Part shown: positions 1 through 32,512 of the stretch, piece by piece
Position numbering within the stretch: position 1 is the first letter of the stretch
Layout of the letters: every line of letters begins with the position of its first letter
DNA from: Desulfovibrionaceae bacterium
GTDB lineage: Bacteria; Desulfobacterota; Desulfovibrionia; Desulfovibrionales; Desulfovibrionaceae
Reading direction: 5' to 3'
NCBI GenBank assembly: GCA_015233395.1
Contig: JADFXV010000034.1
Location: 1 to 32,512, forward strand
DNA length: 32,512 nt
The notes under the pieces: generated by a model
What the model was told of the DNA's origin: nothing
The model's input: the letters and a program-made list of their open reading frames with translations, nothing else
The model's database searches: none
Program-made: the position numbers and the translations under genes

Positions 1-78
1 TTTTGAAAAAAAGGTTCCTCCCCCGAACCCCCACCTCCAAAAAACTTTAAAGTTTTTTTGGGGAAAGGGGGGCTCGGG
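1..78. repeat. two half copies of the dispersed terminator-like repeat, tail to tail
   Basis: Bases 1-48 are the right half of the repeat family seen elsewhere in the window (end of a hairpin, C-rich stretch, AAAAAACTTT) in plus orientation. Bases 49-78 are the same tail in minus orientation. They meet at the palindrome AACTTTAAAGTT. The plus copy probably terminates a gene to the left of the window, and the minus copy belongs to mutS, as expected between two convergent genes. The left gene is not visible, so that part is inference. Confidence 0.6.
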
Positions 79-125
79 GCAAGGTGAGAGTTGAAAATGT
101 CGCCATTTTCCAACTCTCACCTTGC
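79..125. repeat. long near-perfect hairpin downstream of mutS
   Basis: The left arm begins GCAAGGTGAGAGTTG at 79 and the right arm ends CAACTCTCACCTTGC at 125. The arms pair over about 22 bp with one bulged G and a loop of about 4 bases. It occupies the place where other copies of the dispersed repeat carry a G/C-tract hairpin, so it looks like a replacement core inside the same element. A smaller GCGC hairpin follows at about 127-152. Confidence 0.6.
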
Positions 126-162
126 GTCGTCAGCGCGAAGCGCTGGCCGACGCCCTCTGCCT

Positions 163-181
163 CAAAAAGGGGTTTTCCCCC
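163..181 (-). terminator. mutS terminator
   Basis: Read on the minus strand, GGGGGAAAACCCC is followed by TTTTT, beginning within 10 bases of the mutS stop codon. The stem is short but G/C-only and the T run is good, as for a Rho-independent terminator. It is also the left half of the dispersed repeat. Confidence 0.6.
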
Positions 182-189
182 GATTCGCT

Positions 190-2838
190 TTATTCGCCTC
201 CAAAGGCGTTCTTCCATTCGTGGAGCAGGTTGAGTGCCTCAAGAGGGGTGAGGCGGTCAATATCCAGGGCGGTAAATTTTTTCACAAGCGGATGTTCGTC
301 CGGCGGGTCCGGTTGCGCACAGGTTTCGCGCGGCGCGGGCAGGCCTGGCAGGAGCGGCTGGTTTTCGGTGATGGCGCGTATGGTTTCGCCGCGCAGCTGT
401 TTGCCTTTTTTTTCCAGTCCGGCCAGGATTTCGCGCGCCCGGGCGACCACCGGGCGCGGCACGCCGGCGAGTCTGGCCACTTCGATGCCGTAGCTGCGGT
501 CGGCCGGTCCGGGAACCAGGCGGCGCAAAAAAACGATGTCGCCCTTGTATTCCTTGACCGCGATGTTCAGGTTGCGCACGCCCGGCAGGCGGCCTTCCAG
601 GCCGGTCAGCTCGAAATAGTGGGTGGCGAACAGGGTGCGCACGCCGCCGCCGGGCCGCGCGGCCAGGTCTTCGACCACGGCCCAGGCCAGCGACAGGCCG
701 TCGAAGGTGCTCGTGCCCCGGCCGATTTCGTCCAGGATGACCAGGCTGTCGCGTCCGGCCTGGCGCAGGATGCGCGCGGTCTCCGTCATCTCCACCATGA
801 AGGTGCTTTGTCCCTGGGCCAGGTTGTCCGAGGCGCCGACCCGGGTGAACACCCGCCCGGCCAGGCCGATTGTCGCCTCGCGCGCCGGGACGAAGGAGCC
901 CATCTGGGCCAGGATGACGATGATCGCGGTCTGGCGCAGCGCCGTGGACTTTCCGGCCATGTTCGGGCCGGTGATGATCGCGATGCGTCCGGCCGCGTCG
1001 ATGGTCACGTCGTTGGGGATGAAGCTGCCCGGCGCCGCCTGCGCCTCGACCACCGGATGGCGGCCGGCCTTGATGACGATGTCCAGGTCGCGCGTGACCG
1101 CCGGCCGGACCCAGTCCCATTTGCGCGCCGCGGCCGCCAGGCTCTGGTAGTAGTCGAGCAGTCCCAGCGCCCGGCCCATGGCCATCAGTCGCGCCCGGGC
1201 CGCGGCCACGAGTTCGCGCAGTTCGCAAAAAAGTTTGTATTCCATTGACTTGCGAGAGTCCGAGGCGCTGAGGAGCTTTTCTTCGAGCGTGCTCAGGGCC
1301 TGCGTGACGTAGCGTTCGACTCCGGCCAGGGTCTGTTTGCGCACGAAATGCGCCGGGGGCTGTCCGGCCGCCCGGGAGAGCTCGAAATAATAGCCGAACA
1401 CCCGGTTGTAGCCGAGTTTGAGCTTGGGCAGGCCGCCGGCGCGCTGCTCTTCTTCCAATAATTCCTTGAGTTTGGCCTCGCCGTGTTCGGAGAGTTCGAG
1501 CAGTTCGTCGAGTTCGCGGTCGTAACCCGGCCGGAAGAGCCCGCCCTCGCTGACCAAAACCGGCGGCGAATCCACCAGCGCCGCCGCAAGCGTGGCGCGC
1601 AGGTCGTCGAGTCCGTCCCAGGCGGCCAGGAGATCGTCGAGCGCCGCCGGAAGTTTGTCGCCCGATCCGGCCGCATCGGCCAGGGCGGCGTGCGCCCCGG
1701 GCAGGGCGGCCAGGCTTTCGCGCAGGGCGGCGAAATCGCGCGGCGCGGTGCGGTTGAGATAAATGCGGGTGGAAAGCCGCTCCAGGTCGTACACCCGGTC
1801 CAGGGCGCGGCGCAGGTCGAGCAGGACGCCGTCGTTCTGCGCGAAGAACGCCACCGCGTCCTGGTCGTAGGCGATTTTTCCGGCGTCAAGCCAGGGCTGG
1901 CGCAGCCTGGTCTCAAGCAGGCGCCCGCCCATGGGCGTAAGCGTCTGGTCCAGGACGTGAATCAATGTCCCCGGGCCTTTGCGGCCGTCCAGGCGGCGAA
2001 AAAGCTCCAGATTGCGCTCGGTGACTTCGTCGATGAGCAGGTGGTCGCCGGGCGTCACCTGCGTGAACTGGCCCAGATGCGACAGCGGATGCTTCTGGGT
2101 CTGCACCAGATAGAGCAGCAGGGCGCCCATGGCCCGGACCAGTTCCGGCTTGTCGTCGAGATCGAGCGTGGACAATTGCGCCACGCCCTGGGCGGCGAGG
2201 ATCTTGTCCACGGCCTGAGCGCGGTCGAAATAGGGCGAGGCGGGATAGGCGTTGATCAGCGCCCGTGTTTCTTTGACCGGCCCGGGAATTTCCAGCGCTT
2301 GCGGCGCGATGATCTCGCGCGGGGAGAGCTTGATCAGCCATTGCCACAGGTCGCGCTCGCGTTTCGCGCACAGACCGGAAAACTCGCCCGTGGAATAATC
2401 GATGAACGCGAGCCCCCCGGCGTTTGCGCCGGCGTCCCAGAACACGGCGCACAAGTAGTTGTGGGCCTTGGACTCAAGGCTTTCGTCCTCGGACACGGTG
2501 CCGGGCGTGAGCACCCGGGTCACGGCCCGCTTGACCAGGCCCTTGGCGAGTTTGGGATCTTCGATCTGGTCGCAGATCGCGATCTTGAAGCCTTTTTCCA
2601 AGAGCTGGGCCAGGTAGCCGGAGACGGCGTGGTGAGGCACCCCGGCCATGGGCACGGGGTTTTCCGCGCCCGGATTGCGCGAGGTGAGCGTGATGCCGAG
2701 CTCGCGCGAGGCCGCCCGGGCGTCCTCGAAAAAAAGCTCGTAGAAATCGCCCATGCGGTAAAACAGCAGGGCGTCGGGGTATTCCTGCTTGAGCCGGACG
2801 TATTGATCCAGGGCCGGGGGGAGTTTGACCGGATTCAC
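190..2838 (-). CDS. mutS: DNA mismatch repair protein MutS
   Basis: MutS recognises mismatched or looped bases in newly replicated DNA and, with MutL, starts repair; it acts in the cytoplasm on DNA. The 882-residue length is normal for the family. The mismatch-reading Phe-x-Glu motif is present as FYE at about residues 32-34 (in MGDFYELF). The ABC-type ATPase has Walker A GPNMAGKST at about 624-632, followed by Walker B LVILDEIGRGTSTFDG. A C-terminal helical tail (HPLVKKFTALDIDRLTPLEAL) is intact. The start is a GTG at 2838 with only a weak upstream GGGTGA; the next residues (NPVKLPPALDQY) are the usual MutS beginning, so the start is likely right. It lies 72 bases behind the lapA-like gene, in the same direction, and may be the last gene of a HIT-lapA-mutS run. 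Confidence 0.97.
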   Translation of the reverse strand: MNPVKLPPALDQYVRLKQEYPDALLFYRMGDFYELFFEDARAASRELGITLTSRNPGAENPVPMAGVPHHAVSGYLAQLLEKGFKIAICDQIEDPKLAKGLVKRAVTRVLTPGTVSEDESLESKAHNYLCAVFWDAGANAGGLAFIDYSTGEFSGLCAKRERDLWQWLIKLSPREIIAPQALEIPGPVKETRALINAYPASPYFDRAQAVDKILAAQGVAQLSTLDLDDKPELVRAMGALLLYLVQTQKHPLSHLGQFTQVTPGDHLLIDEVTERNLELFRRLDGRKGPGTLIHVLDQTLTPMGGRLLETRLRQPWLDAGKIAYDQDAVAFFAQNDGVLLDLRRALDRVYDLERLSTRIYLNRTAPRDFAALRESLAALPGAHAALADAAGSGDKLPAALDDLLAAWDGLDDLRATLAAALVDSPPVLVSEGGLFRPGYDRELDELLELSEHGEAKLKELLEEEQRAGGLPKLKLGYNRVFGYYFELSRAAGQPPAHFVRKQTLAGVERYVTQALSTLEEKLLSASDSRKSMEYKLFCELRELVAAARARLMAMGRALGLLDYYQSLAAAARKWDWVRPAVTRDLDIVIKAGRHPVVEAQAAPGSFIPNDVTIDAAGRIAIITGPNMAGKSTALRQTAIIVILAQMGSFVPAREATIGLAGRVFTRVGASDNLAQGQSTFMVEMTETARILRQAGRDSLVILDEIGRGTSTFDGLSLAWAVVEDLAARPGGGVRTLFATHYFELTGLEGRLPGVRNLNIAVKEYKGDIVFLRRLVPGPADRSYGIEVARLAGVPRPVVARAREILAGLEKKGKQLRGETIRAITENQPLLPGLPAPRETCAQPDPPDEHPLVKKFTALDIDRLTPLEALNLLHEWKNAFGGE

Positions 2839-2910
2839 GGGCTCACCCGCCGCGCCCGCGCGAAACCGGACGCGGGCGCGGCATGCGGAAGTTCATCGCG
2901 GGGGCTGGCC

Positions 2911-3276
2911 CTATTGATCTTGAGCCGATTGGACCGGAGCCGGATCGGACAGGGTGATGCCGGACGGCCGCACGACCGCCGGGACGTTGCGCTGCGACAA
3001 TTCTTTTTCCAGCGAGGACACCCGGGCCTTGGCCTCGCTCAGGCGCGTCGCGCAGCGGATCTTGTCGGCGATGAAATACAGGCAGGCGGCCAAGGCGCCG
3101 ATGGCGAAACTGCCCAGGATCAACAGGTAGATGGGCAATTCGGCTGAGGCGTAGCTCCAGGAGAGCACGGAGAGCCTGATCACCAGCGCGCGCGACAAAT
3201 CGTCGGTGTTCTGCACGAAAAAGAGCATGGAAACAAAGAAAAAAGCGATCAAAAATAGGGCTTTGATATAGCGCAT
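2911..3276 (-). CDS. LapA-domain small inner-membrane protein
   Basis: This 121-residue protein has two predicted membrane segments, about residues 5-24 (ALFLIAFFFVSMLFFVQNT) and 46-66 (LPIYLLILGSFAIGALAACL), followed by a charged segment with coiled-coil character (SEAKARVSSLEKELSQ). The layout and the FxxQN motif after the first helix match the LapA (lipopolysaccharide assembly protein A, DUF1049) family. In enterobacteria LapA works with LapB in controlling LPS synthesis; no lapB is visible here, so the role is inferred from family only. Its ATG overlaps the stop codon of the upstream HIT gene by one base (TAATG), suggesting coupled translation. The family call is fairly safe, the function less so. 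Confidence 0.8.
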   Translation of the reverse strand: MRYIKALFLIAFFFVSMLFFVQNTDDLSRALVIRLSVLSWSYASAELPIYLLILGSFAIGALAACLYFIADKIRCATRLSEAKARVSSLEKELSQRNVPAVVRPSGITLSDPAPVQSAQDQ

Positions 3277-3788
3277 TATGCATCCTCCTGGATTATGGCC
3301 TGGATGTCCGGTTCCCGGAACATGGGTTGCATCCGTTCGTAGGTCCGGCGCAAGTGTTCGGGTATGACGTGGGTATCGCCGAAAACCGCCATGAAGGAAT
3401 TGTCGCCGTTCCAGCGCGGCACGATCTGGAAATGCAGATGCGCCGCGATCCCCGCCCCGGCGGCCGCGCCGAGATTGAACCCGGCGTTGATTCCCTGCGG
3501 TGAAAACGCCTTGTTGAGCACCGCCACGCTCAGCCGCGTCAGCTGCATGGTCTCGCGCGCCTCGGCCCCGGTCAGGCAGGTCAGGCAGCCCGCGTGGCGA
3601 TACGGCGCGACCATGAGATGCCCGCAGTTGTACGGGTACTTGTTCATGATCACATACGCCGTGAGGCCACGGTATAAAACCAGCCGTTCGGCGTCCTCAC
3701 GGTCGTCCTCCGGAATGCAGAACACGCACGAATCCGGCTTGGGACCGATGATATAATCCATGCGCCACGGCGCCCAAAGTACGTCCAT
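3276..3788 (-). CDS. HIT-family nucleotide hydrolase/phosphorylase with HxHxQ motif
   Basis: A 170-residue histidine-triad protein. The start at 3788 gives the typical MDVLWAPWRMDYI opening; an in-frame TTG 12 codons upstream has no ribosome-binding site. A zinc-type CVFC pair is at residues 21-24, and the active-site strand reads HLHFQIVPRW, with H117, H119 and Q121. Most HIT hydrolases have a third His at the last position; Gln there is typical of the GalT/Ap4A-phosphorylase branch, so a nucleotidyl-transfer or phosphorolysis reaction on a dinucleoside polyphosphate is possible. That is inference, and the substrate cannot be read from the sequence. The 3' end overlaps the LapA-like gene by one base. 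A perfect 16-bp palindrome ends 3 bases before the ATG and covers the place where a ribosome-binding site would lie. Confidence 0.88.
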   Translation of the reverse strand: MDVLWAPWRMDYIIGPKPDSCVFCIPEDDREDAERLVLYRGLTAYVIMNKYPYNCGHLMVAPYRHAGCLTCLTGAEARETMQLTRLSVAVLNKAFSPQGINAGFNLGAAAGAGIAAHLHFQIVPRWNGDNSFMAVFGDTHVIPEHLRRTYERMQPMFREPDIQAIIQEDA

Positions 3789-3791
3789 CGG

Positions 3792-3807
3792 CCCGTGTAT
3801 ACACGGG
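3792..3807. promoter_or_regulatory. 16-bp perfect palindrome just before the HIT start
   Basis: CCCGTGTATACACGGG is perfectly self-complementary and ends three bases before the HIT-gene ATG. It could be an operator for a dimeric regulator, or in RNA a hairpin that hides the translation start. Nothing in the window identifies a binding protein. Confidence 0.4.
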
Positions 3808-3848
3808 TCCGGCCCGTTGGGCAAGTTCGTGGAGGAAGGAAGGAACCA

Positions 3849-3876
3849 GGGGGAAGGGACTGCGCCCCTTGCCCCC
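3849..3876. repeat. G/C hairpin between cbpB and the HIT gene
   Basis: GGGGGAAGGG pairs with the CCCCTTGCCCCC stretch across a small loop with one bulge. It starts just behind the cbpB stop codon and resembles the AAGGGGCGCAGCCCCTT hairpins near 6000 and 13400. It may weakly terminate cbpB transcription; there is no T run on either side. Confidence 0.35.
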
Positions 3877-3881
3877 GGTCT

Positions 3882-5294
3882 TCATATCATGCGCAGGTCG
3901 AACACGGTTTCGGCGTCGGCGTCCCAGCCGTCCCAGAGGAAATCATCGTGGCGGCCCTCGGCGATCAGGCGCAGGGCGTAGCGCGCCTGGCGTTCGTAGA
4001 AGCGGCAAAAAGCCCCGGGCCGGTCCATGCCGCCGTTCATTTCGACGGCTTCGGCCGGGCAGGGCGAGCCGCAGAAATGGCGCACGGCGCAGCGCTTGCA
4101 CGGTTCGATGTCCTCGACCTTGCGGCCGGTGACTTTGGCGAAGGCCGGGGACTTAAGAATATCCGGGATCTGGTCGTCAAACAGGTTGCCGCCCCTAAAA
4201 TCGGGCAGGCCGACGAATTCGCTGCACGGGAACACGTCGCCGCCGGGCGCGAGCGCAAAGAAGCAGCGTCCGCCGCCGCAGGGCGAGATGTCGCACATGA
4301 GCCGGCGGGCCGTGGGCGCGACGACGCCGAGGATGATGTTGGCGAAATTGGCCACCACCAGCTTGCGGCCGGTCTTGCGGTAGAGCTCGTGCGTTTTTTC
4401 CAGGGCCTTGACGAACCAGGTCGCGGCCTCTTCGTCGCCGGGCTTGATTTCGCGCGCCCCGGGCAGGGTGCAGCGCACCATGTTGAGCAGGCAGGCCGGG
4501 ACTTCGTTTTCGTGGAAATATTCGGCGATGCCGGGCAGGGCGCGCAGGTTCCGCGAGGTGACGGTGCAGATCACGTTGAAACCGGGATAGCCGCGCAGCT
4601 TTTTCATGGCCGCGACGACTTTTTTCGAGACGCCCTGGCCGTTCCAGTTGACCCGCGCCCGGTCGGCGACCGCGGCGGTGCGGCCGTCGAGCGAAATGCC
4701 GACGCCGACGCCCCGGCCGGTCAAAAACGAAATGGCCTCGTCGTCGAGCAGGGTGGCGTTGGTCTGCACGCCAAAACGCATCCGGTCGTCGAATTTCTCG
4801 ATGCCCGCGAACACCGCCTCGCGGTTGAGCAGCGGTTCGGCGCCGTGGAACACGATCTGGGGCAGGCGTCCCTCGGGCATGACCGAACGGAAATGTTTTT
4901 CAAGAATTTCCAGGGCTTCGAGCAGGCGCGCGGTGCTCATGTGCTCGCCGTGGGCGCGCATGTCCGCCGGGATGTAGCAATAGGCGCAGTTGAGGTTGCA
5001 GCGCTCGGTGGGGTTGAAATAGACCGCCGAGGGCGTCAGGCCGAAGCGCAGCCCCTCCATCTGGGCGGCGAAGACTTCGGCCTTCTCCAGATAGGCGGCG
5101 AGGAAACGCTTGCCGGTCAGGACATCGGCGAGCGAGTCCTTGCGCACGAGCGACCAGAAGGCGGTGTCCGGCTCGACCACGGCCAGGTAGTCAGGGTGTC
5201 CGATGTCGATGGGCGAGAACGTCGGGCCGATGCCGGTATTGGCCAGGCGGCCCGAGGGCCGGGCCGCCTGGGTTTGCGTGTCCGCAATCGGCAT
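3882..5294 (-). CDS. cbpB: peptide-modifying radical SAM/SPASM enzyme, CbpB type
   Basis: This 470-residue protein is a radical SAM enzyme with a SPASM-like C-terminal region. The S-adenosylmethionine iron-sulfur motif CxxxCxxC is CNLNCAYC with C99, C103 and C106. It is followed by HGAEPLLN and QTNATLLD, as in sulfatase-maturase-like peptide modifiers. Nine cysteines at about 334, 339, 344, 357, 399, 402, 408, 412 and 430 can hold two auxiliary clusters. The family has the recalled name CbpB, the partner of the short precursor CbpA; here a 34-residue peptide gene lies directly upstream and shares one base with it (TGATG). That overlap fixes the start at 5294 rather than the longer frame to 5405. 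The likely role is a radical-based change in the peptide, perhaps at its single Cys; the actual chemistry is unknown. The pair sits behind a cobalamin riboswitch. The enzyme shows no B12-binding domain. Confidence 0.88.
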   Translation of the reverse strand: MPIADTQTQAARPSGRLANTGIGPTFSPIDIGHPDYLAVVEPDTAFWSLVRKDSLADVLTGKRFLAAYLEKAEVFAAQMEGLRFGLTPSAVYFNPTERCNLNCAYCYIPADMRAHGEHMSTARLLEALEILEKHFRSVMPEGRLPQIVFHGAEPLLNREAVFAGIEKFDDRMRFGVQTNATLLDDEAISFLTGRGVGVGISLDGRTAAVADRARVNWNGQGVSKKVVAAMKKLRGYPGFNVICTVTSRNLRALPGIAEYFHENEVPACLLNMVRCTLPGAREIKPGDEEAATWFVKALEKTHELYRKTGRKLVVANFANIILGVVAPTARRLMCDISPCGGGRCFFALAPGGDVFPCSEFVGLPDFRGGNLFDDQIPDILKSPAFAKVTGRKVEDIEPCKRCAVRHFCGSPCPAEAVEMNGGMDRPGAFCRFYERQARYALRLIAEGRHDDFLWDGWDADAETVFDLRMI

Positions 5295-5398
5295 CAGCGG
5301 GCCTTTTTGTCCATGAGAATGTAGTGCGACAGGCCGGTGCCGTCGGCCTTGCAGGCCTTGCGGAAGGCGATCACCACGGGTTTCTTGGCTTTCTTCAT
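5294..5398 (-). CDS. cbpA: 34-residue modified-peptide precursor, CbpA type
   Basis: The translation begins MKKAKKPVVIAFRKAC and ends GTGLSHYILMDKKAR. It is 34 residues long, with one cysteine (C16), a basic N-terminus, and a Gly-rich GTGLSHYI segment that I recall as the conserved core of CbpA peptides. A very strong ribosome-binding site, AGGAGGTG at 5403-5410, stands five bases before the ATG. The stop codon overlaps the cbpB start by one base, so the two are translationally coupled. There is no signal peptide and no double-Gly leader, and no exporter or protease gene lies next to it, so the product may stay in the cell. The gene is shorter than most gene finders accept. Substrate status is inferred from position, coupling and family resemblance; the modification is unknown. 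Confidence 0.85.
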   Translation of the reverse strand: MKKAKKPVVIAFRKACKADGTGLSHYILMDKKAR

Positions 5399-5410
5399 AC
5401 TTCACCTCCT

Positions 5411-5546
5411 GGTTTAAGTTTTCAGGAAAAAACTATATTCACAGTGTCTTGACGCCGCTTTTGGGACCGATCGAAAACCAGAACCACTATTTTTTCCCCA
5501 GGGGGCTGCCGCCCCCGGCCCCTGCTTGGGCGGAGCGGCCCGCAAT
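5411..5546 (-). other. leader between the riboswitch terminator and cbpA
   Basis: This untranslated stretch holds the hairpin GGGGGCTGCCGCCCCC at 5501-5516 and an A/T-rich GAATATAGTTTTTTCC segment near the cbpA ribosome-binding site. TATAGT in it resembles a -10 box, but no -35 box is found at the right distance. No open frame here looks like a gene. Confidence 0.4.
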
Positions 5547-5583
5547 AAAAAAAGGGCTCCGACGGTGTAAGCCGCCGAAACCC
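5547..5583 (-). terminator. intrinsic terminator behind the cobalamin riboswitch
   Basis: On the minus strand, GGGTTTCGGCGG pairs with CCGTCGGAGCCC across a 6-base loop and runs into TTTTTTT. It stands about 30 bases behind the riboswitch aptamer and about 150 bases before cbpA, the right place for attenuation: with B12 bound, transcription should stop before cbpA-cbpB. The B12 response is inferred from the usual behaviour of such riboswitches. Confidence 0.8.
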
Positions 5584-5613
5584 TTTGCCATCGGATTTCG
5601 AAAATATAATGTC

Positions 5614-5775
5614 GCGACAGGTCTTCTGGCTCTCGGATCAAGCGCGCGAAGGCAGCCTTCCCAAGGGATTTCCCCTCAGTGACCGGCGTAACGCCAAGCC
5701 TTCACGCGTCCCCGATTACAGCGGCGGGTCCGCCACGGAATTGCACCGTGTTCCTGGATGTCGGCAACAAGTCGC
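5614..5775 (-). promoter_or_regulatory. cobalamin (B12) riboswitch
   Basis: The minus strand carries the landmarks of the adenosylcobalamin aptamer in order: GGAACACGGTGCAATTCCG, GGACCCGCCGCTGTAAT, GTCACTG, GGGAAGG, and the B12 box AGAGCCAGAAGACCTG. A closing stem of GCGAC (5' side, near 5775) with GTCGC (3' side, near 5614) gives the approximate borders. It is followed by an intrinsic terminator and then cbpA-cbpB. No B12 synthesis, transport or B12-dependent enzyme gene follows, so the controlled unit appears to be the peptide cassette. Confidence 0.92.
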
Positions 5776-5816
5776 ATTTACCCGATATCTCCGGCGGGAG
5801 TCAAGACGGGAAAAGA

Positions 5817-5836
5817 GGGCGATTCGTGAATCGCCC
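5817..5836. repeat. GGGCGATTCGTGAATCGCCC palindrome, copy 1
   Basis: A 20-bp inverted repeat with 9-bp arms upstream of the riboswitch. A second copy differing only in the centre (GGGCGATTCACGAATCGCCC) is at 17572-17591, so this is a small dispersed repeat. Function unknown. Confidence 0.6.
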
Positions 5837-5902
5837 CTCCTAGAGGCCAGGCGTCGAGCGCCGGCCGTTCAGACATCCATCGCCACACCCTGTCGTGGGG
5901 GT

Positions 5903-6006
5903 CCGGGGGCGATCATCGCCCCCGGCGGGGTCCAGGGGCAGCGCCCCTGGCGGGGTCCGGGGCAGCGCCCCTGGGCGGGGATTCCAAAGGGGCGCAGCCC
6001 CTTTGG
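5903..6006. repeat. row of four G/C hairpins
   Basis: Four hairpins stand in a row: 5903-5925 (arms around GATCATC), 5932-5950 (CAGGGGCAGCGCCCCTG), 5957-5974 (GGGGCAGCGCCCC) and 5984-6006 (CAAAGGGGCGCAGCCCCTTTG). They lie behind the stop codon of the nucleotidyltransferase gene and in front of the riboswitch. They may jointly act as a transcription block or protect the 3' end; none has a T run. Confidence 0.55.
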
Positions 6007-6018
6007 CCCCCGGAGGGA

Positions 6019-8688
6019 TTATTCCCCCGGCCCGACGTCGAACCCGCCCCGGGCGATTTTTTCGGCCAAGGCCAGTTGGTCGGCGCGGCAATCGGCGGCG
6101 CCGTCGATGCGTGCGGCTCTGACTTGGGAGAGGATGGCGCCGAGCGCGGGGCCTGGGGCGACGCCCAGGTTCACCAGGTCTTGGCCGGTGATTTCGATTT
6201 TGAGGCCGCGCAGTTTGGTCAGGTAGAGCGAGATGTGTTTGCGGATGTTTTCGTTCTTGTTGCGGGCCATGAGGTAGAGCACGCCTTCCAGGGGTAATAT
6301 TTCAAGGATGGCGGACAGTTCGCTTAGGCGGCCCTTGCGGTATTCCCAGGTTGTGATCTTGTTGGCCGTGCCGCGGATGGCCTGGCGCAGGACGGTGAAT
6401 TCCCTTTCCGCGCGTTTGGTGAAGTGCAGGCGTTTGCCGGCCAGGGCGGCCTGTTCATCGTCGAACCCGGCGACCAGGGCGAGCAGCCAGACGCGCCATT
6501 CCTCGACCGGCGGCGCGAGGTAGAGCAGGCGTTGCCAGTTCAGGACGGTTTCGACTTCTTCGAGCAGGGCGATTTTGGGGCTGTCCAGGTCGAGCAGGGG
6601 ATGGATGGCGATGAGCAGGCCGAACTGGCTCATGCGGCGCAGGCAGGCGAGCGGCGAGGCCTCTTCCAGGATGAGCAGGATCTCGCGGAACAGGCGCGCG
6701 CCCGAGAGTTTGCGGAAAAAACCGAGTTCCACGGCGTTTTTGATCAGGCGTTCGGCCGTCTGGCCGATGCGGAAGCCGAAGCGCTGCTCGAAGCGGATGG
6801 CCCGCAGGATGCGGGTCGGGTCTTCGACAAAGGACAGCGAATGCAGGACGCGGATGACGCGTTCCTTGATGTCGCGCTGGGCGCCGAAGAAATCGGCCAG
6901 GCGGCCGAACTCGCCGGGATTGAGATGCACGGCCAGGGCGTTGATGGTGAAGTCGCGGCGGTAGAGGTCCATCTTGATCGAGGATAGTTCGACCGTGGGC
7001 AGGGCGGCCGGGTATTCGTAGTATTCCAGGCGGGCGGTGGCCACGTCGATCTTGCGGCCGTTTTGCAGGATGACGACGGCGGTCTTGAATTTGTGGTGCG
7101 CCTTGACCCGGCCGCCGAGTTTTCCGGCCAGGGCGTCGGCAAAGGCGATGCCGTCGCCCTCGACGACCAGGTCGAGGTCGAAATTGTCCTGGTGCAAGAG
7201 GATGTCGCGCACGAAGCCGCCCACGGCGTAGGCGCAAAAGCCCATGGCCTGGGCCAGTTCCCCGGCCTGGCGCAGGATGGCCAGCAGATTTTCGGGCAGT
7301 CGGTCGCGCAAGAGCGTGGCGATGTTGCGTTCGTGCTTGCGTTCGGGGAGCAGGGATTCCGGGATGCGGGCCGGTTCCTGGATCAGGGTGTTGATCAGGT
7401 CGGTGCGGGTGACCACCGCCGCGACTTCTCCGTTTTCCAGCACCGGCACCAACCGTTGCCCCTGGCCGAGAACGATTTCCATGACCGGATAGAGATCGGT
7501 GTCCGGGGCGACGGACGCCGGTTCGCGCTGCATGTATTCGCTGACCGGCATCTTGCCCAGGCCGTGTCCCAGGGCCTTGGCCGCCAGGCCGCCCTCGATC
7601 AGCCCGGCCAGGACCATGGAGCCGGTCCGGGTCACGGGCATGGCTTTGAGTCCGTAACGGTTCATGATCTCGACCGCCTCGGCGATCGGCCGGTCCTCGG
7701 TCACGGTCACGGGCGGGCGGCTGGCGATCTGGCGGACCAGGATCTGCGGATTGATCTGGGAATAGAGCAGGGCGAAGAGTTCCTCGCGCGCCTGGGTCAG
7801 GGTCTTGTCCTTGATCGAGGCCGAGGCGGCGTAGGGATGGCCGCCGCCGCCAAGCGAGGTGCAGATGCGCCCGACGTCCACGTCGGCGCTGCGCGACCGG
7901 GCGACAAGATGCACCCGGTCCTTCATGCGGCCGAGCGCGAAAAGCACGCGGATGTTCTGCATGTCCATCATCTTGTGGACCAGCAGGGCGAAATCGCCCA
8001 CGTAGTGTTCCGTGCTGGCCTGGGTGATGACCACCTCGATGCCGTTGATCTTGTGGGTCTGGGCGGATTCGAGCAGTTCCGAGAGCAGCGTCACCTGCTC
8101 GGCCGACAGTTCGCGGGTGAGCAGATCGGCGATGACGTTGAGGTCCATGCCTTGGCCGCGCAGCCAGGCGGCCGCCTCCAGATCGTACTGGGTGGTGGAG
8201 TTGAAGGTCAACGAGCCGGTGTCTTCGTAGATTCCAAGCCCTAAAATGGTGGCCTCCTCGACGCCGAGCGGCACGCCGCGTTCGCGGATGTACTTGACGA
8301 GGATCGCCGTGGTCGACCCCCAGGGCAAGACCACGGCGCGTTCCATGGGCAGATCGTCCTCGGAATCGGGATGGTGGTCGAAGGCCTCGATGATCAGCCC
8401 GGGCTTGTCGAGAATCGGCGCTACGTGCGCCACCCGGGAGCGCTGGCGCGTGTCGACCAGCACCAGCCGCTTGACCGACTGTTGGTCGATGTCCTTGAAG
8501 GCCTTGAAATTGAAGAGATAGGTGGCGCTTTGCAGGAAAAAAGAGCGGATGTTCTTTTCCTGCGACCCGGGAAAGATGAGCGCCGCCTCGGGATAGAGCT
8601 TGCCGGCCCCGACCATGGCCGCCAGGGCGTCGAAATCGGCGTTGTTGTGGGCGGTGACGATCGTCTCGGCCTGGATTTTACCGGTCAT
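6019..8688 (-). CDS. DHH-CBS-polyA-polymerase fusion: tRNA nucleotidyltransferase (CCA- or A-adding)
   Basis: This 889-residue fusion has three parts. First is a DHH/DHHA1 phosphoesterase region with FDHHPDSEDD (D104-H106) and GGGGHPYAA at about 280. Second is a pair of CBS domains at about 320-440. Third is a class II nucleotidyltransferase with GGFVRD (490-495), the metal-binding D504-L-D506, RRDFTINALAVH and EDPTRILRAIRFEQRFGF. The C-terminal part finishes the 3' CCA end of tRNAs. Fused enzymes of this layout are known; in Aquifex a similar protein adds only the final A, so CCA versus A-only cannot be decided from sequence. The DHH part could act on small phosphodiesters or nano-RNA, and the CBS pair could sense adenosine nucleotides; both are inference. 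The start at 8688 opens with MTGKIQAETIVTAHNNADFDAL, the usual DHH beginning. It is divergent from the next gene. Confidence 0.9.
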   Translation of the reverse strand: MTGKIQAETIVTAHNNADFDALAAMVGAGKLYPEAALIFPGSQEKNIRSFFLQSATYLFNFKAFKDIDQQSVKRLVLVDTRQRSRVAHVAPILDKPGLIIEAFDHHPDSEDDLPMERAVVLPWGSTTAILVKYIRERGVPLGVEEATILGLGIYEDTGSLTFNSTTQYDLEAAAWLRGQGMDLNVIADLLTRELSAEQVTLLSELLESAQTHKINGIEVVITQASTEHYVGDFALLVHKMMDMQNIRVLFALGRMKDRVHLVARSRSADVDVGRICTSLGGGGHPYAASASIKDKTLTQAREELFALLYSQINPQILVRQIASRPPVTVTEDRPIAEAVEIMNRYGLKAMPVTRTGSMVLAGLIEGGLAAKALGHGLGKMPVSEYMQREPASVAPDTDLYPVMEIVLGQGQRLVPVLENGEVAAVVTRTDLINTLIQEPARIPESLLPERKHERNIATLLRDRLPENLLAILRQAGELAQAMGFCAYAVGGFVRDILLHQDNFDLDLVVEGDGIAFADALAGKLGGRVKAHHKFKTAVVILQNGRKIDVATARLEYYEYPAALPTVELSSIKMDLYRRDFTINALAVHLNPGEFGRLADFFGAQRDIKERVIRVLHSLSFVEDPTRILRAIRFEQRFGFRIGQTAERLIKNAVELGFFRKLSGARLFREILLILEEASPLACLRRMSQFGLLIAIHPLLDLDSPKIALLEEVETVLNWQRLLYLAPPVEEWRVWLLALVAGFDDEQAALAGKRLHFTKRAEREFTVLRQAIRGTANKITTWEYRKGRLSELSAILEILPLEGVLYLMARNKNENIRKHISLYLTKLRGLKIEITGQDLVNLGVAPGPALGAILSQVRAARIDGAADCRADQLALAEKIARGGFDVGPGE

Positions 8689-8987
8689 GGGGAATCGTCC
8701 CTCCGGGCCCGCTCGTCGATGGCCTTGTCTTTTCGACAATGGCCTGGTGTGTATCGTCCATCATTTTCCAAGGGATGTATCATTTTCCCGCTCCCCCAAT
8801 ATCCGGTAAAGTTTTTTGGGGAAAGGGGGGTCTGGGGGGAAAACCCCTTTTTTGAAAAAAAGGGGTTTTCCCCCCGGATTTCTCTCCATCCCATCCCCTC
8901 CACTCCCCGCTCCCCCCCTCCCCCGGCCTTGCCCGGGGAGGGCAGGGGGGGTATGGGGGCGGCTATCGAGCAAGCAAGGAGGCGGGA
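8689..8987. other. divergent intergenic region with an orphan repeat
   Basis: This region separates two divergent genes. It should hold both promoters, but I see no convincing -35/-10 pair. Over half of it (8805-8939) is one full copy of the dispersed hairpin repeat. A small TTGTC/GACAA inverted repeat at about 8726-8740 is also present. No gene is seen. Confidence 0.5.
8805..8939 (-). repeat. full copy of the dispersed hairpin repeat, minus orientation
   Basis: In minus orientation this holds the purine-rich lead (about 8885-8939), GAGAAATCC, a long hairpin at 8834-8875 whose outer arm is GGGGGGAAAACCCC, a C-rich tail and AAAAAACTTT. All other copies stand behind a stop codon in the sense direction; no minus-strand gene ends here, so this copy has no obvious gene to terminate. 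Confidence 0.65.
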
Positions 8988-9590
8988 ATGCGGATTTATT
9001 TGGCCCGGTGCGGGCAGACGATATCCAATCGCAAGCAATTTATTCTGGGGCGCGACGACAGTCCGTTGACCCGGTCCGGCCGGGACGCAACGAAGCAGTT
9101 GGCGGCGGCGCTTGCCGGCCTGGGCGCAGCCGGGCTGGTGTGTTCGCCGCTTGGCCGGGCGGTGGCCAGCGCGGCCATTTACGGCGAGATTTTGGGGCTG
9201 GCGTCCGTGGAAATGCCGGAGCTGATCGATTTGCACGCCGGGCAGTTCACGGGCAAGTCGCGCAAATTTTTCATTCCGGCCGGGGACCGGTTGCGTTCGC
9301 ACTGGGAGGACCAGCCGGCGGCCGGCGAGTCGTACGCCGACGCCGAGGAGCGCGCGGGCCTGGCGCTTGAGCTTCTGGCCGCGAAGGCCGCTTGCGGGCC
9401 GGTGTTGGCGGTCGGGCATCTGGCGTTTGGCCGGGTGCTCTTGCAGCGCTATCTGGGCATCGCCCGGGAAGAGGCGCTCATGGCCGGGCATCCGAAGGAC
9501 GCCGCCTACGTCCTGGAAGACGGGGAGGTTCGCTGGCTGCGGGCCGGGGGCGGCGAAGGCCGGGGGCTGTTGCCGTACGAGCGGGAATAG
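8988..9590 (+). CDS. histidine-phosphatase-fold protein with Cys in place of the catalytic His
   Basis: This 200-residue protein belongs to the phosphoglycerate-mutase-like histidine phosphatase superfamily. It starts MRIYLARCGQT, where the family has the RHG motif with the phospho-accepting His; the codon is TGC, giving Cys at residue 8. The rest of the active-site frame is kept: a PLTRSGRDA segment, the second Arg in CSPLGRA, and the distal VGHLAFGR with its His. Such proteins usually remove phosphate from sugars, nucleotides or cobalamin intermediates. With the nucleophile changed, it may be inactive, a binding protein, or use another residue. A strong AAGGAGG at 8976-8982 supports the start. 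It is divergent from the nucleotidyltransferase and converges on the glycosyltransferase with a one-base gap. Confidence 0.8.
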   Translation: MRIYLARCGQTISNRKQFILGRDDSPLTRSGRDATKQLAAALAGLGAAGLVCSPLGRAVASAAIYGEILGLASVEMPELIDLHAGQFTGKSRKFFIPAGDRLRSHWEDQPAAGESYADAEERAGLALELLAAKAACGPVLAVGHLAFGRVLLQRYLGIAREEALMAGHPKDAAYVLEDGEVRWLRAGGGEGRGLLPYERE

Positions 9591-9591
9591 C

Positions 9592-10803
9592 TCAACTGCC
9601 CGCGTTCCAGTTTTCGAGGTCTTCGAGGATGCTCCGGCCCACGGCGTATTTGTCGTAGTCGGGCGCGAAAAGACAGGGTTCGCGGGCCAGAAGCTCGCGG
9701 ATCGCCTCGTCGGGCCGGGTCGTGAGGACTTCCTCCTCGGCCCGGATGACGACCATGTTTTCGGGCATGGTGGCGGCGCGGCGTTCCTGTTCCCGGTTGG
9801 GGTGCTGTTCCGGGACGACCACGGCTTTGGTCTGGGTCAGGAGCACTTCGTTGACGATATTGTATCCGGCCCGGCACACGGCCAGATCGGCGATCGAGAG
9901 CAGATCGATGATCGAGTGGGCGAACGGCAGAAAGCGGACCTTGCCGGCCAGGGGGTGGGCGGCGATCTCCGCCTTGGTTTCCTCGGACAGGTAGGGGTCG
10001 AACGACATGACGACCTGATACGCGTCCAAGAGCCCCATGCGCTCGAACGCCTCAAAAAATTTTCCGGCCAGTCCGCCGACCTGTCCGTGACGGCCGAGCG
10101 ACATGACGGCCAGGCTTTTTTCGGACAGCGCATAGTGGTTGAGGACTTCCTGGCGCGCGGGCAATTCCTGGCGGGTTTTGGAGGTGATGCGGCCCAGGTA
10201 GCGGATTTTGGCGGCGAGTTCCGGGCCGTCGCCGAGGTATTCCGCGTTGAAATCGCAGACTGAGCGGTCTTCGAGCACGTAGATGTAATCGTACACCGAG
10301 GCGACGTTGATGCGGTCGCCGACGTCGTCGTAGCCGTCGGGGCTCACGTAGAGCAGCGGGGCGCTGCGGTAGATGCCGCGCGAGAGGTGGACCAGGGCGA
10401 ATTCGTCGGCCCGGCCGCGCCGGGTGTTTTTGCGCAGCACCAGCGGAATGGCCTCGCCTTTCAGGCCGGTCAGGGCGTGTTCCACCATCACCGCGTCGGG
10501 CTTGAAGAAATCGAGCGTGTCCAGGATCACTCTGGTGCGGTAGTCGAAGAGGTCGAAGACGGAAAAGGTCTTGAGAAAGCGAGGGTTGAAGGGCGCGCCG
10601 GGCTTGTCGATCTCCTGCTTGATGCCCGGCAGCTTGACGACGTCGATGCCTTCCTTGAGGAAAAGCTGCGGGGCGCTGCCGCCGGAGATGACCAAAAAAT
10701 CCAGATCCGGCCGCCATTTGCGCATGCCGGTGATGACCGAAAGCGTCCGGACCGCGTGGCCCAGGCCGATGGAATTGTGTGTGTAGACGAGAATTCGCCG
10801 CAT
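9592..10803 (-). CDS. MurG-like predicted glycosyltransferase
   Basis: A 403-residue protein that starts MRRILVYTHNSIGLGHAVRT. The GLGH turn near the N-terminus and the C-terminal segment CRAGYNIVNEVLLTQTKAVVVPE are typical of GT-B fold glycosyltransferases related to MurG (the COG4671 group, from memory). The C-terminal part should bind a nucleotide sugar; acceptor and product are unknown. An upstream in-frame extension to 10896 is Arg-rich and not conserved in character, so the ATG at 10803 was chosen, with GGAG about 14 bases before it. It follows the recombinase gene in the same direction, 158 bases away, with a small AGGCGC/GCGCCT hairpin at 10868-10881 between them. It converges on the phosphatase-fold gene. 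Confidence 0.78.
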   Translation of the reverse strand: MRRILVYTHNSIGLGHAVRTLSVITGMRKWRPDLDFLVISGGSAPQLFLKEGIDVVKLPGIKQEIDKPGAPFNPRFLKTFSVFDLFDYRTRVILDTLDFFKPDAVMVEHALTGLKGEAIPLVLRKNTRRGRADEFALVHLSRGIYRSAPLLYVSPDGYDDVGDRINVASVYDYIYVLEDRSVCDFNAEYLGDGPELAAKIRYLGRITSKTRQELPARQEVLNHYALSEKSLAVMSLGRHGQVGGLAGKFFEAFERMGLLDAYQVVMSFDPYLSEETKAEIAAHPLAGKVRFLPFAHSIIDLLSIADLAVCRAGYNIVNEVLLTQTKAVVVPEQHPNREQERRAATMPENMVVIRAEEEVLTTRPDEAIRELLAREPCLFAPDYDKYAVGRSILEDLENWNAGS

Positions 10804-10961
10804 TGTTGTTGTCCGACTCCGGCCCGCGCCCCGCCCGGAGGTCCGTCTTGCCCGGCGAGGCGGTGAAAGGCGCAAGCGCCTGCCGGATTCATTCAAGGGA
10901 TTCGCAACGGTCTACATCCAGGCCCCGGCCTCGGCAATGATTTTCTTGAAATCGAAATTGA

Positions 10962-11906
10962 TTATTTTTTCCCCGAGAAATGCCCAAGCGCATCGAGTCC
11001 GCCGATACCAGACCGCGCCCGTGGGTGATGGGCCCGGTGCGCGGCCAGCATGCGTTCGGTCTGGACATGGGTATAAATCTCGGTGGCTTTGATGTCGGCG
11101 TGGCCGAGCAGGATCTGCACGACCCGCAGATCGGCGCCGCCTTCCAGCAGATGGGTGGCGAAGCAGTGGCGCAGGCTGTGCGGCGAGATCGGCCGGGCGA
11201 TCCCGGCCATGACGGCGTAGCGCTTGATGTTCTTGAACACGGCCACGCGACTGAGCGCCTGGCCCGAGCGGTTCAGGAACAGCGCCTTGCACCGAGGTTT
11301 GAACGAACCCCGGACCTGGTCCAGGTAGCGCCCGACCAGCGTCAGGGCCAGCTCGTGGACGGGCAGGACCCGTTCCTTGGCGCCCTTGCCGAAAACCCGA
11401 AGCCGGCCGGTTTGCAGGTCCACGTCGAGCGCGGTCAAGGCCACCAGCTCCGAAACCCGCAGCCCGGCACCGTAGAGCATCTCCAGCATGGTCCGGTCGC
11501 GAAACCCCAGATTCGCGCTCATATCCGGCTGGGCAAGCAGGCGCTCGACTTCGTCGCGGGTGAGCACGTCCGGCAAAAGCGGCGGCAGCTTGGGATTGTT
11601 CAGCAGCGCCGCCGGATCGGCAGCGAACCAGCCCTCGGCGGCGCCGTGGGCGAAAAAGCCCCGCAGGGCCGCCAGATGCCTGGCCAGCGACCGGCTGGTC
11701 AAGTCGCGCTCGCGCAGGCTGCCCAGGTAGCGGAAAATGGTCTGTTCGCGCACGTCTCCAAGCGCGGCGCCGGTCTGCTCGCAAAAGGCCCAAAATTGCC
11801 GCAGGTCGCTTTCGTAGGCCGACAGGCTGTGCTCGGACAGGCCACGGATCACGGCCAGATGCGTGAGATACTCGTCGATGCGCGGATGCGACGGCCAGTC
11901 TTCCAT
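10962..11906 (-). CDS. xerD: tyrosine recombinase XerC/XerD
   Basis: A 314-residue site-specific recombinase that should resolve chromosome dimers at dif during cell division. All catalytic residues are present: R150 (GLRVSE), K174 (FGKGAKER), H243 and R246 (SPHSLRH), H269 (LLGHADI) and the nucleophile Y278 (EIYTHV). The N-terminal SAM-like core-binding domain begins at IDEYLTHLAVIRGLSEHSL. The length and layout are those of housekeeping Xer proteins rather than phage integrases, and no mobile element surrounds it. Whether it is XerC or XerD cannot be settled without its partner; the symbol is the likelier guess. The start at 11906 (MEDWPSHPRIDEYL) is chosen over an in-frame TTG 12 codons upstream. 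It is divergent from dapL. Confidence 0.88.
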   Translation of the reverse strand: MEDWPSHPRIDEYLTHLAVIRGLSEHSLSAYESDLRQFWAFCEQTGAALGDVREQTIFRYLGSLRERDLTSRSLARHLAALRGFFAHGAAEGWFAADPAALLNNPKLPPLLPDVLTRDEVERLLAQPDMSANLGFRDRTMLEMLYGAGLRVSELVALTALDVDLQTGRLRVFGKGAKERVLPVHELALTLVGRYLDQVRGSFKPRCKALFLNRSGQALSRVAVFKNIKRYAVMAGIARPISPHSLRHCFATHLLEGGADLRVVQILLGHADIKATEIYTHVQTERMLAAHRAHHPRARSGIGGLDALGHFSGKK

Positions 11907-11969
11907 GGCCCTTAGTGTAATCGAGAATCCAAGGCCCCGCAAACCGGACGCGGCGGTCGGCCGCCGGAT

Positions 11970-11998
11970 TTGACAAAGCCGGTCCCGTTCTTTAAGCC
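11970..11998 (+). promoter_or_regulatory. possible sigma70 promoter of dapL
   Basis: TTGACA at 11970-11975 is a perfect -35 box. A 17-base spacer leads to TAAGCC at 11993-11998, a poor -10 box. It lies 45 bases before the dapL start in the dapL/xerD divergent gap. Confidence 0.45.
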
Positions 11999-12042
11999 GC
12001 GCCTTGGCCGCCGCAGCGGCAAAATTTTCCAGGAGTCACGAC

Positions 12043-13215
12043 ATGAGCGAATTTTCCCTCGCCAAGCGGGTGGCCGCACTGCCGCCGTATCTGTTCGCCG
12101 AGATCGACCGGGTCAAGAATCTGGTCCGCGCTCGCGGAGTCGACATCATCAGCCTGGGCATCGGCGATCCCGACCTGCCGACCCCGGATTTCATCATCGA
12201 CGCCCTTAACGCCGCCGCGCGCAAGCCGGAGAACCACCAGTACCCGTCCTACGTGGGCCTGGCGCGCTTCAGGGCGGCCGTGGCCGGCTGGTACAAACGC
12301 CGCTTCGACGTGGACCTGGACCCGGAAAACGAGGTCGTCACCCTGATCGGCTCCAAGGAAGGCATCGCCCATTTCCCCCTGGCCTTCGTCGATCCGGGCG
12401 AACTCGTCCTGATCTGCCCGCCCAATTACCCTGTCTACGGCGTGGCGACCGGCTTTGCCGGCGGCCGCGTCAAGCACCTGCCCCTGCGCGAGGAGAACGA
12501 TTTCCTGCCCGATCTGGACGCCGTGAGCGACGCCGAATGGGAACAGGCCAAGATCATCTGCGTCAACTACCCCAACAACCCGACCGCGGCCGTGGCGCCC
12601 CGGGCCTTCTACGAAAAACTTGTGGCCAAGGCCAAGGCCTCGAACACCATCGTGCTCTCGGACGCCGCCTATACCGAAATGTACTTCGATCCGGCCAAGA
12701 AACCCTTGTCCCTGCTGGAAATTCCCGGGGCCAAAGACGTGGTCATCGAATTCCACTCCCTGTCCAAGACCTACAACATGACCGGCTGGCGCATCGGCAT
12801 GGCCGTGGGCAACCCTTCGCTCGTCAAAGGCCTGGGCAAAATCAAGGAAAACGTCGATTCCGGCGCCTTCCAGGCAATCCAGGAGGCCGGAATCGCCGCC
12901 CTGGAACAGGGCGAACCCTTTGCCCGGGACTTCCGGCGCATCTACAAGGAACGCCGCGACCTGGCCGTGGCCGGACTCAAAAAAATGGGCATCGAATGCC
13001 GCGCGCCCGAAGCCACCTTCTACCTCTGGGCCAAAGTCCCCAAAGGACTCACTGCGGCCGCCTTTGTCACGGATATCCTGGAAAAAACCGGCGTGGTGCT
13101 CACCCCGGGCAACGGCTTCGGACTGCCCGAGGCCGGCGAAGGCTACTTCCGCATCGCCCTGACCGTGCCCAAAGACCGCATCGAAGAAGCCCTGTCGCGC
13201 ATCGCGGCGATGTAG
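12043..13215 (+). CDS. dapL: LL-diaminopimelate aminotransferase
   Basis: A 390-residue PLP-dependent class I/II aminotransferase. It converts tetrahydrodipicolinate directly to LL-diaminopimelate with glutamate as amino donor, giving lysine and the peptidoglycan cross-linking residue. Visible marks are SLGIGDPDLPTP near the N-terminus, NYPNNPTAA in the middle, the PLP lysine K242 in HSLSKTYNMTGWR, and YFRIALTVPKDRIEEAL near the end. The protein could be another aspartate-family aminotransferase, but the N-terminal AKRVAALPPYLFAEID opening and the NHQYPSYVGLARFR segment are typical of DapL in this bacterial group. The start has CCAGGAGTCACGAC just before it. The gene ends in a full copy of the hairpin repeat. 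Confidence 0.88.
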   Translation: MSEFSLAKRVAALPPYLFAEIDRVKNLVRARGVDIISLGIGDPDLPTPDFIIDALNAAARKPENHQYPSYVGLARFRAAVAGWYKRRFDVDLDPENEVVTLIGSKEGIAHFPLAFVDPGELVLICPPNYPVYGVATGFAGGRVKHLPLREENDFLPDLDAVSDAEWEQAKIICVNYPNNPTAAVAPRAFYEKLVAKAKASNTIVLSDAAYTEMYFDPAKKPLSLLEIPGAKDVVIEFHSLSKTYNMTGWRIGMAVGNPSLVKGLGKIKENVDSGAFQAIQEAGIAALEQGEPFARDFRRIYKERRDLAVAGLKKMGIECRAPEATFYLWAKVPKGLTAAAFVTDILEKTGVVLTPGNGFGLPEAGEGYFRIALTVPKDRIEEALSRIAAM

Positions 13216-13305
13216 GGCAGGGGGGAGAGGGAAGAGAATCGGGGGTGGAACCCTTTGTGAACAAAGGGTTCCACCCCCGAACCCCCGCCTCCCAAAAACT
13301 TTATT
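13214..13305 (+). terminator. dapL terminator, full repeat copy with an 18-bp hairpin
   Basis: Behind the dapL stop come a purine-rich lead, GAGAATC, a perfect hairpin at 13241-13278 (18-bp arms, 2-base loop), then GAACCCCCGCCTCCCAAAAACTTT. The core pairs GGAACCCTTTGT with ACAAAGGGTTCC. It lacks a classic T run directly after the stem, so terminator function is inferred from position, strength and recurrence. Confidence 0.65.
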
Positions 13306-13352
13306 CGGAATGGACTGTTGAAAGTACGTCGCATTCGGTCCATGGTTTGGGC

Positions 13353-13961
13353 GTGAGCGGGAACAACAAAATATCGAATGGGGATTCCCAAGGGACTCGG
13401 TCCCTTGGGCCGCCGGAGGCCTCTCTCCAACACCCCCCCGCAATCAACCCCCACCCCGATCCCAATTCCGCCTTTGTCGGCCTGGGGTCCAACCTGGGCG
13501 ATCCACCGGCCAATCTGGCCTGGGCGCGCCGCGCCATCGGCGGTTTGCCGGGGATCACGATCGTCGCCGCCTCCGCCTTGTACCGCACCGAACCGCAGGA
13601 CGAACCGGACCAACCCTGGTTTGTAAACCAAGCGATCGCTGTTTCGTATGACGAAACGTGGACCGCCCCGCGATTCTTGGCCACGCTGCTGGATATCGAG
13701 GCCGGGCTTGGGCGCGTGCGCGGCGGGGCAGGGCGGTTCGGGCCGCGTCCGATCGATCTGGATTTGCTCCTATTCGGCGGCCAGGTTTGGAATACTCCGG
13801 AGTTGGCCGTGCCGCATCCGCGCATGCGGGCCCGGGCTTTCGTGCTCGTGCCGCTGGCCGAGCTCGCGCCGGAGCTGGTTTTTCCGGACGGAGAGCGGAT
13901 CAGCGCGGCGTTGGCGAAAATTTCTTTTCAAGCGCATGGGAATGTCATAGGACAGCGCTGA
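13353..13961 (+). CDS. folK: HPPK, folate biosynthesis; start uncertain
   Basis: 2-amino-4-hydroxy-6-hydroxymethyldihydropteridine diphosphokinase moves pyrophosphate from ATP to the pterin in folate synthesis. The core is clear: FVGLGSNLGDPPANL, ALYRTEPQDEPDQPWFVN, and the signature GRFGPRPIDLDLLLFG, then VPHPRMRARAFVLVPLAEL. The 5' end is odd. No ATG is available in frame; the nearest usable codon is GTG at 13353 (TTG at 13347 is another), giving about 202 residues with a 40-residue low-quality leader before AFVGLGSN. That leader reads through a CCCAAGGGA/TCCCTTGGG hairpin repeat (13387-13409) and has no ribosome-binding site. The true start may be a rare codon after the repeat. The gene follows dapL and precedes the small YHS gene by 27 bases. 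Confidence 0.85.
   Translation: MSGNNKISNGDSQGTRSLGPPEASLQHPPAINPHPDPNSAFVGLGSNLGDPPANLAWARRAIGGLPGITIVAASALYRTEPQDEPDQPWFVNQAIAVSYDETWTAPRFLATLLDIEAGLGRVRGGAGRFGPRPIDLDLLLFGGQVWNTPELAVPHPRMRARAFVLVPLAELAPELVFPDGERISAALAKISFQAHGNVIGQR
13387..13409. repeat. CCCAAGGGA/TCCCTTGGG hairpin in the folK leader
   Basis: A 9-bp perfect inverted repeat with a 5-base loop, preceded by GGGGATT and followed by CCGCCGGAGG. It matches the element at 5980-6015 (GGGGATTCCAAAGGGG...CCCCCGGAGG), so it is a dispersed intergenic repeat here located at or inside the 5' end of folK. Confidence 0.55.
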
Positions 13962-13988
13962 AAGCGGTTCAACCCAAGGGTGCATCGT

Positions 13989-14288
13989 ATGTGGAAGTTC
14001 CTTTTTTTGGCCGCCGCCGGCTATATCGTCTATAAGCTTTTCACCAACGACCTGCGCCGCAAGGCGCAGTCCGTGGAAAATGAGCGCCGTCGCGACCAGG
14101 AGCGCATGGCCACCGCCGGGGTCATGGTCAAGGACCCTGTCTGCGGCACGTACGTTCCGGCCGACGCCGACATCCGGGTGCGCGACGGCGGCCAGGTCTG
14201 GTGTTTTTGCAGCTACGAGTGCCGCGACGAACACCTCAAGCGTCTCGGAGCGGACACGGCCCGCTCCGGGGATAGCGACCGGACCTGA
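13989..14288 (+). CDS. small membrane-anchored YHS/TRASH-like protein
   Basis: A 99-residue protein with an N-terminal membrane segment (WKFLFLAAAGYIVYKLF), a charged linker, and a metal-ribbon-like domain with MVKDPVCGTYVP (C52) and WCFCSYEC (C72, C74, C78). The pattern resembles YHS or TRASH domains, which bind metal ions, and small anchored proteins of this kind are common in Desulfovibrio-like genomes. The exact role is unknown. The ATG at 13989 has AGGG nine bases upstream; a GTG three codons earlier is possible but has no room for a ribosome-binding site. It lies between folK and the GAF gene, 23 bases from the latter, so it is probably cotranscribed with it. Confidence 0.75.
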   Translation: MWKFLFLAAAGYIVYKLFTNDLRRKAQSVENERRRDQERMATAGVMVKDPVCGTYVPADADIRVRDGGQVWCFCSYECRDEHLKRLGADTARSGDSDRT

Positions 14289-14311
14289 GATCGCGCGACC
14301 GGCAAACGACC

Positions 14312-15286
14312 ATGGCCGACGACAACGCCCTCAAACGCCTGCTCGAAATCGTCTGCAATGTTTTTGACGCGTATTCCGCAGTGTTGTTTTTGCCCTTGCC
14401 GGACGCGGCCGATTGCCGTCTGGCCGCCTCCTTCAGTCTGGGCGACGACCTGCACCACAACGTGCTTATCGGCCCGGGCGAAGGCATCGTCGGCTGGATC
14501 GTGCGCAACCGCAAACCCCTGCTGATCTCCAACTTCGACCAACAGCAAGGCGTGCTTGGCTACTACAAAGGCCGCACGGAATCCAAGATCAAGGCCTTCA
14601 TGGGCTGTCCCACGAGCCTCGAAGGCCCGTGCGGCGTGATCTGCGTGGACTCCATGCGGACGTACACCTTCGGCGAGAAGGAACAGAAGATCCTTAGCCA
14701 GTTCGCCGCGCTCACGAATTTGCTGCACGATTCCATCCGCCAGATGGACTTCGGCCAGACCGAGCGCCGCTATTACCACGGCCTGCGCGTGATCAGCGAA
14801 CTGCGCAAGGCCCATCCCAAATGGCACGGATTCCTTAAAGGGCTACTGGAAGTCTTGGCCCAGACCACCGGCCTGACCCACTGCTTCCTGACCGTGCTCG
14901 GGCAGGCCGGCCGCAATTTCCACATCGAAGGCGCCAACAGGCCGATATTCCACGCCAAAGCCCCGGGTCCCGAGCAGTTTCCCCTGGCCAGCGGCCTGAT
15001 CGGCTGGGTCTACAAACACGGGGAGCCGGTGTATTCCGGCCAAGGCGACTCCTTTCCCATCGCCCCGCTCTTTGGCAAGTCCATTCCCGGGCCACCCTTT
15101 GTCAGCGCCGTCTGCCAGCCGGTGATCTTCGCCCGCCGCACCCGGGCCGTGCTCGTCCTCGCCGGCGAGGACGAATTGCCGGTGACGCCGGAATTAAAGT
15201 CCTTCGTGAGCCTGGCCGCCGAGTATCTGGCCCTGTTCCTGGAAAACCTGCATTTCAAAAGCAGGCTTTTACGGCCCGAGCCGTAG
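14312..15286 (+). CDS. double GAF-domain protein
   Basis: A 324-residue soluble protein with two GAF-like sensor domains, about residues 3-135 (ending GVICVDSMRTYTFGEKEQKILSQFA) and about 165-315 (GLTHCFLTVLGQ to SLAAEYLALFLENL). The first domain has the PGEGIVGWIVRN turn typical of GAF domains, and the second the related LASGLIGWVYKHGEPV. No kinase, cyclase or DNA-binding domain is attached, so it is either a stand-alone ligand sensor or an adaptor. GAF domains bind small ligands such as cyclic nucleotides or haem; none can be named here. It stands directly before mreB, 140 bases apart in the same direction, hinting at a tie to cell-shape control; that is inference. Confidence 0.82.
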   Translation: MADDNALKRLLEIVCNVFDAYSAVLFLPLPDAADCRLAASFSLGDDLHHNVLIGPGEGIVGWIVRNRKPLLISNFDQQQGVLGYYKGRTESKIKAFMGCPTSLEGPCGVICVDSMRTYTFGEKEQKILSQFAALTNLLHDSIRQMDFGQTERRYYHGLRVISELRKAHPKWHGFLKGLLEVLAQTTGLTHCFLTVLGQAGRNFHIEGANRPIFHAKAPGPEQFPLASGLIGWVYKHGEPVYSGQGDSFPIAPLFGKSIPGPPFVSAVCQPVIFARRTRAVLVLAGEDELPVTPELKSFVSLAAEYLALFLENLHFKSRLLRPEP

Positions 15287-15426
15287 ACTTTTCCCCGGCC
15301 CCGGGCTATACGGTCGAACCGGAACGCGTCCGGCCGCGGGGTCAGCTTGCTCGCCATGGCCCGGACCGTCCGGCAAAAAATCTTGGCGCGTTTATTCCCG
15401 CACAAATCGCACAAGGGGTCCGACCC

Positions 15427-16452
<1,026 letters not shown>

Positions 16453-16468
16453 AAAGATACGGAGGAAT

Positions 16469-16514
16469 CCGGGGGGAAAACCCCTTTTGTGAACAAAAGG
16501 GGTTTTCCCCCCGG
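16469..16514 (+). terminator. mreB terminator, repeat copy with a perfect 22-bp hairpin
   Basis: CCGGGGGGAAAACCCCTTTT pairs perfectly with its complement around a 2-base loop, 16 bases behind the mreB stop. It is followed by the C-rich tail and CAAAAAACTT of the repeat family. The next gene seems to start only about 45 bases later, so any transcription of that gene must pass or start inside the repeat. Confidence 0.7.
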
Positions 16515-16559
16515 CCCCCCCTTTCCTCAAAAAACTTCATTAGTAAAAGCCTTATTCCC

Positions 16560-17348
16560 TTGAAAAAGACCGAACTCGATCGGATCGCGGCCAAAGCCAG
16601 GCTGGCCGTGCTCGCGGCCGGAGAAATCATCCGCGAACATTTCGTCCTGCCCAAGGATGTGCGCCGCAAAGGCCGCATCGACCTGGTCACCGCCACCGAC
16701 CTGGCCGTGGAAAAGGCCCTCATGCACAGCCTCGCCGAAGTATTGCCCGGCTGCGCCTTCCTGGCCGAGGAAACCGCCGGCCACACCGCTCTCGACCGGC
16801 CGACCTGGATCATCGACCCGGTCGACGGCACCACCAACTTCGCCCACCAAATCCCCTTCGTGGCCACCTCCGTGGCCCTGTGGGCCGAGGGCGAAATCGC
16901 GCTCGCCGTCGTCAACGCCCCGATCCTCGGCGAATGCTTCACCGCCCAAAAAGGCGGCGCGGCGTTCGTGAACGACCGGCCCCTTCGCGTCTCGACCGCC
17001 GCCGAACCCGAAAACGCCCTGGTGGCCACCGGTTTTCCCTACACCATCAGGGACGACGTCGACCGCATTCTGCCGCCGCTGCGCGCCATGCTCCTGGCGA
17101 CCAGGGGCGTGCGCAGACAAGGCGCCGCCTCCATCGACCTGGCCTACGTCGCCGCCGGACGCTTCGACGCCTTCTACGAAATCGGGCTCAAACCCTGGGA
17201 TACCGCCGCCGGACTCCTGCTCGTCGCCGAAGCCGGCGGAATGGTCAGCCGCTTCGACGGCCAAACCCCATACGCCCTCGGCGACCCCGACATCCTCGCC
17301 AGCAACGGACGCCTCCACCCGGACATGGCCCGCCTGATCGCGGGGTAG
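16560..17348 (+). CDS. inositol-1-monophosphatase family protein
   Basis: A 262-residue metal-dependent phosphatase of the IMPase/SuhB family. Marks are the metal-binding E70 in AEETAG, D86 and D89 in WIIDPVDGTTNFAH, and the C-terminal KPWDTAAGLLLVAEAGG with the third Asp. Members remove phosphate from inositol phosphates, fructose bisphosphate or similar, or help ribosomal RNA transcription as SuhB does; the substrate is not shown by the sequence. The start is taken as TTG at 16560 (MKKTELDRIAAKARLAV), which gives the family's usual length; no ATG is in frame and no ribosome-binding site is clear. A longer frame upstream would translate the hairpin repeat and is not believed. Confidence 0.87.
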   Translation: MKKTELDRIAAKARLAVLAAGEIIREHFVLPKDVRRKGRIDLVTATDLAVEKALMHSLAEVLPGCAFLAEETAGHTALDRPTWIIDPVDGTTNFAHQIPFVATSVALWAEGEIALAVVNAPILGECFTAQKGGAAFVNDRPLRVSTAAEPENALVATGFPYTIRDDVDRILPPLRAMLLATRGVRRQGAASIDLAYVAAGRFDAFYEIGLKPWDTAAGLLLVAEAGGMVSRFDGQTPYALGDPDILASNGRLHPDMARLIAG

Positions 17349-17385
17349 AGGAGAGAAGAGGGGAGCAGAGGAGCAGAGGAGAGAA

Positions 17386-17419
17386 TCGGGGAAACTTTTT
17401 TGAAAAAAAGTTTCCCCGA
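17386..17419 (+). terminator. terminator of the inositol-phosphatase gene, repeat copy
   Basis: A purine-rich lead from 17346 is followed by TCGGGGAAACTTTTTT pairing with AAAAAAAGTTTCCCCGA, then GAACCCCTTCAAAAAACCTT. It is the same repeat family with a different stem core (AAACTTTTTT). Confidence 0.65.
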
Positions 17420-17440
17420 ACCCCTTCAAAAAACCTTGAC

Positions 17441-17487
17441 CGGCTCCGGGGTCTTTTTCCGCGCAGCGGAAAAAGACCCCGGAGCCG
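17441..17487. terminator. perfect 22-bp hairpin between convergent genes
   Basis: CGGCTCCGGGGTCTTTTTCC and its full complement pair without mismatch over 22 bp around a GCA loop. GGTTTTT follows on the plus side and AAGGTTTTTT on the minus side, so it can stop transcription from both the inositol-phosphatase gene and the NUDIX gene. Confidence 0.7.
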
Positions 17488-17571
17488 CTGCGGTTTTTGA
17501 ATGGGGCCGGAGAGAACATTGTCCTAAAACAAGAAATAACAACGTACGTGAGGCCGCGTACGCTTGAGTAG

Positions 17572-17591
17572 GGGCGATTCACGAATCGCCC
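17572..17591. repeat. GGGCGATTCACGAATCGCCC palindrome, copy 2
   Basis: A second copy of the palindrome at 5817-5836, differing only in the central two bases, lying 19 bases behind the NUDIX stop codon. Confidence 0.6.
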
Positions 17592-17610
17592 TTCTTCAAT
17601 CGCCTCCGAA

Positions 17611-18195
17611 TCAGCGCGAAAACAACAGCCCCGCCTCGTGGCAATGGAGCAGGGCGGGGGTGAGCAGGTCGCGGAAGTGTTCGACCAGGTCTTCGACATC
17701 CTCCCTGCCGGCGAAAAAGCCGCCGTCGAGTTCCTCGGGATTGGGGCGGGGTTCTTCCTGGATGCGTCCGGCCGAGAACAGGGTCGAAAATTCAAAGGCT
17801 GTCTGCGGCGAGGCCGGAAACGAGGCCAGCCGGGCAAGGCGCGCGGCCGTCAGGCCGAGTTCCTCGCTCAGTTCGCGGATGCCTGCGTCCTCGCGCGATT
17901 CGAAGGCCTGCACGTGGCCGGTCGCGGACAGGTCGAAGCAGCCGGGATAGGCGCTTTTGCTTTTCGCCCGGCGTTGCAGGTACAGCCTGTGCTCCCGGTC
18001 GTACACCAGGACCAGGACGCAACGGTGATACAGCTTTTGCCGGTGAACCTCGGCCAGGGGCATCACGGCCAGCGGCCGGTCGCGGCCGTCGACCACCGTG
18101 ACCGGTTCCGCTCCCGATCTGGAAGAAACGGCCGGGAATTTGACGGATTTTGGGGACATGGGGGTGTGTTTCGCTTTTATTTTTTCGGGGATCAT
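17611..18195 (-). CDS. NUDIX hydrolase (IPP-isomerase-like subgroup)
   Basis: A 194-residue NUDIX protein. The NUDIX box is complete, GHVQAFESREDAGIRELSEE followed by LGL, giving the metal-binding Glu residues. The preceding HRCVLVLVYDREHRLYLQRRAKSK and AYPGCFDLSATGHV segments are like the isopentenyl-diphosphate-isomerase-related NUDIX group, which includes enzymes acting on unknown nucleotide or diphosphate substrates. It lacks a clear isomerase active-site Cys pattern, so hydrolase is the safer name. The start at 18195 has AGGAGG nine bases upstream. It is divergent from rimI with only 50 bases between the start codons and converges on the inositol-phosphatase gene. Confidence 0.85.
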   Translation of the reverse strand: MIPEKIKAKHTPMSPKSVKFPAVSSRSGAEPVTVVDGRDRPLAVMPLAEVHRQKLYHRCVLVLVYDREHRLYLQRRAKSKSAYPGCFDLSATGHVQAFESREDAGIRELSEELGLTAARLARLASFPASPQTAFEFSTLFSAGRIQEEPRPNPEELDGGFFAGREDVEDLVEHFRDLLTPALLHCHEAGLLFSR

Positions 18196-18245
18196 GGCAT
18201 ATTGCCTCCTGCCTGGGAAGCCCGGGCTCAAGAAGGCGTCTGTCC

Positions 18246-18725
18246 ATGCGTCCCATAGCCAGCGCGCTCAACACGCCATACCGTCCGGTGAAACTCGGCC
18301 GGGACGATATCGCCGACATCGTGGCCTTGGAGCGGGAATGTTTCGCCGTGCCCTGGAGCGCGACGCAATACCACCAGGCTTTCGGACACAAGACGTTCGT
18401 GGTTTACGGCCTCAGGGCGGACGGGTGTTTGGCGGCCTACCTCGCCTATGCCGAGCTGACCCGGGAAATGGAGATCTTCAACCTGGGCGTGCGCGCGGCG
18501 CACCGACGGCAGGGCTTGGCCAAGGCGCTGCTCGGGCGCGTCCTGGCGCGCTGCGCCAAGCTCGGCGTCCGTGAGGGTTTCCTTGAGGTTCGCGCCTCCA
18601 ACCTGGCGGCCCTGAATCTTTACGGCATGTACGGATTTACCGTTGCGGGACGGCGCAAGAACTACTATCCCGACAACAGCGAAGACGCCCTGGTCATGCG
18701 CCTGGACATTCCCTGTCCGGGGTGA
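18246..18725 (+). CDS. rimI: ribosomal-protein-S18-alanine N-acetyltransferase RimI
   Basis: A 160-residue GNAT acetyltransferase. It moves an acetyl group from acetyl-CoA to an N-terminal alanine, classically of ribosomal protein S18. The acetyl-CoA loop is VRAAHRRQGLAKALL and the family's C-terminal signature is ASNLAALNLYGMYGF followed by RRKNYYPDNSEDALVM. The start at 18246 has AAGG about nine bases upstream. The gene leads the pgk-tpiA-secG run, 43 bases before pgk, so they may share a transcript. Assignment to RimI rather than another GNAT rests on the YY...EDAxxM end. Confidence 0.88.
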   Translation: MRPIASALNTPYRPVKLGRDDIADIVALERECFAVPWSATQYHQAFGHKTFVVYGLRADGCLAAYLAYAELTREMEIFNLGVRAAHRRQGLAKALLGRVLARCAKLGVREGFLEVRASNLAALNLYGMYGFTVAGRRKNYYPDNSEDALVMRLDIPCPG

Positions 18726-18768
18726 CGGCCGGGCGGCGGCGAACCGCCCCCGAGGCAAAGGAGCAACC

Positions 18769-19971
18769 ATGCGATTTCTCGACGAAATACCGGTTGAAAA
18801 CAAGAAGGTTCTGATCCGCGTGGATTACAACGTCCCGCTCAAGGGGACCGCGATCACCGACGACACCCGCATCGCCGCCAGCCTGCCCACCGTGAGCTAC
18901 GCCTTGGACCACGGCGCGGCGCTGATTCTGTGCTCGCACCTGGGCAAAGCCAAGGGCGCGCCCGATCCGGCCCTGTCGCTGGCCCCGGCGGCCGCGCGCC
19001 TCGCGGAGCTGCTTGGCCGGCCCGTGGCCATGGCTCCGGACTGCATCGGTCCGGAAGTGGAGAAAATGGCCGGCGCCCTCAAGCCCGGCGACATTCTCAT
19101 GCTCGAAAACCTGCGTTTTCACCCGGGCGAGACCAAAAACGACCCGGCCTTCGCCGCCGCCCTGGCCAAGCTCGGAGTGGTCTACGTCAACGACGCCTTC
19201 GGCACGGCCCACCGGGCCCACGCCTCGGTGGCGGCGGTGACGGCGTCTTTCAAGGGCGCCTGCTGCGGCGGTTTCCTGCTCAAAAAAGAGTGGGAATTCC
19301 TGGGCCAGGCCGTAAGCAACCCCAAGCGTCCGTTCGTGGCCGTCTCGGGCGGCTCCAAGGTGTCCTCCAAGCTCGGCATCCTGACCAACCTGCTCGGCAA
19401 GGTGGACAAGATGATCATCGGCGGGGCCATGGCCAACACCTTCCTGGCCGCCCAGGGCAAACCCACGGGCAAGTCGCTGGTCGAACCCGAACTCTTCGGG
19501 GAAGCCAGGAATATCCTGGAAACGGCCGCGGCGCGCGGCGTCGAAATCGTCTTGCCGGTCGACTTCCGGGTCGCTCTCGATGCAGCGGCCGACATCATGA
19601 CCGCGCCGCTTGGCGGCGTGTTCACCCCGGACAATCTGCCCGCCGAGGCGGTGATTTTAGACACCGGCCCGGCCACGGACGCGCTTTTCGCCAAGGTGCT
19701 CGCCGGCGCGGCCACCGTGGTCTGGAACGGCCCGGTGGGCGTGTTCGAGAACCCGGCCTTTGCCGAAGGATCGCTGAGCCTGGCCCGGGTCATGGCCGGG
19801 CTTTCGGCCGTGACCGTGGTTGGCGGCGGCGATTCCATCGCGGTCATCGCCAAGACCGGGCTGGCCGGAAAATTCACCTTCATCTCTACCGGCGGCGGCG
19901 CCTCCCTCGAGTTCCTCGAAGGCAAGGAGCTGCCCGCCTTTACGGCGCTTGAGGAGTGCGCCAGATCATGA
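18769..19971 (+). CDS. pgk: phosphoglycerate kinase
   Basis: Phosphoglycerate kinase reversibly moves phosphate from 1,3-bisphosphoglycerate to ADP in glycolysis. The protein is 400 residues long, as usual. Visible marks are RVDYNVPL near the start, NLRFHPGETKNDPAF, VNDAFGTAHRAHAS, KVSSKLGILTNLL, NGPVGVFENPAFAEGS and GGGDSIAVIAKTG in the nucleotide-binding C-terminal domain. The GGGDS segment has Ile where many have Ala, a mild change. The start has AAAGGAG eight bases upstream. Its stop overlaps the tpiA start by three bases (ATGA). Confidence 0.97.
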   Translation: MRFLDEIPVENKKVLIRVDYNVPLKGTAITDDTRIAASLPTVSYALDHGAALILCSHLGKAKGAPDPALSLAPAAARLAELLGRPVAMAPDCIGPEVEKMAGALKPGDILMLENLRFHPGETKNDPAFAAALAKLGVVYVNDAFGTAHRAHASVAAVTASFKGACCGGFLLKKEWEFLGQAVSNPKRPFVAVSGGSKVSSKLGILTNLLGKVDKMIIGGAMANTFLAAQGKPTGKSLVEPELFGEARNILETAAARGVEIVLPVDFRVALDAAADIMTAPLGGVFTPDNLPAEAVILDTGPATDALFAKVLAGAATVVWNGPVGVFENPAFAEGSLSLARVMAGLSAVTVVGGGDSIAVIAKTGLAGKFTFISTGGGASLEFLEGKELPAFTALEECARS

Positions 19972-20723
19972 AAAAACTTATGGCCGCCAACTGGAAAATG
20001 TACAAAACCTGGGACGAGGCCCGGGATACGGCCAAGGCCATGGTGCGGCTGCTGGCCAATTCCATGCCCAAGGACCGGGAAGTTCTGCTCATTCCGCCCT
20101 TCACCGCCATCCGGGGCGTCTACGACGCCATCCGCGACGCCAAGGGCTTTTACGTCGGCGGGCAGGATTTCTATCCCGCCGCCGAGGGCGCTTACACCGG
20201 CGAAATTTCCCCGGGCCAGCTCCTGGACGCCGGCTGCTGTTTCGCCCTGGCCGGGCATTCCGAACGCCGCCACGTACTCGGCGAGTCAAGCGAATTGGTC
20301 GGGAAAAAGGTGGCTTTCGGCCTGGATTCCGGCCTGTCCATGATCTTGTGCGTCGGCGAGACCGTCGAGGAGCGCAAGGAAGGCAAGCTCACGGAAGTCG
20401 TGCTCAAGCAGCTGCGCGCCGGCCTGAACACGGCGGCCCGGGGGTTTGACCCGGAAATGCTGGTCGTCGCCTACGAGCCGGTCTGGGCCATCGGCACCGG
20501 GCTGGTCGCCGGACCCAAGGAAATTCTCGAAGCCCACAAGCTCATCCGAAAGGAACTGCTGGCCATGTTTCCGGACATCGGCTCCGAGATCCGCATTCTG
20601 TATGGCGGTTCGGTCAAGGCCGACAACTGCGGCGAGATCATCGCCCTTGACAATGTCGACGGCGTGCTGGTAGGGGGCGCGAGCCTGAAGGCCGACAGCT
20701 TCTCCCTGATCGTCACGGCCTAA
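19968..20723 (+). CDS. tpiA: triosephosphate isomerase
   Basis: This 251-residue enzyme interconverts dihydroxyacetone phosphate and glyceraldehyde 3-phosphate. Catalytic parts are clear: ANWKMYKT (Asn and Lys), LAGHSERRHVLGE (His), VVAYEPVWAIGTG (Glu) and YGGSVKADN for phosphate. The start ATG at 19968 overlaps the pgk stop (ATGA), so the two are coupled. secG follows 23 bases later. Confidence 0.97.
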   Translation: MKKLMAANWKMYKTWDEARDTAKAMVRLLANSMPKDREVLLIPPFTAIRGVYDAIRDAKGFYVGGQDFYPAAEGAYTGEISPGQLLDAGCCFALAGHSERRHVLGESSELVGKKVAFGLDSGLSMILCVGETVEERKEGKLTEVVLKQLRAGLNTAARGFDPEMLVVAYEPVWAIGTGLVAGPKEILEAHKLIRKELLAMFPDIGSEIRILYGGSVKADNCGEIIALDNVDGVLVGGASLKADSFSLIVTA

Positions 20724-20746
20724 TCCTCTTACTTCGAGGTTGTAAT

Positions 20747-21379
20747 TTGAGCGCGTTCATCATCACTCTGCACATCATCGCCTGTCTGGTTCTTATTGTC
20801 CTGGTCCTGTTGCAATCCGGCAAGGAGGGCATGGGCGTGATCTTCGGCGGCGGTTCGGGATCGGTCTTCGGCAGTTCCGGCGCGGGCGGCCTTCTGGTCA
20901 AGCTCACCAGCTACGTCGCGGCCGTCTTCCTGATCACCTCGCTGGCCTACAACTACTACTCCGGCGCCGAACGGCGCGTCTCGACCTCGGTCATGCAAAA
21001 CGTGAACATCGAGGATATCAAGCCCAAGGCGCCGGCCGGCGATAACGCCGCTCAGGCGCCGGCCGCTTCCCCCGCTTCCCCAACCGGCAAGGATGCTCCC
21101 AAGGCCGCCGTGCAATTTGAAGACATCAAGGCCGCGCCGCTCAAACCCGGCCTGACCGCTCCCGCGCCGGTGGACGCCGCCGTGCCGGCTCTTCCCGGAG
21201 TCGCGGCCAAGCAGGAACCGGCCGAGCCGGCCAATGCGGCCGGACCGGCCAATGCGGCCGGACCGGCCAATGCGGCCGGACCGGCCAATGCGGCCGGACC
21301 GGCCAATGCGGCCGCCGCGCCCGAAGCTTCGGCCGAGCCGGCCAAAGCGCCCCAAACGCCCGAAGCGCCCAAAAAATAG
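20747..21379 (+). CDS. secG: preprotein translocase subunit SecG with a long Ala/Pro-rich tail
   Basis: SecG is a small subunit of the SecYEG channel. The first 75 residues are a normal SecG: membrane helix one (IITLHIIACLVLIVLVLL), the conserved QSGKEGMGVIFGGG loop, then LVKLTSYVAAVFLITSLAY for helix two. The start is TTG at 20747 with GAGG a few bases before it. The protein is 210 residues, well over the 75-110 of typical SecG. The extra 130 residues are Ala/Pro/Glu-rich with no hydrophobic segment and contain a run of AGPANA units encoded by an 18-bp tandem repeat. Position behind pgk-tpiA is a common order for secG. Confidence 0.92.
   Translation: MSAFIITLHIIACLVLIVLVLLQSGKEGMGVIFGGGSGSVFGSSGAGGLLVKLTSYVAAVFLITSLAYNYYSGAERRVSTSVMQNVNIEDIKPKAPAGDNAAQAPAASPASPTGKDAPKAAVQFEDIKAAPLKPGLTAPAPVDAAVPALPGVAAKQEPAEPANAAGPANAAGPANAAGPANAAGPANAAAAPEASAEPAKAPQTPEAPKK
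21231..21314 (+). repeat. 18-bp tandem repeat in secG
   Basis: The unit CCAATGCGGCCGGACCGG occurs four times in full from 21231, with a fifth copy that agrees for 12 bases. It keeps the reading frame and encodes PANAAG units in the SecG tail. Repeats of this kind can change copy number by slippage without breaking the frame. Confidence 0.85.
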
Positions 21380-21425
21380 CCTTCGCATCCAGCAAATCCA
21401 AGCGGCCCGGCCGTGAACAAAGAAA

Positions 21426-21455
21426 AAGGGGTTGCGACTGTCGTCGCAACCCCTT
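21426..21455. terminator. bidirectional terminator between secG and tRNA-Pro
   Basis: AAGGGGTTGCGAC pairs perfectly with GTCGCAACCCCTT around TGTC. On the minus strand the stem is followed by TTTTTC, a good terminator for the tRNA gene; on the plus side by GATATTTTT, for secG. Confidence 0.85.
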
Positions 21456-21463
21456 GATATTTT

Positions 21464-21541
21464 TGGTCGGGATGAGAGGATTCGAACCTCCGGCCTCTGC
21501 GTCCCGAACGCAGCGCTCTAGCCAAGCTGAGCCACATCCCG
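21464..21541 (-). tRNA. tRNA-Pro (CGG)
   Basis: The minus strand folds as a tRNA: acceptor CGGGATG with CATCCCG, D-arm GCTC/GAGC, anticodon arm CTGCG-TTCGGGA-CGCAG, and T-arm GGAGG-TTCGAAT-CCTCT. The anticodon CGG reads the proline codon CCG, which is frequent in this GC-rich genome. Discriminator A and a genomically encoded CCA end follow the acceptor. Length is 78 including CCA. Confidence 0.97.
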
Positions 21542-21554
21542 CCTTGAGAGGGAG

Positions 21555-21583
21555 ACTTTAGCTCCTTTTTCCGGGTTTGGCAA
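21555..21583 (-). promoter_or_regulatory. tRNA-Pro promoter
   Basis: On the minus strand TTGCCA (21583-21578) and TAAAGT (21560-21555) are separated by 17 bases. A start site about seven bases on would be near 21548, just in front of the tRNA 5' end at 21541. Confidence 0.65.
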
Positions 21584-21597
21584 GCGTCATCGCGTTG

Positions 21598-21626
21598 TTG
21601 TCAAAAGTGCTGATTTTTTTTATGCT
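21598..21626 (+). promoter_or_regulatory. promoter of the chemosensory operon
   Basis: TTGTCA at 21598-21603, a 17-base spacer and TATGCT at 21621-21626 form a good sigma70-type promoter. It points at cheB, 97 bases downstream, and stands back to back with the tRNA-Pro promoter. Confidence 0.65.
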
Positions 21627-21722
21627 TTGGACCTTGTTCCGCGCTGCCGCGCATCAAAAGCCGGATTGCGGCGCTTTTCCCGAAAAAGCGGCGCAATGCC
21701 GGAGACCAAGCGAGGAAATCAC

Positions 21723-22820
21723 GTGATCACAGTTGTTGTCGTCGACGATTCGGCCTTCATGCGCAAAGCTCTGGCCACCATGCTGGAGAAGGACCTCGAG
21801 ATCAAGGTCGTGGCTTCGGCGCGCGACGGCATGGAAGGCCTGGACCTGATCCGCAAGCACAATCCGGACGTGGTGACGCTCGATATCGAAATGCCTCGCA
21901 TGGACGGCTTGACCGCGCTCGGCCATATCATGCGCGAGATGCCCAGGCCGGTGCTCATGGTCAGTTCGCTGACCACCGAGGGGGCGGAGTCGACGTTGCG
22001 GGCGCTGGAGATCGGGGCCGTGGATTTCATCCCCAAGCAACTCTCCAAGGTCACGCTCGACATCATCAAGATCGAGGAGAACCTGCAAGCCAAGGTCAAG
22101 CTCATCGCCAAACGCAAGCTCCGGCCGATTTCGCTTGCGCAGCACGCGGCCGCTTTCGCGCCGGCCCCCGGTTCGCAGGCCGCCTCGGCCGCGCCGGCCG
22201 CGCCCGAGCGCCCGGCGTTCGTGGCCAAGCCGGCCTCGGGCTCGGTCGTTCGCGACGTGGTGGCCATCGGCGTCTCGACCGGCGGCCCGCCGGCGGTCCA
22301 AAAAATCCTGTCGCTTTTTCCGGCGGATTTCCCGGCCGGCATCATCATCGCCCAGCACATGCCGGCGGCCTTTACCGGTCCTTTCGCCAAACGCCTCGAC
22401 GGGATCTGCAAGATCAGCGTCAAGGAAGCCGAGACCGGCGACCGCTTCCTGCCCGGCCACGCCTATATCGCCCCGGGCGGACGCCATCTGCGCCTGGACA
22501 ACAAAATAAGCCGCCTGGAGCTGACCGTCACCGACGAGCCCAAGGAAGCCCTGTACAAGCCCTCGGCCAACGTGCTGGCCGCCTCCGCCGCGCAAAGCGC
22601 CGGCCGCCGCTGCCTGGGCGTCATCTTGACCGGCATGGGCAATGACGGCATGGAAGGGATCAAGACGCTCAAGGAAAAGGGCGGGCGCGCCCTGGCCCAG
22701 TCCGACGCCACCTGCGTGGTCTACGGTATGCCCAAGGCGATCGTGGACGCCGGACTGGCCGACGAGATCGTCGATATCGACGACATGGCCCAAGCGATCA
22801 TGGCCGGACTCTATAAATGA
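21723..22820 (+). CDS. cheB: chemotaxis protein-glutamate methylesterase CheB
   Basis: CheB removes methyl groups from chemoreceptors and resets sensing. From the GTG at 21723 it has 365 residues: a receiver domain with D8-D9 and phospho-acceptor D54 (VTLDIEMPRMDG), an Ala/Pro-rich linker (about 145-172), and the methylesterase domain with S185 (GVSTGGPP), H212 (IAQHMPAAFT) and D308 (TGMGNDGM). The spacing of the catalytic triad matches known CheB proteins. GAGG eight bases before the GTG supports this start; an ATG nine codons upstream lacks a ribosome-binding site. It is the first gene of the chemosensory operon. Confidence 0.95.
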   Translation: MITVVVVDDSAFMRKALATMLEKDLEIKVVASARDGMEGLDLIRKHNPDVVTLDIEMPRMDGLTALGHIMREMPRPVLMVSSLTTEGAESTLRALEIGAVDFIPKQLSKVTLDIIKIEENLQAKVKLIAKRKLRPISLAQHAAAFAPAPGSQAASAAPAAPERPAFVAKPASGSVVRDVVAIGVSTGGPPAVQKILSLFPADFPAGIIIAQHMPAAFTGPFAKRLDGICKISVKEAETGDRFLPGHAYIAPGGRHLRLDNKISRLELTVTDEPKEALYKPSANVLAASAAQSAGRRCLGVILTGMGNDGMEGIKTLKEKGGRALAQSDATCVVYGMPKAIVDAGLADEIVDIDDMAQAIMAGLYK

Positions 22821-22906
22821 CCGCTTGGGCGCCGCGCTGACGGATCAAATCCGGCGCGCGGGCTCGTCCCGGCCGGCAGACGGCAATACACTGAAGGATG
22901 GGTCGA

Positions 22907-24835
22907 ATGTCCGACACCCAAGCGATCATCGCCGATTTGCAAAGCCCACAGCCGCATGTGCAGCGCGAAGCGGCGAGAAGCGCGGGCGAGCTGCGCCTCG
23001 CCGAGGCTTTGCCCCATCTCGCCAGGCTCATCGAAAGCGCCAATCTGGGCGTCCAGGAGGCGGCCGACTACGCCTTGCGCAAAATCGGCGGCAAAGAGGT
23101 GGTGGCCGCCGTGAGTCCGCTTCTGCGCTCCGACGACGCCCCGGTGCGCAACATCGCCATGGACATCCTGCGCGAGGTCGGCTCCCAGGACTTTCCCGCC
23201 CTGGTGGATCTGCTCCACGACCAGGACGCCGACATCCGCATATTTACCGCCGACATCCTGGGATCGAGCAGGAACGTCATGGCCGTGGCCCCGCTGTGCG
23301 AAGCGCTGCTGAAGGATCCGGAAGTCAACGTCCGCTACCAGGCGGCCGTCAGTCTCGGCGAACTGGCCCGCCGCGAGGCGGCCAAATGCCTGAACAAGGC
23401 CCTGGGCGACGAGGAATGGGTGCAGTTCGCGGTCATCGAGGCCTTGGCCAAGATTCGCGACGAATCCTCGGTCGGGGCCTTGCTCGGCGCCTTGAACACG
23501 GCCACCGATCTGGTGGCCTCCATGATCGTGGACGCCCTGGGACAGATCGGCAACATCAAGGCCGTGGCCCTGCTGCTTCGCCGCATGGACTCCTCGCCCA
23601 CGCCCCTGCGCAATAAGATCGTGATGGCCGTGGTCAACATCCTGGGCGGCAAATCGCTCAACCTGCTCACGCTCAAGGAACGCGATTCGTTCGGCGACTA
23701 TTTGCTCGCGGCGCTTGCCGACGAGGACGAAGCGATCCAGGACGCGGCCATGGAGGGCTTGGCTCATCTGGGCGGCGACGAGGCTTCCGCCAAGCTCCTC
23801 GACCTGGCCGGGTCGCTGGACCCGGACAGCGGGCAGGAACGCCTTGAGCGCGCCATCAACGCCCTGGTTTCCATCGGCCTGAACACATCGCTGGAAAGCG
23901 GCCTGACCGGACCGTCCCAGGCCAGGGCCCTGGTCGCCTGCAAGGCGCTCGGCCGGATACCGGACCAAGGCGGCGCCGCGGCCTTGATGCGCGTATTTTG
24001 GCGCCAGGACCGCGATCTGCAGCGCGAAAACATTGCCGCGCTTTTGGCCGTGGCCGGTCCCGAGGCCAAGGATTTTTTCATCGACATTTTAGCCCGCCAC
24101 CAGGACGGCACGGTGATCAAGGGCGCCTTGCACTACCTCGGCCAGAAAATGAAGATCGGCGAGGCCGCCGACAAAATGCTTTCGCTGCTTTCGCATCCCT
24201 ACGACGACGTCAAGGAAGCGGCGCTCGAAGCCTGCATCCATCTGGGCGGCGAGCAAATGGCCGGCAAGTTCAGGGGCATGTTCCTAAGCGCCGACCCCAT
24301 GGAGCGGCTTATGGCGGTCTATGCCCTGGGCCGCTTGGGCGCCCTGGAGAATTTCGAGGAACTCAAAGCGGCCCTTGAAGACGAAATCCCCGACATCCGC
24401 AAAGTCGCCCTGGAAGCGATCGGCGATCTGGCCTGCGGTTCGAGCGAAGCCCTGGAGCTGGTGGTTTCCAAACTTACCGACGAATCCCGGGAAGTCCGCC
24501 TGACGGTGGTGGACCTGCTCGGCAAATGCCGCGGGAAGGGTGTTTTGCCGCATCTGCTCGCGGCTTTGGACGACGGCGACGACTGGGTCAAGATCCGGGC
24601 CATGGAAGCCCTGGGCCGGCGCAAGGACCCGCAGGTGATCCCCCACTTCGTGCCCCTGCTTGGAGGCGAAAACAAACTTCTGGTGCTCAAGGCTGTTGAA
24701 ACCCTGGGCGAAATCGGCGGCGAATCGGCCTTCAGGGCCTTGCTTGAGATCACCTCCACCGACGACGGCGAATTGTTGGAAGCGGCGCAGAACGCCATCG
24801 AGATCATTCAAGACGGACACGGAGTGGAGCGCTAA
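22907..24835 (+). CDS. HEAT-repeat protein of the chemosensory operon
   Basis: A 642-residue soluble protein made almost wholly of helical repeats of about 31 residues, with recurring patterns such as VQEAADYALRKIG, VRNIAMDILREVG, VRYQAAVSLGEL, VKEAALEACIHLGG and VKIRAMEALGRRK. These match HEAT (PBS-lyase-like) repeats, which form protein-binding superhelices. No enzyme domain is seen. It lies between cheB and cheR, and its stop codon touches the cheR start (TAAATG), so it is clearly part of the operon. A scaffold that holds CheB, CheR or receptors is likely but unproven. The ATG at 22907 has AAGGA at a fitting distance; another ATG three codons upstream is possible. Confidence 0.87.
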   Translation: MSDTQAIIADLQSPQPHVQREAARSAGELRLAEALPHLARLIESANLGVQEAADYALRKIGGKEVVAAVSPLLRSDDAPVRNIAMDILREVGSQDFPALVDLLHDQDADIRIFTADILGSSRNVMAVAPLCEALLKDPEVNVRYQAAVSLGELARREAAKCLNKALGDEEWVQFAVIEALAKIRDESSVGALLGALNTATDLVASMIVDALGQIGNIKAVALLLRRMDSSPTPLRNKIVMAVVNILGGKSLNLLTLKERDSFGDYLLAALADEDEAIQDAAMEGLAHLGGDEASAKLLDLAGSLDPDSGQERLERAINALVSIGLNTSLESGLTGPSQARALVACKALGRIPDQGGAAALMRVFWRQDRDLQRENIAALLAVAGPEAKDFFIDILARHQDGTVIKGALHYLGQKMKIGEAADKMLSLLSHPYDDVKEAALEACIHLGGEQMAGKFRGMFLSADPMERLMAVYALGRLGALENFEELKAALEDEIPDIRKVALEAIGDLACGSSEALELVVSKLTDESREVRLTVVDLLGKCRGKGVLPHLLAALDDGDDWVKIRAMEALGRRKDPQVIPHFVPLLGGENKLLVLKAVETLGEIGGESAFRALLEITSTDDGELLEAAQNAIEIIQDGHGVER

Positions 24836-25714
24836 ATGTCGTCTCTTTTTTCCAAAACCATCTCCTTGAGCAAAGAGCTCAAGATTTCCGATGCGGAGTT
24901 CAAACAGCTTCGCGAGTACATTTACGCGCAAAGCGGCATCTACATCGCCGACAACCGCAAGTATTTGCTGGAGAACCGGCTGTCCAACCGGATCAAGGAA
25001 CTCAACCTCAAAAATTTCGGGGAATACTACTATTTCCTGCAATACGATCCGTCCCGCAAGCAGGAACTCAGCCGTCTCTTCGAGGTCATCACCACCAACG
25101 AGACCAGTTTTCACCGCAATCCGCCGCAGCTCAAGGTCTTTCAGGATGTCGTCCTGCGCGACGTGATCGAAAAGCAGCGCAAGCTCGGGCAAAAAAAGCT
25201 GCGCATCTGGTCCGCGGGCTGCTCCACCGGCGAGGAGCCGTACACCCTGGCCATCATCCTGCTTGAGACCCTCAAGGCCGAAATCGCCGCCTGGGACATC
25301 CGCATCACCGCCAACGACCTTTCCGAAGCCGTTTTGGGGGCCGCCAGGCGCGGGGTCTACAACGAATACACGCTGCGCACCTCGCCCAAGGAGCTGGTGG
25401 CCAAATATTTCATCCAGGACGGGCCGCGCTTCACCGTCAAGCCCGAGGTCAAGCGCCTGGTGAGCTTCGGCCAGATCAACTTAAGCGACCGGCTGATGCT
25501 CAAGCGGGTGGAGCGCTCGCACATCGTGTTCTGCCGCAACGTGATCATTTATTTCGACGACGAGATGAAAAAGAACGTCATCGGCTCGTTTTACGACAAC
25601 CTTTTGCCCGGAGGCTACCTGCTCATCGGACATTCGGAATCGTTGCACAATATTTCCCGGGCCTTCAAACCCAAGCACAATCCCGGGGCGATCGTGTACT
25701 GCAAAGAGGAATAG
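24836..25714 (+). CDS. cheR: chemotaxis protein methyltransferase CheR
   Basis: CheR adds methyl groups from S-adenosylmethionine to chemoreceptor glutamates. The 292-residue protein has the helical N-terminal domain (about 18-85), the NETSFHR segment (88-94), the SAM-binding motif RIWSAGCSTGEEPYT from residue 123, NDLSEAVLGAARRGVY, and the C-terminal FCRNVIIYFD and GGYLLIGHSES. There is no C-terminal TPR extension. The start follows the HEAT gene stop without a gap, so translation is probably coupled. Confidence 0.96.
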   Translation: MSSLFSKTISLSKELKISDAEFKQLREYIYAQSGIYIADNRKYLLENRLSNRIKELNLKNFGEYYYFLQYDPSRKQELSRLFEVITTNETSFHRNPPQLKVFQDVVLRDVIEKQRKLGQKKLRIWSAGCSTGEEPYTLAIILLETLKAEIAAWDIRITANDLSEAVLGAARRGVYNEYTLRTSPKELVAKYFIQDGPRFTVKPEVKRLVSFGQINLSDRLMLKRVERSHIVFCRNVIIYFDDEMKKNVIGSFYDNLLPGGYLLIGHSESLHNISRAFKPKHNPGAIVYCKEE

Positions 25715-25744
25715 GAGCGGCAACCGTGGCCGGAGGACGCACAT

Positions 25745-26515
25745 TTGAGCGCGCGCATCATTTCCATAGCCAACCAGAAGGGCGGGGTGGGCAAGACCAC
25801 CACGGCCTTGTCGCTGGCCCAGGCGCTGTCGCGCAAGGGCAAGCGGGTCCTGGTCATGGATCTGGACCCGCACGGCTGCGCCTCGGTGCATCTGGCCTTT
25901 TTTCCCGAGAATTTGCGCCACACCTCCTACGACGTCCTGATCGCCGAAAGCCGGGAGAGTTGTCCCTGGGATCTGGCCATCCTCTCGGGCCACAAATCCG
26001 GGTTCGATTTCGTGGCCAGCGATCCGCGCCTGGCCGGCCTGGATTTCGAACTCAAGTCGCGCGAGGGCAAGGGGGTCATCCTCAAGGAATACGCTGCCGC
26101 GATCTGCGCGCGCTACGACTATGTCCTGGTGGATTGCCCTCCGAACATGGGGGTGCTTCTGATCAACGCCCTGGTGGCCGCGGACCTGCTCATCATTCCG
26201 GCCCAGACCGATTTTCTGGCCCTGCACGGCATGCGCCTGATTTTCGACACCCTGCGCACGCTCAACCAGGTCATGGACCGGCCCGTGTCCTACAAGGTCC
26301 TGGCCACCATGTACGACAAGCGGGCCGGGGCCTGCCGCCGGGTCATGTGGCTGCTCATGAAAAAGCTCGGGGACAAGATGTTTAGGACGGTCATCGAACT
26401 CGACACCCAATTCCGCGAGGCCAGCGCCAAGGGCCTGGTGATCTTCGACGTGGCCCCGCAGAGCAGGGGGGCCATGCAATACGAACGGCTGGCCAAAGAG
26501 ATCCTGGGCGCATGA
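25745..26515 (+). CDS. ParA/MinD-type ATPase of the chemosensory operon
   Basis: This 256-residue P-loop ATPase has the deviant Walker A KGGVGKTTT (residues 12-20), Walker A-prime VMDLDPHG, and Walker B YVLVDCPPNMGV. ParA-like proteins in chemotaxis operons (ParC, PpfA) place the signalling arrays at cell poles or spread them evenly; that role is inferred from location. A chromosome-partition role is unlikely because no parB or parS is nearby. The start is TTG at 25745 with GGAGG about eight bases upstream. The stop overlaps the cheW start (ATGA). Confidence 0.88.
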   Translation: MSARIISIANQKGGVGKTTTALSLAQALSRKGKRVLVMDLDPHGCASVHLAFFPENLRHTSYDVLIAESRESCPWDLAILSGHKSGFDFVASDPRLAGLDFELKSREGKGVILKEYAAAICARYDYVLVDCPPNMGVLLINALVAADLLIIPAQTDFLALHGMRLIFDTLRTLNQVMDRPVSYKVLATMYDKRAGACRRVMWLLMKKLGDKMFRTVIELDTQFREASAKGLVIFDVAPQSRGAMQYERLAKEILGA

Positions 26516-27216
26516 CAAACCTGGAGGAGTACTTCAAGACGGCCGTGGTCACTCCCGAGGAAAGCGCCGCGCCGCTGCGCGCCAGCGAGTCCGAACAGGC
26601 CTTCATGGAAAAATATCTCGGCCTGGACTGGAAGAGCCGTCTGGCCGGATCGAGGCTGGATAAGCCGAGCAAGGTCGAGTCCGTGGCCGGTTTCGCACCC
26701 GAATCCGCCGATTCGCCGGGCGATCCGGCCGCAACCCCGGACGAGGACGAAGACGAGGCCCTGGAACAGGGTTTGGCCCAGGCCAAGCAGTTGCAACTGG
26801 TCGGATTTTACGTCGGCGAGGAGATGTTCGGCGTGCCCATGCAGTTCGTTTCCGAGGTCATCCGCATGCCGCAGCCGACCAAGCTCCCGGCCGCGCCGCC
26901 TTTTTTGTCCGGGATCGTCAACCTGCGTGGACGGGTGACGCCCTTGATCGACCTGGGCGTTTTGCTCGGCATCGGCCAGGGCGAGCCGCAGGCCTCGCGT
27001 TTCGTGATCGTCTGCCGTTTCCGGGGCCTGCGCCTGGGCATGCAGGTGCGCGCCATCGCGGCCATGCACCGGGCCAGCGGCGCGGATGCGCAGTGGAACG
27101 TGGAACAGCAGACAGGGACCGGGGCCGCGTATCTGGCCGGCCTGCTCAAGACAGGGGAAAAACTCATCAGGATCGTTTCCGTCAGCCGTTTGTTTCATAA
27201 AGTGATGAAGGCCTAA
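26512..27216 (+). CDS. cheW: CheW adaptor with an N-terminal extension
   Basis: CheW links receptors to the CheA kinase. The CheW domain runs from about residue 98 to the end (LVGFYVGEEMFGVPMQFVSEV, LSGIVNLRGRVTPLIDLGVLLG). In front of it are about 95 acidic, mostly unstructured residues, so the 234-residue protein is clearly longer than a simple CheW of 150-170. The extension begins MTNLEEYFKTAVVTPEE, with AFMEKYLGLDWKSRLAG as a likely helix; it may be the contact for the ParA-like ATPase encoded just upstream, whose stop codon it overlaps. That contact is inference. cheY follows ten bases later. Confidence 0.9.
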   Translation: MTNLEEYFKTAVVTPEESAAPLRASESEQAFMEKYLGLDWKSRLAGSRLDKPSKVESVAGFAPESADSPGDPAATPDEDEDEALEQGLAQAKQLQLVGFYVGEEMFGVPMQFVSEVIRMPQPTKLPAAPPFLSGIVNLRGRVTPLIDLGVLLGIGQGEPQASRFVIVCRFRGLRLGMQVRAIAAMHRASGADAQWNVEQQTGTGAAYLAGLLKTGEKLIRIVSVSRLFHKVMKA

Positions 27217-27226
27217 GGAGATCAGC

Positions 27227-27595
27227 ATGGCCAAACGTATTTTGATCGTCGACGATTCCAAAACGGTGCGCAATCTGGTCGCCTTCATCATGAAGAAGGA
27301 AGGCTTCAAGGTGATCATCGCCGAGGACGGGTTGGACGGCCTGGAAAAGCTGTACACGGAGGAAAAAGTCGATTTGATCATCTCCGACATCAACATGCCC
27401 CGCATGGACGGCTTCACCTTCATCCGCACCGTGCGCGAGCAGGAAGCCTATCGCGACGTGCCGATCGTGGTGCTCTCCACCGAGGGCCAGGAGAAGGACA
27501 TTCAGAAGGGTCTGGGACTGGGCGCCAATTTGTATATGGTCAAGCCGGCCCAACCCGAGACCATGGTCAAAAACGTCAAGATGCTGCTGGGCTAG
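27227..27595 (+). CDS. cheY: response regulator CheY
   Basis: A 122-residue stand-alone receiver. The acidic pair D9-D10, phospho-acceptor D54 (ISDINMPRMDG), T85 and K106 (YMVKPAQ) are all present. It would take phosphate from CheA and bind the flagellar switch or another target. AAGGAG stands seven bases before the ATG. The next gene, cheA, starts 38 bases later. Confidence 0.95.
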   Translation: MAKRILIVDDSKTVRNLVAFIMKKEGFKVIIAEDGLDGLEKLYTEEKVDLIISDINMPRMDGFTFIRTVREQEAYRDVPIVVLSTEGQEKDIQKGLGLGANLYMVKPAQPETMVKNVKMLLG

Positions 27596-27633
27596 GCGTC
27601 GCCCGTGGATGCGCCAAGCCGCGAGGAATCCCT

Positions 27634-30600
27634 ATGAGCCAGGAATTCATGGATCCCGAACTCTTCGCCGATTTCATCGTCGAAGCCAAGGAGCATCTGG
27701 AGACGATCGAGCCCAACCTGCTTGAGCTTGAGAAAAATCCGGGCAACTTGAGCCTGTTGAATGAAATCTTCCGGCCCATGCATTCCCTCAAGGGCGCCTC
27801 GGGGTTTCTGGGGCTGAACAACATCAACGGCCTGGCCCACAAGGCCGAAAATATCCTCGACGAGCTGCGCAAGGGCAACATGCGCATGACCGCCGAAATC
27901 ATGGACGTGATCCTGGCCGCGACCGACGGCGTGCGCACCATGATCGACTCCCTGGAAACCTCCGGAGTCGAAGGCGCTTACGACACCGCTCCGGCCATCG
28001 CCCGCATCGAAGCCATCCTCTCCGGCCACCCCGCGCCGACGGCCCCCGCCGCGCCGGCCGATCCTTTCGAATCCGTCGTGAACATCGGCCTGCCCGCCGA
28101 AACACCGGCCGAACCGGACGGATTGGCCGCAGTGGCCGCATTGACCGAACCGGCAGAATCGGCCGAACCGGTTTCGCAGACGGCCCAGCCGGCGCCGCAG
28201 GCGGCCGCGCCCGAACCGGATGCGACCGGCGCGGAAGAGGAATACGAGGAATTTCCGCCCAATCCGGATTTCGATTCCACGCCCTACGTCCTGACTTCCA
28301 TCGGCGAGGGGCATCTCAACGACTTCATGGAAGAGGCGCGCGAGATCATCGAAAATCTGAACCGGTCGCTGCTTGAACTCGAACACACGCCGGAGCCCGG
28401 CGAACTGGTCAACGACATCTTCCGGTATTTCCACAATCTCAAGGGCAACAGCGGCATCCTGGGGTACAAGGAGCTCAACGCCCTGACCCACGAGGCCGAA
28501 ACCCTGCTCAATAAAGTCCGCAAGGGCGAGATCACGTCGAACCAGGCCATGGTGGACATGCTGCTTGGCGTCGTGGATCTGATCGAATCGCTCGTGGGCG
28601 CCATTGATACCGGAAGCAACCTGGCCAGACCGCTCGATATCGCCCCCGTGGTGGGCCGGTTGCGCAAGGCCGTCGAGACCGGCAAGGCCCCGGCGGTCCG
28701 TATGGCCGGGACGCCCAAACCGCCGTCCGGCGCCTCAGGGGAGACGGGCTCGCCCGCGCCGCCCGTGCAACCCGTGCAACCGGGGCAACCGGGGCAACCG
28801 GGGCCGGAAGCCGGCGCCGGCGAAAAACCGCTCGACGACCCGGAAAACATCGTCTTGTTCAAGCAGACCGTGAGCCAGCAGCTCGAAAACATCGAGTTGG
28901 CCCTGGCGACGTTGCGTTCGGAACCCTCGAACAAGGACGCCGTGGACGGGTTGTACCGCTCCTTGAACACCATCCAGCATTCGACCGGGTACATGGGGTT
29001 CAACGAGCATAAGACGTACGCCGAGCGCACCGCCGGGCTGGTGGACGGCGCCCGCAAGGCCGACCTGCCCTTTGACGCCATGCAGGATATCCTGGAGCAG
29101 GAATGCTCCATCCTCGGCGACATGCTGCGCAAGCTCTTCGCCACGTTGGAAAGCGCGGAAAACGTTCCGGATCAACCGGATCGACCGGCCCAGGCCGCAA
29201 TCCAGACGCCCGCCGCCACCGCTTTGGAGACGAAAGCCCCGCCGCAAGCGGCCCCGCCCAAACCGGAACCTGCCCCGGCGCAACCGGCAACCGCTCCCAA
29301 ACCGGCCGCCGCCGCGCCCGCGAAACCCGCCGCCGCGCCCAAACCGGCCGCCCCGGCGGCCAAGCCCGTCCCCCCGATTTCGCCGAGCGCGCCCGCTTCG
29401 CCCGTCGCGCCCGTCACGCCCGTCACACCGGTCGCGCCCGGCGCTCCAGCGGCCGAAAAACCCAAGGTTTCCTCGACCATCCGCGTCGACCATGAAAAGC
29501 TCGACCATCTCATGAACTTAATCGGCGAGCTGATCATCAACCGCAACCGCTATACCTTGCTCGCCCGCTCGCTTGAGGAGGGCAAGACCGACGTCCAGCA
29601 CATCGCCCAGCAGCTCACCGAGACCACCTACGCCATGGCCAGAATCTCCGACGACCTGCAAGACACCATCATGAAGGTGCGCATGGTTCCGGTGTCCACG
29701 GTCTTTTCCCGGTTTCCCCGGTTGGTGCGCGACCTTTCCAGAAAAATAGACAAGGAAATCAATCTGATAATGGAAGGCGAGGAGACCGAGCTGGACAAAA
29801 GCGTGGTCGAGGTCATCGGCGATCCGCTGGTGCACCTGATCCGCAACAGCGTGGACCACGGGCTCGAACCGGAACAGGAACGGCTCGCCAGCGGCAAACA
29901 GCCGATCGGCAAAGTCTTTTTGCGCGCCTATCACCGGGGCAATTCCGTGGCCATCGAGGTCGAGGACGACGGACGCGGCATCGATCCGGTCAAAATGCGC
30001 GAAGTGGCCGTCCGCAAGAACGTCATCAGCCCGGAAGAGGCCAAGAATCTCGACGACCAGGAGGCCGTGGAGCTCATTTTCGCCCCGGGATTTTCCTCGG
30101 CCGAAAAAGTCACCGACATTTCGGGACGAGGCGTGGGCATGGACGTCGTGCGCACCAACATCAAAAATCTCAAGGGAACGGTCAGCGTGTCGAGCGTCGT
30201 GGGCAAGGGCAGCAAGTTCACCTTGGCCCTGCCGCTCACCCTGGCCATCATCGACGCCCTGATGGTCTCCGTGGACAACGCCACCTACGCCATACCGCTC
30301 GATTCCGTGTCCGAGACCACCAAAATCGAAGTGACCATGATGACCGAGATCAACAAACGCAAGGCGATCACCTTGCGCGGCGAGGTTCTCGGCCTGATCG
30401 AACTGAGTGAAGTCCTTGAGATTCCCAAAAACAACGACGCGCGCGAAATCCTGCCCGTGGTCATTCTCCAGGACAACCAGCGGCGCATCGGACTGATCGT
30501 GGACCGGCTTCTGGAGCGGCAGGAAATCGTCATCAAGCCGCTTGGGACCTACCTCAGCGAATTCGACATGCGCGGCATCTCGGGAGCGACCATCATGGGC

Positions 30601-30744
30601 GACGGCTCGGTGGTGCTCATCCTCGACCCGCACGAGATCTACCTCATGTGCACCGGCGGCGGACGCAGGCCCGAGTCGGAAACCAAGGAGACCAAACCCA
30701 AAGGCAAAGGCAGGCAACGCGGCGAGGGCAGGGCGGCCAAATAA
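27634..30744 (+). CDS. cheA: chemotaxis histidine kinase CheA with three Hpt-like domains
   Basis: A 1036-residue kinase, larger than the roughly 650 of the classic form. It has Hpt domain one (1-110, phosphorylatable H50 in MHSLKGASGFLG), Hpt domain two (about 225-330, H267 in FHNLKGNSGILG), and a third Hpt-like domain (about 405-510) in which the same place reads SLNTIQHSTGYMGF, with Asn445 instead of His. A Pro/Ala linker of about 100 residues follows. The dimerisation helices begin near 613, the ATP-binding domain has its N box at 734-742 (HLIRNSVDHG), G1 at about 778 (DDGRGID) and G2 at about 828 (DISGRGVGMD), and a CheW-like domain closes the protein. No CheY-binding P2 domain is evident. 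The start has GAGGA at a normal distance. Confidence 0.95.
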   Translation: MSQEFMDPELFADFIVEAKEHLETIEPNLLELEKNPGNLSLLNEIFRPMHSLKGASGFLGLNNINGLAHKAENILDELRKGNMRMTAEIMDVILAATDGVRTMIDSLETSGVEGAYDTAPAIARIEAILSGHPAPTAPAAPADPFESVVNIGLPAETPAEPDGLAAVAALTEPAESAEPVSQTAQPAPQAAAPEPDATGAEEEYEEFPPNPDFDSTPYVLTSIGEGHLNDFMEEAREIIENLNRSLLELEHTPEPGELVNDIFRYFHNLKGNSGILGYKELNALTHEAETLLNKVRKGEITSNQAMVDMLLGVVDLIESLVGAIDTGSNLARPLDIAPVVGRLRKAVETGKAPAVRMAGTPKPPSGASGETGSPAPPVQPVQPGQPGQPGPEAGAGEKPLDDPENIVLFKQTVSQQLENIELALATLRSEPSNKDAVDGLYRSLNTIQHSTGYMGFNEHKTYAERTAGLVDGARKADLPFDAMQDILEQECSILGDMLRKLFATLESAENVPDQPDRPAQAAIQTPAATALETKAPPQAAPPKPEPAPAQPATAPKPAAAAPAKPAAAPKPAAPAAKPVPPISPSAPASPVAPVTPVTPVAPGAPAAEKPKVSSTIRVDHEKLDHLMNLIGELIINRNRYTLLARSLEEGKTDVQHIAQQLTETTYAMARISDDLQDTIMKVRMVPVSTVFSRFPRLVRDLSRKIDKEINLIMEGEETELDKSVVEVIGDPLVHLIRNSVDHGLEPEQERLASGKQPIGKVFLRAYHRGNSVAIEVEDDGRGIDPVKMREVAVRKNVISPEEAKNLDDQEAVELIFAPGFSSAEKVTDISGRGVGMDVVRTNIKNLKGTVSVSSVVGKGSKFTLALPLTLAIIDALMVSVDNATYAIPLDSVSETTKIEVTMMTEINKRKAITLRGEVLGLIELSEVLEIPKNNDAREILPVVILQDNQRRIGLIVDRLLERQEIVIKPLGTYLSEFDMRGISGATIMGDGSVVLILDPHEIYLMCTGGGRRPESETKETKPKGKGRQRGEGRAAK

Positions 30745-30781
30745 GGCCGCTATGTGGGGCGAAGCCTCGCAGTCCTGCGTT

Positions 30782-30967
30782 TCAATCCTTGAAATAGGCC
30801 ATGGCCGGTTTGATGGCCAGGATGACGGCCAGACCGAGAACCAGCCAGACATGCTCCCAAACCCAGTCGTGGAAACTGGCTCCGGCAAGAATACCAAAGA
30901 GAAACACGCTCCACTTCAAAAGCCAAATATCGACCCAACTCCATATTTTCGTCTGAAAAAGCTTCAT
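30782..30967 (-). CDS. small two-helix membrane protein
   Basis: A 61-residue protein starting MKLFQTKIWSWVD, with two probable membrane segments, about residues 15-30 (WLLKWSVFLFGILAGA) and 36-52 (VWEHVWLVLGLAVILAI), and a short charged end. GGAGG stands seven bases before the ATG at 30967, which supports it as real. I do not recognise the family. It converges on cheA with only 37 bases between the stop codons and is separated from the next gene by the non-coding stretch. Confidence 0.68.
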   Translation of the reverse strand: MKLFQTKIWSWVDIWLLKWSVFLFGILAGASFHDWVWEHVWLVLGLAVILAIKPAMAYFKD

Positions 30968-31190
30968 CGCGCCGCCTCCTTTCCTGTCTGATCCAGCAGC
31001 GAATCTACCACCGGCCGGGAAACATGCAAGGGGCCGCGCCGAAAAATGCGCGCCGGGCCGCTTCTTTTCGATCTTCCGATGACCGCAGCGAAGCCGTCTT
31101 GCATTCGGGCGCAATCCCGACCTTTTCTCGCGCTTTTCCCAAACCGGCTCTGGCCGGCGCATTGCGACTTTTCTCCCGCGCTCGTCAGAA

Positions 31191-31224
31191 GGGCGCTGGC
31201 AGCCGCAGGGCGCTGGCAGCCGCC
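31191..31224. repeat. 17-bp tandem duplication
   Basis: GGGCGCTGGCAGCCGC is repeated back to back, the two 17-base units differing only in the last base. Confidence 0.7.
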
Positions 31225-31250
31225 CTTTCCCCCTTCCCGTTCATTTGTCC

Positions 31251-31266
31251 CATAATGTAAATTATG
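31251..31266. promoter_or_regulatory. A/T-rich palindrome, possible operator
   Basis: CATAATGTAAATTATG has perfect 6-base arms around GTAA and is followed by GTTAAC, also palindromic. In this GC-rich DNA it looks like a regulator site or promoter element. It is about 380 bases before the next gene, so its target is unclear. Confidence 0.35.
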
Positions 31267-31646
31267 TTAACTTTAATAACAGGGATAACCGGGTGGTCCC
31301 CGAGGGGGGCAAAGCGTCAAAACAGGAACATTGGCTCGCATTCTCCTTCTTTTTGGCGCGGGGCGTAAAAATCGCCCAGGAGCGCGCCGCGATCGACGAC
31401 GGCTCAAAGTATGAAAAAATCCGCTCCAAGCGCTCAGAGACGATTTATACGCGCTCGATTTTCAGGGTGTGTCCCGCAAACAGGTTCGACCGAAACCCGA
31501 CAGCGTCCACAACGGTTGCAAAGAGGCGCCTGGAAAGATAAAGTCACGGTTGAATTGTCAAGGGCGCCTTTCCCGCCCGCGCATGCTATGCCTTCGCCGT
31601 CCGCGCGACCAACCCGGCGGATCAATCCAACCCAACCCAAAAAAAC

Positions 31647-32501
31647 ATGACCGAACGAAAAAACACCCCGAACGCCGGCCAGTCCAATGCCCAAACTTCG
31701 CCCGAACCCTCCGGCCGGCTGCGACTGAACAAGGCCCTGGCCCAAGCCGGCGTCTGCTCGCGACGCGCCGCAGACGAACTCATCCTGGCCGGACGCATTG
31801 CGGTCAACGGCGTGACCGTCGCCACCCCGGGCGTCAGTGTCGATCCCATTGCCGACGCCATCAGCCTCGACGGACGCCCCGTGGCCGCGCCCGCCAAAAC
31901 AGCGCACACGGTGCTGATGCTCCATAAACCGCCCATGGTCGTCACCACCGCCAAAGATCCGCAAAAACGACAAACCGTGCTCGACCTGCTGCCCGATAAA
32001 TACAACGCCGCGCGCCTGTTCCCGGTCGGACGCCTGGACTATTTCTCCGAAGGCCTGCTCCTGATCACCGACGACGGCGACCTGGCCTACCGGCTCACCC
32101 ACCCCAAATGGCATCTGACCAAAACCTACCGCGTCCTCGTCCGGGGCGAACTCACGCCGGATACGCTCGACCGCATGCGCAACGGCATGGCCCTGGCCGA
32201 AGGCGATACCGTCGCCCCCATCGGCCTGAAAGCCGACGCGCCGCGACCCGACGGCGCCGCCTGGCTGACCATGGCGCTCACCCAAGGACTCAACCGCCAA
32301 ATCCGACGCATGTGCCGCGACCTTGAACTGACCGTCCTGCGCATCGTCCGCACCGCCCAAGGACCAATCGAACTCGGCCGGCTGCCCAAAGGCGCCTGCC
32401 GCGAACTCGCCGCCCCCGAACTCGCCGCCCTGCGCGCGGCCGTGGGACTGGAGAGGGAGAGGGAGAGAAAGAGAAATCGGGGGGAAACCCCCTTTTTGTG
32501 A
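31647..32501 (+). CDS. RsuA/RluB-family 16S/23S rRNA pseudouridine synthase
   Basis: A 284-residue protein that turns a specific uridine of ribosomal RNA into pseudouridine. An S4 RNA-binding domain is at about 23-70 (RLRLNKALAQAGVCSRRAADELI) and the catalytic Asp131 is in the PVGRLDYFSEGLLLIT motif; LTQGLNRQIRRMC is the usual C-terminal signature. RluB (23S) is likelier than RsuA by layout, but the target site cannot be read. No ribosome-binding site is visible before the ATG, only CCAACCCAAAAAAAC. The last residues (about 269-284, ERERERKRNRGETPFL) are encoded by the purine-rich lead and first arm of a hairpin repeat, and the stop codon lies in the loop, so the tail is probably not part of the ancestral protein. 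Confidence 0.9.
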   Translation: MTERKNTPNAGQSNAQTSPEPSGRLRLNKALAQAGVCSRRAADELILAGRIAVNGVTVATPGVSVDPIADAISLDGRPVAAPAKTAHTVLMLHKPPMVVTTAKDPQKRQTVLDLLPDKYNAARLFPVGRLDYFSEGLLLITDDGDLAYRLTHPKWHLTKTYRVLVRGELTPDTLDRMRNGMALAEGDTVAPIGLKADAPRPDGAAWLTMALTQGLNRQIRRMCRDLELTVLRIVRTAQGPIELGRLPKGACRELAAPELAALRAAVGLERERERKRNRGETPFL

Positions 32502-32512
32502 ACAAAAAGGGG
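32479..32512 (+). terminator. hairpin repeat at the end of the pseudouridine synthase gene, cut by the window end
   Basis: GGGGGGAAACCCCCTTTTTG and the following AACAAAAAGGGG form the left arm and the beginning of the right arm of a repeat hairpin. The gene's TGA stop (32499-32501) lies in the loop. The rest of the element is outside the window. Confidence 0.6.

Follow-up and report, generated by a model that had tools for sequence, protein, structure and literature searches.

We found that the precursor peptide gene cbpA and the radical SAM/SPASM enzyme gene cbpB form a small cassette that is, with high confidence, linked to vitamin B12 metabolism in some form, and comparison of the sequences indicates that the cassette is probably an unrecognised part of that metabolism. 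The cassette was found in the window, by which we mean the whole analysed stretch of 32,512 nucleotides, one complete contig of the source genome (G000, completeness 98.9%). It lies behind a cobalamin riboswitch and an intrinsic terminator, its gene order is shared by the relatives, its precursor is conserved widely, and its relatives are tied to cobalamin operons and to genomes that contain CobS. We favour a role in cobalt or corrinoid handling over the four alternatives that are weighed below.

All parts of the cassette lie on the minus strand and follow each other in the order of transcription given in Table 1. The match to the aptamer spans the full model (1-189; gathering score 31.5), and the terminator hairpin has a minimum free energy of -22.9 kcal/mol compared to -9.8 kcal/mol for shuffled sequences (z = -6). 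The two genes meet in the junction TGATG, in which the A is common to the TGA stop of cbpA and the ATG of cbpB. A sequence-only reading had claimed a riboswitch, a terminator, a strong ribosome-binding site, a 34-residue frame and an overlapping radical SAM gene, all of which we recovered, and its statement that no B12 gene is located beside the cassette is correct within the window. The gene downstream of cbpAB, which from its translation we take to encode a HIT-family protein, was not counted as a part of the cassette, since it is absent from the recurring neighbour clusters.

Table 1. Parts of the cbpAB cassette in the window, listed in the order of transcription.
Feature	Position	Strand	Basis
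Cobalamin riboswitch aptamer (RF00174)	5789-5599	-	cmscan, 73 bits, E 2.2e-16
Intrinsic terminator	5586-5541	-	15-pair hairpin (5586-5551) and T-run, lying 3' of the aptamer and 5' of cbpA
Ribosome-binding site AGGAGGTG	5410-5403	-	4 nt 5' of the cbpA ATG; read from sequence
cbpA, precursor peptide MKKAKKPVVIAFRKACKADGTGLSHYILMDKKAR, 34 residues	5398-5294	-	TIGR04164, 60 bits; translation; conserved neighbour
cbpB, radical SAM/SPASM enzyme, 470 aa	5294-3882	-	TIGR04163; Pfam Radical_SAM and SPASM; alignment; AF2 model

Two further features of the window were seen outside the cassette. GC-rich intergenic palindromes GGGGCAGCGCCCC are located at 5935-6001, and the genome contains 287 occurrences of the pattern GGGGSNNSGCCCC compared to 100 of the reversed control, possibly as an intergenic repeat family. 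At 20747-21379, the C-terminal part of a SecG-like frame contains a tandem repeat of GPANAA.

The enzyme belongs to TIGR04163 (rSAM_cobopep, peptide-modifying radical SAM enzyme CbpB; 681.6 bits, cut-off 375) and the peptide to TIGR04164 (cobo_pep, modified peptide precursor CbpA; cut-off 35), so that the CbpA/CbpB pair, which the sequence-only reading had named, is indeed the right family, both members scoring well above cut-off. The precursor gene stands immediately 5' of the enzyme gene, the proteins of the window show no difference from the two families, and the relatives keep the same gene order. CbpB also matches the Pfam families PF04055 (Radical_SAM) and PF13186 (SPASM) above the gathering score. 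The three cysteines of its CX3CX2C motif (residues 99-106; C99, C103 and C106) and the seven SPASM cysteines (339, 357, 399, 402, 408, 412 and 430) are invariant in the CbpB alignment. The next-best NCBIfam families are PapB (122.5 bits) and DynA (119 bits), and the nearest others are mostly peptide maturases; with a cut-off of 340 for NF047865, CbpB does not belong to the ranthipeptide maturases. A literature search found no paper that names TIGR04163, TIGR04164 or cobopep or that describes the system. CbpAB is hence a known family which, as far as we could find, has no described function. The family name "cobopep" suggests that the curators had recorded part of the cobalamin link; what we add is comparative evidence, drawn from sequences, that ties the cassette to corrinoid metabolism.

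One condition that the sequence-only reading had named as refuting it was a 34-residue frame that is not conserved next to homologous enzymes. We analyzed 97 CbpB loci from many phyla, 27 of them from genomes of the phylum and 70 from a named-genome collection, and searched upstream of CbpB with the pattern C-x(3-9)-[GN]L[STA]H[YF]. The frame is kept: a peptide with the motif was found near upstream in 94 of the 97 loci, while the same scan gave 0 matches in 1.96 Mb strand-bases of flanking sequence. Together with the TIGR04164 score, this shows that the frame is not there by chance. Two of the three loci without a match are located at contig edges (L055 and L097), and L074 is a genuine exception within the sequence examined. 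The conserved core reads C-x(4-7)-GL[STA]H[YF], with 4 to 7 residues between the Cys and the GL; because the scan pattern itself calls for Cys, Leu and His, part of their invariance was built in by the search, and the result is that nearly all loci fit. Thr (12) or Ala (3) can stand in for the Ser and Phe (12) for the Tyr, while Cys and His are kept, showing that neither the Ser nor the Tyr hydroxyl is needed. In 83 of the 94 peptides the third residue ahead of the Cys is an Arg, and the CbpA of the Archaeoglobaceae has only about 25-30 residues, nearly all of them core.

The two family models do not reach equally far. The distant CbpB enzymes of the cobalamin operons and of the Archaeoglobaceae pass TIGR04163 with 401-514 bits, and the Ferroglobus CbpA passes TIGR04164 (50.5 bits). 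Some Nitrospirota, Omnitrophota and archaeal relatives, however, have a CbpB above and a CbpA below the cut-off: the peptides of L092 and L105 score 19 and 23 bits, and one Nitrospirota-type peptide gives no match. Annotation would thus miss CbpA precursors of the type MKCAKTANGLTHFVMYGD. A GLTHF/GLSHF subgroup of CbpA is seen in loci of the cobalamin-operon kind (L078, positions 9725-9866, and also L080-L085, L088, L092 and L105); those of its peptides that were tested score under the TIGR04164 cut-off, while their CbpB pass TIGR04163. The model therefore misses precursors in the very lineages that have the most informative gene context.

The AF2 model of CbpB (pLDDT 88.5, 22 sequences) aligns with the maturase CteB over residues 24-446 (Z 33.5, rmsd 3.5, 380 aligned residues), and the sequence-profile search of the PDB again placed CteB first. 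In its SAM and SPASM domains the model also matches anaerobic sulfatase maturases. The N-terminal region, for which a peptide-recognition (RRE-like) domain was considered, is modelled as three strands plus helices (residues 27-84), and the CteB alignment of the whole model, starting at residue 24, takes it in. CteB makes a Cys thioether. Judged by family and predicted fold, CbpB would modify CbpA, most likely by a thioether or related cross-link that runs from the Cys to a carbon atom within GLxH(Y/F). Such a link is expected because the core has a single conserved Cys and because the Ser and Tyr hydroxyls are dispensable. The variable loop length fits better with a ring or a Cys/His chelate than with a fixed small-molecule scaffold.

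A cobalamin riboswitch was detected upstream on the same strand in 41 of the 55 loci tested, the window included. This was the case for 19 of 20 further Desulfobacterota loci and for 11 of 18, 6 of 8 and 4 of 8 loci in the other sets; the riboswitch of L035 is only just over the gathering score. The window has the RF00174 aptamer together with an expression platform upstream of the cassette on the same strand, as in a cobalamin riboswitch regulon. Aptamer plus terminator implies an OFF switch, and this layout is consistent with repression by B12. The genome of the window has three cobalamin riboswitches, one ahead of CbpAB, one ahead of a CbiK-like chelatase and BtuF, and one ahead of BtuC-BtuD-CbiL. 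Here CbiL was identified by TIGR01467, while BtuC, BtuD, BtuF and CbiK are presumed from their translations. In four distant loci, L078, L080, L086 and L092, the riboswitch lies 4-7 kb upstream, with cbpAB among the cobalamin genes that follow it.

The window and most Desulfobacterota relatives carry the cassette alone. In other loci it is embedded in cobalamin operons, as in L092, where the order is CobC-CobU-CobT-CobS-CobD-CobQ-CbpA-CbpB-CbiB-...-BtuFCD-CobA (most gene identities in L092 and L078 were confirmed by NCBIfam). Nearly all of the top twenty neighbour clusters within 10 kb are genes of cobalamin biosynthesis, cobalt transport or B12 transport. Counting the less ambiguous markers only, 27 of the 70 named-genome loci have at least two cobalamin biosynthesis or uptake markers, compared to 0 of 9 loci of other radical SAM enzymes and 0 of 73 viral-contig loci; a tenth control locus, L105, was left out because it proved to be a real CbpA locus. 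On the CbpB tree, which is a quick one with many weak forks, cobalamin context changes 10 times, at least 5 of the changes being forced by well-supported branches; as the context label is clustered by near-copies, this count and not a shuffle test is the relevant figure. According to the records, the loci with cobalamin context span Nitrospirota, Omnitrophota, Verrucomicrobiota, Planctomycetota, Chloroflexota, Pseudomonadota and Thermodesulfobacteriota. The sequence-only reading had left the product as cofactor-like, metal-binding or signalling; the finding of homologous cassettes inside cobalamin operons narrows this to a part of B12 metabolism.

No single partner gene recurs next to CbpB; the recurring set consists of the cobalamin genes and PP-loop ATP-pyrophosphatase-like families. 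Among the neighbour clusters, no exporter, no leader peptidase or processing protease and no dehydrogenase recurs near the cassette; the fact that neither an exporter nor a protease does so points to an intracellular site of action for the peptide. Viral contigs were rejected as a source of CbpB, as they hold only remote radical SAM proteins with at most 36% identity.

Several side observations concern these loci. An asparagine-synthase-like PP-loop protein recurs (L047, positions 2277-3272, and clusters in L048, L053 and L100), Dph6-like ATP pyrophosphatase frames are present in nine loci, and in corrinoid salvage operons proteins of both kinds are repeatedly found next to CbpAB and BtuF. L105 (positions 9810-10567), from a Methanomicrobia archaeon, carries CbpA and a frame-broken CbpB inside a CbiB-CobD-CobS cluster, to which a CbiZ/CbiS-like amidohydrolase also belongs. 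In L011, where the distance between cbpA and cbpB is unusually large, an Acido-Lenti-1 RNA (RF01687, 46 bits) is located between the two genes on the opposite strand (positions 1237-1281).

The distribution of the cassette points to the part of B12 metabolism that is concerned. Within the phylum, CbpB is present in 25 of 297 genomes, a patchy occurrence which shows that the cassette is not essential to B12 metabolism. CobS was found in all 25 genomes with CbpB compared to 188 of the remaining 269 (p about 3e-4 when counted by genome, 0.004 when counted by genus); the genomes are not independent of each other, and incomplete MAGs are among them. CobS acts in the last assembly steps, while CbiL belongs to ring synthesis. 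Across 69 CbpB genomes, CobS was found in 65, CobT in 60, CbiL in 51 and BluB above cut-off in 13. The 18 genomes in which CbiL was not found include incomplete MAGs and also apparent salvagers with BtuFCD (G385, G388 and others); the salvage-type operons have BtuFCD together with CobUTS. We rejected corrin-ring synthesis as the sole role because of these apparent salvagers, which likewise argue against a role limited to ring synthesis or cobalt insertion. The common ground of the CbpB genomes is uptake, salvage, adenosylation and nucleotide-loop assembly. In the planctomycete MAG G376 (L075) we found CbpAB and one cobalamin riboswitch, while CbiL, CobS, CobT and CbiA were not found; this is either an exception or an incomplete genome.

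Taken together, we propose that CbpAB is a B12-repressed accessory cassette which provides a cross-linked Cys/His peptide for handling cobalt or corrinoid when B12 is short. We put this forward tentatively, at somewhat under an even chance. When adenosylcobalamin is scarce, the riboswitch would let transcription pass the terminator and CbpA would be made. CbpB would then act on the C-x(4-7)-GL[STA]H[YF] core by radical SAM/SPASM chemistry, most likely tying the Cys to a residue of GLxH(Y/F) by a thioether or a comparable bond. The modified peptide would remain in the cell, and with its Cys and His it may bind or deliver cobalt or a corrinoid during uptake, salvage or late cobamide assembly. 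Of this scheme, the bond type, the site of action within the cell and the function in binding or delivery are what we infer here.

The strongest competitor, which we nevertheless consider unlikely, is that CbpA is the precursor of a redox or catalytic cofactor, like PqqA or MftA, that serves a separate enzyme of B12 metabolism. Members of the SPASM family make PQQ and mycofactocin, and a short core that is strongly conserved across phyla, the lack of an exporter and the tie to a cofactor pathway would all suit such a precursor. A small-molecule scaffold, however, is expected to have a fixed spacing, while the Cys-GL distance varies; moreover, the Tyr may be Phe, and neither a dehydrogenase nor a processing protease is a recurring neighbour.

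Two other readings appear improbable to a similar degree. The cassette could support a B12-independent bypass that is switched on at low B12, in the manner of the NrdDG or MetE isozymes, and the solitary position of the cassette in the window would agree with this. Since isozymes that do without B12 are likewise under B12 riboswitches, among them NrdDG in D. vulgaris and Desulfuromonas (PMC545781), other roles in B12-repressed units are possible. Against a bypass speaks that many lineages carry the cassette in the middle of operons among genes for cobalamin synthesis or salvage, and that within the phylum sample it occurs only in genomes that contain CobS. The modified peptide could also be secreted, as a corrinophore or metallophore, an intercellular signal or a bacteriocin. 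Many radical SAM RiPPs are secreted, and regulation by scarcity would resemble that of siderophores and methanobactin. Yet the surroundings of the cassette show no recurrent exporter or leader peptidase, the core is almost unchanged across phyla, unlike that of bacteriocins, and the short archaeal CbpA leaves little room beyond its core.

Replacement of a missing cobalamin step, for example lower-ligand (DMB) synthesis, is very improbable: few CbpB genomes have BluB above cut-off and CobT directly adjoins the cassette in some loci, but BluB absence is usual in anaerobes. CbpAB shares those 13 genomes with BluB and 60 of the 69 with CobT, which disfavours DMB synthesis, and the apparent salvagers exclude the corrin-ring steps as a sole role.

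The favoured role in cobalt or corrinoid handling would have a wider consequence. Most of the B12 pathway is usually taken to be described, and few cofactors derive from peptides. A conserved pair of peptide and radical SAM enzyme in the cobalamin operons of several bacterial phyla, with archaeal relatives, points to a corrinoid-handling component that has gone unrecognised. Speculatively, and with a little less confidence than in the proposal above, a radical-SAM-modified ribosomal peptide may be a component of B12 metabolism in bacteria and archaea, as a chaperone or cofactor that binds cobalt or corrinoid in salvage and late cobamide assembly. If true, it would to our knowledge be the first component of the B12 pathway to derive from a peptide. 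With one peptide, one enzyme and one riboswitch, CbpAB is a small and testable system.

Among known systems, the SCIFF/sactipeptide maturase CteB (PDB 5WGG and 5WHY) is the nearest solved structure by both sequence profile and fold, and its match to CbpB from residue 24 on includes part of the N-terminal domain. CbpB differs from it with about 20% identity, a CbpA with one core Cys and a location of the cassette under a B12 riboswitch. The ranthipeptide maturase PapB and the dynobactin maturase DynA, which gave the best other NCBIfam scores, both form cross-links in ribosomal peptides; CbpB falls far under their cut-offs (340 and 450), and precursors and contexts differ. From general knowledge, two functional parallels can be drawn. 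PQQ (PqqA/PqqE) and mycofactocin (MftA/MftC) likewise combine a short conserved precursor with a SPASM enzyme, are widely spread and stand in a metabolic rather than an antibiotic context, whereas the core residues of CbpA are different, its spacing is variable and CbpAB lacks accompanying genes for processing. Methanobactin and other metal-responsive RiPPs differ in that CbpB is of another enzyme class, no transporter stands alongside CbpAB and metal binding by CbpA is putative; what they share with the proposed system is that scarcity of a metal or cofactor leads to the making of a modified peptide.

Follow-up and report, generated by a model that had tools for sequence, protein, structure and literature searches.

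Cobalamin riboswitches ahead of a precursor peptide and its radical SAM/SPASM maturase: a candidate module of B12 and cobalt homeostasis in bacteria and archaea

Why would a cobalamin riboswitch stand ahead of a gene for a very small peptide? We asked this question for a contig of a Desulfovibrionaceae bacterium (JADFXV010000034.1), analyzed as a single window of 32,512 nucleotides. A sequence-only reading of this DNA had proposed a B12 aptamer and, about 150 bases ahead of a peptide gene, a terminator. Both were found. The search with cmscan placed a full-length RF00174 aptamer at 5599..5789 on the minus strand (73 bits for a gathering score of 31.5, E 2.2e-16, model positions 1-189 of 189). 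R1, a model of related riboswitches of this kind, gives it 137.1 bits, with the window among its 22 training sequences. Some 12 nt past the aptamer, at 5551..5586 (minus strand), lies a putative intrinsic terminator with a 15-pair hairpin and a U run, and the ATG of the peptide gene follows at 5398, around 150 nt past the hairpin. The span first proposed for the element, 5547-5775, was thus in the right place and slightly short, since aptamer and terminator together cover 5551-5789. The 66 nt of the terminator stretch fold at -27.4 kcal/mol (z -2.64), and 1 of 200 shuffles did equally well. As the pattern scan returned 4 sites overall for 4.0 expected, the terminator call rests on position, stem length and conservation. 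In the computed fold of the nascent RNA, the 5' arm of the terminator pairs with the upstream leader instead. Further upstream, the intergenic region between the riboswitch and a tRNA nucleotidyltransferase gene has a G/C-rich run of near-repeats (5890-6020).

The genes behind the riboswitch match a pair of families that is already curated. After an AGGAGG ribosome-binding site read from the sequence (5405..5410, minus strand) comes cbpA (5294..5398, minus strand), encoding a 34-residue precursor peptide with the core RKACKADGTGLSHYILM and matching TIGR04164 (cobo_pep) with 60 bits for a cut-off of 35. Its stop codon overlaps the ATG of cbpB (TGATG), which encodes a radical SAM/SPASM peptide maturase (3882..5295, minus strand) and matches TIGR04163 (rSAM_cobopep) with 681.7 bits for a cut-off of 375. 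Hence, the locus is a member of the curated peptide/maturase pair. These NCBIfam models are known to us by their names and one-line descriptions, and we read the "cobo" in the names as referring to cobalamin. Such families may be described by Haft and Basu (2011). Directly after cbpB and before the next gene, the RNA fold of 3900-3780 gives a strong G+C-rich hairpin (3838..3883, minus strand), a possible end of the transcript that the terminator pattern scan did not flag. The same strand continues with a HIT-domain protein (Pfam HIT), an open reading frame called LapA-like in the sequence-only reading, which has no NCBIfam or Pfam match, and mutS. We considered these three genes as parts of the module and rejected them, the phmmer matches to HIT and MutS being confined to a few loci. 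In the window, the riboswitch is indeed not followed directly by a classical B12 gene. This had been presented as an anomaly, which it is not, because riboswitch, cbpA and cbpB in this order are the normal arrangement of the curated pair. For the same reason, we rejected the idea that only this genome has such an arrangement. The genome has three cobalamin riboswitches, the other two standing ahead of a CbiK-like cobaltochelatase and a BtuC-like permease (open reading frames named by eye), and a partial inventory of its B12 genes lists one CbiC (contig C85) and one CobI (C119). Elsewhere in the window there is a tRNA-Pro with anticodon cgg (21464-21541, minus strand).

To what extent do the two genes travel together? 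We searched for cbpA with a regular expression that demands a GxxH[YF] motif and a Cys with an Arg shortly ahead of it, so that the constancy of these residues is partly built into the search. Of 106 regions, 102 yielded the peptide. Among the other four, L084 and L113 are cut contigs, L210 is a damaged archaeal copy, and the genome of L106 has its cbpA elsewhere; in the 106 regions we came across no intact locus that lacked such a peptide. The motif is GLSHY in 92 peptides, GLTHY in 4, GLSHF in 3 and GLAHY in 3, and the Arg is at -3 from the Cys in 101 of the 102, across phyla. None has a second Cys in the core region. This near invariance of the core (RxxC...GLSHY) argues against CbpA being a diversifying antibiotic. 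Thr as the acceptor of a thioether was considered and is unsupported, since no more than 63 of the 102 peptides have Thr directly ahead of GLSHY. Among Desulfobacterota genomes, the curated CbpA model (E 0.001) finds the peptide in 38 of 44 with CbpB and in none of 35 without it. The six genomes that it missed have peptides with a longer loop, which the regular expression recovered. One Thermodesulfobacteriaceae genome has the two genes unlinked, with cbpB alone at L106 9959-11326 (plus strand) and cbpA at L182 9111-9205 (plus strand), an inverted repeat lying behind the peptide gene; the RF00174 census found no cobalamin riboswitch in this genome.

The second gene of the pair has the features of an enzyme that modifies peptides. 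CbpB matches both Radical_SAM (PF04055) and SPASM (PF13186) in Pfam, and the cysteines C73, C77 and C80 (CxxxCxxC) are invariant among 28 sequences, as are further cysteines. An AlphaFold model built from these 28 sequences has a mean pLDDT of 92, and its nearest solved folds are CteB, ChlB and anSME. It aligns with CteB (5wgg) over 391 residues, the N-terminal part included (Z 34.7, 20% identity). By its cluster motif, SPASM domain and maturase fold, CbpB is a radical SAM/SPASM peptide maturase, and it probably modifies CbpA. By analogy with CteB, the crosslink would be formed at the single conserved Cys of the peptide. One Desulfobacterota genome with a full copy has a second, partial CbpB match (441.7 bits, G207:C108:3091-3861).

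The pair is sparsely distributed over a broad range of taxa. CbpB is above the curated cut-off in 10 of 149 genomes of the family and in 36 of 395 of the phylum sample. An own RF00174 element lies in sense upstream of cbpB at 36 of 38 Desulfobacterota loci (35 of 37 besides the window). A genome-wide scan left 80 loci, of which 58 (L062-L119) are true CbpB by an identity of 50% or more. Database records assign these to Planctomycetota, Verrucomicrobiota, Omnitrophota, Pseudomonadota, Actinomycetota, Chloroflexota, Nitrospirota, Nitrospinota, Elusimicrobiota, Lentisphaerota, Myxococcota and Thermodesulfobacteriota. With a covariance model trained on 22 cbp riboswitches, in which 11 of 27 pairs show two-sided changes, an own riboswitch in sense upstream was detected at 44 of the 58, one of them weak (L082, 27.8 bits). 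Since L103 and L119 duplicate L056 and L057 (at a tree distance of 0), which are already among the 38, the two sets together give 78 distinct loci with an own riboswitch. The final riboswitch tally drops L084, L103 and L119, the tree drops L113 (partial) and L210, and riboswitch counts leave out L168-L172 (five phylum genomes) and G189. The RF00174 census covered 50 of the 58 loci, with a match above cut-off in 47 of 50 genomes; L112-L119 were covered by the cbp covariance model instead. At two loci a second cobalamin riboswitch was seen on the opposite strand near the first (L062 3292-3426 and L089 5622-5750, both minus strand), and the one in L062 points towards CobU-CobT-CobS.

A terminator-like hairpin between aptamer and cbpA is present in 47 of 65 cbp leaders, to be compared with 20 of 650 mononucleotide shuffles (L082, with no cbpA within the 420 nt tested, was left out). 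The start of these hairpins, AAAGGGTTyCGGC, is often identical across phyla. The 18 leaders without hairpin are all from Pseudomonadota (13) or Actinomycetota (5), so the mode of control may differ in these phyla.

The genomes carrying the module also bear on what its product could be for. Of 80 genomes with CbpB, 65 have the corrin-ring marker CbiC, as do 40 of the 41 among these with high stated quality. In 14 of the 15 lacking CbiC, CobI is below cut-off as well, and these include the isolate Dechloromonas hankyongensis. This weakens a role in cobalt insertion only and suggests that making the ring is not all that the product is needed for.

Upstream DNA was examined at 14 bacterial loci that have no own riboswitch (L037, L038, L067, L071, L073, L074, L076, L079, L081, L086, L101, L106, L109 and L116). 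Searches for a hidden element came up empty at L037 and L038 (to E 10) and at L071, L086 and L106 (to E 0.5), and gave nothing above noise at L071, L086 and L101 with filters off. Neighbor genes were named by phmmer from NCBIfam-checked representatives. B12 or cobalt genes were found in the examined flank of 10 of these 14 loci vs 11 of the 78 with an own riboswitch, the remaining 67 having no B12 gene there (Fisher p 2.9e-5, uncorrected for kinship and with flank lengths that differ between loci). Riboswitch status has only 8 changes along the CbpB tree and B12 neighborhood has 13, and an independent-pairs test on a first labelling was far from significant (median p 1 with 5 pairs, on starred branches); L101 was excluded from its labelling and counted as riboswitch-less in the Fisher comparison. 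The Fisher value thus overstates independence, and we give the embedding in operons as a descriptive result. In a comparison with 22 control loci of unrelated radical SAM matches (L120-L141), B12 genes occur at 18 of the 58 CbpB scan loci vs 1 of 22 controls (p 0.009). The sole such control, L120, holds a CbpA peptide and a truncated CbpB and is a relative; without it the count is 0 of 21 (p 0.002).

The embedded loci place cbpAB inside B12 and cobalt operons. L067 has the run CobD/CobQ-CbiB-BtuR-CobB-cbpA-cbpB-CbiM-CbiQ-CbiO-CbiD. At L073, L074, L081 and L116, BtuF together with CobT, CobS, CbiB or BtuR and a Dph6-like ATPase surround the pair, and at L076 CobU precedes it and a NiCoT transporter follows. 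Another order is CobT/CobS-cbpAB-BtuF-BtuC-BtuR. L142 (the same as L037) and L143 (L038) have CbiC-cbpA-cbpB-CbiM amid a run from CobQ to CbiM. One RF00174 element (50.5 bits) stands at the head of the same-strand run CobQ-BtuR-CobB-CbiC-cbpA-cbpB-CbiM of L143; it is the only operon-heading riboswitch found in the DNA searched at the embedded loci. The B12 genes are further away at L079 and L109, and no B12 neighbor was found at the riboswitch-less L071, L086, L101 and L106. The neighbors common to the embedded forms are genes for cobalt and corrinoid uptake, adenosylation and the nucleotide loop. The salvage operons also have, with the Dph6-like ATPase, an asparagine-synthase-like ATPase without glutaminase domain, which abuts or overlaps cbpA or follows cbpB (L073 2277-3272, L081 324-1274, L116 3489-4475, L074 3977-4927). 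These two ATPases might modify CbpA or a corrinoid.

Archaea provide a second context of this kind. CbpB is above cut-off in 7 of 58 genomes of the archaeal class of L120 (Methanomicrobia per record), with 542-556 bits. All seven loci have cbpA directly upstream of cbpB, and five have CobT downstream. At L209, a ribbon-helix-helix gene, CbiM and CbiQ run divergently; at L203, the examined flank has no B12 gene. RF00174 was above cut-off in none of nine of these archaeal genomes, with one sub-threshold match in G628. Hence, the tie of cbpAB to B12 and cobalt exists where no riboswitch is detected. Ribbon-helix-helix genes with a weak AIRS match lie divergently beside archaeal cbpA (L203 9308-10249, L204 2915-3982, L205 4777-5790, L206 6805-7758, L207 7646-8665, L209 3846-4775; three scanned with Pfam, the rest assigned by likeness). 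The protein, possibly with an AIRS-type C-terminal part, may be a cobalt- or corrinoid-sensing regulator that replaces the riboswitch.

With the pair embedded in B12/cobalt operons and found in this archaeal context, the link to B12 does not depend on the riboswitch alone, and cbpAB very probably belongs to B12/cobalt homeostasis. The riboswitch, the terminator, the peptide, the maturase, their conservation and their placement in B12/cobalt operons of bacteria and archaea can be read from the sequences themselves; we infer the direction of regulation, the modification of CbpA and the job of its product as follows. At high adenosylcobalamin, or another corrinoid, the aptamer would fold, the terminator would form and cbpA-cbpB would stay untranscribed. 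At low B12, the polymerase would read through and the 34-residue CbpA would be made. CbpB, a CteB-like radical SAM/SPASM enzyme, would then install a crosslink, probably via the one conserved Cys. The product would most likely be used inside the cell or its envelope, to acquire, traffic or protect cobalt or a corrinoid when B12 is scarce. Taken as a whole, this B12-repressed module has, in our judgement, an even chance of being the right reading. We favor acquisition and handling because the embedded neighbors are genes for uptake, adenosylation and the nucleotide loop. Counting against it, no exporter, protease or receptor is common to all loci. The sequence-only reading had suggested that the peptide helps to save, replace or acquire cobalamin. 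The riboswitch-less operons and the archaeal loci bear out its part in the supply or use of the vitamin; the three options are not separated, and the neighbors favor acquisition or handling. A more specific and tentative form, somewhat unlikely as such, is that CbpA is a ribosomally made ligand of B12 biology common to Bacteria and Archaea, a tiny crosslinked peptide which, in times of B12 shortage, would bind cobalt or a corrinoid and pass it on to enzymes of import, adenosylation or the nucleotide loop.

The chief rival, itself unlikely, is that the modified peptide spares or replaces B12 as a cofactor or regulator that bypasses a B12-dependent step, much like the B12-independent ribonucleotide reductase thought to be switched on in Desulfovibrio. 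Expression at low B12 is what one would expect of it, an invariant core suits a cofactor or regulator, cbpAB occurs in genomes with and without corrin-ring genes, and both D. vulgaris and Desulfuromonas have B12 elements ahead of nrdDG (PMC545781). Yet no B12-independent isozyme was identified among the conserved neighbors, and those of embedded cbpAB are transport, adenosylation and nucleotide-loop genes. Another rival is a nucleotide-loop role, in which CbpAB would serve the CobT step, e.g., in supplying, protecting or selecting a lower-ligand base. The string cbpA-cbpB-CobT in 5 of 7 archaeal loci speaks for this, as does CobT just downstream in L065 and in the examined flank of L062, L073, L076, L079, L082, L095 and L116. 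However, B12 operons often include CobT anyway, and CbiM, NiCoT, CobB or BtuF adjoin cbpAB at other loci instead, which makes this role quite improbable.

Readings that take the peptide out of the cell, or out of B12 metabolism, fare worse. An antimicrobial or corrinoid-competing peptide, released at low B12 as a weapon or public good, would fit the RiPP architecture and the patchy occurrence of the pair (36 of the 395 phylum-sample genomes). We consider it very improbable, as the core does not diversify and no transporter, immunity or protease gene beyond B12 transport is common to the loci. There is, finally, only a slight chance that an unrelated peptide system picked up the riboswitch and lies near B12 genes occasionally. 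The 67 of 78 riboswitch-bearing loci without B12 neighbor in the examined flank might be seen this way, but the riboswitch is kept across about ten bacterial phyla (as assigned by database records), the embedding in B12 operons is repeated, and archaeal cbpAB has its CobT/CbiM context with no riboswitch.

The operon-embedded and archaeal forms, which tie the module to B12/cobalt handling independently of the riboswitch, lead to concrete predictions that can be tested. The role of the module is open to genetic study, as named isolates carry it (Magnetospirillum fulvum, Rhodoblastus acidophilus and Dechloromonas hankyongensis). If CbpA is indeed a crosslinked ligand that hands on cobalt or a corrinoid, it would be, to our knowledge, the first RiPP known to take part in vitamin B12 homeostasis. 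The available parts of the literature on cobalamin riboswitches and on RiPP or precursor peptides (including PMC545781, PMC9600662 and PMC8326336) have nothing on the cbpAB module, and in the portions searched we found no function assigned to the curated CbpA/CbpB module. The terms TIGR04163, TIGR04164, cobopep and "modified peptide precursor CbpA" occurred in none of the papers among the matches listed.

How does the module compare with known systems? From the NCBIfam CbpA/CbpB pair (TIGR04164, TIGR04163) it does not differ: the locus in the window has both genes far above cut-offs and in the order cbpA-cbpB. The closest characterized likeness is to CteA/CteB, a SCIFF ranthipeptide and its maturase, since the CbpB model aligns with CteB 5wgg along almost its entire length. 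However, the SCIFF maturase model gives CbpB 99 bits for a cut-off of 425, and the 102 CbpA peptides have one Cys in the core region, whereas SCIFF peptides have six in about 45 residues; CteB makes a thioether from one Cys (both according to PMC8326336). We do not file CbpA as a ranthipeptide, a class defined by a thioether from Cys to a non-alpha carbon. Among the deltaproteobacteria, the targets of cobalamin riboswitches given in PMC545781 include cbiK-cbiL, btuCDF and nrdDG. The window locus has the same type of riboswitch, and its genome has CbiK-like and BtuC-like targets too. It differs from this B12 regulon in that the cbp riboswitch has a peptide/maturase pair as its target instead of an enzyme or transporter whose B12 function is known.
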